Below, one piece after another: positions 1 through 64,000 of a stretch of 64,000 bases of DNA; position 1 is the stretch's first letter, and each line of letters begins with the position of its first letter. Source of the DNA: Azospirillum oryzae. Its GTDB lineage: Bacteria > Pseudomonadota > Alphaproteobacteria > Azospirillales > Azospirillaceae. Below the pieces are notes generated by a model. It ran no database searches, was not told where the DNA came from, and was given only the letters and a program-made list of their open reading frames with translations. The stretch covers positions 370,001-434,000 of the forward strand of contig NZ_FXAK01000001.1 in NCBI RefSeq assembly GCF_900177515.1, given 5' to 3'. Both the position numbers and the translations under genes were made by a program.

Positions 1-128
1 GGCGGGTTGTGGACGCCGAAGGTCGGGTAGATGTTCCTGGCCTGCGCCCAGGCGGTGTCGGCGGCGGCGATCAGCCCCAGGGCGGCGACCGCGCCCAGCA
101 GGCCCGGATGGCGGGAATGTCCGGTCAT
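1..128 (-). CDS. Exported protein, N-terminal part only
   Basis: The gene starts at an ATG at 128 and runs off the left edge, so only about 42 residues are visible. A strong GAGGAGG ribosome-binding site lies just upstream. The peptide has a basic start (MTGHSRHPG), a hydrophobic stretch and an AWA-type signal peptidase site, so the product is probably exported. It follows the ferritin-like gene by 11 bases and is probably in the same operon as the split VioB-like pair. The function cannot be read from this fragment. Confidence 0.6.
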   Translation of the reverse strand, partial: MTGHSRHPGLLGAVAALGLIAAADTAWAQARNIYPTFGVHNP

Positions 129-139
129 GCGGAGCCTCC

Positions 140-1261
140 TCACGGGACGTATTGCCAGGTCGGGGCGCAGAACTTGCCGGGGTGGCCGTCCATCGGCAGC
201 TGCATCAGCATCTTGGCCTGGATCTTCAGGTCGAACATCAGGCCGATGGCGTCGTTGATCTTGTCCGGGTTGCCGTTGAAGCTCTGGTGCAGGGCCTTCA
301 GCAGGTTGGAGTAGTAGGTGTTGAAGGCCTCCGACTGCACCGCCGCGACCGAGCCGGCGGCGTAGTCGGCCTGCTTGGGATCGTCGATCAGGGTCTGGAC
401 GCCGGCCGGGTCGAAGGGGACGACCTCGTCAGTGAAGTACCAACTGCCGTCGCCGGCCTTGGCGATCTTCCGGCCTTTGTAGATCTCGTAGAAGCTGTAG
501 TAGTGCGCCATGCCATTGTCGTCGCCGTCCTCGGTCCCTTCCTCCGGCGAGGTCGGGGTGCCTTCGCCCTCGCGGACGATGCGGGCAATGGCATCCTGCG
601 CGTCGGCCAGGGACAGGATCGGCTTGATGCCGAACATGCCGTAGACCTGCCCGTCGGCGGTGCCGGAGAAGAAGCCGTTGCCGAGGTCGCCCAGCGCCTT
701 GGAGATGTCCTCGTAGAATTCGCCGATGGTCCGGTAATTGTCCTTGATATCGGACGCCGCCAGTCTGGGTGCCGACTCCAGAATGTCGATGGGGTCGGCC
801 GGTTCCTCGATCACCATGAAGCAGTTTTCGACCTGATCCAGCGAGAAGCCGCGCAGATGCACGATGAACTCCGGCTGGCCGGGCTGGGTGCCGATGTGTT
901 TCGGCAGGCCGCCGGGATAGGAGGGCACGAAGGCCGGATTGTCGATGGCCGGACGGCCGCCGATGGCCACCAGGATGTTGGCGGCCTGGCAGAAATGCTC
1001 CATCTCCTGCATGGCGATGTCGATGATCATCCCGGCGATCACGCCGTTCTTCGCATCGTCCAGCGAATAGGCGGCCTGGAGATAGGCCGGCAGCGTCGCG
1101 TGCTCCAGTTCCACCGCGAGTTGGAGGTTGGCGCGCACCTCGTCCAGCGTCCGCGGCGTCTTGGCCTGGACGACGAGCGAGGGGCCGCGCTTGGGCAGGT
1201 CGGTGGCCTTGGCGCCGGCGGCCGGGACCGAGCGGGTCGCCGCCATGGTTTGGGTCGTCAT
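140..1261 (-). CDS. Ferritin-like protein, VioB/RebD C-terminal-domain type
   Basis: A 373-residue protein with the iminophenyl-pyruvate dimer synthase (VioB/RebD) type ferritin-like domain. Near residues 40-100 it has VELEHATLPAYLQAAYS and then MQEMEHFCQAANIL, the two helices that carry E..EH metal ligands in ferritin-like folds. In VioB this domain is the C-terminal half of a roughly 1,000-residue enzyme that couples two indole-3-pyruvate imines. Here it is a separate gene, 61 bases downstream of a partner resembling the VioB N-terminal half. The ATG at 1261 is preferred over an upstream TTG because GGAGAG sits at the right distance. There is no VioA-like amino acid oxidase nearby, so a violacein-type product is not implied; substrate unknown. 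Confidence 0.75.
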   Translation of the reverse strand: MTTQTMAATRSVPAAGAKATDLPKRGPSLVVQAKTPRTLDEVRANLQLAVELEHATLPAYLQAAYSLDDAKNGVIAGMIIDIAMQEMEHFCQAANILVAIGGRPAIDNPAFVPSYPGGLPKHIGTQPGQPEFIVHLRGFSLDQVENCFMVIEEPADPIDILESAPRLAASDIKDNYRTIGEFYEDISKALGDLGNGFFSGTADGQVYGMFGIKPILSLADAQDAIARIVREGEGTPTSPEEGTEDGDDNGMAHYYSFYEIYKGRKIAKAGDGSWYFTDEVVPFDPAGVQTLIDDPKQADYAAGSVAAVQSEAFNTYYSNLLKALHQSFNGNPDKINDAIGLMFDLKIQAKMLMQLPMDGHPGKFCAPTWQYVP

Positions 1262-1322
1262 GTGGGATCTCTCCACCAATCGGATGGTTGGGGCGGGATG
1301 GTTGGGGCGGAGGCTCGGCCCG

Positions 1323-3176
1323 TTATTTCTTCAAATATGTGGCAGGGTGCGGCGCGGTGTCCGCGGCCGGCGGCGCCTGGACGGCGGCCCACATCATCGA
1401 CTCCGTCGCGGGTGCGGCCGGCTCCTCGGCGACCGGCCCGGCAGAAGATGGCTTCGCCGGCGCGGTGCCGCGCACCGGATTGGCGGCCCATTTCAGGATC
1501 GCGGCCTTCTTGTTCGGCGACAGGTCGCGCACCGCCGGCATGTAGTTCGGGTTCTCTTCCGGAAGCGACAGGGCGGTTTGCAGCGAATACAGGTGTTTGC
1601 ACACGCTGTCATAGTCGCCCATGTTCAGCACCGGCAGCATCACCGGATAGAGCGCGGCGTATTGCGCCAGGATCGGCTTGATGTCGGCTTCCCAGTTCGG
1701 CTCCTCGGGGATCTCGTAGCCGCTCCACACCAGGAAACTGATGAAGTCCCAGGGGTTGCTGTAGGTGTCCGCGTTGGCGTCGCTCAGCGTCGGCCGCACG
1801 CCATAGACCTGCCCGTCGATGTCGTCCACCGCGCGCGGCTGACCCGGATCGCCGGCGGAGAATGTGACGGCGGCCTTGCCGGCGGCATCGGTCCGGACCG
1901 ACGGCGGGAAGCCCAGCGCACCCGCCGGCACGCCGACCGGCGGGTCGCCCTCGCCGCCGAGCGAGCTGTTGTCGAAGGCCAGCGCGACCTCGGCATCGGC
2001 CAGCGGCTTGCCGAAGACGGTCGCCCACACCGTGGTCTCGGCGCTGTCGCCGGGAGCCATGCGGAAGACGAACTCGTCGGCGCGCAGGGCCTTGCCGTCG
2101 GCCGGCTCCTGCCCCAGCAACGTGTCGGCGCCGGCCTTGCGCACGGCCAGCGGGTTCGCGGCAACGGCCGACAGCTGCGCATCGGTCAGGGCGATGTCGG
2201 CGATGCCGGCGGTGCGCCGGTACCAGCCGTTGTCGGGGGTCACCTCGCCCAGCGGCTGGAAGCCCTGCACCGCATCGAGATAGCCGACCTGCAGCGTCTC
2301 GCCGACGATGTCGCCGCGCCATTCCTTGAAGGGGATGGAGTTGCCGAGGTCGATGGCCAGCGCCTTGCGCGCCTCGTCCACCACCGCGGTGGCGTAATAG
2401 AACAGGGTCGGGGCCGACTGGCTCTGCTTCTGGCTCGGCTGCAGCTTGCGGCCCAGCGTGAAGAAGCGCGGCTCGTCCGCGCGGGCGACGCCGATGCTGC
2501 CGGTGATCAGGCCCATGGTGAAGTCGGGCAGCGGCGGATAGCGGGTGCCGTCGTCGCCGATCCAATAGCCGGCGTTGTAGCCCACCACATTGAACTTGAT
2601 CGACAGCAGCCCACCCGGCCCGGCAGCGGCCTGCAATTCCTGCAGGAAGGGCGATGCCGCGACGTCGCCCCAGGCGAGATCGGACAGAACCGACTGCCAG
2701 GCGGCGCCGTACATGCAGGCGGGATGCAGCTTGTGCTGCGGCAGCGACCCCGGCGTCAGGCTGCGCTTCCACAGGTCGGTGAAGGACGCAACGGCAAAGT
2801 TGCTGCGCAGCGCGGCCTGCCCGTCACCGCCGACCAACCGGACGACGAGACCCCAGATGGCCGAGACCATCTGCTGCTCGCTGTCCAGATCGACCATCTT
2901 GGCCGGCGGCTGGTCGTCGGCATCGGCCAGGGTCATCGACAGCACGGGGTCGCCGGACACGGTGCTGCCGTCGCCGCGCACGGCACCGGTCACCGCGCAG
3001 TCGGTCAGACGCCAGACACCGGTGCCGTAGGGATTCCAATAGCCGATGTCCCAGTTCGCATAATCGGCCGCCGTATAGTTCGTCCCGTCATAGTTGGACG
3101 GAAAGTTGTTGACGGTCGAAACGTCGGCGATGAACTTGCCGGTGAAATTCAGCCGCGGCCCAGTCAAATATGCCAT
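1323..3176 (-). CDS. VioB N-terminal-domain-like protein
   Basis: A 617-residue protein starting MAYLTGPRLNFTGKF behind a GGGGAAG ribosome-binding site. The opening resembles the VioB start, where a FPRIHFRGW-like motif is followed by an N-rich segment. Near residues 540-565 it has NYMPAVRDLSPNKKAAILKWA, matching in position and pattern the YMPSTRELS...KYL segment that precedes the ferritin-like domain of VioB as I recall it. A proline/alanine-rich tail ends the protein where VioB would continue into that domain. Together with the next gene it looks like VioB split in two. There is no signal peptide. The product and any heme or metal requirement are unknown. Confidence 0.6.
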   Translation of the reverse strand: MAYLTGPRLNFTGKFIADVSTVNNFPSNYDGTNYTAADYANWDIGYWNPYGTGVWRLTDCAVTGAVRGDGSTVSGDPVLSMTLADADDQPPAKMVDLDSEQQMVSAIWGLVVRLVGGDGQAALRSNFAVASFTDLWKRSLTPGSLPQHKLHPACMYGAAWQSVLSDLAWGDVAASPFLQELQAAAGPGGLLSIKFNVVGYNAGYWIGDDGTRYPPLPDFTMGLITGSIGVARADEPRFFTLGRKLQPSQKQSQSAPTLFYYATAVVDEARKALAIDLGNSIPFKEWRGDIVGETLQVGYLDAVQGFQPLGEVTPDNGWYRRTAGIADIALTDAQLSAVAANPLAVRKAGADTLLGQEPADGKALRADEFVFRMAPGDSAETTVWATVFGKPLADAEVALAFDNSSLGGEGDPPVGVPAGALGFPPSVRTDAAGKAAVTFSAGDPGQPRAVDDIDGQVYGVRPTLSDANADTYSNPWDFISFLVWSGYEIPEEPNWEADIKPILAQYAALYPVMLPVLNMGDYDSVCKHLYSLQTALSLPEENPNYMPAVRDLSPNKKAAILKWAANPVRGTAPAKPSSAGPVAEEPAAPATESMMWAAVQAPPAADTAPHPATYLKK

Positions 3177-3758
3177 CGCGCTTCCCCCGCTTCGTCATGA
3201 TAACACTGGATGAAATCTGAATTTTGAAGACATGCGGACGCCTATGGATCGGCTTACCCGCCCCCATCACGCAAAATTTACACGGATATACATTGCATTA
3301 CGGCCGGATATGTCCGGCTGCTGCTTCAGCGTGCCTGCTCCATTTTCATCATCTTCCATATCACGAAAATGGATTAATGAAAACACAAATACACGCCATG
3401 GGTATTGCTGGATATCAATGGGCGCGAAAAATTGAATATGTTCAGATATACACAGTCAGATGCGCATGTTTGCTCAGCCGGTTGCCAACCTCCTGCGAGG
3501 ACACCGGCGGGCATAGGTGGTGCGATGGAGCGCAGCGGCAATGCATCACCGCAATTGCCGTCACACCCCTGCCCTTCACATGTGTCTTGGTTCACGGTCG
3601 GAATCCGACCATCGACGCCACTGATCCGTTCAGGATGCCCAAAGTCCGAAACTGCGAAGCCGGTTTCCAGCCCGCGGCGCGGATGGTGACGCGGCTGTAC
3701 CGGTGCGGCGAAGACCGACGCCGTCCGTCTCAGGCCATCCGCATCACGGCCGTCCGTT
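3177..3758. other. Intergenic region, 582 bases, locally AT-rich
   Basis: No convincing gene. The 3200-3470 part is clearly more AT-rich than its surroundings and probably carries the promoter of the VioB-like operon. A 15-base perfect palindrome at 3596-3610 (separate entry) is identical to the one beside parB. The rest shows nothing I can name. Confidence 0.5.
3596..3610. other. Candidate ParB-binding site, distal copy
   Basis: The sequence GGTCGGAATCCGACC is an odd-length perfect palindrome. The same 15-mer is the left half of the double palindrome immediately downstream of parB at 60628-60675. Two exact copies of a 15-mer about 57 kb apart, one of them beside parB, suggest a replicon-specific parS. 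ParB binding itself is inferred. Confidence 0.45.
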
Positions 3759-4148
3759 TCAAGGAATGACGGTCGTCGTCTGCCCCGGATTGATCACCGA
3801 CACCACGCCGCCCCAGTTGCACAAGCACTTCGACACGTTGTCCAGCGCCGGCATATGGTCCAGCATCACCGTCGGCGCGCCCGGCACCCAGGGCGTCAGG
3901 GTGGCGGGAATGCAGGGCATCGGCGTCAGCACGCCCATCGCCGCCGCCGTCGCCGAAGCCACCGTCGGGTTGGCGAGGCTGGTGCACATACCGAACGGCA
4001 TGATGTTGACCATCGGCTTGTGGTCCGTGATGTTCGCCGCCGGCTGGTTGCCGTCCATGACGCCATGGACGGGAAGCACAACGAAGGTCGACGGGGCCAT
4101 CCCGAAGCTGCATTGAAGCGTCGCGCCGTTCACCACCTGCATCGGCAT
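3759..4148 (-). CDS. PAAR-like DUF4280 protein
   Basis: A 129-residue protein with the DUF4280 pattern: VVNGATLQCSFGMAPS at the start, NITDHKPMVNIMPFGMC in the middle, TPMPCIP, and CLCNWGGVVSVINPGQ at the end, with cysteines spread through as in the family. PAAR-like proteins cap the spike of contractile injection systems such as type VI secretion and often sit beside the effector they deliver. No VgrG, Hcp or other secretion gene lies within the window. GGAAGGA precedes the ATG. It is co-directional with the VioB-like pair, 582 bases upstream of it, so a functional link is possible but unproven. Confidence 0.85.
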   Translation of the reverse strand: MPMQVVNGATLQCSFGMAPSTFVVLPVHGVMDGNQPAANITDHKPMVNIMPFGMCTSLANPTVASATAAAMGVLTPMPCIPATLTPWVPGAPTVMLDHMPALDNVSKCLCNWGGVVSVINPGQTTTVIP

Positions 4149-4530
4149 GCGTGCTTATCCTTCCAAATCACCGCTGTCGGCATGACTGCATCGACTCAAA
4201 TCATACCGGGGCATATTGCGATTTGCCAGAATGCCCATGGTCTTCACTCAAATCGTACAGCATTTTCCGCATCGGATCGTTTCTTGGGATCGACACCGTC
4301 CCTGTTGCGGCCATCGATAACAATCCATGCCGAATTCCTTACGGATTTGAATAAGCCTGCCGATGCGCGGGAGTCAACATGCTCCACGCCGCCCCGCCGT
4401 CGGCCCCAATACGGTGCATTCGCGGCCTCCGGACAAACCGGGCGGCACAGCAAAGCCTTGCCTGCCGGTGATTGTTCAGCTCCTTATCCAACAGACGAAG
4501 CAGGTTCAGGCCGGACAGGAGCGAGCGCTG
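4149..4530. other. Divergent intergenic region with a 13-base direct repeat
   Basis: Region between the PAAR-like gene and the radical SAM gene. Two near-identical 13-mers lie at 4194-4206 (ACTCAAATCATAC) and 4246-4258 (ACTCAAATCGTAC), 52 bases apart or about five helical turns, as could suit a regulator. No gene is evident. An in-frame extension of the radical SAM frame back to 4363 has no family-like sequence. Confidence 0.35.
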
Positions 4531-6045
4531 GTGCGCATTCACATCATCAACCCGGCGGCGGATTTCCCCGGCTACCACACGGCCGATTTCTTCGCGGCCT
4601 GGGGACTTGGCGGGCGCAGCTCGGTGGCAGACCTGTCGACCACAACCCTGGCCGCCTTCGTGCCGCCGGACTGGGACATCCGCCTGACCGACGAGGCGAT
4701 CACGCCGCTGCCGGACCGCCCCGCCACCGAGGACGCCGACATCGTCGCGATCACCGGCAAGTCGTCCCAGCGCAACCGCATGCTGCAGCTGGCCGACCGC
4801 TACCGCGCGATGGGGCGGCGGGTGGTGATCGGCGGCTCCTACGCCTCGCTCAGCCCGGAGGATGTGCGCCCCCACGCCGACGTGCTGGTCACCGGCGAGA
4901 TCGAGGACATCGCGGCGGATCTGTTCGCCGATCTGGCCGCCGGCCGGCCGCGCGACCGCTACGAGGGGACGCGGCCCGACCTTCGGCGCTCTCCGCTGCC
5001 GCGCTGGGACCTCTATCCCAACGAGAGCGCCAACATGGGGGCGATCCAGACCTCCCGCGGCTGTCCCTTCCAGTGCGATTTCTGCGATGTGATCCAATAT
5101 CTCGGCCGCAAGCAGCGCCACAAGGATCCCGATCAGGTGATCGCCGAACTGGACGTCCTGCACCGCCACGGCTACCGCAGCGTCTTCCTGGCCGACGACA
5201 ACTTCACCGTCTACCGCAGCCGCGCGCACGACATGCTGACGGCCTTGCGGCGGTGGAACGAGGCGCATGCCGATGCGCCGATGCGCTTCATGACCCAGGT
5301 GTCGATCGACCTCGCCCGCGACGCCGATCTGATGGCGGCCTGCAAGGCGGCCGGGCTGGACAATGTCTTCATCGGCATCGAGACGATCAACGAGGACAGC
5401 CTGCGCCAGTCCGGCAAGCTGCAGAACCTCTACCAGTCGACCTCTGACGCGCTGTCCACCATCCTGTCGCACGGCATCGCGGTGTCCGGCGGCATCATCG
5501 TCGGCTTCGACGCCGACGGGCCCGACATCTTCGACCGGCTGGCCGGCTTCATTGAGGATTGCCCGGTGCCGGTGCTGTCGGTGGGCGCGCTTGTGGCGCC
5601 GCCGGGCACCCCGCTCCACGACAGGCTCGCCGCCGAGGGGCGGCTGGCCGGCGACGACGCGCAGAGTGCGGCCAACCCCTTCACCACCAACATCCACCCG
5701 GCGCGGATGAGCCGGCGCGACCTGCTCGACGGGCTGGCGCGGCTGTGCGCCGACATCTACAGCCCGGCCGCCTACGGCCGCCGGATCGCGAAATTCCTGG
5801 ACGCTTACGGCGGAGCAAACCGTCCCGCGCAGGCACCGCAACCGATCCCGCTGTCGCCGCTGCTGCGCAGCGTGCTGAAGCGGTTGTCCGGCTTCGGCCC
5901 CGCCGAAAAGCAGATGATCCTCGACGCCATGACCGCCGCCCGCTTCAGACCCGACGCCCAGATGGAGGTGATGGGAGCGCTGGGTCGCTATGCACAGATC
6001 CGGCACATGCTCGGCGCCACCGCCGGGAGCACCGCCGCCGGGTGA
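4531..6045 (+). CDS. B12-binding-domain radical SAM protein, DUF4070 type
   Basis: A 504-residue protein. The N-terminal ~140 residues form a cobalamin-binding-like Rossmann region (IVAITGKSSQRNRML, VVIGGSYASL). The radical SAM core begins at TSRGCPFQCDFCDV, giving the CxxxCxxC cluster motif, followed by DDNF and an IGIETIN strand. The segment GGIIVGFDADGPDIFDR and the ALVAPPGTPLHDRL pattern are typical of the DUF4070 subgroup that includes hopanoid-modifying HpnP/HpnR-like enzymes. I chose the GTG at 4531, preceded by CAGGAG; starting at 4363 would add 56 residues with no family character. No obvious partner genes, so the substrate is unknown. Confidence 0.8.
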   Translation: MRIHIINPAADFPGYHTADFFAAWGLGGRSSVADLSTTTLAAFVPPDWDIRLTDEAITPLPDRPATEDADIVAITGKSSQRNRMLQLADRYRAMGRRVVIGGSYASLSPEDVRPHADVLVTGEIEDIAADLFADLAAGRPRDRYEGTRPDLRRSPLPRWDLYPNESANMGAIQTSRGCPFQCDFCDVIQYLGRKQRHKDPDQVIAELDVLHRHGYRSVFLADDNFTVYRSRAHDMLTALRRWNEAHADAPMRFMTQVSIDLARDADLMAACKAAGLDNVFIGIETINEDSLRQSGKLQNLYQSTSDALSTILSHGIAVSGGIIVGFDADGPDIFDRLAGFIEDCPVPVLSVGALVAPPGTPLHDRLAAEGRLAGDDAQSAANPFTTNIHPARMSRRDLLDGLARLCADIYSPAAYGRRIAKFLDAYGGANRPAQAPQPIPLSPLLRSVLKRLSGFGPAEKQMILDAMTAARFRPDAQMEVMGALGRYAQIRHMLGATAGSTAAG

Positions 6046-6084
6046 TCGCGCCTCCGGGACCGGGCGTTGCCACGGCCGAGCGGG

Positions 6085-7050
6085 TCATTTCCGTACCCGT
6101 GCCATCAGTTCGCCGACGATTCCGCGGCGGAAGAGCAGGACGCAGACGACGAAGATGCAGCCGATCACCACCGGCACCGGCAGGCTGGTGGAGGCGAGGT
6201 AGCTTTCCAGCGTCACCACCAGCCCGGCACCGACCACCGGCCCGAACAGCGTGCCCATCCCGCCCAACAGCGTCATCAGCACCACCTCGCCCGACATCTG
6301 CCACGTCACGTCGGTCAGGCTGGCGAGCTGGAACACCAGCGCCTTGGTCCCGCCGGCCAGCCCGGCCAGCGAGGCCGACAGCACGAAGGCCACCAGCTTG
6401 TAGCGGTCGGTGCGGTAGCCGAGCGACACCGCGCGCGGCTCGTTCTCGCGGATCGCCTTCAGCACCTGGCCGAAGGGCGAATGCACCGTGCGCCAGATCA
6501 GGGCGAAGCCGGCGACGAAGATCGCCAGCACGGCGTAGTACATGGTCAGCGGCTGGCTGAGGTCGAACAGCCCGAACAGCAGGCCGCGCGGCACGCCCTG
6601 GATGCCGTCCTCGCCATGGGTGAAGGGCAGCTGCAGCGCCAGGAAGAACACCATCTGCGACAGCGCCAGCGTGATCATGGCGAAATAGATGCCCTGCCGG
6701 CGGATGGCGATCAACCCGAAGACCAGCCCCAGCAGCCCGGCCACCACGGTGGCGGCGAGCAGGCCTGCCTCCGGCGCCCAGCCCCATTCCTTCACCACAT
6801 GCGCGGCGACGTAGGCCGCCCCGCCGAAGAAGGCGGCATGGCCGAAGCTGAGCAGCCCGGCGAAGCCGATCAGCAGGTTGAAGGCGCAGGCGAACAGTGC
6901 GAAGCACAGCACCTTCATCAGAAAGACGGGATACAGGACATAGGGCGCCAGGACCGCCAGCAGCAGCCCGGCTCCGGTCAGCAGGATCTTCGGCGAGCCG
7001 CCGGACATGACAAGGCCTTCGTGCAGTGTGTCGCGGGTTTGCATGGTCAT
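6085..7050 (-). CDS. livM: Branched-chain-amino-acid-type ABC transporter permease, LivM-like
   Basis: A 321-residue membrane protein of the hydrophobic amino acid uptake (HAAT) family. It has the CAFNLLIGFAGLLSFGHAAF segment and the GGMGTLFGPVVGA loop of LivM permeases, with roughly nine to ten hydrophobic helices. GGGAGAG precedes the ATG at 7050, only two bases after the LivH stop, so translation is probably coupled. It is the last gene of the minus arm of the divergon and is convergent with the radical SAM gene. HAAT systems also carry aromatic and short-chain carboxylates, and the catabolic neighbours argue for a carboxylic acid. Confidence 0.9.
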   Translation of the reverse strand: MTMQTRDTLHEGLVMSGGSPKILLTGAGLLLAVLAPYVLYPVFLMKVLCFALFACAFNLLIGFAGLLSFGHAAFFGGAAYVAAHVVKEWGWAPEAGLLAATVVAGLLGLVFGLIAIRRQGIYFAMITLALSQMVFFLALQLPFTHGEDGIQGVPRGLLFGLFDLSQPLTMYYAVLAIFVAGFALIWRTVHSPFGQVLKAIRENEPRAVSLGYRTDRYKLVAFVLSASLAGLAGGTKALVFQLASLTDVTWQMSGEVVLMTLLGGMGTLFGPVVGAGLVVTLESYLASTSLPVPVVIGCIFVVCVLLFRRGIVGELMARVRK

Positions 7051-7052
7051 GG

Positions 7053-7940
7053 CTATCTCTCCCGTCCGAACAGGCCGGCCGGCTTCACCATCAGCACCAC
7101 GGCCATGATCACGAACACGACGATGTTGGACGCTTCGGGATAGAAGACCTTGGTCAGCCCTTCCAGCAGCCCCAGCCCCAGGCCGGTGACAATGGCGCCG
7201 AGGATCGACCCCATGCCGCCGATCACCACCACCGCGAACACCACGATGATCAGGTTCGACCCCATCAGCGGCGACACCTGATAGATCGGCGCCGCCAGCA
7301 CGCCGGCCAGACCGGCCAGCGCCACGCCGAAGCCGTAGGTCAGCGACACCATCACCGGCACGTTGATGCCGAAGGCCTGCACCAGCGTCGGGTTCTCCGT
7401 CGCCGCCCGCAAATAGGCGCCCAGCTTGGTCCGCTCGATGGCGAACCAGGTGCCCAGGCACACCAGCAGCGACGCCGCCACCACCCAGCCGCGGTAGGTC
7501 GGCAGATACATGAAGCCCAGGTTGGTGCCGCCCTTCAGCAGGTCGGGAATGGGATAGGGCTGGCCCGACACGCCATACTGGTGGCGGAAGGCGCCCTCGA
7601 AGATCAGCGCCAGCCCGAAGGTCAGCAGCAGTCCGTAGAGATGGTCGACCTTGTAGAGCCGGCGCAGCATGGTGCGCTCCAGCACCAGCCCGACGGCACC
7701 GACCACCAGCGGCGCCAGCACCAGCGCCCCCCAGTAACCGATGCCGGCATGGCTCAGCAGAAGCCACGCCACGAAGGCGCCGACCATGTACAAGGCACCA
7801 TGCGCCATGTTGACGACGTTGAGCATGCCGAAGATCACCGCCAGCCCCAGGCTGAGCAGCGCATAGAAGGAGCCGTTGATCAGGCCGAGCAGAAGCTGGC
7901 CGAACAGGGCTTGCGGCGGAATGCCGAGCAGTTGGGACAT
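7053..7940 (-). CDS. livH: Branched-chain-amino-acid-type ABC transporter permease, LivH-like
   Basis: A 295-residue inner-membrane permease starting MSQLLGIPPQALFGQLLLG. It shows LSLGLAVIFGMLNVVNMAHGALYM, the hallmark LivH segment, and GGMGSILGAIVTGLGLGLLEG near the C-terminus. It should pair with the LivM-like protein to form the membrane pore. It lies 18 bases downstream of the livF-like gene in the same operon. Confidence 0.92.
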   Translation of the reverse strand: MSQLLGIPPQALFGQLLLGLINGSFYALLSLGLAVIFGMLNVVNMAHGALYMVGAFVAWLLLSHAGIGYWGALVLAPLVVGAVGLVLERTMLRRLYKVDHLYGLLLTFGLALIFEGAFRHQYGVSGQPYPIPDLLKGGTNLGFMYLPTYRGWVVAASLLVCLGTWFAIERTKLGAYLRAATENPTLVQAFGINVPVMVSLTYGFGVALAGLAGVLAAPIYQVSPLMGSNLIIVVFAVVVIGGMGSILGAIVTGLGLGLLEGLTKVFYPEASNIVVFVIMAVVLMVKPAGLFGRER

Positions 7941-7958
7941 CGGGCGTCTCTCTCCCGC

Positions 7959-8688
<730 letters not shown>

Positions 8689-8696
<8 letters not shown>

Positions 8697-9441
8697 GTCC
8701 GGTCCCCATATAAGCTTCCATCACCTGCGGGTTCCTGGAGACGACCTCGTAGGGTCCCTCCGCCAGGATCTCGCCGCGGCGCAGAACGGTGATGGTGTCC
8801 GACAGGTGGGCGACGACCGAAAGATTGTGCTCCACCATCAGCACGGTGCGGTCGGCGGCGACCCGCTTGATGAGAGCCGCCGTGCCCTCGATGTCCTCGT
8901 GGCCCATGCCGGCCAGCGGCTCGTCGAGCAGCATCACCTCCGGGTCGAGCGCCAGGGTGGTGGCGATCTCCAGGGCGCGCTTGCGGCCATAGGGCAGCTC
9001 GGCGGCGGTGTGGCCGGCCCAGGGGGTGAGGTTGACCGCCTCGATCAGTTCCAGCGCCCGGTCGTGCAGGTCGTAGAGCGACGACTCGGACTTCCAGAAA
9101 TGGAAGCTGGTGCCGAGCGGCCTCTGCAAGGCGACGCGGACATTCTCCAGCACGCTCAAGTGCGGGAAGACGGCCGAGATCTGGAAGGAGCGGACCAGCC
9201 CCATCAGCGCGATGTCGGCCGGCTTGGTGCGGGTGATGTCGCGGCCCTTGTAGAGGATCTGGCCGCGCGTGGGGGTGAGGAACTTGGTCAGCAGGTTGAA
9301 CACCGTGCTCTTGCCGGCGCCGTTCGGGCCGATCAGCGCGTGGATGGTGCCGCGGCGAACCTGAAGGTTCACCTCCTTCACCGCCACGAACCCCTTGAAC
9401 TCCTTCGTCAGGTTGCGCGCTTCCAGGATGACGTCTGACAC
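8689..9441 (-). CDS. livG: ABC transporter ATPase, LivG-like
   Basis: A 250-residue ATPase with Walker A GPNGAGKS, Walker B VMLLDEPLAGMG and switch MVEHNLSVV. The signature motif region reads ELPYGRKRALEIA, as in many LivG proteins. Tandem GTG codons at 9444 and 9441 follow GGAGG; the second has the better seven-base spacing and gives the usual LivG length. A longer frame back to 9588 adds atypical sequence. The 112-base gap to the alcohol dehydrogenase gene is AT-rich and could hold an extra promoter. Confidence 0.9.
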
Positions 9442-9553
9442 CACATTTCCTCCGCTCGCGCCATTGAATTCAACTTTTTGTTGTGCGAACATTTTTGTTG
9501 AGAGCCCCCGCGTCGATGAGCCCCGAACACGCCCTGTTTCACATTTGCGGCGT

Positions 9554-10720
9554 TCACCATGCCAATTCGAGGATCTCCCGGACATCATCCTCCCCGGTGA
9601 TCGGACGCGGGTTGCTGCGCACCATCATGTTTTGCATGGCCCCTGCCGCGATGGCTGCGAAATGGCCGCGCGTCACCCCGACCGACCGCAGGCTGCCCGG
9701 CTGGCCGAGATCGTGCACCAGATGGGAGACCGCCGCTGCTGCGTCGCCGTCCCCCCATCCCAGCGCGCGGGCCACCAGCGCTTGGCGGTCAGCGTTCACA
9801 GCATGGTTCCAGCGCAGCACGCTGGGCAACATCACGCAGGAGCAATGGCCGTGCGGCACGCCGGCGACCGCGCCAAGCTGGTGGCCGATGCCGTGGCTGG
9901 CGCCCCACTCCACCCGGCCGAGCCCGGTCGTGGCCAGCCAGACACCGAGCTGGCTCTCCAGCCGGGCGTCGAGATCGTCCGGACGCTCCCGGTTGGCCCG
10001 CAGCGCGCGCGCCAGCATGGTCAGCCCGTGCAGGCACGTCGCGTCGGTGAAGGGCTGCGGCCGGCGCGAGCAGACCGTTTCCACCGCATGGTCGACGGCG
10101 CGGATGCCGGTGGACAGCCACAGCCGCTCCGGCGTGTGGACCGTCACGGCGGGATCGAGGATGACCACCTGCCCACCGATGTGCCGTCCGGTGTAGAGAT
10201 CCTTGACCCGGCGCTCCGGGTCGGTGGCGCCGCCCAGGTTGGAGAATTCGGCCCCCGACAGGGTGGTCGGCACGATGATCTGGCGCAGCGGCGGGTCCTT
10301 CACCACCGGGACGATGCGGCTTCCGTCCTCAGCGACCCGGATGCGGACGGTGTCGAAGCCGGCCGCGTCGGTGATCCCCTCGGCCAGCGCCACCAGCGCC
10401 ACCTTCACCGTGTCTATCGGCGTTCCGCCGCCGACGGTGACGATCAGGTCCGGTTGGAGCCGCCGCACCTCCCCGGCCAAAGCGAGGACGGAGGCGCGCG
10501 GCACATGCTCGACGCAGCCGTCGAAGACCCCGGCGCAGGCGTCGCCCAGCGCCACACGGATGGCGGCGACGACATCGGTGGAACGGCTCAGCGTCCGGCT
10601 CGCCACGATCAGCGGGCGCCGCTTGCCCAGCGTCGCGACGGTGGCCGCAACGGCCTCGGCCGCCGGCCGGCCGTAGATGACTCGGTCTTGCGCCAGAAAC
10701 TCATAGACTCCTACCTGCAT
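9554..10720 (-). CDS. Iron-containing alcohol dehydrogenase family protein
   Basis: A 388-residue group III (iron-type) dehydrogenase. Near residue 95 it has the dinucleotide motif GGGTPIDTVK, then PTTLSGAEFS, and the metal-binding histidine region GASHGIGHQLGAVAGVPHGHC. The family includes alcohol dehydrogenases, 4-hydroxybutyrate dehydrogenases and maleylacetate reductases; the EFSNLGG segment is reminiscent of the last group, but the exact reaction cannot be told. The ATG at 10720 follows GGGGGAA. In this catabolic divergon it may interconvert a hydroxy and an oxo group on the substrate. Confidence 0.82.
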   Translation of the reverse strand: MQVGVYEFLAQDRVIYGRPAAEAVAATVATLGKRRPLIVASRTLSRSTDVVAAIRVALGDACAGVFDGCVEHVPRASVLALAGEVRRLQPDLIVTVGGGTPIDTVKVALVALAEGITDAAGFDTVRIRVAEDGSRIVPVVKDPPLRQIIVPTTLSGAEFSNLGGATDPERRVKDLYTGRHIGGQVVILDPAVTVHTPERLWLSTGIRAVDHAVETVCSRRPQPFTDATCLHGLTMLARALRANRERPDDLDARLESQLGVWLATTGLGRVEWGASHGIGHQLGAVAGVPHGHCSCVMLPSVLRWNHAVNADRQALVARALGWGDGDAAAAVSHLVHDLGQPGSLRSVGVTRGHFAAIAAGAMQNMMVRSNPRPITGEDDVREILELAW

Positions 10721-10772
10721 CGCCGTTCCCCCGTTTGCTGGTCCCCTCGCGCCGGCCGGCGTTACCGCCCGG

Positions 10773-11981
10773 TTACTGCCCGACCAGCGGGCAGCCACCT
10801 TCCGACATCGGGCGGTAAGCCTCGTCGCCAGGCACACGGCCCAGGATCTTGTAATAGTCCCAGGCGCCCTTGGATTCCGCCGGGCTCTTGACCTGGAACA
10901 GGTACATGTCACGGACGACGCGCCCATCGGCCCGAATCTTGAAATTGTCGCTGAACATGTCGTTGACCGGGATCTCCTTCATTGTCTTCGACACGGTCAG
11001 GGAGTCGTCGGTCCCGGCCTTCTCGACCGCTTTCAGATAATGCAGCACCGCACCGTAGACGCCGGCCTGCGCCGCCGTCGGCGCACGGCCGCCGAACCGC
11101 TCCATGAACTTGCGCGACCAGGCGCGGGTCTTCTCGTCCTGGTCCCAATAGAAGGACTCGGTGAACACCAGCCCCTGCGCGTCCTTCAGGCCGATCGAAT
11201 GGACGTCGGTGATGAAGATCAGCAACCCGACCAGCCTCTGCCCGCTCTGGACGATGCCGAACTCGGCGGCCTGCTTGATCGCGTTCACCGTATCGCCGCC
11301 GGCGTTCGCCAACCCGATGATCTTGCTCTTGGACGCCTGCGCCTGAAGCAGATAGGACGAGAAATCGAGGGTGTTCAGCGGATGGCGCACGGTTCCCAGA
11401 ACCTTGCCGCCGGCCTTCTCGACGAAGGCGATGCCGTCGCGCTCCTGCGAATGGCTGCCGGCGTTGTCGCCGGTCAGGAAGAACCAGGTGTCGGCGCCCT
11501 GCTTGACCAGCCCGCGCACGGTGCTGTTGGCCATGGCGTAGCTGTCATAGGTCCAGTGGATCGTCGTCGGCGCGCAGGACTTGCCGGTGAAATCGGTCGA
11601 GGCCGGACCCGACAGCATCAGCATCCGGTTCTTCTCGCGGGTCACGCTCAGCACGCCGAGCGCGGTGGCGGAGTGCGGCACGTCGACAATGGCGTCCACC
11701 CCGTCGCGGTCGATCCATTCCCGGGCGATGGCCGACCCGACGTCGGGCTTGTTCTGGTGGTCGGCACTGACGAGGACGACCGGCTTGCCGGCGACCTTGC
11801 CGCCGAACTCCTCCACCGCCATTTTCGCGGCGACGACCGAGCCCTCGCCGCCGAGATCGGCGTAGAGCCCCGAGCGGTCGTTCAGCACGCCGATCTTGAT
11901 GGTGCCGTCGGAGATCTGTGCCGCCGCCGGCCCGCCCGCAGCAATGCCGGCCGCCAAGGCGGCGATGAACGCAATGCGCAT
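10773..11981 (-). CDS. ABC transporter substrate-binding protein, HAAT type
   Basis: A 402-residue periplasmic binding protein. The N-terminus MRIAFIAALAAGIAAGGPAA is a signal peptide cleaved near AAAQ, and the mature part begins ISDGTIKIGVLNDRSGLYAD, the usual type I binding-protein start. Later motifs SADHQNKPDVG and FTESFYWDQDEKTRAWS are typical of carboxylate- or aromatic-acid-binding HAAT proteins. Two cysteines, at SCAPTT and EGGCPLVGQ, might form a disulfide. GGGAGGA precedes the ATG at 11981. It is the partner of the livHMGF-like genes in the same operon. Confidence 0.9.
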   Translation of the reverse strand: MRIAFIAALAAGIAAGGPAAAQISDGTIKIGVLNDRSGLYADLGGEGSVVAAKMAVEEFGGKVAGKPVVLVSADHQNKPDVGSAIAREWIDRDGVDAIVDVPHSATALGVLSVTREKNRMLMLSGPASTDFTGKSCAPTTIHWTYDSYAMANSTVRGLVKQGADTWFFLTGDNAGSHSQERDGIAFVEKAGGKVLGTVRHPLNTLDFSSYLLQAQASKSKIIGLANAGGDTVNAIKQAAEFGIVQSGQRLVGLLIFITDVHSIGLKDAQGLVFTESFYWDQDEKTRAWSRKFMERFGGRAPTAAQAGVYGAVLHYLKAVEKAGTDDSLTVSKTMKEIPVNDMFSDNFKIRADGRVVRDMYLFQVKSPAESKGAWDYYKILGRVPGDEAYRPMSEGGCPLVGQ

Positions 11982-12044
11982 TTCGTGTCCTCCCAGAACG
12001 TTGTTTTTCAAAGTCGTCTTCAGCCGTTCGACCGGCTTGCCGTC

Positions 12045-13211
12045 TCAGCGCACGCGCTCAAGCACGCTGACGTAGTTGGCGACCGCGGCACCGCCCATGT
12101 TGAAGATGCCGCCCTTGGTCGCCCCCGGAATCTGGACACCGCTGGCCGTGCCCATGAGTTGCATGGCGGTCATCACATGCATCGACACGCCGGTCGCGCC
12201 GATCGGGTGTCCCTTGGCCTTGAGCCCGCCCGACGGGTTGACGGGCAACCGCCCGCCGACCTCGGTCCAGCCCTCCAGCAGGGCGTGGTGTCCCTCACCC
12301 GGCGGCGTCAGCCCCATCGCCTCGTATTCGATCAACTCGGCGATGGTGAAGCAGTCATGCGTCTCAACGAAATCGAGATCGTCGAGCGTCAGCCCGGCCT
12401 GCTCCAGTGCCTTGCGCCAGGCAACCGAACAGCCCTCGAAGCGGGTCATGTCACGCCGGCCCATCGGCAGGAAATCGTTGACCTGCGCCTGCGCCCGCAG
12501 TCCAACCGACTTGGCGGCCCCCATCGCGACGTCGCCATGGACCAGCACCAGCGCCGCCGCCCCGTCGGACACCATCGAACAGTCGGTCCGTCGCAGCGGC
12601 CCGGCGACCAGCGGATTGCGGTCGGACACCGTCCGGCAGAACTCGACGCCGAGATCCTTGCGCATGTGGGCAAGCGGGTTGGCGGCACCGTTCCGGTGGT
12701 TCTTGGCGGCGATCAGCGCCAGCGCGTCCGACCGGTCGCCGTAACGCTGGAAATAGAGCTGGGCGATGCGGCCGAAGATCCCGGCGAAGGACAGATCGCT
12801 GCCGTCCTCCTCCGCCAGATAGCTGGCCGACGCCAGTGACGCCTGCACCTGCCCGGCCGGCGCCGCGGTCATCTTCTCCACCCCGACGACCAGCACCGAA
12901 CGCGCCCGCCCGGCACCGATGGCCATCGCCGCCTGACGGATCGCGGCCGACCCGGTGGCGCAGGCGTTCTCGACGCGGGTTGCCGGCTTGAAGCGCAGGG
13001 CGTCGGCCGCCTGCAAGGCGAGCGAGGCGGGAAAGCCCTGCGGGTCGAGGCCTTGGTTGAAATGGCCGACGATGATCTCGTCGATGTCGGCGGGTGCCAG
13101 CCCGGCGTCGGCGATCGCCTCGGCGGCGACGCGCACCACCAGCGATTCAAGGGTTTCGTCGTCCAGCTTGCCGAAGCGGGTATGTGCCCAACCGATGATG
13201 TGTCCCAGCAT
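12045..13211 (-). CDS. Thiolase family protein, SCP2 type
   Basis: A 388-residue thiolase. The nucleophilic cysteine lies in VENACATGSAA, the histidine motif reads THDCFTIAE (the HDCF form of SCP2-type thiolases) and GGLKAKGHPIGATG carries the conserved histidine. The C-terminus NMGGAAVANYV lacks the usual CxG, again as in SCP2-like enzymes. It probably cleaves a 3-oxoacyl-CoA at the end of the pathway encoded here. It is the first gene of the minus arm and reads away from the kinase gene across a shared promoter region. Confidence 0.88.
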   Translation of the reverse strand: MLGHIIGWAHTRFGKLDDETLESLVVRVAAEAIADAGLAPADIDEIIVGHFNQGLDPQGFPASLALQAADALRFKPATRVENACATGSAAIRQAAMAIGAGRARSVLVVGVEKMTAAPAGQVQASLASASYLAEEDGSDLSFAGIFGRIAQLYFQRYGDRSDALALIAAKNHRNGAANPLAHMRKDLGVEFCRTVSDRNPLVAGPLRRTDCSMVSDGAAALVLVHGDVAMGAAKSVGLRAQAQVNDFLPMGRRDMTRFEGCSVAWRKALEQAGLTLDDLDFVETHDCFTIAELIEYEAMGLTPPGEGHHALLEGWTEVGGRLPVNPSGGLKAKGHPIGATGVSMHVMTAMQLMGTASGVQIPGATKGGIFNMGGAAVANYVSVLERVR

Positions 13212-13324
13212 GGTCTGACCTTCGTATCGGGGAGAGGGGCGTGGCAGGGACCACGGGGCTCCGGAGCCGCGCCAGAGCGGAAGGACCATTCAGCAACCGC
13301 AGGGGCGCCGTCGTTCCGCATTTA

Positions 13325-13335
13325 TAGTCTGACAA
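13325..13335. promoter_or_regulatory. Putative GntR operator, thiolase side
   Basis: TAGTCTGACAA, a near-match to the perfect site at 13504. It lies 114 bases upstream of the thiolase start. Assignment to the GntR regulator at 21763-22515 is inferred from the shared motif. Confidence 0.45.
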
Positions 13336-13503
13336 TCGAACTATTGATTCGCCGCACCGGCGCTGTCAATCACCTTTCAAGCAGCGATCGCCGCTTTCAA
13401 CCGCAGCGTTCTTTGCGCCACGGATGGCAATATCGCAATTTTCCGGTTCGGGCGCCATGTCGGAGCCTATTGACGGACGTCCGATTTTGCACATACGATC
13501 CGA

Positions 13504-13514
13504 TAGTCGGACTA
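13504..13514. promoter_or_regulatory. Putative GntR operator, kinase side
   Basis: TAGTCGGACTA, a TAGTC-N-GACTA palindrome that extends by one matching base on each side. FCD-type GntR regulators (FadR and relatives) bind TNGTC-N-GACNA-like sites. It lies 70 bases upstream of the kinase start, and the same 11-mer occurs upstream of the regulator gene. Confidence 0.6.
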
Positions 13515-13583
13515 TAAGTTGGCCGGTGCGGCGACCCACCCGCCATTCCGCCACCCTTTCCCAGCCCCTTTCCCGGACCGACC

Positions 13584-14660
13584 ATGCCGCTTGAGAATTC
13601 GATGTTCCGCGCTCCCAAGGACACCGCCCGGCTGGACTGGGCAGCGATCGCCGGTCATCTCGCGGCGCACGGGCTGCGGCTCGACCGCGAAACACCACCC
13701 CGCCAATTCACCGGCGGGCTCGCCAATCTGAATTTCCTGGTGTCGGTCAATGGGACACCAGCCGTCCTGCGCTCGCCGCCGCCGGGACCGCTGCCGCCGG
13801 GCGCCAACGACATGGCACGGGAGCACCGCATCCTCAGCCGGCTGTGGCGCACCCTGCCGTTGGCGCCGAAAAGCCTGCATCTGTGCGAGGATGCCGGGGT
13901 CGCCGGCCATCCCTTCATCCTGCTGGAGCACCGGCCGGGCGTGACGCTGGCCGGTTCCGCACCGCCGCTGCTGGAACAGCACCCGGATGCGGGGGCGCGG
14001 CTGGGACCGCTGCTGGTCGACTGCCTGGCCGACATCCACGCCGTCGATCCGGCCGCCGTCGGGCTCGGTGACTTCGGGCGGCCGGACGGCTTCCTCGACC
14101 GTGCGGTCGCCGGCTGGAGCAAGCGCGCCCATCTCTCCGCCGGGCCGGACGGCTCCCCGGCGCCGGCCGTCGAGCTGACGGAGTGGCTGGCGGACCAGCT
14201 GACCCGCGTCCGACCCGGCCCGGCGACCCTGCTGCACAACGACTTCAAGCTGGACAACCTGATCCTCGACCCGGAGCGGCTGGAGCCGGTCGCCATCCTC
14301 GACTGGGACCAGGGCACGCGCGGCGACCCGCTGTTCGATCTCGCCACCCTGCTCAGCTACTGGACGGAGGCCGGCGACCCGCCGGTGATGCACGATCTGG
14401 CGCAGATGCCGACGGCCGGTTTCGGCTTCCCGAGCCGCAGGGAGGCGGCCGAACGCTACGCCGCCCGCACCGGCCGCGACCTGTCGGAGTTCCGGTTCCA
14501 CCGCGTGCTCGCCCTGTTCAAGCTGGCGGTGGTCTTCCAGCAGCTCCACGACCGCTACCGCAGCGGCACCACCAGCGACCCGCGCTACGCCGGCTTCGGT
14601 GCCATCGCGCGCGGCCTCTTCGATTTTACCCACGACATCGCCCAGGGGCGCGGCTTCTGA
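13584..14660 (+). CDS. Phosphotransferase (APH) family protein, ACAD10/LvaA type
   Basis: A 358-residue kinase-fold protein. It has FTGGLANLNFLV in the nucleotide-binding lobe, the Brenner catalytic motif LLHNDFKLDN near residue 217, and ILDWDQGTRGDPLFDL as the metal-binding DFG-equivalent. APH-fold proteins next to acyl-CoA dehydrogenases correspond to the two halves of animal ACAD10/ACAD11 and to LvaA/LvaC of bacterial levulinate catabolism, where the kinase phosphorylates the 4-hydroxyl of a 4-hydroxyacyl-CoA. That role is a reasonable inference here, not antibiotic resistance. It is the first gene of the plus arm, 45 bases before the dehydrogenase. Confidence 0.85.
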   Translation: MPLENSMFRAPKDTARLDWAAIAGHLAAHGLRLDRETPPRQFTGGLANLNFLVSVNGTPAVLRSPPPGPLPPGANDMAREHRILSRLWRTLPLAPKSLHLCEDAGVAGHPFILLEHRPGVTLAGSAPPLLEQHPDAGARLGPLLVDCLADIHAVDPAAVGLGDFGRPDGFLDRAVAGWSKRAHLSAGPDGSPAPAVELTEWLADQLTRVRPGPATLLHNDFKLDNLILDPERLEPVAILDWDQGTRGDPLFDLATLLSYWTEAGDPPVMHDLAQMPTAGFGFPSRREAAERYAARTGRDLSEFRFHRVLALFKLAVVFQQLHDRYRSGTTSDPRYAGFGAIARGLFDFTHDIAQGRGF

Positions 14661-14705
14661 AGCGCCCCCTCCCCTCGACGCTCACTGCCAGGGACAGGAA
14701 CCCCG

Positions 14706-15887
14706 ATGGATTTCTCGCTGCCGCCCGACCTGATCGCGCTGAGGGACCGCACCCGGTCCTTCGTGCGCGACGTCCTCATCCCGCTGGAGAACGACCCGCG
14801 CCAGGGTCCACACGGGCCGACCGACGATTTCCGCCGCGAGCTGAACGCGCTGGCCCGCGACGCCGGGCTGCTCGCCCCGCACATGCCCAGGGAGTGGGGC
14901 GGGCTGGGGCTCGACCACCGCGGCAAGGCGGTGGTGTTCGAGGCGGCCGGCTACGGGCTGCTCGGGCCGCTGGCGCTCAACATCGCCGCCCCCGACGAGG
15001 GCAACCAGCACCTGCTGGAGCAGGTGGCGGACGAGCGGCAGAAGCGCCGCTGGCTCGCTCCCATGGCGTCCGGCGAGATCCGCTCCTGCTTCGCGATGAC
15101 CGAGCCGCATCCGGGGGCCGGCTCCGACCCGTCCCTGCTGCTTACCAGCTACCGCCGGACCGCAGGCGGCTATGTGATCAACGGCACCAAATGGCTGATC
15201 AGCGGCGCCGAGGGGGCCGGTGTCTGCATCATCATGGCGCGCGACGAGGCCTCCCCCGACGGCGAACCACGCGCCACCATGTTCCTCGCCGACATGGACC
15301 GGCCCGGCATCGTGATCGAGCGCACGCTCGACACGCTGGACCAGAGCTTCCCCGGCGGGCACTGCGTGGTCTCCTTCCACGATTTGTTCGTCCCGGAGGA
15401 GGATGTGCTGGGCCGCGAGGGCGAGGGGTTCCGCTATGCCCAGGTCCGGCTGGCCCCGGCCCGGCTGACCCACTGCATGCGCTGGCTGGGGGCCGCGCAC
15501 CGCGCCCACGACGTCGCCACCGCCTACGCCCGCGAACGCCGCGCCTTCGGCAAGGCGCTGATCGACCATGAGGGGATCGGCTTCCAGCTCGCCGACAACG
15601 AGCTGGATCTCCATACTTGCGGGCTGGTCGTGGCGCACGCCGCCTGGGTGCTCGACCAGGGCGGCAAGGGGCGCCATGAATCGAGCGTCGCCAAAGTGAT
15701 CTGCTCCGAAGCCATCTGGCGCGTGGTCGACCGCAGCCTCCAGGTCCTCGGCGGACTCGGCACCACCCGCGACACTGTGGTCGAGCGCATCTTCCGCGAG
15801 GTGCGGCCCTTCCGCATCTACGACGGCCCGTCCGAGGTCCACCGCTGGAGCATTGCGCGCAAGCTGGCGCGGGAGGAGGCCCGATGA
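14706..15887 (+). CDS. Acyl-CoA dehydrogenase family protein, ACAD10/11 (LvaC) type
   Basis: A 393-residue flavoprotein with the three acyl-CoA dehydrogenase regions: CFAMTEPHPGAGSDPS (FAD binding), WLISGAEGAGVCII, and the C-terminal helix bundle with QVLGGLGTT. The C-terminal motif reads YDGPSEVHRWSIAR, with Asp where ordinary acyl-CoA dehydrogenases carry the catalytic Glu; this Asp form is typical of the ACAD10/11 group. With the upstream kinase it probably removes a phosphate from a 4-phosphoacyl-CoA and isomerises the product. The last four bases overlap the SDR start. Confidence 0.88.
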   Translation: MDFSLPPDLIALRDRTRSFVRDVLIPLENDPRQGPHGPTDDFRRELNALARDAGLLAPHMPREWGGLGLDHRGKAVVFEAAGYGLLGPLALNIAAPDEGNQHLLEQVADERQKRRWLAPMASGEIRSCFAMTEPHPGAGSDPSLLLTSYRRTAGGYVINGTKWLISGAEGAGVCIIMARDEASPDGEPRATMFLADMDRPGIVIERTLDTLDQSFPGGHCVVSFHDLFVPEEDVLGREGEGFRYAQVRLAPARLTHCMRWLGAAHRAHDVATAYARERRAFGKALIDHEGIGFQLADNELDLHTCGLVVAHAAWVLDQGGKGRHESSVAKVICSEAIWRVVDRSLQVLGGLGTTRDTVVERIFREVRPFRIYDGPSEVHRWSIARKLAREEAR

Positions 15888-16675
15888 GCGCCCCCACCCT
15901 GCAACAGCGCACGGCCGGCCTGTTCGACCTGACCGGGACGGTGGCCGTGGTCACCGGCGGCGGGCGCGGCATCGGCCGCTCGATCGCCGAAGGGCTGGCC
16001 GGCTTCGGAGCCGAGGTGGTGCTGAGCGGCCGCAACAGCGCCGTCCTCGCCGCCACCGCCGAGGCGATGGCGGCGCAAGGCGCCAAGGTCTGGTGGCAGG
16101 CCGCCGACGTCTCGCGCGAGGAGGAGGTGGCGGCCCTGCACGCCGCCGTTCTGGAACGCCACGGCCGAACCGACGTCCTGGTCAACAACGCCGGCATCAA
16201 CCCGATCTACAAGGCGGCGGAAACGCTGACCAGCGAGGACTGGCAGCCGATCATCGACATCAATCTGGGCGGCGTCTTCCACTGCTGCCGCCATTTCGGT
16301 GCCGCGATGGTGGAGCGCAAGGCGGGCAGCATCATCAACATCAGCTCTGTCGGCGGCCATGTCGGCCTGCGCAAGACGCTGCCCTACTGCGCCGCCAAGG
16401 GCGGGGTGGAGCTGATGACGAAATCGCTGGCGGTCGACTGGGCAGCCTCCGGCGTGCGCGTCAACAGCATCGCCCCCGGCTTCGTCGAGACCGACCTGAC
16501 CGCCGGCATGCGCGAGCACGAACAACTCTCCCGCCGCCTGCTCGGCCAAACCCCGATGGGCCGCTTCTGCGGACCGGACGAGCTGATCGGCGCCGCCGTG
16601 TTCCTGGCGTCGGCCGCCTCGGCCTACGTCACCGGGCACAGCATTCTGGTCGATGGCGGGTGGACCGCGCAATGA
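15884..16675 (+). CDS. SDR family oxidoreductase
   Basis: A 263-residue classical short-chain dehydrogenase. The cofactor motif is TGGGRGIG, followed by NNAGIN, the catalytic Ser in INISSVGG and YCAAK for the Tyr/Lys pair. An Arg follows in LSGRNS, which suggests NADP(H), though this is weak evidence. The start and stop overlap both neighbours by four bases, so it is translationally coupled to the acyl-CoA dehydrogenase and the CoA transferase. An LvaD-like reduction of a 4-oxoacyl-CoA is one possible role. Confidence 0.88.
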   Translation: MSAPTLQQRTAGLFDLTGTVAVVTGGGRGIGRSIAEGLAGFGAEVVLSGRNSAVLAATAEAMAAQGAKVWWQAADVSREEEVAALHAAVLERHGRTDVLVNNAGINPIYKAAETLTSEDWQPIIDINLGGVFHCCRHFGAAMVERKAGSIINISSVGGHVGLRKTLPYCAAKGGVELMTKSLAVDWAASGVRVNSIAPGFVETDLTAGMREHEQLSRRLLGQTPMGRFCGPDELIGAAVFLASAASAYVTGHSILVDGGWTAQ

Positions 16676-17874
16676 CGACCTCCCCCAACACCCCCTTCGC
16701 CGATGCGCTGGCCGGTCTGGTCGTGCTCGACCTGACCCGCCTGCTGCCGGGCGCCTTCTGCACCCAACTCCTCGCCGATCTCGGGGCCACGGTCGTCAAG
16801 ATCGAGGAGCCCGGACGCGGCGACTACAACCGCGCTTTCGAACCGCTGAACGTCGCGGAATCCGGCTCCTTCCTGCTGCTGAACCGCAACAAGAAGAGCG
16901 TTACGCTGAACCTGAAGACCGAGGAGGGCAAGGCGATCCTCCAGCGCCTCGCCGCCAAGGCGGACGTGCTGGTCGAGGGCTTCCGCCCCGGCGTGATGGA
17001 CCGGCTGGGCGTCGGCTACGAGACGCTGGCCCGCGAGAACCCGCGCCTGGTCTATTGCGCGATCTCCGGCTTCGGGCAGGACGGTCCCCTCGCCAAGGCG
17101 CCCGGCCACGACCTCAACTACATGGCGATCGCCGGCGCCCTGCCGCTGTTCGGCAAGGCCGGAGAGGATCCCATCGTGCCGGGCCTGTCGATCGCCGACC
17201 AGGGTGGTGGCTCGCTGATGGCGGCCTTCGGCATCCTGGCGGCGGTGCTCGGCCGGCAGCACACCGGTCGCGGGCAGTTCGTCGACGTTTCGATGACCGA
17301 TGGGGTGGTGGCTTGGCTGGCCTACCATGCCGCCGACCGCTTCTTCGCCGGCATCGAGCCCCGGGGAGGCGAGCGCCGCTTCCTGGGGCAGGCGCCCTGC
17401 TACAACGTCTTTCGCTGCGCCGACGGCCGCTGCATCACGCTCGGCTGCATCGAGGAGAACTTTTGGCACCGCTTCTGCGATCTGGCCGGGCTGGAGGATC
17501 TGAAGGACCGACAATGGCCCGAGGGGGCCGAGGCCGCCGCCCAGATGGCGCGCGTCGCCGACCATATGGCCAGTCGGACCTGCTCCGAGTGGATGGAGCT
17601 GCTCGGCCCCGCCGACCTGCCGGTCGTTCCGGTCAACAGCATGAGCGAGGCGTTCGAGCACCCCCAGCTCAAGCACCGGAACATGCTTCTGCACATGGAC
17701 CACCCGGTCGAAGGGCGCATCCCGCAGCTCGGCTTCCCAATCAAATTCTCCGGCACGCCGGGCCGGTTGCGCACACCGCCGCCGCTGCTGGGCGAGCACA
17801 CCGATGAAATCCTGGCCACGCTCGGTTATGACGGCGAGGACATCGCACGGCTGCGCTCGGACAAGGTCCTGTGA
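16672..17874 (+). CDS. CaiB/BaiF (class III) CoA transferase
   Basis: A 400-residue class III CoA transferase. It opens LVVLDLTRLLPGAFCTQLLADLGATVVKIEEPGRGD, split here as the usual N-terminal signature with LADLGA and KIE. It continues with NRNKKSVTLNLKTEEG, and the catalytic Asp is expected in PGHDLNYMAIAG. It moves CoA between acids, giving a second route to CoA activation beside the synthetase downstream. The ATGA overlap with the SDR places it in the same transcript. Confidence 0.9.
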   Translation: MTTSPNTPFADALAGLVVLDLTRLLPGAFCTQLLADLGATVVKIEEPGRGDYNRAFEPLNVAESGSFLLLNRNKKSVTLNLKTEEGKAILQRLAAKADVLVEGFRPGVMDRLGVGYETLARENPRLVYCAISGFGQDGPLAKAPGHDLNYMAIAGALPLFGKAGEDPIVPGLSIADQGGGSLMAAFGILAAVLGRQHTGRGQFVDVSMTDGVVAWLAYHAADRFFAGIEPRGGERRFLGQAPCYNVFRCADGRCITLGCIEENFWHRFCDLAGLEDLKDRQWPEGAEAAAQMARVADHMASRTCSEWMELLGPADLPVVPVNSMSEAFEHPQLKHRNMLLHMDHPVEGRIPQLGFPIKFSGTPGRLRTPPPLLGEHTDEILATLGYDGEDIARLRSDKVL

Positions 17875-17926
17875 CCGCGGATCGGAACCAAGAAACCCAC
17901 AGGAACGCACAAGGGGGAGACACAGC

Positions 17927-19555
17927 ATGCCCGCCACCGCCGACATCACCACCGCCTCATCCGGCGAGCCCTTCGCCTGGGACGTCCCGGAAACCTTCAA
18001 CTTCGGGGCCGATGTCGTCGACCGCCACGCCGCCGACCCGGCACTGACCGCCCTGCTCTGGTCGGACGCCGCCGGCCGGGAGGAGCGCTACAGCTACGCC
18101 GACATGGCGCGCCTGACCAACCGCATCGCCAACGCACTTGCGGCGCGCGGCATCGTCAAGGGCGATCGGGTGCTGGTCATGCTGCCGCGCATTCCGCAAT
18201 GGCAGATCGCTTTGGTCGGTTGCCTGAAGCTGGGCGCCGTGCCGATCCCCTGCATCGAGATGTTGACCGAGCGGGACGTCGCCTACCGTCTCGCCCATTC
18301 GGAGGCCCGGGCCGTGGTGACGACCGCGGCCTCGGCGCCGAAATTCGCCGCCATCGCCGATATGCCGGCCCTGCGCATCGCCGTGGGCGACCCGCCGGCG
18401 GGCTGGACCGGCTGGGCGGCGGCGATGGCGGAGGCCCCGGACGACTTCACCCCGGCGGTGGTTCGGGCCGAGGATCCGGCGATCCTCTTCTACACCTCCG
18501 GCTCGACCGGACATCCCAAGGGCGTCACCCATGCGGCCCGCGCGCTCTACGCCTGGCGGGTCTCGGCCGAGCACTGGCATGGGCTCCAGCGCGGCGACGT
18601 GATGTGGTGCACCGCCGACACCGGCTGGAGCAAGGCCGGCACCAGCATCCTGTTCGGCCCCTGGAGCCGGGGGGCGGCGGTGGTCTTCCACGACGGTCCC
18701 TTCGACCCGCGCGCCCGCTTCGAACGGATGGCGCGCCACCGGGTGAACGTCTTCTGTGCCGCAGCCACCGAATTCCGCCGTCTGGTGCAGGAGGATGTTT
18801 CGGGCTTCGACCTCTCGGCGCTGCGCCAGGCGATCTCCGCCGGCGAGTCGGTGAACCCGGCGGTGGTCAAGCGCTGGACCGCGCTGACCGGCGTGCCGCT
18901 GCGCGAGGCCTACGGCCAGACCGAGACGTTGATGACGGTGCTGACCATGGCGGCGGACGAGCCGCGTCCGGGCTCGATGGGCCGCGCCTCGCCCGGTACC
19001 GTCATCGCGGTGATCGATGAGGAGGGCCGCCGGCTGCCGCCCGACACACCCGGCCTGCTCGCGGTCCGGCTGCCCAATCCGCAGGTGATGCTGGGCTACT
19101 GGAAGGATCCGGAGCGCACCGCCGACTGCCGGCTGGAAGGGCCGGACTGCACCTGGTTCCTCACCGGGGATCGGGCGACGTTGGATGCCGACGGCTACTT
19201 TCACTATCTCGGCCGCAACGACGATCTGATCAACTCGGCCGGCTACCGGATCGGCCCGCTGGAGGTCGAGAACGCGCTGATCGAGCATCCGGCCGTGCAG
19301 GAGGTTGCCGCCGTGCCCAGTCCGGACGAGGAGCGCGGCGAGGTGGTCAAAGCCTTTGTCGTGCTGCGCGCCGGCCAGTCCGGCTCGCCCGAGCTGGTCA
19401 AGGAACTCCAGGATTTCGTCAAAGGCCTGACTGCCCCTTACAAATACCCGCGCCGCATCGAGTTCGTCGACGAGCTGCCGAAGAACGCCAGCGGCAAGAT
19501 CCTGCGCCGGGAATTGAAAGCGCGCGAGTTTGCGGCCCATGGCGCCGTCCCATGA
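17927..19555 (+). CDS. Acyl-CoA synthetase, AMP-binding, medium-chain (ACSM) type
   Basis: A 542-residue adenylate-forming enzyme. The P-loop-like motif is ILFYTSGSTGHPKGVTH near residue 187, followed by YGQTE and LTGDRATLDADGYFHYLGR. The C-terminal catalytic lysine lies in PKNASGKILRR. Segments such as LGCLKLGAVPIPCIEMLTE (one residue varies) match the medium-chain acyl-CoA synthetase group. I chose the ATG at 17927 behind AAGGGGGAGA. It probably activates the imported acid to its CoA ester. Its stop overlaps the next start by four bases. Confidence 0.88.
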   Translation: MPATADITTASSGEPFAWDVPETFNFGADVVDRHAADPALTALLWSDAAGREERYSYADMARLTNRIANALAARGIVKGDRVLVMLPRIPQWQIALVGCLKLGAVPIPCIEMLTERDVAYRLAHSEARAVVTTAASAPKFAAIADMPALRIAVGDPPAGWTGWAAAMAEAPDDFTPAVVRAEDPAILFYTSGSTGHPKGVTHAARALYAWRVSAEHWHGLQRGDVMWCTADTGWSKAGTSILFGPWSRGAAVVFHDGPFDPRARFERMARHRVNVFCAAATEFRRLVQEDVSGFDLSALRQAISAGESVNPAVVKRWTALTGVPLREAYGQTETLMTVLTMAADEPRPGSMGRASPGTVIAVIDEEGRRLPPDTPGLLAVRLPNPQVMLGYWKDPERTADCRLEGPDCTWFLTGDRATLDADGYFHYLGRNDDLINSAGYRIGPLEVENALIEHPAVQEVAAVPSPDEERGEVVKAFVVLRAGQSGSPELVKELQDFVKGLTAPYKYPRRIEFVDELPKNASGKILRRELKAREFAAHGAVP

Positions 19556-20244
19556 CGGCCGTGCAGGTTTCCAGCCTGTCGGCGACCGAAGCGGTTCGCA
19601 GCCGGCGGAGCGTCCGCGCCTTTCTGGACCGGCCGGTTCCACGCGCCCTGGTCGAGCACATCCTCGAAGTGGCCGCCCGCGCGCCGAGCGGTTCTAACAT
19701 CCAGCCCTGGAAGGTCCATGCCGTTGCCGGGGCCGCGCGAGCGGCTTTGACGACGGAACTTATGGTCCTGCATGACGCCGGGATTCCGCCCGACCCTGAA
19801 TATTCCTATTACCCGGCGACGTGGCGCGAACCTTACCTGGGGCGTCGCCGCAAGGTCGGCTGGGGCCTGTACGGTGCCCTTGGAATCGCCAAGGGCGACC
19901 GGGAGCGCATGGCGCGCCAGCACGGCCGCAACTACGACTTCTTCGGCGCCCCGGTCGGGCTGTTCTTCACGCTGGACCGTGCCATGGAACGGGGGAGCTG
20001 GCTCGACCTCGGCATGTTCATGCAGAACGTCATGATCGTCGCCCGCGGGGTCGGCCTGGACACCTGCCCGCAGCAAGCCTTCTGCAATTATCACCGCATC
20101 GTCCGCCGCCACCTCGGCATTCCGGACGGGGAGATCCTGGTCAGCGGTATGGCACTCGGCCACGCCGACCCCGCCGCTCCCGAGAACCGCTTCGACACCG
20201 ACCGCGAGCCGGTGGACGGCTTCGCGCGCTTCGTCGGTTTCTGA
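19552..20244 (+). CDS. Nitroreductase family protein
   Basis: A 230-residue FMN-dependent nitroreductase-fold protein. It opens AVRSRRSVRAFLDRPVPRALVEHILEVAARAPSG in pieces typical of the family: the RRSVRAF FMN phosphate site and APSGSNIQPW. Near the C-terminus it has GMALGHADP. Members reduce nitro groups, quinones or enoates; the natural substrate here is unknown. In a CoA pathway an enoate or quinone is more plausible than a nitro compound, but this is only inference. Confidence 0.85.
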   Translation: MTAVQVSSLSATEAVRSRRSVRAFLDRPVPRALVEHILEVAARAPSGSNIQPWKVHAVAGAARAALTTELMVLHDAGIPPDPEYSYYPATWREPYLGRRRKVGWGLYGALGIAKGDRERMARQHGRNYDFFGAPVGLFFTLDRAMERGSWLDLGMFMQNVMIVARGVGLDTCPQQAFCNYHRIVRRHLGIPDGEILVSGMALGHADPAAPENRFDTDREPVDGFARFVGF

Positions 20245-20279
20245 CCCCCTGCTGCATTTCTTCTTCAAGGACATCAGCC

Positions 20280-21041
20280 ATGACTCCGTCCACCCATCCC
20301 GTCATCGTCACGGGTGCCGCCTCGGGCCTGGGCGCCGCCACCGCGCGGGCCTTTGCCGCCGCCGGATCCAAGGTCGCGCTGCTCGACCTGTCCGCCGAAC
20401 GTCTGGCATCGATCGGCGATGAGACCGGCGGCCTCGCCATCCCGTGCGACGTCACCGACGCCGCCTCGGCCGAGCGCGCGGTGGCCATGGCGGCCGAGGC
20501 GCACGGACCGGCGCGCATCCTGGTCAACTGCGCCGGCATCGCTCCGGCCGGCCGCATCGTCGGCCGCGACGGGCCGCAGCCGCTCGACGAGTTCGCCCGG
20601 GTCGTGTCGGTCAACCTGATCGGCACCTTCAACCTGATGCGGCTTGCTGCTGCGGCCATGACGACGCTCGAACCGCTGGAGGACGGCGAACGCGGCGTGA
20701 TCGTCAACACAGCGTCGATCGCCGCCTATGAGGGGCAGATCGGACAGGCCGCCTACGCGGCGTCGAAAGGGGGCGTCGCGTCCATGACCCTTCCGGCCGC
20801 CCGCGAACTGGCCCGTTACGGGGTGCGGGTGGCCGCGATCGCGCCCGGCCTGTTCGGAACGCCGATGGTCACCGCCATGCCGCAGGAGGTCCAGGACGCC
20901 ATCGTCGCCAACATCCCCTTCCCCCACCGCTTCGGCAAGCCGGAGGAGTACGCCCGGATGGTCCTGTCGATTGTCGAAAATCCGATGGTGAACGGGTCGG
21001 TCATCCGGCTCGACGCCGCGTTGCGCATGCAGCCGAAATAA
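20280..21041 (+). CDS. 3-hydroxyacyl-CoA dehydrogenase-like SDR, HSD10 type
   Basis: A 253-residue SDR with TGAASGLG for NAD binding, NTASIAAYEGQIGQAAYAASK as catalytic Ser/Tyr/Lys region (motifs NTAS and YAASK), and a C-terminal half that tracks human HSD17B10: MTLPAARELA, IAPGLFGTPM, FPHRFGKPEEYA and NGSVIRLDAALRM. HSD10-type enzymes oxidise L-3-hydroxyacyl-CoAs, often short or branched ones. This fits between the kinase/dehydrogenase step and the thiolase. No enoyl-CoA hydratase gene is present in the cluster. The start at 20280 is 35 bases after the nitroreductase stop. Confidence 0.85.
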   Translation: MTPSTHPVIVTGAASGLGAATARAFAAAGSKVALLDLSAERLASIGDETGGLAIPCDVTDAASAERAVAMAAEAHGPARILVNCAGIAPAGRIVGRDGPQPLDEFARVVSVNLIGTFNLMRLAAAAMTTLEPLEDGERGVIVNTASIAAYEGQIGQAAYAASKGGVASMTLPAARELARYGVRVAAIAPGLFGTPMVTAMPQEVQDAIVANIPFPHRFGKPEEYARMVLSIVENPMVNGSVIRLDAALRMQPK

Positions 21042-21051
21042 GGCGGTAGCG

Positions 21052-21750
21052 ATGAAGGGGCAAGGGACTGTCCGGCGCCGGGTCCATCTGGTGCGGCATG
21101 GGGAGGTGGCGTATTTTGACCGGTCGGGGCAGCCGCACAACCCGCGCGACGTCCCGCTGACGCCGGCCGGGCTGAAGCAGGTGGAGGCGCTCGCCCACCA
21201 TCTCGCCGCGGTTACCATCGACCGGGCGGTGTGCTCCGGCTTGCCCCGCACGCGGGAGACCGCCGGGATCCTCATCGCCGGACGCGGGCTGCCGCTGGAG
21301 GAGGATGAGGGTTTCCGCGAGATCCGTGGCGGTCGGCTGCGGGACCTGCCGGCGGACGCCATCGAGGAGCGGCTCGCCCACGCCTACGCGGCTTGCGGAG
21401 AGGAGGAAGGGCGGTTCCTTGGCGGAGATGTCTTCGCCGTCTTCGCCAGGCGGGTGTCGGCGGCCTTCCACCGGCTGGTCGCCGCGCCGGACTGGCGGTC
21501 CTTGCTGCTGGTCGCGCATGACGGTGTGAACCGCGCCATCCTGTGCGACGCCCTCGGCTGCGGCCCGGCCGCGTTGGCGACGCTGGAGCAGGATTATGCC
21601 TGCCTCAACATCATCGACCTGGAACCGGACGGTTCCGGCGGCTGGCGACCGCTGGTCCGCACCGTGAACATGACCGCCTATGACCCCGTGAAGGAGCGCC
21701 TTCACGCAACGTCGATGGAACAGGTGGTCCACAGCCGCCGACGCGTTTGA
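21052..21750 (+). CDS. Histidine phosphatase family protein
   Basis: A 232-residue phosphoglycerate-mutase-like protein. The catalytic motif VRHGE lies near residue 15, followed by the SGLPRTRETA arginine region, a FREIRGGRLRD acid region and the second histidine in LLVAHDGVNRAI. It begins 10 bases after the HSD10-like gene, so it belongs to the plus-arm operon. The target could be a phosphorylated pathway intermediate, given the kinase upstream, but this is speculative. Confidence 0.82.
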   Translation: MKGQGTVRRRVHLVRHGEVAYFDRSGQPHNPRDVPLTPAGLKQVEALAHHLAAVTIDRAVCSGLPRTRETAGILIAGRGLPLEEDEGFREIRGGRLRDLPADAIEERLAHAYAACGEEEGRFLGGDVFAVFARRVSAAFHRLVAAPDWRSLLLVAHDGVNRAILCDALGCGPAALATLEQDYACLNIIDLEPDGSGGWRPLVRTVNMTAYDPVKERLHATSMEQVVHSRRRV

Positions 21751-21762
21751 CAGCGCCCCCGG

Positions 21763-22515
21763 TCACTCGAAATAGCGGCTGTTGTCGACCGGCTTGTTCA
21801 TGTCGAGATCGGCCAGCTCGTAGCCCCGCCGGAAATCCCTGATGTGCTTTTCCATCCATTGCGCCGCGTGCTTGGCATCGCGGTTGCGGATTCCGTCCAC
21901 CACCTCCCGATGGGCCGAGAGCAGGCGGTCCTTGGCATTCAGCCGCGACATCACCTGATAGAAGGCGGGGTAAAACAGCAAACCGATCGGCTCCCGCGCC
22001 AACAGCAGCGCCCGATTGCGGGATGCCTTGGCGACGAGGAGATGAAATTCGATGTCGAGGGCGACGAGTTTCTGTTCATGCTCCAGGCAGTCGGCGGTCT
22101 CCCGAAGATTGGCCTCGAGCCGTTCGATCTCCTCCTCGGTCGCGCGTGTGGCCGCCAGTTCGGCCGCACGGACTTCCAGCGGCAGCATGGTTTCCCACAA
22201 TTCCAGAAAGGTGATCTCGTGCAGGATCATGGCCTGGCTGACGCGGGAGGCCAGATCCTGTTCCCGCGGCAGGCTGATGACCAGACGGCGGGCGCTCTTA
22301 CGGAACACCAGCCCGTTCTGCTCCAGCACGCGAATCGCTTCGCGCACGGTGGAGCGGTTGACCCCAAGCTGTCTGGCGAGATCCAGTTCGGAGGGCAGCT
22401 GCTGTCCAACTTTGTAAACGCCCTGCATGATGCATTTTTCGATGTTCGAAGCCACCAGCTGATAAGCCGGTTGAACCTCGACTTTCTCGAAGATCATTGG
22501 GTTGTGTTCGGTCAA
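21763..22515 (-). CDS. GntR-family regulator with FCD domain
   Basis: A 250-residue regulator. Residues 15-80 form a GntR winged helix (YKVGQQLPSELDLARQLGV and STVREAIRVLEQNGLV in pieces). The rest is an all-helical FCD domain with the metal-site pattern D..EFHLLVAKAS and later SAHREVVDGIRNRD. Ligands of FCD domains are usually organic acids or acyl-CoAs. The TTG start is supported by an AAGGA site seven bases upstream; an ATG at 22497 lacks one. It is convergent with the operon it probably controls. A TAGTC-N-GACTA site lies 64 bases upstream, so autoregulation is likely. Confidence 0.88.
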   Translation of the reverse strand: MTEHNPMIFEKVEVQPAYQLVASNIEKCIMQGVYKVGQQLPSELDLARQLGVNRSTVREAIRVLEQNGLVFRKSARRLVISLPREQDLASRVSQAMILHEITFLELWETMLPLEVRAAELAATRATEEEIERLEANLRETADCLEHEQKLVALDIEFHLLVAKASRNRALLLAREPIGLLFYPAFYQVMSRLNAKDRLLSAHREVVDGIRNRDAKHAAQWMEKHIRDFRRGYELADLDMNKPVDNSRYFE

Positions 22516-22930
22516 GGATGCGTCCTTTTGGCACCAAGTCTCGGCATCGACCCAGTCGGCGGATCGGGCAGTGTCGGGTAGTCGGACTATCGTACCTTGT
22601 TCGCCGATCGGCGACCAGTGTTAACGGCTGCTGCCTGATCGATCCATGCTCGCCTGACATCGGTGCAAAAAGGCCGGATTGGTGGCTTGACGCATTCCCA
22701 CGTTGGTCATGGTGTCCGGGCCCTTGCAACCGAAGGCGGCCTCGACCGTCCGGGCGGGCAAAGCTCGAGCGCGCAGGCCCGGACCCCACGTCGTGACGGA
22801 AAGTATCGGTTTTGAAGGGGTCCCGCTTCCAAGCCAGGTAACAGAGCTGCGACTTTAGCCCTTTCCACTGCTCAGGGGGCGCACGGCACAATATCCGAAT
22901 GCCTTGCATCCGAGTGCCCTGCGCTGTGCC
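22516..22930. other. Intergenic region with the GntR promoter
   Basis: A 415-base gap. The part nearest the GntR gene holds its putative operator at 22579. No gene or RNA is recognisable from about 22600 to 22930. Confidence 0.4.
22579..22589. promoter_or_regulatory. Putative GntR operator, autoregulatory
   Basis: TAGTCGGACTA, identical over 11 bases to the site at 13504. It lies 64 bases upstream of the GntR start codon, a usual place for autorepression. Confidence 0.6.
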
Positions 22931-23563
22931 TCACTCATACACGGCGCCACGCGGGCCGGTATCTCCCAACGCCATTTTGACGAAGGCGTCAGCCGTCAGG
23001 TCCGCGTCGAGCAGCGCGCCATGGTGGGCGAAGCGATCACTCCGGTCGAGCCACAGCCGATCACACAGCGCATCGAGCGAGCCGGAAGCGCCGGGGAAGG
23101 CCGCGTGCGACATCTCCTTGGTGCAGATGAACCGGTCCGCCGGGAACGTGTCGGCACCCCATGCCGCGCGTCCGCAGCGCGCGAACTCGTAGTTCAGGAA
23201 GTCCATCTCGTTCTCATAGGCATGCGCCACCAGAAGATCCTCGCCCAGAAAGGCGAGAAGCGCGTCGGCCACCTCAGGAAAGCGGGGCGCCGCCTTCAGG
23301 TCGGCGGGCTTGATGCCGTGCACCTTGATGGCGTCGGGATGGAGAGGGGCGTCGGGGTTGACCCGGACCTCCCAGCTGCGCGCTTTCCGCCAGGACTCGC
23401 CCTCACGGACGAGCTCAAGACACCCGATCTCGATGATGATGCCGGGCTGACGCAGGCCCTTGGGCGCCTTACGGATGTCCAGGAGGCTCGGCATGCGCCG
23501 TCCGGTCGTCTCGATGTCGATCGCGACCAGCCGGTCACGGCCTTCCCATGGCTGCGTGCTCAT
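22931..23563 (-). CDS. DnaQ-like 3'-5' exonuclease
   Basis: A 210-residue DEDD exonuclease resembling the epsilon subunit of DNA polymerase III. ExoI is VAIDIETTG, ExoII lies around HAYENEMDFLNYEF and ExoIII is HHGALLDADLTADAF, with the His and Asp of the DEDDh type. IIEIGCLELV, the VHGIKPADL segment and SLDALCDRL also match DnaQ. It is probably a second copy beside a chromosomal dnaQ. Some plasmids carry such a gene for repair or replication. The start MSTQPWEGRDR at 23563 has only a weak ribosome-binding site. Confidence 0.82.
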   Translation of the reverse strand: MSTQPWEGRDRLVAIDIETTGRRMPSLLDIRKAPKGLRQPGIIIEIGCLELVREGESWRKARSWEVRVNPDAPLHPDAIKVHGIKPADLKAAPRFPEVADALLAFLGEDLLVAHAYENEMDFLNYEFARCGRAAWGADTFPADRFICTKEMSHAAFPGASGSLDALCDRLWLDRSDRFAHHGALLDADLTADAFVKMALGDTGPRGAVYE

Positions 23564-23923
23564 TGAGATCCAATCTTTCGTCGGTGGAGCCGCCCGTGGC
23601 ACAGATGTGAAACGAGGACAATGCTCCGTCACACCGCTCAGAGTAGCATGGCGAGTGACGTTGTTGCAGCAGCTGGTCGGCCGCATAGGGGCAGACAGCC
23701 GGCAGCTCACTCAGCCAGGGCTGATCGCATTTGAGACGTCCAAACCTGTTGCCGCCCGCCACGCACCGTTGCTTTCGATGAATCCCGTTCTGTGATCACG
23801 AGCTTCGAACGTCTCCTGGGTTGAATGGCTGCATTGTCGCAAATCGGCTTGCCGCCTGCCCCCCTTCGGAGAAGCATCGACACAAGACCGCTTCATCGGC
23901 GGTGCGGCACGGAGAAGGTCGCC
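23564..23923. other. Divergent intergenic region
   Basis: A 360-base gap between the exonuclease and ferric-reductase-like genes. It probably holds both promoters. I see no clear operator, terminator or small gene. Confidence 0.35.
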
Positions 23924-25264
23924 ATGCGGACGATCAAGATTTCCCTGTGGGGTCTGCTGGCATTGCTGACCGTATTGTGGTTCGCGGCCGAGCCCTCGGT
24001 GTTTCGGTGGGCCGGCTACTTTACGCTCCGCGGCAGCATGGTCCAGTACAGCGGTGTGATTGCCATGGGCTGCATGAGCGTGGCCATGATCCTGGCGCTG
24101 CGTCCCCGCTGGCCCGAAGAATGGTTCGGCGGTTTGGACAAGATGTACCGCCTGCACAAGTGGCTGGGCATTGCCGCCCTCGTGGTCGCGGTCATCCATT
24201 GGTTCTGGGCGCAGGGAACCAAGTGGGCGGTGGGCTGGGGCTGGCTGGACCGGCCGCAACGGGGACCACGACCGGTGCCGGAGAACCCGATCGCGCAATT
24301 GTTCATGGACTTGCGCGGCGCCGCTGAAGGCATCGGCGAGTGGGCGTTCTACGCCGCCGTTCTGCTGATCGCGCTGGCGCTGCTCAAGCGCTTCCCTTAC
24401 TGGCTGTTCTACAAGACGCACCGTCTGCTGGCGGTCGCCTACTTGGTGCTGGTGTTCCACGCCGTCGTGCTGATCAAGTTCGATTACTGGACCGCGCCCG
24501 TTGGCTGGGCGATGGCGCCGCTGCTCGCCGGCGGAACCTGGGCCGCCGTCGTGGTCCTGCTCCGGCGGGTCGCCGCCGACCGGCGGGTTCCGGGCCGGAT
24601 CTCGGCCATCCATTACTACCCGGGTGTGCGCGTGCTCGAGGCCGCGATCGAGGTGCCGCGGGGCTGGCCGGGGCACAAGGCGGGCCAGTTCGCTTTCGCC
24701 ACCTCGGACGCCGCGGAGGGTGCCCATCCCTACACGATCGCCTCCGCTTGGAACGACACCGACCGCCGCATCACCTTCGTGGTCAAGGAACTGGGCGACC
24801 ACACCCAGCGGCTGCGGGAGACGCTGCAGGTCGGACAGGCCGTGACGGTCGAGGGGCCGTACGGCTGCTTCACCTTCGATGACTCCTGCCCCAGCCAGAT
24901 CTGGGTGGGCGGCGGCATCGGTGTCACGCCCTTCATCGCCCGCATGAAGTACCTGGCGGCGAGCCCCGAGCGGCGGCCGCAGACGATCCACTTCTTCCAC
25001 ACCACGCGCGACTACGACGAGGAGGCGATCGCCAAGCTCACCGCCGACGCGGCAGCGGCGGGGGTACGCCTGCATGTCCTGGTCGATGCCCGCGACGGCC
25101 GCCTGGACGGGGAACGCATCCGCGCGGCGGTGCCGGAATGGCGTGACGCCAGCCTCTGGTTCTGCGGCCCAGCGGGCTTCGGGCAGGCGCTGCGGCACGA
25201 CTTCGCGACCCAGGGCATGCCGGTGGACCTGCGCTTCCACCAGGAACTTTTCGCCATGCGGTGA
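23924..25264 (+). CDS. Ferric-reductase-like transmembrane flavocytochrome
   Basis: A 446-residue protein with an N-terminal membrane part of about six helices and a C-terminal ferredoxin-reductase module. Heme-ligand histidines appear as pairs: HKWLGIAALVVAVIH and HRLLAVAYLVLVFH, each 14 residues apart. The FAD motif is HPYTIAS near residue 270 and the NAD(P) motif is GGGIGVTPF. It should pass electrons from NAD(P)H through FAD and two hemes across the membrane to iron or another acceptor. The ATG at 23924 follows GGAGAAGG. It stands alone. Confidence 0.87.
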   Translation: MRTIKISLWGLLALLTVLWFAAEPSVFRWAGYFTLRGSMVQYSGVIAMGCMSVAMILALRPRWPEEWFGGLDKMYRLHKWLGIAALVVAVIHWFWAQGTKWAVGWGWLDRPQRGPRPVPENPIAQLFMDLRGAAEGIGEWAFYAAVLLIALALLKRFPYWLFYKTHRLLAVAYLVLVFHAVVLIKFDYWTAPVGWAMAPLLAGGTWAAVVVLLRRVAADRRVPGRISAIHYYPGVRVLEAAIEVPRGWPGHKAGQFAFATSDAAEGAHPYTIASAWNDTDRRITFVVKELGDHTQRLRETLQVGQAVTVEGPYGCFTFDDSCPSQIWVGGGIGVTPFIARMKYLAASPERRPQTIHFFHTTRDYDEEAIAKLTADAAAAGVRLHVLVDARDGRLDGERIRAAVPEWRDASLWFCGPAGFGQALRHDFATQGMPVDLRFHQELFAMR

Positions 25265-25321
25265 CCTCCCAGCCACCAGTCACGGCTTCCTGCGAAATCG
25301 TCCGGAGCGGGATGCCTTGCT

Positions 25322-25358
25322 CGCCGAAGCCCTTCTGATCTCCGTTTCGGAATTCGCC
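25322..25358. repeat. Dispersed 37-base repeat, copy 1
   Basis: A 37-base segment beginning CGCCGAAGCCCT. It is about 31/37 identical by eye and equal in length to a second copy at 27270-27306 in the same orientation. The two copies bracket the permease/thioredoxin pair. Confidence 0.5.
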
Positions 25359-25497
25359 GGCAGGACTTGCCACGACTCGGACCCGTCATCCGAAATAACC
25401 ATCCTGGTTGCCCCCCGTGATTGACGTGCATCAGGGCGGTTACCGCTCCACCACGGCATACTGATTTCCGGACCTTGCTACACGGAAGGAGGGTACC

Positions 25498-26958
25498 ATG
25501 GAGACATCCGCCCTTCCTGTTCAGATTGTTCAGAGTGGACTTGGCAGCTTGGCCGCTTATCTGGCCGCTCATGTGCTGTTGTGCCTCGTCCCGGCATTCT
25601 TCATCGCAGGCGGTTTGGCCGCACTGATACCCAAATCGGCGATCACGCGCTATCTGGGGCGCGGCGCGCCAAAAGCCGTCGCCTATCCGGCGGCGGCCGC
25701 GGCGGGAAGCCTGCTGGCCGTCTGTTCGTGCACCATCGTCCCGTTGTTCGCCGGCATCTACAAGAAGGGGGCCGGGCTGGGACCGGCCGTCACCTTCCTG
25801 TTCTTCGCGCCCGCCGCCAACATCTTGGCGCTGACCTACACGGGCGCGGCGCTGGGCGCCGAGTTCGCGGTGGCGCGCCTCGTGCTGTCTCTGGCCTTCG
25901 GCGTGGGCATCGGGATGATCATGGCGCTGATCTTCAGCGAGGACGACCGCGCCCACGCCGGCGAGGCCGACAGCAGCTTCGCCGGGAGCGATCGCCTGCA
26001 ACCCGCCTCCCTCCTGCTGATGATGCTGTTGGTGGCGCTGCTCATCGCCGGGACACTGAAGGTCGGCTTCCTGCTCGACAGCTACGCCAGCGTCACACTG
26101 CCGATCCATGGCATGGACGCGTTCGACGCGACGCTGCACCGGCTGGTGCCCTTCGACCCCGCGAAAGGCGAGGAGGGAATTGGCGCGCAGGGGGCGATCC
26201 TTGTCCTGCTGCTCGGTATCATTGCGGCCGTGGCGCCGCGCGGCCTGGGACGGGTGGACGAGGGCTTCAACCGCTGGACTTGGGCGGCATTGGCGCTGGT
26301 CATGCTGACCCTGGCGGTCGCGGCGATGGGCATGCAGCCGCACGCCAATGGCGTCACGCTGCACATGACCGGCAAGCTGGCCGGTGTCCTGGCGACAATG
26401 GCAGCGATCGCCTGGATCGCGCATCGGTCCATCGATCGGTTCGAGGTGCAGCAATGGCTGTGGGAAAGCTGGCGCTTTGTCCGGCAGATCTTCCAGCTGC
26501 TGATCGTCGGCGTCTTCGCGGTGGGCGTACTGCGCGTCTTCATCCGGCCAGAGTGGGTGGAAACGATGGCCGGTGCCAACAGCGTGCTCGCCAATCTGGT
26601 GGGCGTCGTCTTCGGTGTGTTCATGTATTTCCCGACCCTGGTCGAGGTGCCGGTCGCGCAGATGTTCTTGTCGCTCGGCATGCACCCGGGGCCGCTGCTC
26701 GCCTACCTGATGGCGGATCCCGAGCTGAGCCTGCAGAGCATCCTGATCACCGCCACCATCATCGGTCGCACGAAGGCGTGGGCCTATGTGGGGCTGGTCG
26801 CGCTGTTCAGCACGGCGGCGGGCCTGACCTTCGGAGCGTGGAAGGACGGAACCAGTTTGTGGCTGCTCGGTGGATGGCTTTTCCTTTTCCTGGTGGCCCT
26901 TGCCGCAGCGCTCTACGCCATCCATCGCCGGAGCGGTCCGATGGCGAAAGCCGCCTGA
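25498..26958 (+). CDS. Permease, DUF318/ArsP-like
   Basis: A 486-residue polytopic membrane protein of the permease family that includes ArsP and other SO_0444-like exporters. The N-terminal half has the hallmark AVCSCTIVPLFAGIYKKGAG, with a CSC motif, and FLFFAPAANILAL. A matching inverted half follows with GVFMYFPTLVEVPVAQMFLS. A ribosome-binding site GGAGGG precedes the ATG. It is followed closely by a small thioredoxin-fold protein, a pairing often seen for this family. Possible substrates include organoarsenicals or thiol compounds, but none can be assigned. Confidence 0.82.
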   Translation: METSALPVQIVQSGLGSLAAYLAAHVLLCLVPAFFIAGGLAALIPKSAITRYLGRGAPKAVAYPAAAAAGSLLAVCSCTIVPLFAGIYKKGAGLGPAVTFLFFAPAANILALTYTGAALGAEFAVARLVLSLAFGVGIGMIMALIFSEDDRAHAGEADSSFAGSDRLQPASLLLMMLLVALLIAGTLKVGFLLDSYASVTLPIHGMDAFDATLHRLVPFDPAKGEEGIGAQGAILVLLLGIIAAVAPRGLGRVDEGFNRWTWAALALVMLTLAVAAMGMQPHANGVTLHMTGKLAGVLATMAAIAWIAHRSIDRFEVQQWLWESWRFVRQIFQLLIVGVFAVGVLRVFIRPEWVETMAGANSVLANLVGVVFGVFMYFPTLVEVPVAQMFLSLGMHPGPLLAYLMADPELSLQSILITATIIGRTKAWAYVGLVALFSTAAGLTFGAWKDGTSLWLLGGWLFLFLVALAAALYAIHRRSGPMAKAA

Positions 26959-27010
26959 CCGAGCAAACCGCTTCTATCGCCAATCATTTACCGGGAAGGA
27001 GGATCGAGCC

Positions 27011-27259
27011 ATGCACGTCAAAGTCCTTGGGCCGGATTGCGCCCGCTGCAAACGCCTGGAGGAACTGACACGGGAGGCGGCGCAGGAGGCCGGCATCCCC
27101 GTCGAGATCGAGCACCTCACCGACCCGACCCGTTTCATCGACTACTCGGTCATCACCACGCCGGGCCTCGTTGTCGAGGAGCAGGTCAAGATGTCCGGCC
27201 GGCTGCCGCGCCGGGAAGAGATCGTGGCGTGGCTGAAGGAAGCCGCCGGCGGGCAATAA
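27011..27259 (+). CDS. Small thioredoxin-fold (redox-active disulfide) protein
   Basis: An 82-residue protein with the CxxC motif GPDCARCKRLEE near residue 8 and a cis-proline loop at VITTPGLVV. This is the short TIGR00412-type thioredoxin, which lacks a signal peptide and so acts in the cytoplasm. It lies 52 bases after the permease with its own AAGGAGG-like site, so the two are probably co-transcribed. It may reduce the permease cysteines or its substrate. Confidence 0.85.
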   Translation: MHVKVLGPDCARCKRLEELTREAAQEAGIPVEIEHLTDPTRFIDYSVITTPGLVVEEQVKMSGRLPRREEIVAWLKEAAGGQ

Positions 27260-27269
27260 GGAAGTCCAA

Positions 27270-27306
27270 CGCCGAAGCCCTCCGGATTGCCGTTTCGGAA
27301 TCCGCC
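27270..27306. repeat. Dispersed 37-base repeat, copy 2
   Basis: Second, direct copy of the element at 25322-25358, with about six mismatches. It lies immediately after the thioredoxin stop codon. Confidence 0.5.
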
Positions 27307-27321
27307 ATCGGTGTCGTGGAC

Positions 27322-27381
27322 GGCCGATGGCGGGACCGGCTTGGGTGTTGAGGCCGATGGCGGGACCGGCTTGGGTGTTGA
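27322..27381. repeat. Perfect tandem repeat, 2 x 30 bases
   Basis: Two exact head-to-tail copies of a 30-base unit that begins GGCCGATGGCGGGACCGGCT. The unit is a multiple of three, but no convincing gene spans it. It lies in the gap between the thioredoxin and DUF1330 genes. Confidence 0.9.
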
Positions 27382-27492
27382 GGAGGACGATGCCGGCAGC
27401 CTGCCGCTGCACCCTGGTCGACCACGCCGGCTACAAACAAATTCCCGACGTCCGCCGGAACCGGTTCGCTGGACACGGGTTCACGCAGAGTG

Positions 27493-27807
27493 TCACCCGG
27501 CCTGTTCGGAGGGTGATGGCTCCAGGCCTTCGACGAGCACCAGATGGAAGTCGGCTGCGCCCTCGCGATGGCGCCGCGCGTCCTGGTATTCAGGCGACTG
27601 ATAGCAAGCCTGCGCAGCCTCCATTGAATCAAACTCAATGATGACGCCGCGGGGCCGCTCGACGCCTTCCAGCCAGTGCAGCCGGCCGCCACGGGCCAGC
27701 GCCCGGCCGCCGTGCTTGGCGAAGGCGTCTCCCGCGCCCTTGGCGTAGAGCGCGTAGCGATCGGGGTCGTGAACCTGGACCTGGGCGACCCAGTAGGTCT
27801 TGGGCAT
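27493..27807 (-). CDS. DUF1330 family protein
   Basis: A 104-residue protein starting MPKTYWVAQVQVHDPDRYALY, a typical DUF1330 opening. It continues with RGGRLHWLEG, VIIEFDSMEAAQACYQSPEYQ and then AADFHLVLVEG, which together define a dimeric ferredoxin-like (ABM-type) fold. Members sit in many catabolic operons with no settled function. It lies 67 bases downstream of the MFS gene and is probably co-transcribed with it. Confidence 0.87.
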   Translation of the reverse strand: MPKTYWVAQVQVHDPDRYALYAKGAGDAFAKHGGRALARGGRLHWLEGVERPRGVIIEFDSMEAAQACYQSPEYQDARRHREGAADFHLVLVEGLEPSPSEQAG

Positions 27808-27874
27808 GTGATGTTTCCGCCTCAAAAGGGGTTCCGTCGACGCCGGCCCGAAGGCCGGTGTCACGCGGGGGGAC

Positions 27875-29137
27875 TCACGCCTCGGCAGCGCTGGTCCGGG
27901 TTCCGTTGTCCAGGGCTCCGTTGCCGGCATGGGCCGATTGCGCAGTCTTGGCGACCAGCGTTTCCGGCATGAAGAACAGGATGACCACGCCCATGAAGAA
28001 GATGACGGAGCAGGCACCGATGCCGAAGCCCAGGCCGTAGGTCTTGGCCATGGCCCCGATGGTCACCGGGGTGACCACCGCACCGATGCCGCGCCCGATG
28101 TTGAAGGCGAAGCCGCTGCCCATGGCGCGGATGTGCACGGGAAACAGTTCCGCGAAGTAGGAGCCGAACAGGCCGAACACGCCGCCGAAGCTGAGCCCCA
28201 TGATCGGGCTGATCCAGAACAGCAGGATGCCGTCGGGGATGAGCACGTAGAGCGGCACGATGATCGAGTCGGCGAGGAAGGCCAGCATCAGCGCCTTGCG
28301 CCGGCCGATCCGGTCGGCCAGGGCGGCGAACAGGAAATAGCCGAGGAACGCGCCGGTGAAGATGACGATGCTGAACACGCTCATGTATTCGATGCTGAGG
28401 CCGCGCACCGTCACCAGATAGGTCGGGATCCATGCGCTGACGCCCCAGAAGCCACCCATCTGGCACGCGGCGGCGATGGTGGCGCCGATGGTCAGGCTGG
28501 CGACGCCGGGTTGGAAGAGCTGGCCCAGGTTGATGCGGGGCTTGTCCTGGCGGACCATGGGCTTCTCATCGGCCGGCACCACCACCCAGAACAGCAGGCC
28601 GACCACGATGGCGGTGCCGGTCAGGGCGAAGAGCATGCGCCAGCCGACCTCGGTCAGCAGGAAGCGGCCCATGACCGAGGCCAGGATGCCGCCCAGCGCG
28701 AAGGTGCTGAGCATGAAGCCGGCGGCGCGCGCCCGGTATTTGGGCGCCCAATGGTCGGCGATCAGGGCGACGATCGGTCCCCACAGCCCGCCCATGCCGA
28801 TGCCCTGGAGGAAGCGCAGGACCATCAGCTGTTCCCAGGAGGTGCACCAGTAGACCGCCAGGGTGAACACGCCGAATTCGATCAGCGAGATCACCGCCGC
28901 GTTCTTGCGGCCGAAATTCTCGGCGATCCAGCCGAACAGCACGCCGCCCAGCGCCGTGCCGACCATGGTGGCCGAGGCGAGAAGGCCGGCGTCGGTCAGG
29001 GAGATGTTCAGGGACGCAATGATGACGGGCATGCAGATCGCCAGGATCTGCAAGTCCAGGCTATCATAGAGATAGGCCAGGAACGTCATGATCAGGACTT
29101 TCCAGCGGTGCTGGCTGCCACTCGCGCTTGCATGCAT
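27875..29137 (-). CDS. MFS transporter, aromatic acid:H+ symporter-like
   Basis: A 420-residue transporter with 12 predicted helices. The AAHS-type signature between helices 2 and 3 is GWIAENFGRKNA, preceded by DSLDLQILAICMPVI, and a second copy of the loop motif is ALADRIGRRKA. The ATG at 29137 follows GGGAGGT; a longer frame to 29182 adds 15 unlikely residues. It reads away from the TetR gene, and a putative TetR operator lies in between. It probably imports the compound that the molybdenum hydroxylase operon degrades. Confidence 0.87.
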   Translation of the reverse strand: MHASASGSQHRWKVLIMTFLAYLYDSLDLQILAICMPVIIASLNISLTDAGLLASATMVGTALGGVLFGWIAENFGRKNAAVISLIEFGVFTLAVYWCTSWEQLMVLRFLQGIGMGGLWGPIVALIADHWAPKYRARAAGFMLSTFALGGILASVMGRFLLTEVGWRMLFALTGTAIVVGLLFWVVVPADEKPMVRQDKPRINLGQLFQPGVASLTIGATIAAACQMGGFWGVSAWIPTYLVTVRGLSIEYMSVFSIVIFTGAFLGYFLFAALADRIGRRKALMLAFLADSIIVPLYVLIPDGILLFWISPIMGLSFGGVFGLFGSYFAELFPVHIRAMGSGFAFNIGRGIGAVVTPVTIGAMAKTYGLGFGIGACSVIFFMGVVILFFMPETLVAKTAQSAHAGNGALDNGTRTSAAEA

Positions 29138-29484
29138 GTGCGGACCTCCCGTATCTGATGCGGCTTTGGTTTTTTTGAGCAACGTTCACCCGACCCGCGA
29201 TGCGGCGCGCCCACGACCGGGGGTGCCCATCAGCGGGATTCCCACCAGCCGGTGGGTTGACGTTCATGCACTGGAAGCGGAGAATTGACGATCCGCTTTT
29301 GACCAACTGGTAAATTGTTAGGATGGCCCCGGCAGCCTGTCAATAACGATGTGTGGGCCAACGAATGGAATGTTGGGGCCTGACTGTTGGGGCCGCCCCA
29401 CGGCGGCGGCCGCAAGGTAGGGTTTGACGCCACCGGCGTCATCGCCTAAGCAGGACCATCCGCTCACAACCACGCCGGGCCCTC
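29138..29484. promoter_or_regulatory. Divergent MFS/TetR promoter region
   Basis: A 347-base gap between the MFS and TetR genes. It contains a TTGACCA-containing inverted repeat at 29299-29316 (separate entry). No gene is seen. Confidence 0.5.
29299..29316. promoter_or_regulatory. Putative TetR operator 1
   Basis: TTGACCAACTGGTAAATT, with the core inverted repeat ACCA-NN-TGGT. Related sites recur twice upstream of the coxG-like gene. It lies between the divergent MFS and TetR genes. Confidence 0.6.
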
Positions 29485-30183
29485 GTGTCGCCCTCCTCGC
29501 CGCCCTCCTCCAAGACTCCCGCCGACGCCCCCCGCACCGCCGCACCGCGCCGGCGCCAGCGCCTGTCGACCGAGGAGCGGGAGCGCCAGATCATCGAGGG
29601 CGCCATCCAGTTCTTTTCCGAACATGGATTGGCCGGACAGATGCGGGAACTGGCGACGACGATCGGCGTCAGCCATCCGTTGGTGTTCCACTACTTCCCC
29701 AGCAAGAAGGCGCTGATCGAGCGGGTCTACGCCGAGGTCTATCTCGGGCGCTGGAAGCCGGAATGGGAGCATCGGGTCAAGGACCGCAGCGAACCGTTCG
29801 AGGAGCGGGTGACGCGGGTCTACATCGACTACGCCCGCACCATCCTGACCAAGGAGTGGGTGCGCATCCTGATCCATTCCGCCCTGGCCGACGGCTACAT
29901 CAACGACAACTACCTGACCCTGGTCGGCGAACGGCTGCTGCGGCCGATCATCGGCGAAACCCGCATCGAACTCGGCCTCGACGACGACCGCGAGCCGACC
30001 GAGGCAGAGAACGAGCTGATCTGGGGCCTGCACGGCGGCATCTTCTACATCGGCGTGCGCCATTGGATCTACGGGCACAAATTCCCGGAGAACCTGCCCC
30101 AGGTCGTCACCGACCGGGTGCGGGCCTTCGTGCTTGCCGCCCGCGAGATCTTCCCGCGCGAAGCCGGCAAGCCGGCCGGCTGA
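29485..30183 (+). CDS. TetR-family transcriptional regulator
   Basis: A 232-residue regulator. After a proline/alanine-rich leader of about 28 residues comes a TetR helix-turn-helix, with IIEGAIQFFSEHGLAGQMRELATTIGVS in pieces and HPLVFHYFPSKKALIERVY. The C-terminal ligand domain is all helical. The GTG at 29485 has a poor ribosome-binding site, and a start nearer the helix-turn-helix is possible. It probably represses the MFS gene and the coxG-mmsA-hydroxylase operon through the three inverted repeats described here. Confidence 0.85.
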   Translation: MSPSSPPSSKTPADAPRTAAPRRRQRLSTEERERQIIEGAIQFFSEHGLAGQMRELATTIGVSHPLVFHYFPSKKALIERVYAEVYLGRWKPEWEHRVKDRSEPFEERVTRVYIDYARTILTKEWVRILIHSALADGYINDNYLTLVGERLLRPIIGETRIELGLDDDREPTEAENELIWGLHGGIFYIGVRHWIYGHKFPENLPQVVTDRVRAFVLAAREIFPREAGKPAG

Positions 30184-30289
30184 CCGCCCTCCCCGTCCTT
30201 CAGTCCTGACCGTTCCAGCGCCGGCGGCGCGGCCTGCCGGGCCGCAAGCCGGTAAAACCCGCCTGGGCGACCGCACGCGCGATTGATTA

Positions 30290-30307
30290 TTGACCAAGCG
30301 GAAAATA
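30290..30307. promoter_or_regulatory. Putative TetR operator 2
   Basis: TTGACCAAGCGGAAAATA, an imperfect version of the TTGACCA-NN-TGGTAAA site. It starts exactly 30 bases before operator 3, about three helical turns, so the two could be bound cooperatively. Confidence 0.5.
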
Positions 30308-30319
30308 GCTTGACCCGTA

Positions 30320-30337
30320 TTGACCACGTGGTAAATA
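30320..30337. promoter_or_regulatory. Putative TetR operator 3
   Basis: TTGACCACGTGGTAAATA, containing the perfect palindrome ACCACGTGGT. It lies 48 bases upstream of the coxG-like start, where a bound repressor would block transcription. Confidence 0.6.
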
Positions 30338-30384
30338 CTGCCCGGCAAGCAAGGGCACCCGCCCCATAAGATCGGAGGAAGCCA

Positions 30385-31056
30385 GTGGAACTCACCGGCG
30401 AACAGAGGATTGCCGCGCCGCGCCTGCGCGTGTGGGAATCGCTGAACGACCCGCAGGTCCTGAAGCACTGCATTCCAGGGTGCGAGGATGTCATCCGCCA
30501 CAGCGACACCGCGTTCGAGGCCAGGGTGCTGACCAAGGTCGGCCCGCTTCGCGCTCGCTTCTCCGGACAGGTGGAGATGTGCGACATCGACGCCCCGGCG
30601 GGCTGCACCCTCCGGTTCGAGGGCGGCGCCGGGTCGGTCGGCATGGCGCGCGGCCAGTCGCGGGTGACGCTGGAGGAGGCGCCGGACGGCACCCTGCTGC
30701 GCTACACCGCGGAGGCCGCCATCGGCGGCAAGCTGAGCCAGATCGGCGGCCGGCTGATCGACGCCTCGGCCCGCAAGATGGCCGACGATTTCTTCCGCGC
30801 CTTCAACGACCGCCTCACCGGTCCGGCCGACGCTGCCGCCGACGGAACGCCCGCCGCACCCGCCGACATCCAGAGCCAGCCCCAGAACCAACCCCTGCCC
30901 CAGCCCGGCCTCCGGGCCGATGCGCCGCGGCGGCCGGCGGCGCCCGCCGCCGCGCCGGTCCATACCGGCGGCTGGGGCGGCGAGTTCCAGCGCTTCTTCT
31001 GGCTGGCCACCGGCGCGGTGCTGGGCGGCGTCATCGGCTACCTCATCCACATCTGA
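30385..31056 (+). CDS. CoxG-like SRPBCC protein with C-terminal membrane anchor
   Basis: A 223-residue protein. Residues 1-150 form the CoxG (CO dehydrogenase subunit G) SRPBCC domain, with WESLNDPQVLKHCIPGCEDV and GRLIDASARKMADDFF. A proline- and glutamine-rich linker follows, then a hydrophobic segment FFWLATGAVLGGVIGYLIHI at the extreme end. CoxG-type proteins recruit or mature molybdenum hydroxylases at the membrane. The GTG start follows GGAGGAA. It leads the operon that ends in the three hydroxylase subunits. Confidence 0.85.
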   Translation: MELTGEQRIAAPRLRVWESLNDPQVLKHCIPGCEDVIRHSDTAFEARVLTKVGPLRARFSGQVEMCDIDAPAGCTLRFEGGAGSVGMARGQSRVTLEEAPDGTLLRYTAEAAIGGKLSQIGGRLIDASARKMADDFFRAFNDRLTGPADAAADGTPAAPADIQSQPQNQPLPQPGLRADAPRRPAAPAAAPVHTGGWGGEFQRFFWLATGAVLGGVIGYLIHI

Positions 31057-31119
31057 CACGCCCACATCGGGCCCTTACTGCGGGCCCTTACCGATCGCTC
31101 GACGCGAAAAGGAACGACG

Positions 31120-32619
31120 ATGACCATCCATGACGCCGTGCCCCACTGGATCGGTGGCAGCGAACATCGCGGCACCGGCGACCGCCGGGGCGACGTCTTC
31201 AACCCGGCCACCGGCGAGGTCGTGCGCACCGTCGGCTTCGCCGACGCCGCCGACGTCGATGCCGCCGTCGCCGCGGCCAAGCGGGCCCTGCCGGGCTGGC
31301 GCGCGACGACGCCGCTGCGCCGGTCGCGCATCCTGCAGGCCTATCTGACGCTGCTGCGCGAGAACGAGCGCGAGCTGGCCGCAGTGGCCTCGCAGGAGCA
31401 TGGCAAGACGCTGGACGACGCGCTTGGCTCGGTCCGCCGCGGCATCGAGGTGGCGGAGTTCGCCTGCGGCATCCCCCACCTGCTGAAGGGCGAGCACGCC
31501 GGCGTCGGCACCGGCATCAACGCCTATTCCCTGCGCCAGCCGGTCGGCGTCTGCGTCGGCATCACGCCGTTCAACTTCCCGGTCATGGTGCCCATGTGGA
31601 TGTTTCCCATGGCCATCGCCTGCGGCAACACCTTCGTGCTGAAGCCGTCCGAAAAGGTGCCGACCTGCAGCGTGATGCTGGCGCGGCTGTTCGCCCAGGC
31701 CGGCCTGCCCGACGGCGTGCTGAACGTGGTCCATGGCGACAAGGCGGCGGTCGACGCCCTGCTGGAGCACCCCGACGTGGCGGCCGTGTCCTTCGTCGGC
31801 TCCACCCCGATCGCGCGCAGCATCTACGAGACCTGCGCCCGCAACGGCAAGCGCGTGCAGGCGCTGGGCGGCGCCAAGAACCACGCCGTCGTCATGCCCG
31901 ACGCCGACCTGGACTTCACCACCGAGGCGCTGATCGGCGCCGCCTTCGGCTCGGCCGGCGAACGCTGCATGGCGATCTCGGTGGCGGTGGCGGTGGGCGA
32001 CGTCGCCGACGCCCTGGTCGAGCGGCTGGCCACCCGCGCCCGCGCGCTGAAGACCGGCCCCGGCATCGAGCCCGGAATCGACATGGGACCGCTGATCACC
32101 GGCGCGCACCGCGACAAGGTGAGCGGCTACGTCGACGCCGGCGAGCGCGAGGGCGCCGCCCTGGTGGTGGACGGCCGCACCGTCGAGGTCTCCGGCGGCG
32201 AGCGGGGCTTCTTCGTCGGGCCGACGCTGTTCGACAAGGTCGACCCGTCGATGAGCATCTACCGCGACGAGATCTTCGGCCCGGTGCTGTCGGTGGTGCG
32301 GGTGGAGACGCTGGAGGCGGCGATCGCGCTGATCAACGGCAACGCCTTCGCCAACGGCACGGCGATCTTCACCGGCTCCGGCGCCGCCGCCCAGCTGTTC
32401 GAGGAAACCGTCGAGGTCGGCATGGTCGGCATCAACGTGCCGATCCCGGTGCCGATGGCCTTCTTCTCGTTCGGCGGCTGGAAGAACTCGCTGTTCGGCG
32501 ACCTGCACGTCCACGGCACCGAGGGCATCAAGTTCTACACCCGGACCAAGGCGGTGACCGCGCGGTGGCGGGTCGGCAACGCCACCGCCCCCACCCTCGT
32601 GATGCCCACCCTGGGCTGA
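31120..32619 (+). CDS. mmsA: CoA-acylating methylmalonate-semialdehyde dehydrogenase-type enzyme
   Basis: A 499-residue aldehyde dehydrogenase of the MmsA/IolA group. It has TPFNFPVMVPMWMFPMAIA, KPSEKVP, the catalytic cysteine in GSAGERCMAISV and IPVPMAFFSFGGWK near the end. The family oxidises methylmalonate or malonate semialdehyde to propionyl- or acetyl-CoA with loss of CO2. Here it may handle an aldehyde formed from the molybdenum hydroxylase product, so the exact substrate is uncertain. It lies between the coxG-like and hydroxylase genes in one operon. Confidence 0.88.
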   Translation: MTIHDAVPHWIGGSEHRGTGDRRGDVFNPATGEVVRTVGFADAADVDAAVAAAKRALPGWRATTPLRRSRILQAYLTLLRENERELAAVASQEHGKTLDDALGSVRRGIEVAEFACGIPHLLKGEHAGVGTGINAYSLRQPVGVCVGITPFNFPVMVPMWMFPMAIACGNTFVLKPSEKVPTCSVMLARLFAQAGLPDGVLNVVHGDKAAVDALLEHPDVAAVSFVGSTPIARSIYETCARNGKRVQALGGAKNHAVVMPDADLDFTTEALIGAAFGSAGERCMAISVAVAVGDVADALVERLATRARALKTGPGIEPGIDMGPLITGAHRDKVSGYVDAGEREGAALVVDGRTVEVSGGERGFFVGPTLFDKVDPSMSIYRDEIFGPVLSVVRVETLEAAIALINGNAFANGTAIFTGSGAAAQLFEETVEVGMVGINVPIPVPMAFFSFGGWKNSLFGDLHVHGTEGIKFYTRTKAVTARWRVGNATAPTLVMPTLG

Positions 32620-32636
32620 ACAGGAGACCAACGGCC

Positions 32637-33506
32637 ATGAAGGCGCCCCCCTTCGCATACCGGCGCGTCGACAGCGTCGCCGCCGCCGCCGCCCTGCTGC
32701 GCGAGCACGGCGACGAGGCCCGGCTGATCGCAGGGGGGCAGACCTTGCTGGCCACCCTCGGGATGCGGCTGTCCGAACCGTCGCTGCTGATCGACATCCG
32801 CGGCATCACCGAGATGCAGGGCATCGCGGTGGCCGACGGGCATCTGCGCATCGGGGCGCTCGCCCGCCATGTCGATGTCGAGCGTTCCGCCCTGGTCGCC
32901 CGGCATCTGCCGCTGCTGTCGCTGGCGGCCCCCCACATCGCCCACGCCGCCATCCGCAACCGCGGCACCTTCGGCGGGTCCATCGCCTTCGCCGATCCGG
33001 CGGCGGAATGGCCGGCCTGCACCGTGGCGGCCGACGGCGCGCTTACCTTGAGCGACGGCACCCGCAGCCGGACGGTGGCGGCGACCGACTTCTTCCTCGG
33101 CCTGTACCAGACGGCGCTGCGCCCGGACGAACTCATCACCGCCGTGCAATTCCCCCTGCCCGGCCCGCAGCGCCGCTTTGCCTTCACCGAGCTGGCCCGC
33201 CGCCACGGCGACTACGCCACGGTCGGGGTGGCGCTGGCCGGCGACGTGACGGACGGACGGCTGGACAACCCGCGGATCGTCTATTTCGGTATCGGCGGCA
33301 CGCCGGTGCGGGCGCGGGCGGCGGAAGCGGCGCTGGCCGGCGGCCGGGCCGAGCCTGCGGCGCTGGACCGGGCGGTGGCCGAACTGGGCGGCGAGCTGGC
33401 CCCGGCCGGCGATCTCTACGCCGCCGCCGCGACCAAGCTCCACCTCGCCGGCGTGCTGCTGCGCCGCGGCATCCAGTCTCTCATGGCGGAGGACGTACAA
33501 TCGTGA
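32637..33506 (+). CDS. Molybdenum hydroxylase FAD subunit (xanthine dehydrogenase family)
   Basis: A 289-residue medium subunit. The FAD motifs are LIAGGQTLLATLGMRL near residue 30 and IRNRGTFGGSIAFADPAAEWP near residue 105, both typical of CoxM/NdhF-type proteins. An AGGAGA site precedes the ATG at 32637. Its stop overlaps the GTG of the iron-sulfur subunit by four bases. It should carry electrons from the iron-sulfur clusters to an acceptor. Confidence 0.92.
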   Translation: MKAPPFAYRRVDSVAAAAALLREHGDEARLIAGGQTLLATLGMRLSEPSLLIDIRGITEMQGIAVADGHLRIGALARHVDVERSALVARHLPLLSLAAPHIAHAAIRNRGTFGGSIAFADPAAEWPACTVAADGALTLSDGTRSRTVAATDFFLGLYQTALRPDELITAVQFPLPGPQRRFAFTELARRHGDYATVGVALAGDVTDGRLDNPRIVYFGIGGTPVRARAAEAALAGGRAEPAALDRAVAELGGELAPAGDLYAAAATKLHLAGVLLRRGIQSLMAEDVQS

Positions 33507-34000
33507 CCGACAGGATCCTGGTCAACATCACCGTCAACGGCATGGTGTACGAGCGCTGGATCGAACCGCGCCTGCATCTCGGCGACTTCCTGCGCGAGGA
33601 ACTGGGGCTGAAGGGCACCCATCTCGGCTGCGAGCACGGGGTGTGCGGCGCCTGCACCGTGGTGGTCGACGACGAGATCGTGCGCTCCTGCCTGACGCTG
33701 GCGGTCCAGGCCGACGGCGCCATGGTGGAGACCATCGAGGGCAAGTCCGAAAGCGGCGCGATCCGCGACCTGCAGGACGCCTTCCTGGAGCGCAACGCCC
33801 TGCAATGCGGCTTCTGCACGGCGGGGCTGCTGCTGACCGCCGACGCCCTGCTGCAGGCCGAGCCCGAGGCCGACCGCGCCCGCATCCGCGAGCATATTTC
33901 CGGCAACTACTGCCGCTGCACCGGCTACCACGCCGTCGTCGACGCCATCGAAACCGTGGGCGAGCGCCGCCGGGCCGGCGCAAGGGGAGCACAGCCATGA
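33503..34000 (+). CDS. Molybdenum hydroxylase [2Fe-2S] subunit
   Basis: A 165-residue small subunit. The plant-type ferredoxin cluster ligands lie in GCEHGVCGACTVVVDD followed by RSC, and the second cluster in QCGFCTAG and NYCRCTGY. It begins at a GTG inside the FAD-subunit stop and ends in a four-base overlap with the large subunit, so all three are translated together. It passes electrons from the molybdenum centre to FAD. Confidence 0.95.
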   Translation: MTDRILVNITVNGMVYERWIEPRLHLGDFLREELGLKGTHLGCEHGVCGACTVVVDDEIVRSCLTLAVQADGAMVETIEGKSESGAIRDLQDAFLERNALQCGFCTAGLLLTADALLQAEPEADRARIREHISGNYCRCTGYHAVVDAIETVGERRRAGARGAQP

Positions 34001-36381
34001 ACAGCATCACCCCCCGCGCCGCCACCGTCGAAAAAATCGTCGGCCGAGCCGTGCCGCGCCCCAATGCCCGCCGGCTGGTCGAAGGCCGCGGCACCTATGT
34101 CGACGATGTCGAGCTGCCGCGGATGGTCCATGTGGCCTATCTGCGCAGCCCGCACGCCCACGCCCGCATCCTGCGGATCGACGCCGCCGCGGCGCTCGAC
34201 ATGCCGGGGGTGGTCGCCATCGTCGACGGCCGCCAACTGGCGGAGATTTGCGCGCCCTTCGTTGGCGCGCTGTCCCATCTGGCCGGCATGCGCTCGCCGC
34301 CGCAGCACGCCATGGCCGTCGACCGCGCCTGCTGGCAGGGCGAGGCGGTGGTGGCGGTGGTGGCGCAGACCCGCGCCCAGGCCGAGGACGCCATGCAGGC
34401 GGTCGAGGTCACGTGGGAGGTGCTGCCGGCGGTGACCCGCATGGACACCGCGCTCGACCCCGGCACCCCGGTGATCCACCCCGAGCTGGGCGACAACCTG
34501 TGCTTCCACCGCGAGGTCGACAGCGGCGGTGTGGACGATGCCTTCGCCGCGGCGGATGTCGTGGTGGAGGAGACCTATGATTTCGGGCGCCACACCGGCG
34601 TCACGCTGGAGCCGCGCTCGATCCTGGCCGACTACAACCCGGCCGAACGGCGGCTGACCGTCCATCATTCGCATCAGGCGCCCCACATGATGGGCGACCT
34701 CTACGCCCGACTGATGGGGATTCTCGAGGCCGACGTGCGGGTGCTCTGCAAGGATGTCGGCGGGTCGTTCGGCATCAAGGTCCACGCCTACGCCGACGAT
34801 TTCGCCACCGTCGCCCTGTCGGTGCTGCTGGGGCGGCCGGTCAAGTTCGTCGCCGACCGGCTGGAATCCTTCGTCACCGACATCCACGCCCGCGAGCATC
34901 GGGTCAAGGCCCGGCTGGCGCTGACCCGCGACGGCCGCTTCCTCGCATTCGACATCGCTGACCTGACCGGCATCGGCCCCTATTCGATGTACCCGCGCAC
35001 CAGCGCGGTGGAGGGCAACCAGGTCATCAACCTGTGCGGCGGCCCCTATGACCATCCGCACTACCGCGCCACGCTGGACGTGGTGTTCCAGAACAAGGTG
35101 CAGACCAGCCAGTATCGCGGCGTCGGCCACCCCATCGCCTGCGCCGTGACCGAGGGCATCGTCGATCTGGCCGCCGCGACGCTGGGGATGGACCCGCTGG
35201 AGCTGCGCCGGCGCAACCTGATGGCCGACGACAGCTTCCCCCGCAAGGGGGCGTCGGGCATCCTGCTGGAGAGCCTGTCCCACCAGCGCTGTCTGGCCCG
35301 TCTGGAGGAGATGGTGGATTTCCCCGCGCTCCGCCGCGAACAGGCAGAGCTGCGCGCCAAGGGCATCCATCGCGGCATCGGCATCGCCGTGCTGATCGAG
35401 CTGACCAACCCCGGCGCCGCCTTCTACGGCACCGGCGGTGCGCGCATCGCCTCGCAGGACGGCGCCACCGTCCGGCTCGATCCGACCGGCATCGTTCATT
35501 GCGCCAGCGGCGTCGGCGAGCAGGGCCAGGGCACCGAGACCATCTTCGCCCAGATCGTCGCCGACGAGGTCGGGGTGCCGATGGACCGGGTCCGGGTGCT
35601 GACCGGCGACACCGCCGCCACCCCCTATGGCGGCGGCACCTGGGCGTCGCGCGGCGCCGGGATCGGCGGCGAGGCGGTGCTCCAGGCCAGCCGGCAGCTG
35701 CGCGCCAACCTGCTGGAGTTCGCCGCCGTCCATCTGGGCCTGCCGGTGGAGCGGCTGCGCATCGCCGGCGGCTCGGTGATCGACACCGCCGAGGGCGTCG
35801 CCCTGATGGATCTGGCCGAGCTGGGCAGCCTCGCCCATTTCCGCCCGGACCTGCTGCCCGCCGGCTTCCAGCCGGAACTGGTGGTCACCCGCCATTACGC
35901 CCAGCGCGACTATCCCTTCATCTTCACCAACGGCATCCAGGTTTCCCATGTCGAGGTGGATGTGGAGACCGGCGTGGTGACGCTGCTCAAGCACTGGGTG
36001 GTCGAGGATTGCGGCCGGGTGCTCAACCCCCTGCTGGTCGACGAGCAGATCCGCGGCGCCGTCATGCAGGGGCTGGGCGGCGTGCTGTTCGAGGAATGCC
36101 TGTATGACGAGAACGGCGTGATGCGCAACGGCAGCATGGCCGACTATCTGGTGCCGATGGCCGGCGAGATGCCCGACATCGAGGTGGCCCACGTCGAGAC
36201 GCCGACGCGCTCGTCCGAACTGGGCGCCAAGGGCGCCGGCGAGGCTGGGACCGCCGGGGCGCCGGCGGCGGTGATGAACGCGATCAACGACGCCCTGCGG
36301 CCCTTCGCCGTCCGCCTGACCGCGCAGCCGATCACCCCGGAGAAGATCCTGCACGCCCTGCACCCCCACCTCGCCGGCTGA
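33997..36381 (+). CDS. Molybdenum hydroxylase large subunit, not CO dehydrogenase form I
   Basis: A 794-residue molybdopterin-binding subunit. It opens VGRAVPRPNARRLVEGRGTYVDDV in pieces, has CKDVGGSFGIKVHAYADD, and carries the catalytic glutamate in GAKGAGEAGTAGAP. The active-site loop reads SQYRGVGHPIA; form I CO dehydrogenase has AYRCSFR there, so the selenylated cysteine is missing and this is not a true CoxL. It resembles enzymes that hydroxylate aldehydes, aromatic heterocycles or similar compounds. The substrate is unknown; the MFS and MmsA-type genes suggest a degradable organic acid or aromatic. Confidence 0.9.
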   Translation: MNSITPRAATVEKIVGRAVPRPNARRLVEGRGTYVDDVELPRMVHVAYLRSPHAHARILRIDAAAALDMPGVVAIVDGRQLAEICAPFVGALSHLAGMRSPPQHAMAVDRACWQGEAVVAVVAQTRAQAEDAMQAVEVTWEVLPAVTRMDTALDPGTPVIHPELGDNLCFHREVDSGGVDDAFAAADVVVEETYDFGRHTGVTLEPRSILADYNPAERRLTVHHSHQAPHMMGDLYARLMGILEADVRVLCKDVGGSFGIKVHAYADDFATVALSVLLGRPVKFVADRLESFVTDIHAREHRVKARLALTRDGRFLAFDIADLTGIGPYSMYPRTSAVEGNQVINLCGGPYDHPHYRATLDVVFQNKVQTSQYRGVGHPIACAVTEGIVDLAAATLGMDPLELRRRNLMADDSFPRKGASGILLESLSHQRCLARLEEMVDFPALRREQAELRAKGIHRGIGIAVLIELTNPGAAFYGTGGARIASQDGATVRLDPTGIVHCASGVGEQGQGTETIFAQIVADEVGVPMDRVRVLTGDTAATPYGGGTWASRGAGIGGEAVLQASRQLRANLLEFAAVHLGLPVERLRIAGGSVIDTAEGVALMDLAELGSLAHFRPDLLPAGFQPELVVTRHYAQRDYPFIFTNGIQVSHVEVDVETGVVTLLKHWVVEDCGRVLNPLLVDEQIRGAVMQGLGGVLFEECLYDENGVMRNGSMADYLVPMAGEMPDIEVAHVETPTRSSELGAKGAGEAGTAGAPAAVMNAINDALRPFAVRLTAQPITPEKILHALHPHLAG

Positions 36382-36417
36382 CCCGGAGCGGTTTTGTCCG
36401 GCGCCTGCGACAGAGGA

Positions 36418-37038
36418 TCAGGCGCTTCCCTGCTCCAGCCGCGTCAGCGCGCGGGCAAGTTCGGAGGCGTTGCGCATGCCCATCTTCTCCAGGACGCGGG
36501 CGCGGTGGGTCTCCACCGTGCGGATCCCGATGTCCAGCCGGCGGGCGATGATCTTGTTGGGAAGGCCTTGGGCCACCAGTTCCACCACCTCGCGCTCGCG
36601 CGGGGTGAGCAGGGTCATCCGGTGACGGATCTCCGCCGCCTCGACGCCCGCCTGCCGTTCGATCCGGTCGCGTTCGCAGGCTTCGCGCACCCGCTCGATG
36701 AGCAGGTCCTCGTCGAACGGCTTCTGCAGGAAGTCCACGGCGCCGGCCCGGAAGGCACGGACGGCGGCGGGAACGTCGCCATGTCCGGTGATGACGATCA
36801 CCGGCAGGCTCAGGCCGCGCCGGATCATCTCCTGCTGCAGCGTCAGACCGTCCATGCCCGGCATCCGAATGTCGATCACCGCGCAGCCCGGCTGGTCGGG
36901 ATCGGCGGCGGCCAGGAACTCGGCGGCCGACGCACAGAGGCGAACGGTCAGCCCGGCCAGTTCCAAATGCACCGCCAGCGCGTCGCGGACGGCCTCGTCG
37001 TCATCGACGATGAAGATGACGGGAACATCAGGCGTCAT
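36418..37038 (-). CDS. FixJ/NarL-type response regulator
   Basis: A 206-residue two-domain regulator. The receiver has IVDDDEAVRDAL, the phosphorylated Asp in CAVIDIRMPGMDG, a Thr in VIVITGHGD and Lys in FLQKPFDE. A LuxR-type helix-turn-helix follows: LTPREREVVELVAQGLPNKIIARRL in pieces and RTVETHRARVLEKM. Its start overlaps the kinase stop by 11 bases. The pair is divergent from the stress-protein and Mrp operon, which it may control. Confidence 0.92.
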   Translation of the reverse strand: MTPDVPVIFIVDDDEAVRDALAVHLELAGLTVRLCASAAEFLAAADPDQPGCAVIDIRMPGMDGLTLQQEMIRRGLSLPVIVITGHGDVPAAVRAFRAGAVDFLQKPFDEDLLIERVREACERDRIERQAGVEAAEIRHRMTLLTPREREVVELVAQGLPNKIIARRLDIGIRTVETHRARVLEKMGMRNASELARALTRLEQGSA

Positions 37039-38641
37039 CGAAGTCGGTCCCGGATCCGTGGATGGGCAGGGTGAAGCGGAACACCGTCTCCCCGTGGGGC
37101 AGGCGCTCGCTGGTCAGGGTGCCGCCGTGCCCCTCGACGATGCTGTGGGCGATGGACAGGCCCAGCCCCATGCCCGTGGCTTTGGTGGTGACGAACGGGG
37201 CGAACAGGTTCCGCTCCACGACATCCGACAGCCCCGGCCCGCTGTCGCGCACGCCGACCGTGACGAAGCCCGCCTCGGTTGCGGGGTGAGCGAAGACGAC
37301 GATGCGCCGCAGGCGGGGGTCGGGGGAGTCCATCGCCTCGGCGGCGTTGCGCACGAGGTTGAGGATCACCTGCTGCAGCTGCACCGCGTCGCCGCTGACG
37401 GCCGGCAGGCCGGGCGCCACCTCGGCCTGGATGGACACGGAATGCTGTCCGGCGACGGGGGCCGCCAACGCCAGGCAATCGGCGATCAGCGCACCGACCG
37501 ACAGCGGCGCAGGGTCGCTGCGCCCCTTGCGCACGAAATCGCGCAGGCTGCGGATCACCCTGTCGGCCCGTTCGGCCTGCACCACGGTCTTGTCGAGGAT
37601 CTCATTCAGGCGGGGCGAGGCCTGCTCGAGCTTGGCGATCTTGCGGGCGGCACGGGCGTAGCTCATGGCGGCCGACAGCGGCTGGTTCAGTTCGTGCGCC
37701 AGGGCCGCCGCCATCTCGCCGGCTTCGGTCAGGCGCGACGCGCGGTCGAGGTCCGATTGGCGCTCGCGGATCACCGCTTCGACCCGGCGGCGCTCGCTGA
37801 CCACGGCGCCCAGCAGCAGCGCGGTGACCGCCAGGGTCAGCATGAGAAGCTGGAAATGGGTGGTCCGCGCCGTCTCCACCCCGGTCACCTGGATGGCGAC
37901 GATCAGCCCGCCCTGGGTGACGGCCGAGGCGAGCGCCGCCCCCGCCAGCCCGTGCCTTACGGCCACCGCCACCGCCGGCAGGAACAACAGGTAGAAGTGC
38001 TCGTACTGGGCCGAGGCGAGCGGTCCGAAATCCAGCCACAGCGTCACACCGATGAGCAGGCCGTACGCCGCCATCTCGGCCGCCCCCCTCCAGGACGCCC
38101 GGGGCACCGTGCCGCGCAGGGCGACCAGCACGACGGGTGTCAGCACCGCGATTCCGATGACCTCCCCGACCCAGTAGCGCAACAGGGCCCCGGCGAAATC
38201 CGACCAGGGGAACAGGCCGATCAGTGTGTGGAGAGCGATGTAACCCGCCCCCACCGCCAGCGGCGTCATCGCCGCGCCGACGAGCAGCAGCACGATGTCG
38301 CGCAATTTGGCGAGGCGGGGGTCGAGACCGAGCCGCCGGCGCAGCACCCAGGCCGCCCCGCCGTAACCGGCGGCGAGGATGCCGTTCGCCACCGCCGTCA
38401 CCCACAGGGCGACGGGCAGGTCGCGCACCATCAGGTCGGCCACCATCAATCCCAGCCACGCCAGCGGCACGGCGCGGAAGCCGACGACGATCAGCATTCC
38501 CATCATCAGCCCGGCAGGGGGGTTCCATGGGGTGATGTTGAGCGGCGCGACCTCGTGGATGAAGCTGATCCAGTCCAAGGCCAGGTGAGCGGCCAGATAG
38601 GCCGGCACGAAGACCCAGCGGCCCCGGAGATCCTTCGGCAT
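37028..38641 (-). CDS. Membrane sensor histidine kinase with MASE1-like domain
   Basis: A 537-residue kinase. The first ~270 residues contain about eight hydrophobic helices and match the MASE1-type sensor, with WNPPAGLMMGMLIV (one residue varies) near the start. The phosphorylated His is in AALAHELNQPLSAAMSYA, and the N, G1 and G2 boxes are NLVRNAAEAM, DSGPGLS and TGMGLGLSIAHS. This is the FixL/DctB-like HisKA group. The signal is unknown. The ATG at 38641 sits very close to GGGAGGA. Translation is coupled to the regulator. Confidence 0.88.
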   Translation of the reverse strand: MPKDLRGRWVFVPAYLAAHLALDWISFIHEVAPLNITPWNPPAGLMMGMLIVVGFRAVPLAWLGLMVADLMVRDLPVALWVTAVANGILAAGYGGAAWVLRRRLGLDPRLAKLRDIVLLLVGAAMTPLAVGAGYIALHTLIGLFPWSDFAGALLRYWVGEVIGIAVLTPVVLVALRGTVPRASWRGAAEMAAYGLLIGVTLWLDFGPLASAQYEHFYLLFLPAVAVAVRHGLAGAALASAVTQGGLIVAIQVTGVETARTTHFQLLMLTLAVTALLLGAVVSERRRVEAVIRERQSDLDRASRLTEAGEMAAALAHELNQPLSAAMSYARAARKIAKLEQASPRLNEILDKTVVQAERADRVIRSLRDFVRKGRSDPAPLSVGALIADCLALAAPVAGQHSVSIQAEVAPGLPAVSGDAVQLQQVILNLVRNAAEAMDSPDPRLRRIVVFAHPATEAGFVTVGVRDSGPGLSDVVERNLFAPFVTTKATGMGLGLSIAHSIVEGHGGTLTSERLPHGETVFRFTLPIHGSGTDFDDA

Positions 38642-38808
38642 GTCCTCCCGCCTGATCGATGTGGTGATCCCGCCTGTAACGATAGGAACGGCCGGGCGCG
38701 ATGCAATCCGTATTAGCCGGCATAGACAGGGCCGGCGGCCATTCCCGATCATGTCCTGAACATGAACGCCCGAATGCAGCACGCCCGTTTGGGGCGGGGA
38801 GTACAGCC

Positions 38809-39663
38809 ATGAAGAACCTGCGACGAATTCTGCTGGCCACGGACCTCGAACCGAAATCGGATCGGGCGATGGAGCGCGCGGCGCAACTCGCCCGCCAGTC
38901 CGGCGCCGAGTTGACCGCCCTGCACGTCGTCCATGACGGGGACGGTCCGTACGCCCATTTGCCGCTCCACCATATCGAGGCGGAACTGCATCGCCATCTG
39001 CTCGCGGTCCCGGGCGCCGCCGGCCTCACGATGCGGGCGGTCGCCGTACGGGGTGCTGCGGTGGAACCGCAGGTCGCCGGTTATGCCGGGTTGTGGTGGC
39101 CCGATCTGGTCGTGGTGGGCGTCCACGCGCATGACGGCTTGGCAGACGTGTTCCTGCCGCCCACCGTCGAAAGGATTGCCATCGCCGACGAAACCCCCGT
39201 GCTGATCGTGCGCGACAAGCCGCACGGCCCCTATGCCCGTGCCCTGGTTCCCGTCGATTTCTCGGAACGGTCGCGCGCTGCGGTGGAGACCGCGCGTCGG
39301 CTGTTGAGCGACGGCAACCTCCACCTGCTGCATGTTGCGGACCTCCCGCTCGCCTCCCGCTCCCCGACGGGGCGGTCCACGGCCGGCGATATCACCCATG
39401 AGTTCGCCGGCGAGTTCGGGAAGATGCTGAGGGGAATGGCTCCCGACGGTCCCGCAGTCACCCGCGAGGTGCGGATCGGTCACCCGGTTCCGGAGATCGT
39501 CCGGGCTGCACGGTACGGGCACTACGATCTGGTGGTGATGGGATCGGCGCGGCGCGACGGTCTGATGCGCGCCTTCCTGGGCAGCGTCACCCAGGACGTG
39601 CTCGCCGACCTGCCCTGCGACGCCCTGCTGGCAGGCGATTCGGTCGGGGACCTTCAGCGTTGA
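38809..39663 (+). CDS. Universal stress protein, two tandem domains
   Basis: A 284-residue protein with two UspA domains. The first starts RRILLATDLEPKSDRAMERA and the second RALVPVDFSERSRAAVETA. The second domain ends with VMGSARRDGLMRAFLGSVTQDVL, close to the G-x2-G-x9-G(S/T) ATP-binding motif; the first has a degenerate version. It leads the operon of Usp, Usp, PtsN and Mrp genes and is divergent from the two-component pair. Confidence 0.88.
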   Translation: MKNLRRILLATDLEPKSDRAMERAAQLARQSGAELTALHVVHDGDGPYAHLPLHHIEAELHRHLLAVPGAAGLTMRAVAVRGAAVEPQVAGYAGLWWPDLVVVGVHAHDGLADVFLPPTVERIAIADETPVLIVRDKPHGPYARALVPVDFSERSRAAVETARRLLSDGNLHLLHVADLPLASRSPTGRSTAGDITHEFAGEFGKMLRGMAPDGPAVTREVRIGHPVPEIVRAARYGHYDLVVMGSARRDGLMRAFLGSVTQDVLADLPCDALLAGDSVGDLQR

Positions 39664-39730
39664 GTCCCGGCGCTGCGGGAGCCGCGATGCCACCCGCTTC
39701 CACCGCGGGCAGAAACACCGGAGATGACCG

Positions 39731-40825
39731 ATGGACGTAGACCGTGAACCATGGCCGCCGGGATGGCGCATGGAGAATGAGCCGGCGGGGGACAACGTCG
39801 TACCGCTCAGGCCAGAGTCCGAGACGGGCGCGCTCGCACGGCGCCCGGCTGTGCGGCGGACACCGCCCGGCGCCCGCCGCACGGGCGGCCGGCCGGACCG
39901 GTCGGAGGGACCGCCTCACAGGATCCTGCTGGCCACCGACCTCAGCTTCCGCTGTGAACGCGCGCTGGAGCGGGCGGCGTCGCTGTCCGCCCAGTGGCAG
40001 TCGACGCTCGTGGTGCTGCATGTGCTCGACACGCCCGCCTCCTGTCTTCCGGAGCCCGACCGCCGGCCGTCATGGTCTCCCGTCGCGCCGCGCAACCTCG
40101 CATGGAAGAGGCTGCTCGCCGACGTCGGTGCCGTCACCAAGCAGGCCACCTTGCTGATCCGGGAGGGCGATCCGGCCGAAGCGATCGCGCACACGGCGGA
40201 AACGGAGCATTGCGGCCTGATCGTGTTCGGCATCACCCGTGACGCCGTTCTCGACCGCCTATTCCTGGGCAGGACCATAGACCGTCTGCTGCGCCGGTCC
40301 CGCCTGCCCCTCCTCGTCGTGAAGGAGCGCCCACGCGGGCCGTATCGCGACATCGTCGTCGCCACGGACTTCTCCGACGCGTCGCGCGAGGCGCTGGAAG
40401 CGGCAGCCCGCATGTTTCCCGGTCAGGCGCCCACGGTCTTCCACGCCTACGAGACCCCGTTCTCCGGGCTGGCCGCAGATCCGCGCGCGCGCCGGCAGGA
40501 GTATCGGGACATCGCCGTGCAACAGTGCCGGGCCTTTCTCGCGAGGGGGCGGCGGCCGGCCGCCCGGTGGCCGGAGCGCGTCGTGGTCGAGAGTGGATCG
40601 CCGGAGCTGCTCTTGCGGAATTACGTCCGCGATCTAAACGTTGATCTGGTGGTCCTCGGCATGCACAGGCGCAACGCCATTGTTGAACTGATCGCCGGCA
40701 GTGTCGCCAAGACGATCATGGACGATGTGCCGTGCGATGTTCTGGTCGTCCAGCAGATGTCGGATGTCCGTGAAGGGACTGACGGCGGAGGCCAGCCAAT
40801 GGAAACCGCGGACAGTCCGCCATGA
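39731..40825 (+). CDS. Universal stress protein, two tandem domains with N-terminal extension
   Basis: A 364-residue protein. An arginine/proline-rich leader of about 60 residues comes before two Usp domains, HRILLATDLSFRCERALERA and RDIVVATDFSDASREALEA. The second ends VVLGMHRRNAIVELIAGSVA, with a conserved ATP-site pattern. It starts at an ATG behind GGAGATGACC and its stop overlaps the ptsN-like start by four bases. The leader looks disordered and has no signal peptide. Confidence 0.85.
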   Translation: MDVDREPWPPGWRMENEPAGDNVVPLRPESETGALARRPAVRRTPPGARRTGGRPDRSEGPPHRILLATDLSFRCERALERAASLSAQWQSTLVVLHVLDTPASCLPEPDRRPSWSPVAPRNLAWKRLLADVGAVTKQATLLIREGDPAEAIAHTAETEHCGLIVFGITRDAVLDRLFLGRTIDRLLRRSRLPLLVVKERPRGPYRDIVVATDFSDASREALEAAARMFPGQAPTVFHAYETPFSGLAADPRARRQEYRDIAVQQCRAFLARGRRPAARWPERVVVESGSPELLLRNYVRDLNVDLVVLGMHRRNAIVELIAGSVAKTIMDDVPCDVLVVQQMSDVREGTDGGGQPMETADSPP

Positions 40826-41325
40826 TGGAGACGGCGATGAGCATCCCGGAGTTGCTACCGGCACCCAACGTCATTCTCGACGCCGAGCCGCCCAACAAGG
40901 CGGCCCTGCTCGACCTTCTGGCGGAGGAAGCCGGTCAGCGGCTTGGACTTCCCAAGCCGGAGGTCCTCAGCGCGCTTCAGGCGCGCGAGAAGATCGGCTC
41001 CACCGGGCTCGGCCGGGGGGTCGCGCTTCCCCATGCCGAGATCCAGGATGCCCGGGCGCCGCTGGTCTTGTTCGCCCGGCTCCGCCGCGCCGTCAACTTC
41101 GACGCCCGCGACGAGGAGCCCGTGGATCTCGTCTTCCTGGTGCTCTGGCCCGCTGCGGCCCGCAAGGGCCTGCTGCCCACCATGTCGGAAATCTGTCGTG
41201 CCCTGCGCGAACCGCAGACGCTGCGCCGGCTGCGCGCCGCGGAGACGGCCGAGGATGTGGTCCAGCTGGTGCTCCAGGCAGTTCCTCCCGAAGCGGCCCA
41301 GGACGATACGCCACCCGGGGAATGA
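40822..41325 (+). CDS. PTS EIIA (PtsN-like) protein
   Basis: A 167-residue EIIA-Ntr fold protein. The active-site histidine lies in GRGVALPHAEIQDAR, preceded by REKIGSTGLG, both close to PtsN. DLVFLVLWPAAARKG and HLR-like late helices follow the fold. In enterobacteria and rhizobia, PtsN controls potassium homeostasis, so its place directly before a cation/proton antiporter operon suggests a local regulator of that antiporter. The ATGA overlap couples it to the upstream stress protein. Confidence 0.85.
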   Translation: MMETAMSIPELLPAPNVILDAEPPNKAALLDLLAEEAGQRLGLPKPEVLSALQAREKIGSTGLGRGVALPHAEIQDARAPLVLFARLRRAVNFDARDEEPVDLVFLVLWPAAARKGLLPTMSEICRALREPQTLRRLRAAETAEDVVQLVLQAVPPEAAQDDTPPGE

Positions 41326-41375
41326 CCGCCGTCGTCGACCACCCCCACCGCAACGACGATCAAGTGTAAGAACGC

Positions 41376-44357
41376 ATGCCCGACGCCCTCCTGCTCCTGA
41401 CCCTCGTCGGTCTTCCCTTCCTCGGCGCAATTGCTGCCGGGCTGCTGCCGACGCACGCCCGCAACGCTGCGGCGTGGCTGGCCGGTGGGATCGCCGCGGC
41501 CGGGGTCGCGCTGGTGTGGGCCGGCTATCCGACAGTGGCGGCGGGCGGCGTGCTCCGCCACGAGATCGCGTGGATGCCGTCCCTCGGGCTCAACCTCGTC
41601 CTGAGAATGGACGGCTTCGCCTGGCTGTTCGCGGGTATGGTGTCCGGCGTCGGCGCGCTGGTGATCGTCTACGCGCGGTATTACATGGCCGAGGACGACC
41701 CGGTCCCGCGCTTCTTCGCCTTCCTCCTTGCCTTCATGGGCTCGATGACCGGTGTGGTCATCTCCGGCAACCTGATCCAGCTCGCCTTCTTCTGGGAACT
41801 GACCAGCCTCTTCTCCTTCCTGCTGATCGGCTACTGGCATCATCTGGCGGCCGCGCGCGACGGCGCCCGCATGGCGCTGACCATCACCGCCACCGGCGGG
41901 CTCTGCCTGTTCGCCGGCGTGCTGGTGCTCGGCCACATCGTGGGCAGCTACGACCTCGACGCCGTGCTGGCCTCGGGCGACCGGATCCGTACCCATCCGC
42001 TCTATCTTCCGGCGCTGGTCCTCATCCTCCTGGGCGCCCTGACCAAGAGCGCGCAGTTCCCCTTCCACTTCTGGCTGCCGCACGCCATGGCGGCGCCCAC
42101 GCCGGTCTCCGCCTATCTGCATTCGGCGACGCTGGTGAAGGCGGGGGTCTTCCTGATGGCGCGTCTCTGGCCGGTGATGGCGGGGACCGACGCTTGGTTC
42201 TGGATCGTGGGCACGGCCGGGGTCACCACCCTGATCCTCGGCGCCTACATCGCCATCTTCCAGCACGACCTGAAGGGCCTGCTGGCCTATTCGACCATCA
42301 GCCATCTCGGACTGATCACGCTTCTGCTCGGCCTCAACAGCAAGCTCGCCATGGTGGCGGCGATCTTCCACATCATCAACCACGCGACGTTCAAGGCGTC
42401 GCTGTTCATGGCCGCGGGCATCATCGACCACGAGACCGGCACGCGCGACATCCGGCGCCTGTCGGGCCTGAACCGCTTCATGCCGTTCACCGCGCGGCTG
42501 GCCCTGGTCGCGGCGGCGGCCATGGCCGGCGTGCCGCTGCTCAACGGCTTCCTGTCCAAGGAGATGTTCTTCGCCGAGGCGCTGTCGGCCGAGGGGCCGC
42601 TGCCGTTTCTCCTCGATGTCCTTCCGGCCGCCGCCACGGTGGCGAGCGCCTTCAGCGTGGCCTACTCGCTGCGCTTCATCCACGGCGCCTTCTTCGGCCC
42701 CGACCCGGTGGACCTTCCGCTCACGCCGCACGAGCCGCCGACCTGGATGCGGTTCCCGGTGGAGATCCTGGTGCTGGCCTGCATCATCATCGGCCTTCTC
42801 CCGGCGGCCACCGTGGGGCCGTATCTGGATATGGCGGCGCATGCGGCCTTGGGCGCCGCCACGCCGGATTACAGCCTCGCGGTCTGGCACGGCTTCTCCC
42901 TTCCCCTGCTGATGAGCCTGATCGCCCTGGTCGCCGGCGTCTCGCTCTACCTCATGCTCCAGCGGCATCTCAAAAAGGGCGTGGAAGGGGCGCCGCTGAT
43001 CGGCGGCCTGCAGGGCCAGCGCATGTTCGAACGCACCATGGTCTTCCTGTCCTGGCGTCTGGCGCGGACGCTCGAGGGGCTGCTCGGCACCCGGCGCCTG
43101 CAACCCCAGCTGCGGCTGGTGGTGTGCGTGGCGGTACTGGCCGCGGGCTGGACCGTCTGGCTGCGCGGGCTCGGCCCCGGCAACCTCATTCCCTCCGGCA
43201 TCGATCCCGTTCTGGCGCTGATCTGGGCGATCGGAGCGGCCTGCGCCGTCGGCGCGGCGTGGCAGGCCAAGTACCACCGGCTCGTCGCCCTGATCTTGCT
43301 CGGCGGCACGGGACTGGTCACCTGCGTCACCTTCGTCTGGTTCTCGGCGCCCGACCTCGCCCTCACCCAGCTGCTGGTCGAAGTCGTCACCACCATCCTG
43401 CTCCTGCTCGGGCTGCGCTGGCTGCCCAAGCGCCTGGACGTGCCCGGCGCGCGTCCGCCGGAGGTCATCACCGCGACGCGCCGCCTGCGCGATCTCGCCA
43501 TCGCCGTCGCCGCCGGCCTCGGCATGGCGGCGCTGGCGTTCGGCGTCATGACCCGGTTCCCGCCGGAGATCCTGGCGGAGCATTTCCTGGAGCGCTCCTA
43601 CACGGAAGGGGGCGGCACCAACGTGGTTAACGTCATCCTCGTGGATTTCCGCGGCTTCGACACGCTGGGCGAGATCACCGTCCTGGGCGTGGTGGCGCTC
43701 ACCGCCTATGCGCTGCTGCGGCGCTTCCGCCCGGCCCCCGACAGCGTAGATGTTCCGGAACAGCAGCGCGACCAGAGCGCCCACGACATCGCCCGGCCCG
43801 GACGGCGGGAGGGCGACACCGTTGCCGACTGGCTGCTGATCCCGTCCATCATCGCCCGGCTGCTGTTCCCGGTCATCGGTCTGGTCGCGGTGTACCTCCT
43901 GCTGCGCGGCCACGATCTGCCCGGCGGGGGCTTCGCGGCTGGCCTGACCGCGTCCATCGCCCTGATCCTGCAGTACATGCTGGGTGGGACCCAGTGGGTC
44001 GAGGCGCGCCTGCGGGTGCTTCCGCTGCGCTGGATGGGCCTCGGCCTCCTGCTGGCGACGGGCACCGGCCTCGCCGCCTGGGCGTTCGGACGTCCTTTCC
44101 TGACGACCTATTTCAGCTACGCGGAACTGCCCCTCGTCGGCACGGTTCCGGTGACGAGCGCCCTGATCTTCGACATCGGCGTCTTCGCCCTGGTCGTCGG
44201 CGCCACGATGCTGACCCTGATCGCGCTCGCCCGCCAGTCGGTTCGCGGACACCGCGCCGCGGCGCCGCGCCCCGCCGACGAGCTTGCCGCCCCCTTGGCC
44301 GCCCCCTCGGCCGCCCCCGTGGCAGGACCTGCCGCGACAGCGATGGGAGACGATTGA
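41376..44357 (+). CDS. mrpA: Mrp/Pha monovalent cation/H+ antiporter subunit A fused to B
   Basis: A 993-residue membrane protein. The first ~780 residues are the MrpA subunit, related to NuoL, with NLIQLAFFWELTSLFSFLLIG (in pieces), AAPTPVSAYLHSATLVKAG and the Lys/His residues of the proton path. The last ~180 residues are an MrpB domain, VYLLLRGHDLPGGGFAAG and FDIGVFALVVGATML. An A-B fusion is the usual PhaAB arrangement in alphaproteobacteria. The complex exports Na+ or K+ in exchange for protons. The start at 41376 has a weak ribosome-binding site. Confidence 0.93.
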   Translation: MPDALLLLTLVGLPFLGAIAAGLLPTHARNAAAWLAGGIAAAGVALVWAGYPTVAAGGVLRHEIAWMPSLGLNLVLRMDGFAWLFAGMVSGVGALVIVYARYYMAEDDPVPRFFAFLLAFMGSMTGVVISGNLIQLAFFWELTSLFSFLLIGYWHHLAAARDGARMALTITATGGLCLFAGVLVLGHIVGSYDLDAVLASGDRIRTHPLYLPALVLILLGALTKSAQFPFHFWLPHAMAAPTPVSAYLHSATLVKAGVFLMARLWPVMAGTDAWFWIVGTAGVTTLILGAYIAIFQHDLKGLLAYSTISHLGLITLLLGLNSKLAMVAAIFHIINHATFKASLFMAAGIIDHETGTRDIRRLSGLNRFMPFTARLALVAAAAMAGVPLLNGFLSKEMFFAEALSAEGPLPFLLDVLPAAATVASAFSVAYSLRFIHGAFFGPDPVDLPLTPHEPPTWMRFPVEILVLACIIIGLLPAATVGPYLDMAAHAALGAATPDYSLAVWHGFSLPLLMSLIALVAGVSLYLMLQRHLKKGVEGAPLIGGLQGQRMFERTMVFLSWRLARTLEGLLGTRRLQPQLRLVVCVAVLAAGWTVWLRGLGPGNLIPSGIDPVLALIWAIGAACAVGAAWQAKYHRLVALILLGGTGLVTCVTFVWFSAPDLALTQLLVEVVTTILLLLGLRWLPKRLDVPGARPPEVITATRRLRDLAIAVAAGLGMAALAFGVMTRFPPEILAEHFLERSYTEGGGTNVVNVILVDFRGFDTLGEITVLGVVALTAYALLRRFRPAPDSVDVPEQQRDQSAHDIARPGRREGDTVADWLLIPSIIARLLFPVIGLVAVYLLLRGHDLPGGGFAAGLTASIALILQYMLGGTQWVEARLRVLPLRWMGLGLLLATGTGLAAWAFGRPFLTTYFSYAELPLVGTVPVTSALIFDIGVFALVVGATMLTLIALARQSVRGHRAAAPRPADELAAPLAAPSAAPVAGPAATAMGDD

Positions 44358-44701
44358 TGGAACTCATCCTCGCCCTTGGGATCGGCGTGCTGACGGGGTC
44401 GGGCGTGTGGCTGCTGCTGCGGCCGCGGACCTTCCAGGTGATCATCGGCCTCTCGCTGCTCTCCTACGCCGTCAACCTGTTCATCTTCTCGACCGGCGGG
44501 CTGCGCACGGGGGCGGTCCCCGTGCTGGAACGGGGAACCATGGGCCACCTCGCCACCTACGCTGACCCTGTGCCCCAGGCGCTGGTGCTCACCGCCATCG
44601 TCATCAGCTTCGCCACCACGGCGCTGTTCCTCGTCCTGCTGCTCGCCGCGCGCGGCCTGACGGGGACCGACCACGTGGATGGCCGGGAGAAGGACCGATG
44701 A
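44357..44701 (+). CDS. mrpC: Mrp antiporter subunit C
   Basis: A 114-residue NuoK-like subunit with three helices: MELILALGIGVLTGSGVWLLL, then FQVIIGLSLLSYAVNLFIF (in pieces) and LVLTAIVISFATTALFLVL. The segment DPVPQALVLTAIVI is the MrpC signature. Its ATG shares one base with the subunit A stop, and its own stop overlaps subunit D, so the operon is tightly coupled. Confidence 0.95.
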   Translation: MELILALGIGVLTGSGVWLLLRPRTFQVIIGLSLLSYAVNLFIFSTGGLRTGAVPVLERGTMGHLATYADPVPQALVLTAIVISFATTALFLVLLLAARGLTGTDHVDGREKDR

Positions 44702-46329
44702 GCGGCTGGATGGACCATCTGACGATCGCCCCGATCATCATCCCGCTTCTGGCGGGGGCGCTGATGATGCTGATCGACGAGCGGCGGCGGACGCTCAAGG
44801 CCGCCATCGGCCTCGCGTCGGCCCTGGCTCTGCTCGTCCTGGCGATCCTTCTGCTTCTGCTGGCCGACGGCATGCCCGCGGGCGGCGGTGAGGCCGCCGT
44901 GCGCGTGTACCGGCTGGGCGACTGGCCCGCGCTCTTCGGCATCGTGCTGGTGCTGGACCGTCTCGCCGCATTGATGCTGGTGCTGACCGCCATCCTCGGG
45001 GTCGCCGCGCTGATGTTCTCGCTGGCGCGCTGGCAGAATGCGGGGGCGCATTTCCATTCTCTGTTCCAGTTCCAGCTGATGGGGCTCAACGGCGCCTTCC
45101 TCACCGGCGACCTCTTCAACCTGTTCGTCTTCTTCGAGATCATGCTGGCCGCGTCGTACGGCCTGGCGCTGCATGGCTCCGGCCTGGCCCGTGTCCGGGT
45201 CGGGCTGCATTATCTCGTCATCAACCTCGCGGCCTCCCTGCTCTTCCTGATCGGGGTGAGCATGATCTACGGCGTGGCCGGCACCCTCAGCATGGCCGAC
45301 CTCGCAAGCCGCATCGCGGTCGTCGCCAACGAGGACCGGGCGCTGCTGGAGGCGGGCGCGGCGATCCTGGGCATTGCCTTCCTGATCAAGGCGGGGATGT
45401 GGCCGCTGGGCTTCTGGCTGCCGAACACCTACGCCACGGTCAACGCCGCGTCGGCGGCCATCATCTCGATCCTCAGCAAGGTCGGCATCTACGCCGTTCT
45501 GCGGCTGTGGCTGCTGATGTTCGGCGAGGGCGGCGGGGCCTCGGCGGGTTTCGGCGGTGTCTGGCTGCTGGCCGGGGGGCTGCTGACCATCGCCTTCGGC
45601 TCCGTGGCGGTATTGGCGACGCAGAACATGGCGCGGCTCGCCGGGGCCAGCGTGCTGGTCTCCTCCGGCACGCTGCTGGCGGCGGTGGGGACGGGGCAGG
45701 TCGCGGTGACCGGGGGCGCGCTGTTCTACCTGACCGGTTCGGTCCTGGGGATCGCCGGCTTCTTCCTGCTGATCGAGCTGGTCGAACGCGGGCGGGAGCT
45801 GGGCGCCGACGTGCTGGCCGTTACGCGCGAGGCGTTCGGCGAGGACGAGGAGGCGGACGAGGATGACCAAGTCGGCGTCCCCATACCGGCGACGATGGCG
45901 ATCCTCGGCTCCAGCTTCATCGCCTGCGCCATTCTCCTGGCGGGGCTGCCGCCGCTGTCCGGTTTCCTGGCCAAGTTCGCCATGCTGGGTCCCCTGCTGT
46001 CTCCGGGCGGCGCCGGCGTGTCCGCGACGACCTGGGCGCTGCTGGCCGCGTTCGTGCTGTCCGGGCTGGCGACGGTTGTGGCCATGACCCGCACTGGCAT
46101 CGACGTCTTCTGGGCGTCGCCGGCGGTCACCGTCCCGCGCGTGCGCGTCGTCGAACTCGCGCCGGTCATGCTGCTCCTGGCGATGTGCGTGGCGCTCTCC
46201 GTCCAGGCCGGACCCGTGATGCGCTACATGGAGGCCACGGCCCGGTCGATGCACGCGCCGCACGGCTATGTCGGCGGCGTCCTGCCGACGCCCTGGCCGT
46301 CTAGGCCACAGGAAGGAGACGTCCGATGA
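44698..46329 (+). CDS. mrpD: Mrp antiporter subunit D
   Basis: A 543-residue NuoN/NuoM-like ion-translocating subunit. It has FLTGDLFNLFVFFEIMLAASYGL and FLIKAGMWPLGFWLPNTYA in parts, including the conserved Glu and Lys of the proton channel. It is slightly longer than typical MrpD at the acidic loop EAFGEDEEADEDDQ near residue 385. It starts in an ATGA overlap with subunit C. Confidence 0.94.
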   Translation: MSGWMDHLTIAPIIIPLLAGALMMLIDERRRTLKAAIGLASALALLVLAILLLLLADGMPAGGGEAAVRVYRLGDWPALFGIVLVLDRLAALMLVLTAILGVAALMFSLARWQNAGAHFHSLFQFQLMGLNGAFLTGDLFNLFVFFEIMLAASYGLALHGSGLARVRVGLHYLVINLAASLLFLIGVSMIYGVAGTLSMADLASRIAVVANEDRALLEAGAAILGIAFLIKAGMWPLGFWLPNTYATVNAASAAIISILSKVGIYAVLRLWLLMFGEGGGASAGFGGVWLLAGGLLTIAFGSVAVLATQNMARLAGASVLVSSGTLLAAVGTGQVAVTGGALFYLTGSVLGIAGFFLLIELVERGRELGADVLAVTREAFGEDEEADEDDQVGVPIPATMAILGSSFIACAILLAGLPPLSGFLAKFAMLGPLLSPGGAGVSATTWALLAAFVLSGLATVVAMTRTGIDVFWASPAVTVPRVRVVELAPVMLLLAMCVALSVQAGPVMRYMEATARSMHAPHGYVGGVLPTPWPSRPQEGDVR

Positions 46330-46814
46330 CGCGGTGGCTGCCCTTTCCCCTGCTGACCGCAACGCTGCTGGCCGTGTGGCTGATCCTGAACGAGAGTGTG
46401 TCGCCGGGCGCGGTCATCCTGGGCGGCGTCCTGTCGATTGCCGCGGTCCGGATGCTGATGCCGCTCGAGCCGCCGGAGGGGCGCTTCCGGCGGCCGCTGG
46501 CGGCGCTGACGCTCACGCTGGTGGTCCTGGGCGACATCGTCCGGTCGAACAACGCGGTCGCCCGGATCATCCTGCGGCCCGGCATCAGGAACCGGACCTC
46601 GGGCTTCGTGCGCATTCCGCTCGACCTTCGCGCGCCCTATGGCCTGGCGGCGCTCGCCTGCATCATCACGGCCACGCCGGGCACGATCTGGGTAGAGTAC
46701 GATTCCGCGGGGAACACCGTGCTCCTTCACATCCTCGACCTCGTCGACGAGCGCGTGTGGATCGAAACCATCAAGGAACGGTACGAAAAACGCCTGATCG
46801 AGGTGTTCGAATGA
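46326..46814 (+). CDS. mrpE: Mrp antiporter subunit E
   Basis: A 162-residue subunit with two N-terminal helices and the conserved cytoplasmic part, including ITATPGTIWVEYD and HILDLVDE. It starts four bases inside the subunit D stop and ends four bases inside subunit F. Confidence 0.94.
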   Translation: MTRWLPFPLLTATLLAVWLILNESVSPGAVILGGVLSIAAVRMLMPLEPPEGRFRRPLAALTLTLVVLGDIVRSNNAVARIILRPGIRNRTSGFVRIPLDLRAPYGLAALACIITATPGTIWVEYDSAGNTVLLHILDLVDERVWIETIKERYEKRLIEVFE

Positions 46815-47092
46815 TCACGACCATTCTGATCTGGTCCATCCTCATAGCGCAGATCCTGCTGGTCCTCGCCATGGGCTGCGCGGTGGTCCGCATCTTCCGG
46901 GGCCCGCGGGCGCAGGACAGGGTGGTCGGGCTCGACGCCCTTTACGTCAATGCGACGATGCTGCTGCTGATCTTCGGCATCCGCACGACAAGCACATTGT
47001 ATTTCGAGGCGGCGCTCATCATCGCCCTGTTGGGGTTCGTCTCGACGGCGGCGATCGCCAAGTTCCTCATGCGTGGAGAGGTGATCGAATGA
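46811..47092 (+). CDS. mrpF: Mrp antiporter subunit F
   Basis: A 93-residue three-helix subunit. It carries FRGPRAQDRVVGLDAL, the MrpF signature with its conserved Asp, and ALIIALLGFVSTAAIAKFL. Both ends overlap their neighbours by four bases. Confidence 0.94.
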   Translation: MITTILIWSILIAQILLVLAMGCAVVRIFRGPRAQDRVVGLDALYVNATMLLLIFGIRTTSTLYFEAALIIALLGFVSTAAIAKFLMRGEVIE

Positions 47093-47433
47093 CGCACTTG
47101 GCCGAACTCCCGTCATGGGCAGCGCTGCTGACCGCCCTGCTCCTCCTGCTCGGCGCCGCCCTGGCGTTGATCGGTTCGTTCGGACTGTTGCGGTTCGGCA
47201 GCTTCTACGAACGGATCCACGCCCCGACGCTGGGGTCGACGCTGGGCATCGGCTTCGTGCTGATCGCGTCCATGCTGTTCTTCTCGGTTCTGCAGTCACG
47301 CCCCGTGCTGCATGAGGTGCTGATCACGGTGTTGATGGTTGTCACGACGCCCATCACCCTGATGCTGCTGGCCCGCGCGGCGCTGTATCGCGACCGCACG
47401 GAAGGCAACGACGACGTGCCGCCGTCGACTTGA
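47089..47433 (+). CDS. mrpG: Mrp antiporter subunit G
   Basis: A 114-residue subunit with three helices. It has GSFGLLRFGSFYERIHAPTLGSTLG in parts and HEVLITVLMVVTTPITLMLLARAA, as expected for MrpG. It completes the antiporter operon. An IS element is inserted only about 20 bases after its stop codon, so any transcript terminator has been displaced or was absent. Confidence 0.94.
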   Translation: MTHLAELPSWAALLTALLLLLGAALALIGSFGLLRFGSFYERIHAPTLGSTLGIGFVLIASMLFFSVLQSRPVLHEVLITVLMVVTTPITLMLLARAALYRDRTEGNDDVPPST

Positions 47434-47452
47434 GGGCGGTCCCCCGAGCTAA

Positions 47453-48464
47453 GAGCTTGTTCTTAGCATTACGCGCTGACTTCCTGGGGAATGAGCCGCT
47501 TCAGACGCCTGGAGAGGATGGAGATGAAGGCGATCTGGACGAAGGCAACGAGATGGTCCTTTGTCCAGTCGATGATAATGTTCAATCGACGGTAGCGACT
47601 GATCCAGCTGAAGGAGCGCTCCACCACCCAGGCGATTTCGGTGGGGATGAACATCCCGTCGCGGCCGCGGGCGATCGGCTGGACGGGGATGCCGAGCGCC
47701 TCCCCGGCGTCGGCGAGGCGCTCGCCACGATAACCGAGATCGCCGATAGCCGGTCCCTAGAAACCGCGCCCAGCGATCTCCCGCAGCACCGGCACGATGC
47801 CTTTGGTGTCGTGCACGTTGGCTGGCGCAGCATCGATTGCCAGCGGAATGCCGTACTTCTCCACTGCGAGATGGATCTTGATGCCGCGGATCCTCTTGCC
47901 GCCGTCTACGCCGCGGGCAAAACAGCTCGAAGCAGACGGGCAGGTGCGGCTGTCGCTCACGATGGCACTCGGTTCCGCCATATCGCCGCAGGCCAGCCGC
48001 CACGTGCGGCGCAGCCGGTCGAGCAAACGCCGCCACAGCCCGAGCCGGGTCCAGCGGGCGAAGAGGGTGTACAGCGTGCCGAAGGGCATGCCGGAGAGCT
48101 GACCGATGGCGCGCCATTGCATGCCACAAAAGCACACGCACCAGATCGCCATGATCGCCTTGCGCAACGCTGCTCCGGTGAGCGCCGGCTTGGGCCCGGA
48201 ACGGGTTGGGTGACTGCTGTCGGCCGCCATCGCTGTCAGCTCGCTCAGCACCTCCTCGACAAAAGCATCGACATCCGAGAACGCGTCCCAGGACGCTGGT
48301 GTGGTGCATGCGAGACGAACTGCAGTGCCCATAGAGTGCATATCCAGGCGGTCAGAGCAAGGGCCGCAGACCTACCAGACCGCGCCCCGCCGCAACACCC
48401 CTATTCAGCTTAAAGTGGCATCCTGATCAGCATTCCCAGGGATGCGCCTGCCACGAACAAGCTC
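47453..48464. mobile_element. IS5-family (IS1031-like) insertion sequence
   Basis: A 1,012-base element bounded by the inverted repeat GAGCTTGTTC (left, 47453-47462) and GAACAAGCTC (right, 48455-48464). Weaker matches continue a few bases inward. TAA lies directly outside both ends (47450-47452 and 48465-48467), a three-base target duplication of the TNA type used by the IS1031 group. It carries one transposase gene on the minus strand that is broken by a stop codon. It sits at the border between the Mrp operon and the mobilization remnant. Confidence 0.85.
47469..48341 (-). pseudogene. IS5-family transposase with in-frame amber stop
   Basis: A 291-codon frame of the IS5/IS1031 type: PALTGAALRKAIMAIWCVCFC near the start, SDSRTCPSASSCFARGVDGG, HLAVEKYGIPLAIDAAPANVHDTKG in parts, then DLGYRGERLADAGEALG and WVVERSFSWISRYRRLN with the catalytic Glu. 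Codon 195 is TAG at 47757-47759, between GRGF and GPAIGDLGYRG. Relatives have Gln there, so one C-to-T change explains the stop. The frame is otherwise open on both sides. The copy is probably inactive unless the stop is suppressed. Confidence 0.85.
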
Positions 48465-48698
48465 TAAGAGGCCGCCCAGCCGGCCAAGGTCGGCGTTCAC
48501 TTTCGCCAGCCGCTCGACCGCTTCAAGGTCCACCACGCTGCGCGGTTGATACCCCAGCCCGACACTCCGCAGATAGGCCGACACCGACAATCCGGCCGCC
48601 TCCGCCTGCGCCTCGATGCGCGCCCGCTCGGCCGCATTCACCCACACCTTCAAGGGCCGTTGCCGGTCTCGGGTCTCGCCCGCAGTCGGTGCTGTCAT
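48405..48698 (-). pseudogene. traJ: TraJ/MobC-like mobilization protein, 3' end cut by IS insertion
   Basis: The frame starts at an ATG at 48698 behind AGGAGGG. The readable part has LKVWVNAAERARIEAQAEAAGLSVSAYLRSVGLGY in pieces and VVDLEAVERLAKVNADLGRLGGLLEL, the ribbon-helix-helix TraJ/MobC family that binds oriT beside the nick site. At 48465 it enters the IS and ends in IS-derived codons with a stop at 48405. No rest of the gene is seen beyond the left IS end. The gene is divergent from traK, as in IncP-type oriT regions. Confidence 0.75.
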
Positions 48699-48840
48699 CG
48701 GGATTTCCCTCCTGGCGTTCAAAGCGGCGGCAGCCGCCGTAGGCCTCGCAGAGCAAGAGCAGTGTCGAGCCCGAAGGGCGAGTAAGCGCGGGTGGTGGGG
48801 GACGACACGGCTTCGCCGTGTAGGCCTACACCACATATCT

Positions 48841-49034
48841 TGCCATCCGCAAAAGTGAAATTATCCGCAATCCTCTGCAAAACTCTGCGAAGGCATATCC
48901 CAACCGAGGCAAAATCGCAGACATTCGCAAAGGTTCGCAGAGTTTCGCAGACTCCATTTCATATAATTTCATACGATTTCATATAACTGCAGAAAATTTC
49001 TTATGGTTGCAGACAGTTTCATGGGTTGCTAGCG
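48841..49034. other. Phased-repeat tract between traJ and traK, candidate oriT
   Basis: This strongly AT-shifted stretch lies between the divergent traJ and traK genes, the place of oriT in IncP-like systems. ATTTCATATA-type decamers begin at 48956, 48966 and 48976, with related ones (ATTTCTTATG, GTTTCATGGG) at 48996 and 49016, all in a 10-base register. A 20-base unit with TGCAGA in its second half is visible at 48976 and 48996. Upstream, TCGCAGA recurs at 48915, 48934 and 48945. I could not point to a definite nick motif. An iteron-like origin is the alternative. Confidence 0.5.
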
Positions 49035-49065
49035 TTCTCCTCCTCGGCACAATGACGAGGCAAGA

Positions 49066-49410
49066 ATGGCTGAGCAGCAGTCCGCAAAGCGGCGGAAGGG
49101 TGATCGACGCGCCCTCTTCCTAGCCAGGATCGACGCGATCCGCACTGAGCTGCAGCAGGGCTGGCCGGTGAAGACCGTCTACAGCAGACACGCGTCAAAG
49201 TTGGATATGTCCTATTCACAATTCTGGCGTTACGTGTCCTCGCTGATCCTGGCCAGGGACCCGAAGGAGCGCCTGCGCACGCCCCCTGTGGCACCGCTGC
49301 CCGACCCGCCAGCACACGCGCCGCAGGTCTCCAAACCGGACGCTGGCGAGCCCAAAATCAAGCAGTTCACCTACAATCCTCGCGCGAAGAACCCTGCAGA
49401 CCTGATTTAA
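49066..49410 (+). CDS. traK: TraK family oriT-binding protein
   Basis: A 114-residue protein resembling TraK of IncP-type conjugation. It has a basic start, LFLARIDAIRTELQQGWPVKTVYSRH in parts, LDMSYSQFWRYVSSLI, and the family C-terminal pattern FTYNPRAKNPADLI. TraK binds and bends oriT to help relaxosome assembly. It faces away from the traJ remnant across the phased repeats. No traL, relaxase or other transfer gene follows, so the mobilization system is incomplete here. Confidence 0.78.
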   Translation: MAEQQSAKRRKGDRRALFLARIDAIRTELQQGWPVKTVYSRHASKLDMSYSQFWRYVSSLILARDPKERLRTPPVAPLPDPPAHAPQVSKPDAGEPKIKQFTYNPRAKNPADLI

Positions 49411-49627
49411 GAAGCGACGGATGACTCTGAAGGTCAAACAGGCCGCAGAGGAGGTGCCGGCGTTCCCCAAACCGCCTGTTTGAATTCACAGGATACTCCG
49501 AGGAAAAACGGGGGGCGGAAAGTCGATGATCTCATCTGGCTTGGCCCAGGACCTCATCGCCAACGGCCGGCTCGTCCCCTGCGTCGACACCGCAGGACAG
49601 CGGGACTGCCTGTCGCGGCACCTCCGG

Positions 49628-50863
49628 TCAGGGTTTCCGACCGGTCCGCCGCGGCGCGATCACAGACCCAATCCGGCTGCGTGACGTGCGCCCCACCCCG
49701 CTGTCCTCGGCAAACTCGCGCCAGCGGTCCACCGCGCCGCGCACCTGGTCAATGATGCCGGTGACGTCGGCCGGCGGAAGGGAGAACTCCGCCGCCATCG
49801 CCCGCAGCTGCCGCTCGCCGGGATCCCGCCCTTCGCCCAGGATGGCGGTGGAATGCTCGCCTCCGGGGCCGTCCGCATAGGTCAGGTCGTAGGCCGGCGC
49901 CAGCGACCAGCGGCCCGTCCGGTCCATCAGGTAAGCGAACTGGCGGCCGTGATCATCCCGGTTGTGGGCGAACAGGTTGAAGGCGGCGCGCCGGAACATC
50001 TCGACCACCTGCCGATGATCCTTGGTGAGCTGGAAGGTGAGGATCATCAGCGTCTTGTAGTCCAGGCTCGGCTGCCGAAAGTCGGCGTGGAGGTGGAGCC
50101 GGCCGGCCGGACCGACATGGTCGAACCGTTGCGCGGCGAAGTAGGCGGGCGTCTTTGGGCTTCCGCTCGGCAGCAGACAGGTGGGCGGCAGGGTCAAACC
50201 GGCGGTGCGCGCCATCTCGGCATAGGCCTGCTCGATCGGACCGATGTCCGCCGGATCCTCCTTGCCGCGGAACTTTACCAGCCAGTGCGACCAGCCCTCC
50301 GGCGCCACCAGGGCGCCATGGATCAGATCGCCGCTGCGATCGTCGTGGCAAACCACCGCCTTCGGCCGGGCGCCGCCGGGGGAGCCGCCCACCCGCAGCA
50401 AGGTGGGGAAGAGCGCCTCGGGCGCCCCTTTGAGCACTTGGCGGCTCTGTGCGGCGATCCGGTCGAGATCGATGGCGCCAGTATCCACGGGCTCCTCGGT
50501 CTCCGGCCGGTAGACCAGGGCTCCCATCGCCCACTCCCCCATGCAGGCCAGCATGTCGAGGGGCGTCAGAGAGAGGGGATTGATCTTGCTGGCAGCGGCT
50601 CGGCGATGGATCAGCAACCGCCCCCACCCGTCGGGCAGGCTGTCGTCGAACACACCATGAAGGCCGGAGAACGGCGCGTCCGGCCCCTGCAGAACGCCTG
50701 GGCGCGGGGTTCGCAGAAACCAGGACAGCACCCGGCCGGAGGCGAGGAAGGCATCGTCGAATTCGACATAGGTTTTCCCGTCGCGGGCGGCCAAGCGCCC
50801 GACAGCCTCCTCGTCGCCTTCCCCCCAACGCAGCGACACCGCCAGAACGCCGACATGCTTCAT
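49628..50863 (-). CDS. hipA: HipA-type serine/threonine kinase toxin
   Basis: A 411-residue HipA-family kinase. The N-terminal part has FSGLHGVFDDSLPDGWGRLL, the couple domain hallmark. The ATP-binding region contains VGGSPGGARPKAVV, and the catalytic part has AAFNLFAHNRDDHGRQFAYL with the HNRDDH motif, then SLAPAYDLTY. HipA toxins phosphorylate aminoacyl-tRNA synthetases and cause dormancy; the precise target here is unknown. Its start overlaps the hipB stop by four bases. Confidence 0.9.
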   Translation of the reverse strand: MKHVGVLAVSLRWGEGDEEAVGRLAARDGKTYVEFDDAFLASGRVLSWFLRTPRPGVLQGPDAPFSGLHGVFDDSLPDGWGRLLIHRRAAASKINPLSLTPLDMLACMGEWAMGALVYRPETEEPVDTGAIDLDRIAAQSRQVLKGAPEALFPTLLRVGGSPGGARPKAVVCHDDRSGDLIHGALVAPEGWSHWLVKFRGKEDPADIGPIEQAYAEMARTAGLTLPPTCLLPSGSPKTPAYFAAQRFDHVGPAGRLHLHADFRQPSLDYKTLMILTFQLTKDHRQVVEMFRRAAFNLFAHNRDDHGRQFAYLMDRTGRWSLAPAYDLTYADGPGGEHSTAILGEGRDPGERQLRAMAAEFSLPPADVTGIIDQVRGAVDRWREFAEDSGVGRTSRSRIGSVIAPRRTGRKP

Positions 50864-51171
50864 CGAACCACCGTCCGGCGCTTGCCCCGCTGGCGCTTCG
50901 GCCGCTCGATCACCTCATCGAGGCTGCGGAATTCCGGTTCCGAGAACAGTGCGCCGAACTCTTCGATCGCGTCGAGCACGACGGCGACGCGGATCAGCGC
51001 GTCGAACGCCAGCTTGCCGCTGGCCTCGAACCGCCGCAGCGTCCAGATGTTGACCCCGCTGCGGTCGGCAACCTCCTGCTGGGTGAGCCCAAGGGCGACC
51101 CGCCGGGCGCGAGCGCGGGCGGCCACGGTCCGTGTCACATCCCCAGGGGTCATGAGGCTGAGTGGGATCAT
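50860..51171 (-). CDS. hipB: HipB-type XRE antitoxin/repressor
   Basis: A 103-residue protein with an XRE helix-turn-helix: VALGLTQQEVADRSGVNIWTLRRFEASGKL in parts near residues 25-60. A basic tail RPKRQRGKRRT ends it. It should neutralise HipA and repress the operon. A 10-base-arm inverted repeat lies just upstream at 51199-51222. Confidence 0.87.
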   Translation of the reverse strand: MIPLSLMTPGDVTRTVAARARARRVALGLTQQEVADRSGVNIWTLRRFEASGKLAFDALIRVAVVLDAIEEFGALFSEPEFRSLDEVIERPKRQRGKRRTVVR

Positions 51172-51179
51172 GAGACAAC

Positions 51180-51542
51180 TTATTCCAGAAATTCGCTGTA
51201 AGTTGGATTGTGATCCAACTTATATCTGGACACAAGGCAGTGTCTGCTCAAAGCGGTCTGCAGCGAACCGTGGCGACCGAACCTCCTGAAGGGGCCGCTG
51301 TGTCGGCCTCGGACCAGTCCAGCCAGCATCCCCAGGATCTGCCGGATACGCTCGACCTCGTCCAGGCTGACCCGACCACCGCGGCGGTCGTAGAGTTGGG
51401 TGGTGCGGGTGGAGGTGTGGTTGGTCAGGACGGCAGTGGTCTCCAGCGTGCCGTCCTTGACCAGATCGGCGGTGATCCCACGGGCGCGGACGCTGTGGCA
51501 CCCGAGCGGCATGGCGATGCCCACGACGCGGCGGCGCACCAT
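51180..51542 (-). pseudogene. Tyrosine recombinase, C-terminal fragment
   Basis: The frame holds only the end of a phage-type integrase: CHSVRARGITADLVKDG gives the HxxR motif, LTNHTSTRTTQLYDRR carries the second His region and the catalytic Tyr, and VSLDEVERIRQIL ends the domain. The N-terminal and core-binding parts are missing, and the preceding sequence belongs to another remnant. It records a past integrative element. Its 3' part overlaps the hipBA promoter. Confidence 0.65.
51199..51222. promoter_or_regulatory. Putative HipB operator
   Basis: A perfect inverted repeat, TAAGTTGGAT and ATCCAACTTA, separated by TGTG. A further half-site CAACTTAT lies at about 51176, nearer the gene. Position upstream of hipB and the GGAT/ATCC core, similar to known HipB sites, support autoregulation. 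Confidence 0.6.
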
Positions 51543-51637
51543 AGCGTCGATTCTTCCGCTACTGAGTCTCCGAGGAGATCAAGTGCCACTGCCAGCGACG
51601 CAGTGACGATCGGAGAGAGCAGCTCCGGCCAGTACAA

Positions 51638-51977
51638 TCAGTACACGATCCGCTGATTCGGCTGACGGGTGTTCATCTCGTTGGTCTGGAAGCTCACCAG
51701 CTTTCCGCCTTTTGAGAAACGAAGATGCGCGAACGCCATTTTCCCAGGAAACTGGTTGCCGACAAGATTGGTTTCACTATAGCTGTACGACAGCATCTTT
51801 TGAGCCGTCAGGCAGCGTTGAAGACGAAGCGGGCTGTCCAAACTGCGCGATCACCTGCTCGACGGTCGCGTTCTGCTGCTTGAGTGCTGAGAGTTCACCG
51901 TCCGTGATCTTGGTGCCAGACGCGACCGCGCATCCAGACAAGACGAGTGCAACGACGATGGCGGCTAACGTACGCAT
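51638..51977 (-). pseudogene. Outer-membrane assembly-like lipoprotein with frameshift
   Basis: The first frame starts at an ATG at 51977 behind AGGGGGAA and encodes a lipoprotein signal (VVALVLSGCAVAS, lipobox LSGC), then TVEQVIAQFGQPASSS, and stops at 51777. The second frame continues LSYSYSETNLVGNQF and FSKGGKLVSFQTNEMN to 51638. The join is at a TTTT run (AAAA in the coding strand) at 51798-51801; removing one base restores DGSKMLSYSYSETN. The whole resembles small SmpA/OmlA-like lipoproteins. Mutation, sequencing error or frameshifting could explain it. Confidence 0.65.
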
Positions 51978-52362
51978 AGTTCCCCCTAACGGCATGGTTC
52001 TCCAAGGTAGATAGCACGCCGTTCGACTCTCACGTAGGCGTACAATATCGTATCGGAATGTCATATCCGCCATCCGGGTTCTGACATGACTCTACCACCG
52101 GCTGGAATGACTCCCGCGCCATGGCGTGATCATCGACCCGCTCTGACATCTCAATCCCGGCTCTTCACTTCTATCCCCTGTGGATCAGCGTTCAATCTCG
52201 GCCGGCATTCGTATTCGGTTATTCCATTGGTTTGCTGAAGGAAATCGTTCCGCAGGTGTCTATGTAGGGGCACCTACCACAAGAAATTATCTCACCGAGT
52301 CAATGACATAACTTTTTGGTCCGCACGGCTAGGGTTGGACGCCGATCCACACCCGCTCCGGT

Positions 52363-52382
52363 ATTGGTCAAGATTGACCAAT
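52363..52382. promoter_or_regulatory. Putative antitoxin operator, distal
   Basis: ATTGGTCAAGATTGACCAAT, a perfect inverted repeat with nine-base arms and a GA centre. It starts 40 bases before a second version, which places the two four helical turns apart, upstream of the antitoxin gene. Confidence 0.65.
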
Positions 52383-52402
52383 ACCAGCAACATGCCTTAT
52401 GG

Positions 52403-52420
52403 TTGGTCAGTCTTGACCAA
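52403..52420. promoter_or_regulatory. Putative antitoxin operator, proximal
   Basis: TTGGTCAGTCTTGACCAA, arms TTGGTCA and TGACCAA. It overlaps the AAGGAG ribosome-binding region of the antitoxin gene, so binding would block expression. Confidence 0.65.
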
Positions 52421-52431
52421 GGAGATGTGTC

Positions 52432-52674
52432 ATGGACCCCGTCAACCTGTATGAGGCCAAGACCAACCTGTCGCAGTTGGTCGACCGCGCTGCCGCCGGC
52501 GAAGAGATCGTCATCGCGAAGGCTGGCCGGCCGATGGCCCGTCTGGTTCCGCTGCGCCGTCGGACGACGCCCCGGCCGCTCGGCCTGCTGAAGGGCGAGG
52601 TGGTGCTGGGCGAGGATTTCGACGCCCCGCTGCCCGAAAGCATGGCGCGGGCCTTCAGAGGTGAAGAGCCGTGA
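52432..52674 (+). CDS. Phd/YefM-type antitoxin
   Basis: An 80-residue antitoxin. The fold signature is NLYEAKTNLSQLVDRAAAGEEIVIAKAGRPMARLVPL, visible here as YEAKTNLSQLVDRA and IVIAKAGRPMARL. The acidic C-terminal tail DFDAPLPESMARAF is the expected toxin-binding part. AAGGAG precedes the ATG. It overlaps the toxin by four bases. Confidence 0.9.
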   Translation: MDPVNLYEAKTNLSQLVDRAAAGEEIVIAKAGRPMARLVPLRRRTTPRPLGLLKGEVVLGEDFDAPLPESMARAFRGEEP

Positions 52675-53048
52675 GACTGCTGATCGACACCCACATCTTC
52701 GTCTGGATGACCAGCCAGCCCGAACGCCTGTCTACGGCCGCCGCTGTCGCGGTGGTCGACCCCCACAACGAGGTTTTCCTCAGCGCCATCAGCGTCTGGG
52801 AGATTTCGATCAAGCGTGCCCTGGGACGGCTTCCGTTTCCCCTCGAGCGGCTGGACGCCCTGCTGACGGAGATGGGCATTGAGGTGCTCGATCTGACAGC
52901 TGCCCATGGGGTCGCCGCGGGGGGCTTGCCGCGCCACCATGACGATCCGTTCGATCGCGCCTTGGTGGCGCAGGCGCAGATCGAGGGGATGACGCTTGTG
53001 TCGGCCGATCAGGCTGTTGTCCGTTATGGGGTGCCGGTAATCGCGTAA
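52671..53048 (+). CDS. vapC: PIN-domain (VapC-type) toxin
   Basis: A 125-residue PIN ribonuclease. The acidic residues lie in LLIDTHIFVW, SVWEISIKRALG and DPFDRALVAQAQ, followed by LVSADQAVV, which is the usual four-acid arrangement. It probably cleaves RNA when released from its antitoxin. The pair is complete and carries its own operators. Confidence 0.92.
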   Translation: MRLLIDTHIFVWMTSQPERLSTAAAVAVVDPHNEVFLSAISVWEISIKRALGRLPFPLERLDALLTEMGIEVLDLTAAHGVAAGGLPRHHDDPFDRALVAQAQIEGMTLVSADQAVVRYGVPVIA

Positions 53049-53127
53049 TCGTAATAGAGATTTCTCCGCCAAGGAGCATCACAGTTCGGGGAGACGGGCC
53101 TCTACAGCTCGTGGGGCCTCATGATCC

Positions 53128-53409
53128 TCAGTCATCCACCCCAGCAGGGCGCCACATTGGTACCGCACCGTTGCCCGGTATCTCCGGCCAATCAAGCTGC
53201 GCCATCTCCTCAGCCGATATGGTGCCGTGCTGGTTGAAGGCGTTCTCAAGATGCTGGATGAGCCAAGCATACCCCTCCTTTGAAAGCTCGACGGCTGGTT
53301 GCTGCCGCAGCGCAAGTCGTGGATTCATGTTACCGATGCCATTGTGATAATTGCGCTGGGTGCTCGCAAAGCTGTCAGGATGTGAAACAGCACGCAGGTA
53401 GGACCCCAA
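53128..53409 (-). CDS. Hypothetical protein
   Basis: A 93-residue frame with a TTG start and no clear ribosome-binding site. An internal ATG at 53328 would give MNPRLALRQQPAVELSKEGY. The part EGYAWLIQHLENAFNQHGTISAEEMAQLDW looks like normal, helix-forming protein rather than a shadow frame. I do not recognise the family, and it may be a remnant. Confidence 0.35.
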   Translation of the reverse strand: MGSYLRAVSHPDSFASTQRNYHNGIGNMNPRLALRQQPAVELSKEGYAWLIQHLENAFNQHGTISAEEMAQLDWPEIPGNGAVPMWRPAGVDD

Positions 53410-53482
53410 GGGATCTCATACTTTCAGTAGATTACCGTGCCGATCGGCGTCCAAACCCCGTGCCGGTTCACAGAACGAGCTC

Positions 53483-53809
53483 ATGGCGCGCGCTCGAGCC
53501 GTCGGGCAGAGCGTAGAGACGCTGAAAGCCGCGATCGCGCTGGCGCTGTCGGCGGCGTCCGGGCAGGAAGCCATGGTGTCGTCGGTCGACCGATCACGCA
53601 TGCGTGTGGTCATCAAGGACCTTGAGGCACTGCTTGCGGCTGATGATATGGCGGCGAGCACCCTCTTTCACGCACATGAGGGTGAATTGCGTTCGGTTCT
53701 CGGCCACCATGCCGACGCCGTCGCACGGCTCATTGAAGACTTCGCTTTCGACGAGGCTCTCAACGCCCTGCGAGTCGGTGTCGCCAAGTGTCTGGAAGAT
53801 GGTGAATGA
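53483..53809 (+). pseudogene. Hybrid sensor kinase C-terminal remnant
   Basis: The frame encodes 108 residues that resemble only the tail of hybrid histidine kinases of this group: MRVVIKDLEALLAADDMAAS and FAFDEALNALRVGVAKCL, an Hpt-like helical end without the rest. An ATG is present, but there is no kinase or receiver part upstream. It is probably a decayed fragment, although expression as a small helical protein cannot be excluded. Confidence 0.45.
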
Positions 53810-53831
53810 GTAAGAAAGGGGGCGTGTATCG

Positions 53832-53963
53832 ATGGAAAAAAGGCAGATCTACTATATCCTATACGTAAGCGCCGCGGCAGAGCAGTTCAGTAAAAAAGAC
53901 ATTCTTAAATTTCTTCGTAAAGCACGAGAGAAGAATCAACGCCTCGACGTGACTGTGGCCTGA
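53832..53963 (+). pseudogene. BLUF-domain N-terminal remnant
   Basis: A 43-residue frame reading IYYILYVSAAAEQFSKKDIL and FLRKAREKNQRLDVT. This is the first strand and helix of a BLUF blue-light sensor, including the Tyr that contacts flavin. It stops just where the family continues with GLLLY, so the domain is cut after about 40 residues. The DNA is AT-richer than the surroundings, which points to separate origin. Confidence 0.6.
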
Positions 53964-54020
53964 TTATAACCAGACTCTTCGGCAGCGCGGAAGCTTATGT
54001 TTCGCCTACATTACAGAGCA

Positions 54021-54042
54021 TCGACCGCCTAAAGGCGGTCGA
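54021..54042. terminator. Hairpin downstream of the chemoreceptor gene
   Basis: TCGACCGCCT, two bases AA, then AGGCGGTCGA: a perfect 10-base-pair stem. It lies 30 bases after the chemoreceptor stop (minus strand). There is no clear T tract, so intrinsic termination is uncertain. Confidence 0.45.
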
Positions 54043-54071
54043 GCATCACACCTCTAATCCTTTGACAAACT

Positions 54072-55778
54072 TCATGCAGTTCTGATGCGTTTGACAAACT
54101 CATCTACGGACGACTGCAGGGTCTGCGCCTGAAGTCCGAGGTTGCTGGCGGCTCGCAAGACTTCCGAGGCCGATTGACCGGCTTGATTGGAGGCTTCATT
54201 GACACCAACAATACTGCGGGAGACCTCAGAGGTGCCTTGTGCCGCCTGCTGGACATTGCGTGATATCTCGCCGGTGGCGGCGGTCTGCTCCTCCACCGCC
54301 GAGGTGATGGTCGCGGCGATCTGGTTCACCTGCAGAACCGTGTCGGCAATGCCCCGGATTGCGCTGACAGCACCCTGCGTCTCCTTTTGGATCGCTTGTA
54401 TTTGGCTGGCGATCTCCTCGGTGGCACGCCCGGTCTGGTTGGCGAGACTCTTCACCTCGGACGCCACGACGGCGAAGCCCTTGCCCGCTTCACCAGCACG
54501 AGCCGCCTCGATTGTAGCATTCAGCGCCAGAAGGTTGGTCTGGCTGGCAATTTGCTGGATGAGCAGCACCACGCTACCGATCTTCTCGGCAGCCTGGGCG
54601 AGGCTCTCCACGGTGGCGTTGGTACGTTGCGCTTCATCCACCGCAGTGCGGCTGATGTGTGCGGCGGATTCTACCTGCCGAGCGATTTCAGCGATCGAAC
54701 TGGACAACTCCTCGGCCGCTGACGCGACGGTTTGGACATTACTGGACGCCTGTTCGGTTGCCGCGGCCACAGAGGAGGCTTGACGTGTCGTTTCCTCAGC
54801 AATCGAGGACATGCTCTGGGCATTTCCTTGAAGCTGGGTGGCAGAGGACGATACGGTGCTGACCACGCCCTGCACGCTGGCTTCAAAGCTGTCGGCCAAC
54901 TCGTTCATGGCGCGCTTCTTCTCTGCCATTGCGCGCTGCTCGGCCTGCTTGGCTTCCTCTTCCATGGTGCGGGCACGTTGGAGGTTCTCCTTGAAGACCT
55001 GCATCGTGCCAGCGATATCGCCGATCTCATCCTTGCGCCCAACGCCATAGATATCGACGTTCAGGTTGCCGTCGGCGAGGCCGCGCAGACTGGTGACCGA
55101 CGCGCTGATCGGACGGCTGATGCCGTATCGGGCGATTAGCAAACCGACGACGATACCGCTGAGAATGCCCAGCACCGCCACTGCAATCAGCATGTTGTGG
55201 ACAGATTGGGCATTGATGCTGGCGTTCTGCGAAACGGCACTTGCCTTGTCGTCGGTGTATCTGTTGTAAGCGTTGATGGCAGCCTGAAGTTGGTTGGCGG
55301 CAGTTCGCGACGTCGTAACAGAGTCGAGAACAGTTTTGCGCGCCGCATCCATACTAATCTGGTCCCCGACATTGCGGGCCTGGACGATTGTATCATCCAG
55401 CTCCTTCAGATAGGAGGCATAGGCCCCATCGATGACGCTGAGCAACTCCGCTTGTCGCGTGTCGGCGGTCTTCTTCAGAACGGTGAGCCGCTGTTCGAGT
55501 TCGCGCCGCTGAGCGGCGACCTCCTTCTCCGCCTCACTTAACCCAGCGCGTGAGGGATCGGCGGCAATGTAGTATTCTGCGCGATTCAGACCAACCACGT
55601 TGCGGTTGGCGCGCGCGCCAGTAAGCGCCTCACGGCCAGCCTGCTCGATCTCACCGGCGTCCCGATCGAGTGTCGTAAGCGCTCGTACGCCCATCACGCT
55701 GATCACAGCAGTAACTGCTGACATCAGAATCACCAGGACAAGAATCTTGGCAAAAATTTTCACATTACTGAACTGCAT
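54072..55778 (-). CDS. Methyl-accepting chemotaxis protein
   Basis: A 568-residue chemoreceptor. A first membrane helix near residues 10-30, a four-helix-bundle-like periplasmic domain of about 160 residues, and a second helix ([20 protein letters not shown]) lead into a HAMP domain ([19 protein letters not shown], in parts). The cytoplasmic hairpin tip reads [30 protein letters not shown]. It ends FVKRIRTA, so it has no CheR pentapeptide. Several starts are possible (55814, 55790, 55778); MQFSNVKIF is preferred on membrane-helix placement. The ligand is unknown. Confidence 0.92.
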
Positions 55779-56036
55779 CACTCGTATCATCCTGTGAGTC
55801 ACGGCTTGGAGCATCTGAAGAAAATTGACACATTATAACTTAATCAATGGTTTAAAGGTATTTCATGGGGTTGCAAATATTTCCCTGTTTATCGAAAATA
55901 TTTAGAAAACTTATTTATTTGCGATTGCGGTGGATGGTCGATTGTTCTGAAAGGCTAGATGGGATAGACGCTCCCCGTTTCTGGTGAGTGACACCAGCTG
56001 AAGGGGATCGCCCCTCTGGATACGGAGTTCCTTCCC
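55779..56036. other. AT-rich intergenic region with two hairpins
   Basis: The 55820-55950 part is strongly AT-rich and probably holds the chemoreceptor promoter. CTGGTG-AGTGA-CACCAG at 55981-55997 and AGGGG-ATCG-CCCCT at 56002-56015 form two adjacent hairpins, possibly the end of a decayed insertion element. Confidence 0.45.
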
Positions 56037-56249
56037 ATGCAGCCCACGATCATCGGCCCGATCGTTGCGACGGCGCCGGTGGCCACCATCGGTGATACGA
56101 AGACTTTCACCTCAGCGCGCCACTTGGCGGCTTGGCTCGGATTGGAGCCGCGGCAAAATTCGAGCGGTGGCAAGGAGCGCCTGGGCGGCATCTCCAATTC
56201 TGGGGATGGCTATCTACGCCGCATGCTGGTGCACGGCGTCGGCCGGTGA
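56037..56249 (+). pseudogene. IS110-family transposase, C-terminal fragment
   Basis: The frame covers only the C-terminal Transposase_20 region: IIGPIVATAPVATIGDTKTF, then SARHLAAWLGLEPRQNSSGGKERLGGI in parts and GDGYLRRMLVHG. The N-terminal DEDD nuclease part is missing. It differs in sequence from the intact IS110-type transposase at 56709, so it comes from a different element. Confidence 0.75.
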
Positions 56250-57659
<1,410 letters not shown>

Positions 57660-57672
57660 ACAAGACAGTTGC

Positions 57673-58425
57673 TCATCCCACCGTATAGCCGCCGTCGACC
57701 ACCAGCTCCTGGCCGTAGATGTTCTTTGCCTGATCGGAGGCGAGGAACAGCGCCGCGTCGGCGATGCTCTCCGGGGCGCCGAACGCACCGGGGAACAACC
57801 GGGCCGTGACGGTGGCGGCGACCTGGCCCAGCACGTCCTCGGGCAGGCCGACCTTGCTCCAGATCGGCGTGGCGATCGGGCCGGGGGCGACGGCATTCAC
57901 CCGGATGCCCTGCGGTGCCAGTTCGGCCGCCAGTGTCTTGGTCGCCGAGGTCAGCGCCGCCTTGCTGGCGCTGTAGATCGCCAGACCGGGGAAGCCGACC
58001 TGCACCAGGAATGTGGTGACGAAGACGATCGAGCCGCCCCGGCGCATGTGCGGCAGGAACAGCCGCGCGGTCTGCAGCGCCCCGACGAAATTGACCGAGA
58101 ACTGCTCTTGGATGGCCTGTTCGTCGCTGTCGGCGAAGGAGACCACCTTGGCGACCCCGGCGTTCGGCACCACCACGTCCACCCCGCCGAAGCGCTCGAC
58201 CGTCGCCGCGACCAGTCGCTCGAGGTCGGCGCGCACGGTGACGTCGCCGGGCACGGCCAGCACCTGATCGGGGTTCCGTGCGGCGAGGTCCTGAAGCGCC
58301 CCGACGCTGCGGGCGAAGACGGCGACCTTGGCACCCTCGGCCAGATAGCGCTCGACAATGGATGCGCCGATGCCGCTGCTGCCGCCGGTGACGACGGCGA
58401 CCTTGCCGTCCAGAAGCTTCGCCAT
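57673..58425 (-). CDS. SDR family oxidoreductase
   Basis: A 250-residue short-chain dehydrogenase. It has the cofactor motif TGGSSGIGASI, then PNAGVAK, a Thr-containing FVTTFLVQ where Ser is usual, and YSASKAAL for the Tyr/Lys pair. The C-terminus GQELVVDGGYTVG is standard. Thr in place of the catalytic Ser is unusual and may lower or change activity. The start at 58425 follows GGGAGA. It is divergent from parA and stands alone. Confidence 0.85.
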   Translation of the reverse strand: MAKLLDGKVAVVTGGSSGIGASIVERYLAEGAKVAVFARSVGALQDLAARNPDQVLAVPGDVTVRADLERLVAATVERFGGVDVVVPNAGVAKVVSFADSDEQAIQEQFSVNFVGALQTARLFLPHMRRGGSIVFVTTFLVQVGFPGLAIYSASKAALTSATKTLAAELAPQGIRVNAVAPGPIATPIWSKVGLPEDVLGQVAATVTARLFPGAFGAPESIADAALFLASDQAKNIYGQELVVDGGYTVG

Positions 58426-58746
58426 GAAGGGTCTCCCTGTTCGAAATCGAGACCGGGAGCCGTGTGGGTCCCGACGTCGGAAGCATCGGAGAAACCGGGT
58501 CCGAGAGTCTTGATCTTGGTCAAACAATTGTGCGTGGGCGACCCTGCCGGTGGAAAACCCTGGATGCTCAGGGCCTGGCGGCAGATCGCGGACGGCGAGT
58601 TCGACGGGATAAGCCCCGTGGAGGCGCTCCGTGCCGGCCGGACCACGTCTTCTGGAAGGTCTGCCGCCACGCTCTCCCAACGGCCTCCTTGACCATTGTA
58701 GCATCTACCCCTACCCTCCGGCCCTGTTCATGCTGGGGAGGGGACG
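58426..58746. other. Divergent intergenic region between SDR and parA
   Basis: A 321-base gap that should hold both promoters. A TTGACC element at about 58692 could be part of a parA promoter. I see no copy of the 15-base palindrome found beside parB. Confidence 0.35.
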
Positions 58747-59760
58747 GTGAAGGGCGAGGAGTTGCGGACCCAACGGGAAGCGAAAGGACTGTCGCAGTCC
58801 GAATTCGCCGTCTGGCTGAACGGGCGGCTGCAGCGCCGCTATGACAAGCAGAAGATCAGCCGCTGGGAAAACGACGCGGAGCGCATCCCGGCGGCCGTCG
58901 ATGCGCTGATGACGCGCGAGATCGCCGGGCCGGAGCCGGAAAGGCTGGGCGGCCCTGCACTGGTCGTCGTCGTGGCGAACCAGAAGGGCGGCTGCGCCAA
59001 GACGGTGTCGGCGGTGAACATCGCCTCGGCCCTGGCACTGAAGGGCTATTCGACCATGCTGATCGACTGCGATCCGCAGGCCAACGCCACCCAGCATCTC
59101 GGCATCGATTCCTACACGATGGAGACGGAGGGCAAGACCCTCTACTACGTCATGCATGGCGACCTGGAACTGGACGACATCCTGGTCACCGTGCCGGAAA
59201 GCGGCCTGCGCGTCGCCCCCTCCTCCATCCGGCTTGCCGAGACGGAGGTGGAGCTGGGCAAGGAAGCCGGTGGCGACTTCATCATGAAGGAGAAGATCGC
59301 CGCGGCGAAGCGCAGCTTCGACTTCATCGTCATCGACACGCCGCCCAACATCGGCGAGCTGACCAAGAACGCCATGGTCGCCGCCCACACCGCGATCATC
59401 CCCTGCCAGACCGAGAAGTTCAGCCTGCTCGGCATGGCCTTCCTGCTGGAAAACGTCGCGAAGATCCGCCGGCGGATGAACACCGCGCTCGGCGTGCTCG
59501 GCATCGTGCCGACCATCTTCAAGCAGCGGGAACGCAACGACCGCGAGGTTCTGGAGCAGATCCAGGAACAGTACGGCCCGCATCTGCGGGTGTTCGATCC
59601 GGTGCCGAAGGCGTCGGTCTATGCCCAGGCGACCTCGGTCGGCCGCGCGGCGGTGGAAGCGATGCCGGACGTGGCCGGCGCCGCCGTCTATCGCGACGTC
59701 GCCTCCGCCCTGGTCGAGGAACGCACCGCCCGCATCAAGGAGGTCGACCGTGTCGCGTAG
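58747..59760 (+). CDS. parA: ParA-type partition ATPase with N-terminal helix-turn-helix
   Basis: A 337-residue protein. Residues 1-50 look like an XRE-type helix-turn-helix, with LRTQREAKGLSQSEFAVWLN and KISRWENDAERIP. The ParA ATPase follows: deviant Walker A NQKGGCAKT with its signature Lys, DCDPQANAT, and IVIDTPPNIGELT. Type Ia ParA proteins carry such a DNA-binding part and repress their own operon. The GTG at 58747 follows GGGGAGGGG. It overlaps parB by 11 bases. It should segregate this replicon. Confidence 0.9.
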   Translation: MKGEELRTQREAKGLSQSEFAVWLNGRLQRRYDKQKISRWENDAERIPAAVDALMTREIAGPEPERLGGPALVVVVANQKGGCAKTVSAVNIASALALKGYSTMLIDCDPQANATQHLGIDSYTMETEGKTLYYVMHGDLELDDILVTVPESGLRVAPSSIRLAETEVELGKEAGGDFIMKEKIAAAKRSFDFIVIDTPPNIGELTKNAMVAAHTAIIPCQTEKFSLLGMAFLLENVAKIRRRMNTALGVLGIVPTIFKQRERNDREVLEQIQEQYGPHLRVFDPVPKASVYAQATSVGRAAVEAMPDVAGAAVYRDVASALVEERTARIKEVDRVA

Positions 59761-60625
59761 TCTTCTCGGCAAGGCAACCAAGCCGGCGCAGAGCGCCACC
59801 GCAGCCGCAAGGATGAAGGACGCGCTGTTCGGCCTCAGCCGCCACGCGCCGCATCTGGTCGAGGTGCCGGTCGACCGCATCGCCCCCAACCCGAACCAGC
59901 CGCGCCGCGAGTTCGACGAGGAGGAACTGCGCGGGCTGTCCGCCTCCATCGAGCGTCACGGGTTGCAACAACCGATCGGCGTTCGCCAGACGGCCGACGA
60001 CAGCTGGCAGCTGGTCTATGGCGAGCGGCGGCTGCGGGCGATGCGGCTCTTGGGACGGGAGACCATCTTCGGCATCCTGTTCACCGGTGACGACGACGAG
60101 GAGATCGCCATCGTCGAAAACCTCCAGCGCAGCGACCTGAACCCGCTGGAGGAATCCGACGCGCTGGCCCGACTGGCCGAACGGCACGGCTATTCCCACC
60201 GCCAGCTTGCCGAGGCGCTCGGCCGCAAGAAGACCTACGTCACCATGATGCTGTCCTTCCAGCGTCTGGCCCCGGCGATCCGCGAGGACTATCCCCTGCT
60301 CCGCCCGACCAAGGCGAAGCTGGAGGCGCTGGCCGCCATCGACGACCAGGACGAGCAGCTCCGCGCCTGGGAAAAGCTGAAGCGCGCCGAGGCCGGTTCC
60401 CCGCCCTCCCCGGCCGCCGCCCAGCCCAGGCGCGAACCGGTCAGCGTCCCCGCCGGCATCGCGTCCAGCGCCCTGCCCAAGCGCGTCTCCAAGCCGGTCT
60501 TCCAGGCCCGCGACATGCTGCAGGAACTTCAGGCCAAGCCGCAGCCGCTGTCCGACACCGACCGGCAGGCGCTGGCCGACATGCGCACCGCCATCGACGC
60601 CATCCTGGCCGGAGCCGGAAAGTAA
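59750..60625 (+). CDS. parB: ParB-type partition protein
   Basis: A 291-residue ParB. The CTPase motifs are IAPNPNQPRREFDEEELRGL (box near residue 45), then YGERRLRAMRLLG and AIVENLQRSDLNPLEESDALARL in parts. A helix-turn-helix lies at YSHRQLAEALGRKKTYVTMML. The C-terminal part should dimerise. The GTG at 59750 has an AAGGAGG site inside parA. Two copies of a 15-base palindrome follow within a few bases and are likely its binding site. Confidence 0.92.
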   Translation: MSRSLLGKATKPAQSATAAARMKDALFGLSRHAPHLVEVPVDRIAPNPNQPRREFDEEELRGLSASIERHGLQQPIGVRQTADDSWQLVYGERRLRAMRLLGRETIFGILFTGDDDEEIAIVENLQRSDLNPLEESDALARLAERHGYSHRQLAEALGRKKTYVTMMLSFQRLAPAIREDYPLLRPTKAKLEALAAIDDQDEQLRAWEKLKRAEAGSPPSPAAAQPRREPVSVPAGIASSALPKRVSKPVFQARDMLQELQAKPQPLSDTDRQALADMRTAIDAILAGAGK

Positions 60626-60627
60626 GA

Positions 60628-60675
60628 CTGGTCGGAATCCGACCACCGCGCGAAGGGTGGTCGGATTCCGACCAG
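60628..60675. other. Double palindrome, candidate parS centromere
   Basis: Two 20-base arms, CTGGTCGGAATCCGACCACC and its exact complement, are separated by eight bases. Each arm contains a 15-base palindrome, GGTCGGA-N-TCCGACC, so the site has two ParB-sized boxes in opposite orientation. It begins three bases after the parB stop. The same 15-mer recurs at 3596-3610. There is no T tract, so a terminator is less likely, although a stem this strong could also stop transcription. Confidence 0.6.
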
Positions 60676-60728
60676 GATTGAACTCTTCCAAAATCGCCCT
60701 CTCCCGCCCCGGGAGAGGGAATCTCAGA

Positions 60729-61400
60729 TCACCTCCCCTCCCCGCCCGCATTCGCCAGCCAATGCCCGATCGGCTTCTGCGGGTTGTCGGACGCCTCGCT
60801 CCAACCCGGCGGCACGCCCTGCATGTCGGGCAGGCGGTGGGCGATGCCCTTGTGGCAGTCGATGCAGGTGCGCTCCCCGGTGAACAGGTACTGTTCATGG
60901 ATGCGCGCCGCCCGCGCCCCCTGCTTGGTGATGTCCATCGAATCGGCGCTGTGGCAGTTGCGGCATTCCAGCGAGTTGTTCGCCTTCAGCCGCGCCCACT
61001 CATGCTCGGCCAGTTCGCGGCGCTTCGCCAGAAACTTGTCGCGCGTGTCGATGGTGCCGAAGATCTTGCCCCAGACCTCCTTCGACGCCTGCATCTTGCG
61101 GGCGATCTTGTCGGTCCACTGATGCGGCACATGGCAGTCGGGGCAGGTCGCCCGCACGCCCGACCTGTTGGTGAAGTGGATGGTCTGCTTCATCTCCTCA
61201 TAAGGGTTCGCCTGCATCTCGTGACAGCCGATGCAGAAGGCTTCCTTGTTGGTGGCCTCCAACGCGGTGTTGAAGCCGCCCCAGAACATCACGCCGGCGA
61301 TGAAGCCGCCCAGCGTCAGGAAGCCCAGGCTGAAGGTCCGGCTGGGACGGGAGAAGGTCTGCCACGCCTTTTTCAGCGACACCGGAACCCGCGGTTTCAT
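60729..61400 (-). CDS. napC: NapC-type tetraheme quinol dehydrogenase
   Basis: A 223-residue membrane-anchored cytochrome. One N-terminal helix ([17 protein letters not shown]) is followed by four CxxCH heme sites: CIGCH, CPDCH, CRNCH and CIDCH. It passes electrons from quinol to the periplasmic NapAB complex. The ATG at 61400 follows GGGGGGAT and overlaps the napB stop by four bases. It is the last gene of the operon. Confidence 0.95.
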
Positions 61401-61882
61401 CGACGATCCCCCCGGTCCGACGGCCGGCTGACCAGACTGTCGAGATCCTTGAAGGTATTCGGGACGATGGGCTGGGCCGTGGTCTGCGGCACATGGCACT
61501 GCATGCAGAAATACCGCCGCGGCGACACGGCGCCCAGCGTCTGGCCCTCACGGTCGACGTAATGGGTGATGCTGACCATCGGCGCCTGCACCGCCTCGGT
61601 GAAGCGGCGGCTGTGGCAGGTCAGGCACTGGTTGTTGTTCAGCGTGATCTGGTAATCACGGACATTGTGTGGGATCACCGGCGGCTGCTCCGGGTAATTG
61701 CGGGCGACGCGGCGGTCGTCGGTGACGTCCGGCGGGATCGGCGGGGCAGGGTTCTGCTCGACGAAATTGACCGGCGGCCGGAACGGCGAGTCCAGGCGCA
61801 GCGCGGGCGTACCTTGCGCCGACAGAACCGCCGGCACGAGGAAGGGCAGAGCCGCCAGCGCGGCAAGGTGATGGGGTCGCAT
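61397..61882 (-). CDS. napB: NapB diheme cytochrome subunit
   Basis: A 161-residue exported protein. A signal peptide ([20 protein letters not shown]) is followed by the NapB segment [13 protein letters not shown] and two heme sites, CLTCH and CMQCH. It is the electron-transfer partner of NapA. It lies 15 bases after napA and overlaps napC. Confidence 0.95.
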
Positions 61883-61897
61883 GGCTCAACTCCTCCC

Positions 61898-64000
61898 TCA
61901 GGCAGCGACGATCTTGACGGCGCACTTCTTGAAGTCGGTCTGCTTGCTGATTGGGTCGGTGGCGTCCAGCGTGCATTTGTTGATGAGCCGGGCGGAGTCG
62001 AACCACGGCACGAACACCACGCCGCGCGGCGGCTTGTTGCGCCCGCGCGTCTCCACCCGCGTCAGCATTTCGCCGCGGCGGGAGACCACCTTCACCTCCG
62101 ATCCGCGGCGCAAGCCCCGCGCCTTGGCATCGTCGGGATGCATGAAGACCAGGGCCATCGGCATCGCCTTGTACAGCTCCGGCACCCGCATGGTCATCGA
62201 CCCGCTGTGCCAATGCTCCAGCACGCGCCCCGTCACCAGCCACAGGTCGAAGTCATGGTCGGGCGCCTCCGCCGGCGGCTCGTAGGGGAAGGCGAAGACG
62301 TTGGCCTTGCCGTCCGGGTTGCCGTAGAACCGCACGTCCTCGCCCGTCTTCACGAAGGGGTCGTAGCCCTCGCGGTAGCGCCAGCGCGTCTCCTTGCCGT
62401 CCACCACCGGCCAGCGCAGGCCGCGCACCTGATGATAGGTGTCGAAGGGCGCCAGATCATGGCCGTGCCCGCGCCCGAAATCGGCATACTCCTCGAACAA
62501 CCCCTTCTGGACGTAGAAGCCGAAATGCTTGGCTTCGTCGTTGGCATAGTCCTGATCGACGTCCGACAGCGGAAAGCGGTCGACGGTGCCGTTGCGGTAC
62601 AGCACGTCGAACAGCGTCTTGCCGCGATAGGACGGGTTGGCGTCCAGCACCGCCGCCGGCCACACCTCGTCGGTGGTGAAGCGCTTGGAGAACTCCATCA
62701 GCTGCCACAGATCCGACCGCGCCTCCCCCGGTGCAGTGACCAGCTGGTGCCAGAAATGGGTGCGGCGTTCGGCGTTGCCGTAGGCGCCTTCCTTCTCCAC
62801 CCACATCGCCGCCGGCAGGATCAGGTCGGCGGCGGACGCGGTGACGGTGGGGTAGGCGTCCGACACCACGATGAAATTGTCCGGGTTGCGGTAACCGGGA
62901 TAGGTCTCGTTGGCGCTGTTCGGTGCCGCCTGCAGGTTGTTGTTCACCATGATCCAGTAGGCGTTCAGCTTGCCGTCCTTCAGCATCCGGTCCATCAGCA
63001 CGGCGTGATAGCCGATCTTGCCCGGCAGCAGGTCCTTCGGCAGCTTCCACGCCTCCTCCGCATGGGCACGGTGGGTCGGGTTGGTGACCTGCATGTCGGC
63101 AGGCAGCCGGTGGGCGAAGGTCCCGACCTCGCGCGCGGTGCCGCAGGCCGACGGCTGCCCGGTCAGCGAGAAAGGACCGTTCCCCGGCTGGGAGATTTTC
63201 CCGGTCAGCAGATGGATGTTGTAGACCATGTGGTTGGCCCAGACGCCGCGGACATGCTGGTTGAACCCCATGGTCCACAGCGACATGACCTTGGTCTTCG
63301 GGTCGGCATACAGTTCCGCCAACGCGGTCAGCCGCTCCTTCGGCACTCCCGTCAGCTCCGCCGTGTAATCCGCCGTGTAGGTGCTGACGAACTTGGCGAA
63401 GGCGTCGAAATCGATGGGCTTGGAATCGGTCGGGTCCTTGGCGTTGGCCGCCCGCACCTCCAGCACATTCTCCGGCCGCAGCCCATAGCCGATGTCCTTC
63501 TGGCCGAGCCGGAAGTTGCAGTGCTTTTCGACGAACTCCCTGTTCACCCGGTTGGTCTGGATGATGTGGTTGGCGATGAAGTTCAGGATCGCCAGATCGG
63601 TCCCCGGCGTGAAGATCATCGGGATGTCGGCCAGCTCGAAGCTGCGATGCTCGAAGGTCGACAGCACCGCCACTTTGACATGCTGGTGCGCCAGCCGGCG
63701 GTCGGTGACGCGGGTCCACAGGATGGGGTGCATCTCCGCCATGTTGGAGCCCCAGAGGACGAAGGCGTCGGCATTCTCGAAATCGTCGTAGCAGCCCATC
63801 GGCTCGTCCATGCCGAAGGTGCGGATGAAGGCGACGGCGGCCGACGCCATGCAGTGGCGGGCGTTGGGGTCAAGGTTGTTGGTGCGGAAGCCGGCGCGCA
63901 TCAGCTTCGTCGCGGCATAGCCCTCCCAGATCGTCCATTGCCCGGAGCCGAACATGCCGACCGCCTCCGGCCCCTTCTCCTTCAGCACCCGCTTCCACTG
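61898..64000 (-). CDS. napA: NapA periplasmic nitrate reductase, N-terminus outside the window
   Basis: The last 700 residues of NapA. The Mo-coordinating cysteine is in [14 protein letters not shown], followed by [14 protein letters not shown] and [12 protein letters not shown]. The molybdopterin-binding end includes [19 protein letters not shown] and the typical C-terminus [14 protein letters not shown]-like [12 protein letters not shown]. The missing ~130 residues should contain the Tat signal and the [4Fe-4S] motif. The frame stays open to the right edge. It reduces nitrate to nitrite in the periplasm; any napEFD genes would lie beyond 64000. Confidence 0.96.

Follow-up and report, generated by a model that had tools for sequence, protein, structure and literature searches.

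The inverted pair of palindromes behind parB in the window (the whole 64,000-nt stretch of DNA analysed here) is very probably, at about 0.93, the parS centromere of a type I ParABS system predicted to segregate a 682-kb secondary replicon of Azospirillum. At the level of sequence, this reading is carried by the sites themselves, their restriction to one contig, the presence of only one protein with a ParB_N domain on that contig, the co-occurrence of the pair with this ParB among genomes, and the change of the palindrome together with the ParB helix-turn-helix. From these we infer that ParB binds the sites and clamps with CTP, and that the system acts in segregation and incompatibility. Such systems are already known; the recognition sequence is new to us. 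The features of the window are as follows.

3596 to 3610, no strand: solitary third copy of the motif, GGTCGGAATCCGACC, an exact 15-mer 57 kb from parB
58689 to 58717, plus strand: candidate parA promoter, TTGACC, 17-nt spacer, TACCCT, in a block conserved in 12 aligned loci
58698 to 58708: inverted repeat GTAGCATCTAC overlapping the parA promoter, a candidate operator
58747 to 59760, plus strand: parA, Walker ATPase with N-terminal helix-turn-helix, 337 aa, GTG start
59750 to 60625, plus strand: parB, ParB_N (CTPase fold) and HTH_ParB, 291 aa, GTG start
60628 to 60675, no strand: inverted pair as a whole, 20-nt arms and 8-nt spacer, read directly
60629 to 60645, no strand: candidate parS site 1, TGGTCGGA-A-TCCGACCA
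60658 to 60674, no strand: candidate parS site 2, TGGTCGGA-T-TCCGACCA, inverted relative to site 1

Direct reading of the pair gave two arms of 20 nt each (60628-60647 and 60656-60675), 100% complementary and 48 nt long in total with the 8-nt loop, which is not itself palindromic. Each arm contains GGTCGGAWTCCGACC, an odd-centred palindrome of the form GGTCGGA-W-TCCGACC, located at 60630-60644 with centre A and at 60659-60673 with centre T; with its flanks the 15-mer extends to the 17-nt form TGGTCGGA-W-TCCGACCA. The first-pass annotation had described a 48-base perfect inverted repeat holding two inverted 15-base palindromes and starting three bases after parB, and both statements were confirmed, as the stop codon TAA of parB lies at 60623-60625 and the repeat starts at the third base past it. 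In 300 dinucleotide shuffles of the 103-nt stretch 3' of parB the arm was never longer than 11 nt (20 observed). The whole contig, C10, contains 184 palindromic 14/15-mers, 23 of them repeated, and the window motif is the sole repeated palindrome with two copies less than 1 kb apart; the next closest pair is separated by 1151 nt.

The genes upstream of the pair encode the expected partition proteins. ParA matched PF13614 with 159 bits and, at residues 3-55, PF13560 (HTH_31) with 27.4 bits; the latter score is marginal, so that the helix-turn-helix previously reported as fused to ParA is present just above the Pfam cut-off of 27 bits. The coding start of parA is conserved in 12 aligned loci. 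parB overlaps parA by 11 nt, its start being chosen to match annotated orthologs that have the same 11-nt overlap. ParB matched PF02195 (77.4 bits) and PF17762 (39.9 bits), both above cut-off, and the search with phmmer revealed matches to Noc/ParB/Spo0J structures. Its ParB_N domain contains the stretch GERRLRA, which we take to be the motif linked to CTP-clamp loading. This protein is the only ParB_N match on C10, and the ParB_N matches of the genome are spread over seven contigs.

Upstream of parA, TTGACC and TACCCT were found in 12/12 aligned loci and GTAGCRTCTAC in 11/12 (L046 differs); the DNA further upstream is unconserved across the aligned set. The alignment comprised 12 loci including the window; 13 had been given, L050 was not located and L045 was left out. 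The GTAGCRTCTAC repeat is a candidate operator, to which the helix-turn-helix of ParA could bind. An ORF of an IS110-family transposase (PF01548 80 bits, PF02371 75 bits) is located at 56709-57659, about 1.1 kb ahead of parA. On the 3' side of the pair, genes of the NapC and NapB families are encoded on the opposite strand, with parB and napC convergent. No repC was found beside parAB, where the downstream genes are those of the NapC and NapB families, and on C10 the RP-C profile gave only a sub-threshold match, 378 kb from parAB.

The exact 15-mer occurs three times in the 7.67-Mb genome (10 contigs), and all three copies are on C10 (682,331 bp), against 0.028 exact copies that the C10 base composition predicts for the genome length. 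Only one site in the genome differs by a single mismatch, and it is likewise on C10, at position 215315; it lies inside a long ORF and was rejected as parS. Two-mismatch sites numbered 22, against 21 for the reversed control over the genome, and weaker sites are therefore uninformative. Outside the window, at C10:495283-495297, the palindrome GGTGGTCAGAATCTGACCACC differs from the motif by two changes, both symmetric, and may be a weak or decayed site.

The third copy at 3596-3610 was absent from the first-pass annotation. It is situated between two minus-strand ORFs (1323-3176 and 3759-4148) and is overlapped by two plus-strand ORFs of 181 and 94 aa, which we take as chance. In genome G033 the site is kept as a solitary copy at a distance of 54 kb, within the same DNA as the window copy (flanks 97% identical over 420 nt). 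The cumulative GC skew of C10 is lowest near 560 kb and highest near 110 kb. With its position at 430 kb, parAB coincides with neither extreme, which gives no support for origin proximity and counts against the parS reading.

The motif was earlier said to differ from the canonical and repABC types of parS, and this was borne out. The canonical TGTTTCACGTGAAACA (up to two mismatches) was found at seven sites in the genome, all on C5, and was absent from C10, as was TTTCACGTGAAA. The repABC-type GTTNNNNGCNNNNAAC gave nine matches on C10, none of them palindromic (near-palindromic ones were left out of the scoring). Another sequence, TATTAGACGTCTAATA (up to two mismatches), is present twice in the genome, both times behind the parB of C2.

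Among 45 Azospirillum genomes, the exact 15-mer was present in 15 and the tight inverted pair in 14, the latter being exactly those that encode a ParB of 66-100% identity. In the other 31 genomes of the genus, where the best-scoring ParB match is at most 47% identical, the pair was found in none; the association of pair and ParB gives a Fisher value of 6e-12 with relatedness ignored. None of 37 genomes of other genera has the pair, so that its 14 occurrences among 82 genomes of the order are all in Azospirillum. A near-identical ParB lacking the palindrome, the case sought to refute the proposal, did not appear: all 14 genomes with a ParB of at least 66% identity have the pair. The candidate centromere suggested in the first-pass annotation is thus supported computationally, as a prediction, by presence in 14/14 genomes with the ParB ortholog and 0/31 others. 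The fifteenth genome with the 15-mer, G011, has one solitary copy and no ParB ortholog, which counts against the parS reading; the copy lies inside a long ORF and was rejected as parS.

Over the 14 orthologs the 15-mer is invariant save for the centre base, and the first copy starts 4 nt past the parB stop in 13 of them and 5 nt past it in L050. The linker of 12-22 nt is little conserved beyond the first 1-3 bases at either end. Centre-to-centre spacing is 27-29 in ten loci and 35-37 in four, two classes that would lie about one helical turn apart. The recognition stretch RKKTYVTMML is identical in 13/14 ParBs of this family, and the fourteenth has LKKTYVTMAL. The most divergent ParB (66%), that of G028, comes with four further exact copies 2.3-3.9 kb beyond the pair. 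In this genome (L099:7210-8769) the four extra copies stand within 1.6 kb, and in three the match reaches at least GTGGTCGGAWTCCGACCAC. Carriers of the pair that have names are B510 pAB510b, A. lipoferum 4B AZO_p2 and A. ramasamyi unnamed2; several of these, and of seven orthologous loci taken from genome_contigs, are the same assemblies as genomes already counted and add no further evidence.

Mildly unusual is the orientation of the two copies, which face each other. Their centres are opposite in 14/14 orthologs, A then T in 13 and T then A in one; reversal of the whole element leaves the centres unexchanged, and swaps therefore need two changes. Flank pairs between the copies covary (0.103 vs 0.068 +/- 0.011, reached in 0/500 shuffles, relatedness ignored), and four flank pairs are changed on both sides. 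The other odd-centred paired family (L107, L109) likewise has one A-centred and one T-centred copy. This reflects either a preference for facing sites or a hairpin-templated correction that maintains the complementarity of the arms.

As a hairpin the pair reaches -46 kcal/mol (z -7.8) with a perfect stem of 20 pairs, and this counts against the parS reading, since neither hairpin-forming ability nor flank covariation is required of parS. Stem and covariation, together with the convergent gene order, would also suit a transcription terminator or bidirectional RNA hairpin between parB and napC, unbound by ParB, as would two overlapping terminator-like matches on the minus strand with the tail TCTTACTTTC (the scan gave 4 vs 2.3 expected). 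However, the plus strand has neither a T tract nor a terminator match, and 14/20 pairs never vary, which is more than pairing alone demands. Moreover, unpaired single copies are present at position 3596 of the window and, in G028, as the four copies away from the pair, and the motif is confined to C10. Solitary and clustered copies, confinement to one contig and strict conservation of letters fit a protein site better than a hairpin, and we regard a terminator as very unlikely.

The possibility that the pair serves as an operator, through which ParB (as a KorB-like protein) or ParA regulates genes and which has no centromere role, is one to which we give hardly any weight. Autoregulation is common in such operons, and ParB matches the KorB-domain profile weakly, with 21.6 bits just under the cut-off of 22.3. 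However, the sites lie 3' of parB and the parA promoter has a different repeat, and a centromere better accounts for the solitary site and the clustered sites of G028. A REP-like or mobile palindromic repeat that came to lie behind parB by chance would also be a compact, intergenic palindromic pair, but the genome-wide count (three exact copies only in 7.67 Mb, on one contig) rules it out for practical purposes, and the strict linkage to the ParB ortholog in 14/14 genomes speaks against it as well.

The parS reading also extends to other ParB families of the genus, which were surveyed through 115 ParB loci. A perfect palindrome (arms of at least 7) was found within 80 nt of the stop codon in 68/111 loci (the 115 minus 4), against 129/4825 control windows taken from the same loci with coding DNA included. 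By the same 80-nt rule, the clade with the window ParB (54 rows) has a palindrome in 48/54. Other ParB families possess different palindromes at the same place. Related ParBs have single or far-spaced palindromes, which is a further point against a terminator.

When the 21 motif labels, assigned by hand with one doubtful and two imperfect, were placed on a quick ParB tree, they required 25 changes, against a minimum of 21 and about 72 in shuffles. Nine of the 12 listed motif groups with at least two rows correspond to one clade with a single change each; the groups ATGTGGGAC, GCTTTCGAT and CCGCTGAC do not form one clade on the quick tree. The palindrome therefore changes together with the ParB helix-turn-helix, family by family, which was the check proposed for a distinct ParB specificity and lends that proposal computational support. 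Since private palindromes are common in Azospirillum, that of the window is unexceptional, and many replicons of the genus seem to have a lock and key of their own.

No palindrome was assigned for 39/115 ParB rows, including those of C3, C7 and C5 of this genome, and this counts against the parS reading. These three ParBs must have their sites at other places, which is the case for the canonical sites on C5. A few palindromes that lie farther from the stop codon or are represented by one row only (L105, L133, L175, L186) were left unassigned. In the A. brasilense-type loci L051-L065 (without L064), the core GAGAAAATTTTCTC is present behind parB within a palindrome of 14-46 nt, and a second GAGAAAATTTTCTC precedes the parB stop by about 2 kb, presumably ahead of parA. 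In L155, L173 and L206, perfect palindromes of great length (51, 27 and 42 nt), centred on the motif of the family, were observed 3' of parB.

According to the available text of PMC7383237, Caulobacter ParB makes contact with guanine 1 of parS through R173, and with Q in this place adenine 1 is preferred. In the window ParB, K161 aligns with Noc Q158; the latter was equated with position 173 by applying the offset of the R186/201 pair, which the same text names. Position 1 corresponds to base 7 counted from the centre. Both the residue and the base position were taken from that text, and the residue table had been inspected by eye before the formal test. Among 21 families, each entered as one representative with a hand-assigned motif and not independent samples, R or K occurs with G at position 7 in 12/15 and other residues in 0/6 (p 0.0015). 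The three of 15 R/K families without G at this position count against the parS reading. Base 7 is the only position of 1-8 with p <0.05, and of the ParB columns 120-214 retained by the filter, residue 161 is the best. In the family GGTGAGAATTCTCACC the representative has K and other members have R, with the palindrome unchanged. An association of this kind between residue and base is also at odds with a terminator.

The held-out set consisted of 14 plasmid ParBs of other genera, picked from two listings of 60 rows with Azospirillum, A. baumannii, Legionella and others left out. A motif was detected for 9/14 ParBs (7 distinct); for L203, L204, L207, L208 and L210 (5/14) none was found by the rule used. 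Arginine occurred with G in 3/3 cases (2/2 when L197 is left out) and glutamine with A in 2/2. Lysine, the residue of the window ParB itself, occurred with G in 0/2, which counts against the parS reading. Taken alone, the held-out set is weak, with p 0.29 for R/K with G and p 0.048 for Q with A; in the combined sets the counts are 15/20 vs 0/8 (p 0.0004) and 4/5 vs 0/23 (p 0.0002), respectively. In L197 and L202 the repeated palindrome is located before parA and inside parB, not behind parB. Four of these non-Azospirillum plasmids (L197, L199, L200 and L202) have one copy of the palindrome inside parB, about 320-360 nt before its stop. The comparisons indicate that one contact residue agrees with one base, most weakly for lysine, the residue in the window ParB.

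In the mechanism that we propose for the parS pair, two ParB dimers would each load onto one of the two odd palindromes of 17 bp via the helix-turn-helix domains, and the loaded ParB would then clamp and slide outward with CTP, like other ParBs. ParA would pull the ParB-parS complex, and the solitary copy 57 kb away may be an extra loading site. Because this parS differs from the chromosomal palindromes and from those of other replicons, each ParB is proposed to find only its own replicon.

A wider reading, tentative and rather improbable, would join these observations into about 20 mutually orthogonal ParB-parS pairs in Azospirillum, many derived from one ancestral operon with a palindrome directly behind parB. 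A readable code of residue 161 and base 7 would be one main axis of switching, and odd-centred pairs would have to face each other, given their A and T centres, even when swapped, and their covarying flanks. If this were true, two oppositely oriented and asymmetrically contacted dimers, or a cruciform, would be part of clamp loading.

The genome of Azospirillum is split over many large replicons. Among the open-access matches listed (subscription journals being outside the scope), none dealt with an Azospirillum parS or with how the replicons are told apart at division. With this candidate centromere and those proposed for about 20 ParB families, incompatibility between replicons can be tested directly, and the candidate orthogonal ParB-parS pairs could be used for DNA labelling. 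The genus set is also natural data for a ParB DNA-recognition code beyond the ParB/Noc pair. The genus-wide set and the partial recognition rule matter more than the single site.

A Walker-type ParA, a ParB with ParB_N and helix-turn-helix, and replicon-confined palindromes near parAB place the system in type I ParABS. In type Ia plasmid partition, as in P1 and F, ParA has an N-terminal helix-turn-helix and the centromere is downstream of parB. The window system is similar in both respects, the ParA helix-turn-helix being marginal for what we take to define type Ia. However, its ParB resembles ParBs of the Noc/Spo0J type by sequence. The P1 centromere has a B-box and that of F is a tandem array, whereas the window sites are simple palindromes with neither.

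Similar to the window system, chromosomal ParABS with TGTTTCACGTGAAACA (Bacillus, Caulobacter) has a ParA ATPase, a ParB with ParB_N and HTH_ParB, and short palindromes near parAB, with G as the 7th half-site base and a basic residue in the R173 position. However, chromosomal parS is even (TGTTTCAC followed directly by GTGAAACA) and the window motif is odd-centred, its sites form an inverted pair directly behind parB, and the window ParA has the N-terminal helix-turn-helix.

The repABC plasmids, as described in the available text of PMC9040568, are likewise large alphaproteobacterial replicons with partition genes in an operon; unlike these, the window parAB has no repC adjacent or downstream, and C10 has no palindromic GTTNNNNGCNNNNAAC. 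In the Bsr systems of Burkholderiales secondary replicons, as far as the available text of PMC5450999 goes, parS sites are 16-bp palindromes with a central CG, whereas the window motif is centred on one W base, with its copies at a distance of 29 nt. Similar to the window system, each Bsr replicon of a multipartite genome possesses its own ParB and its own palindrome, which diverge together.
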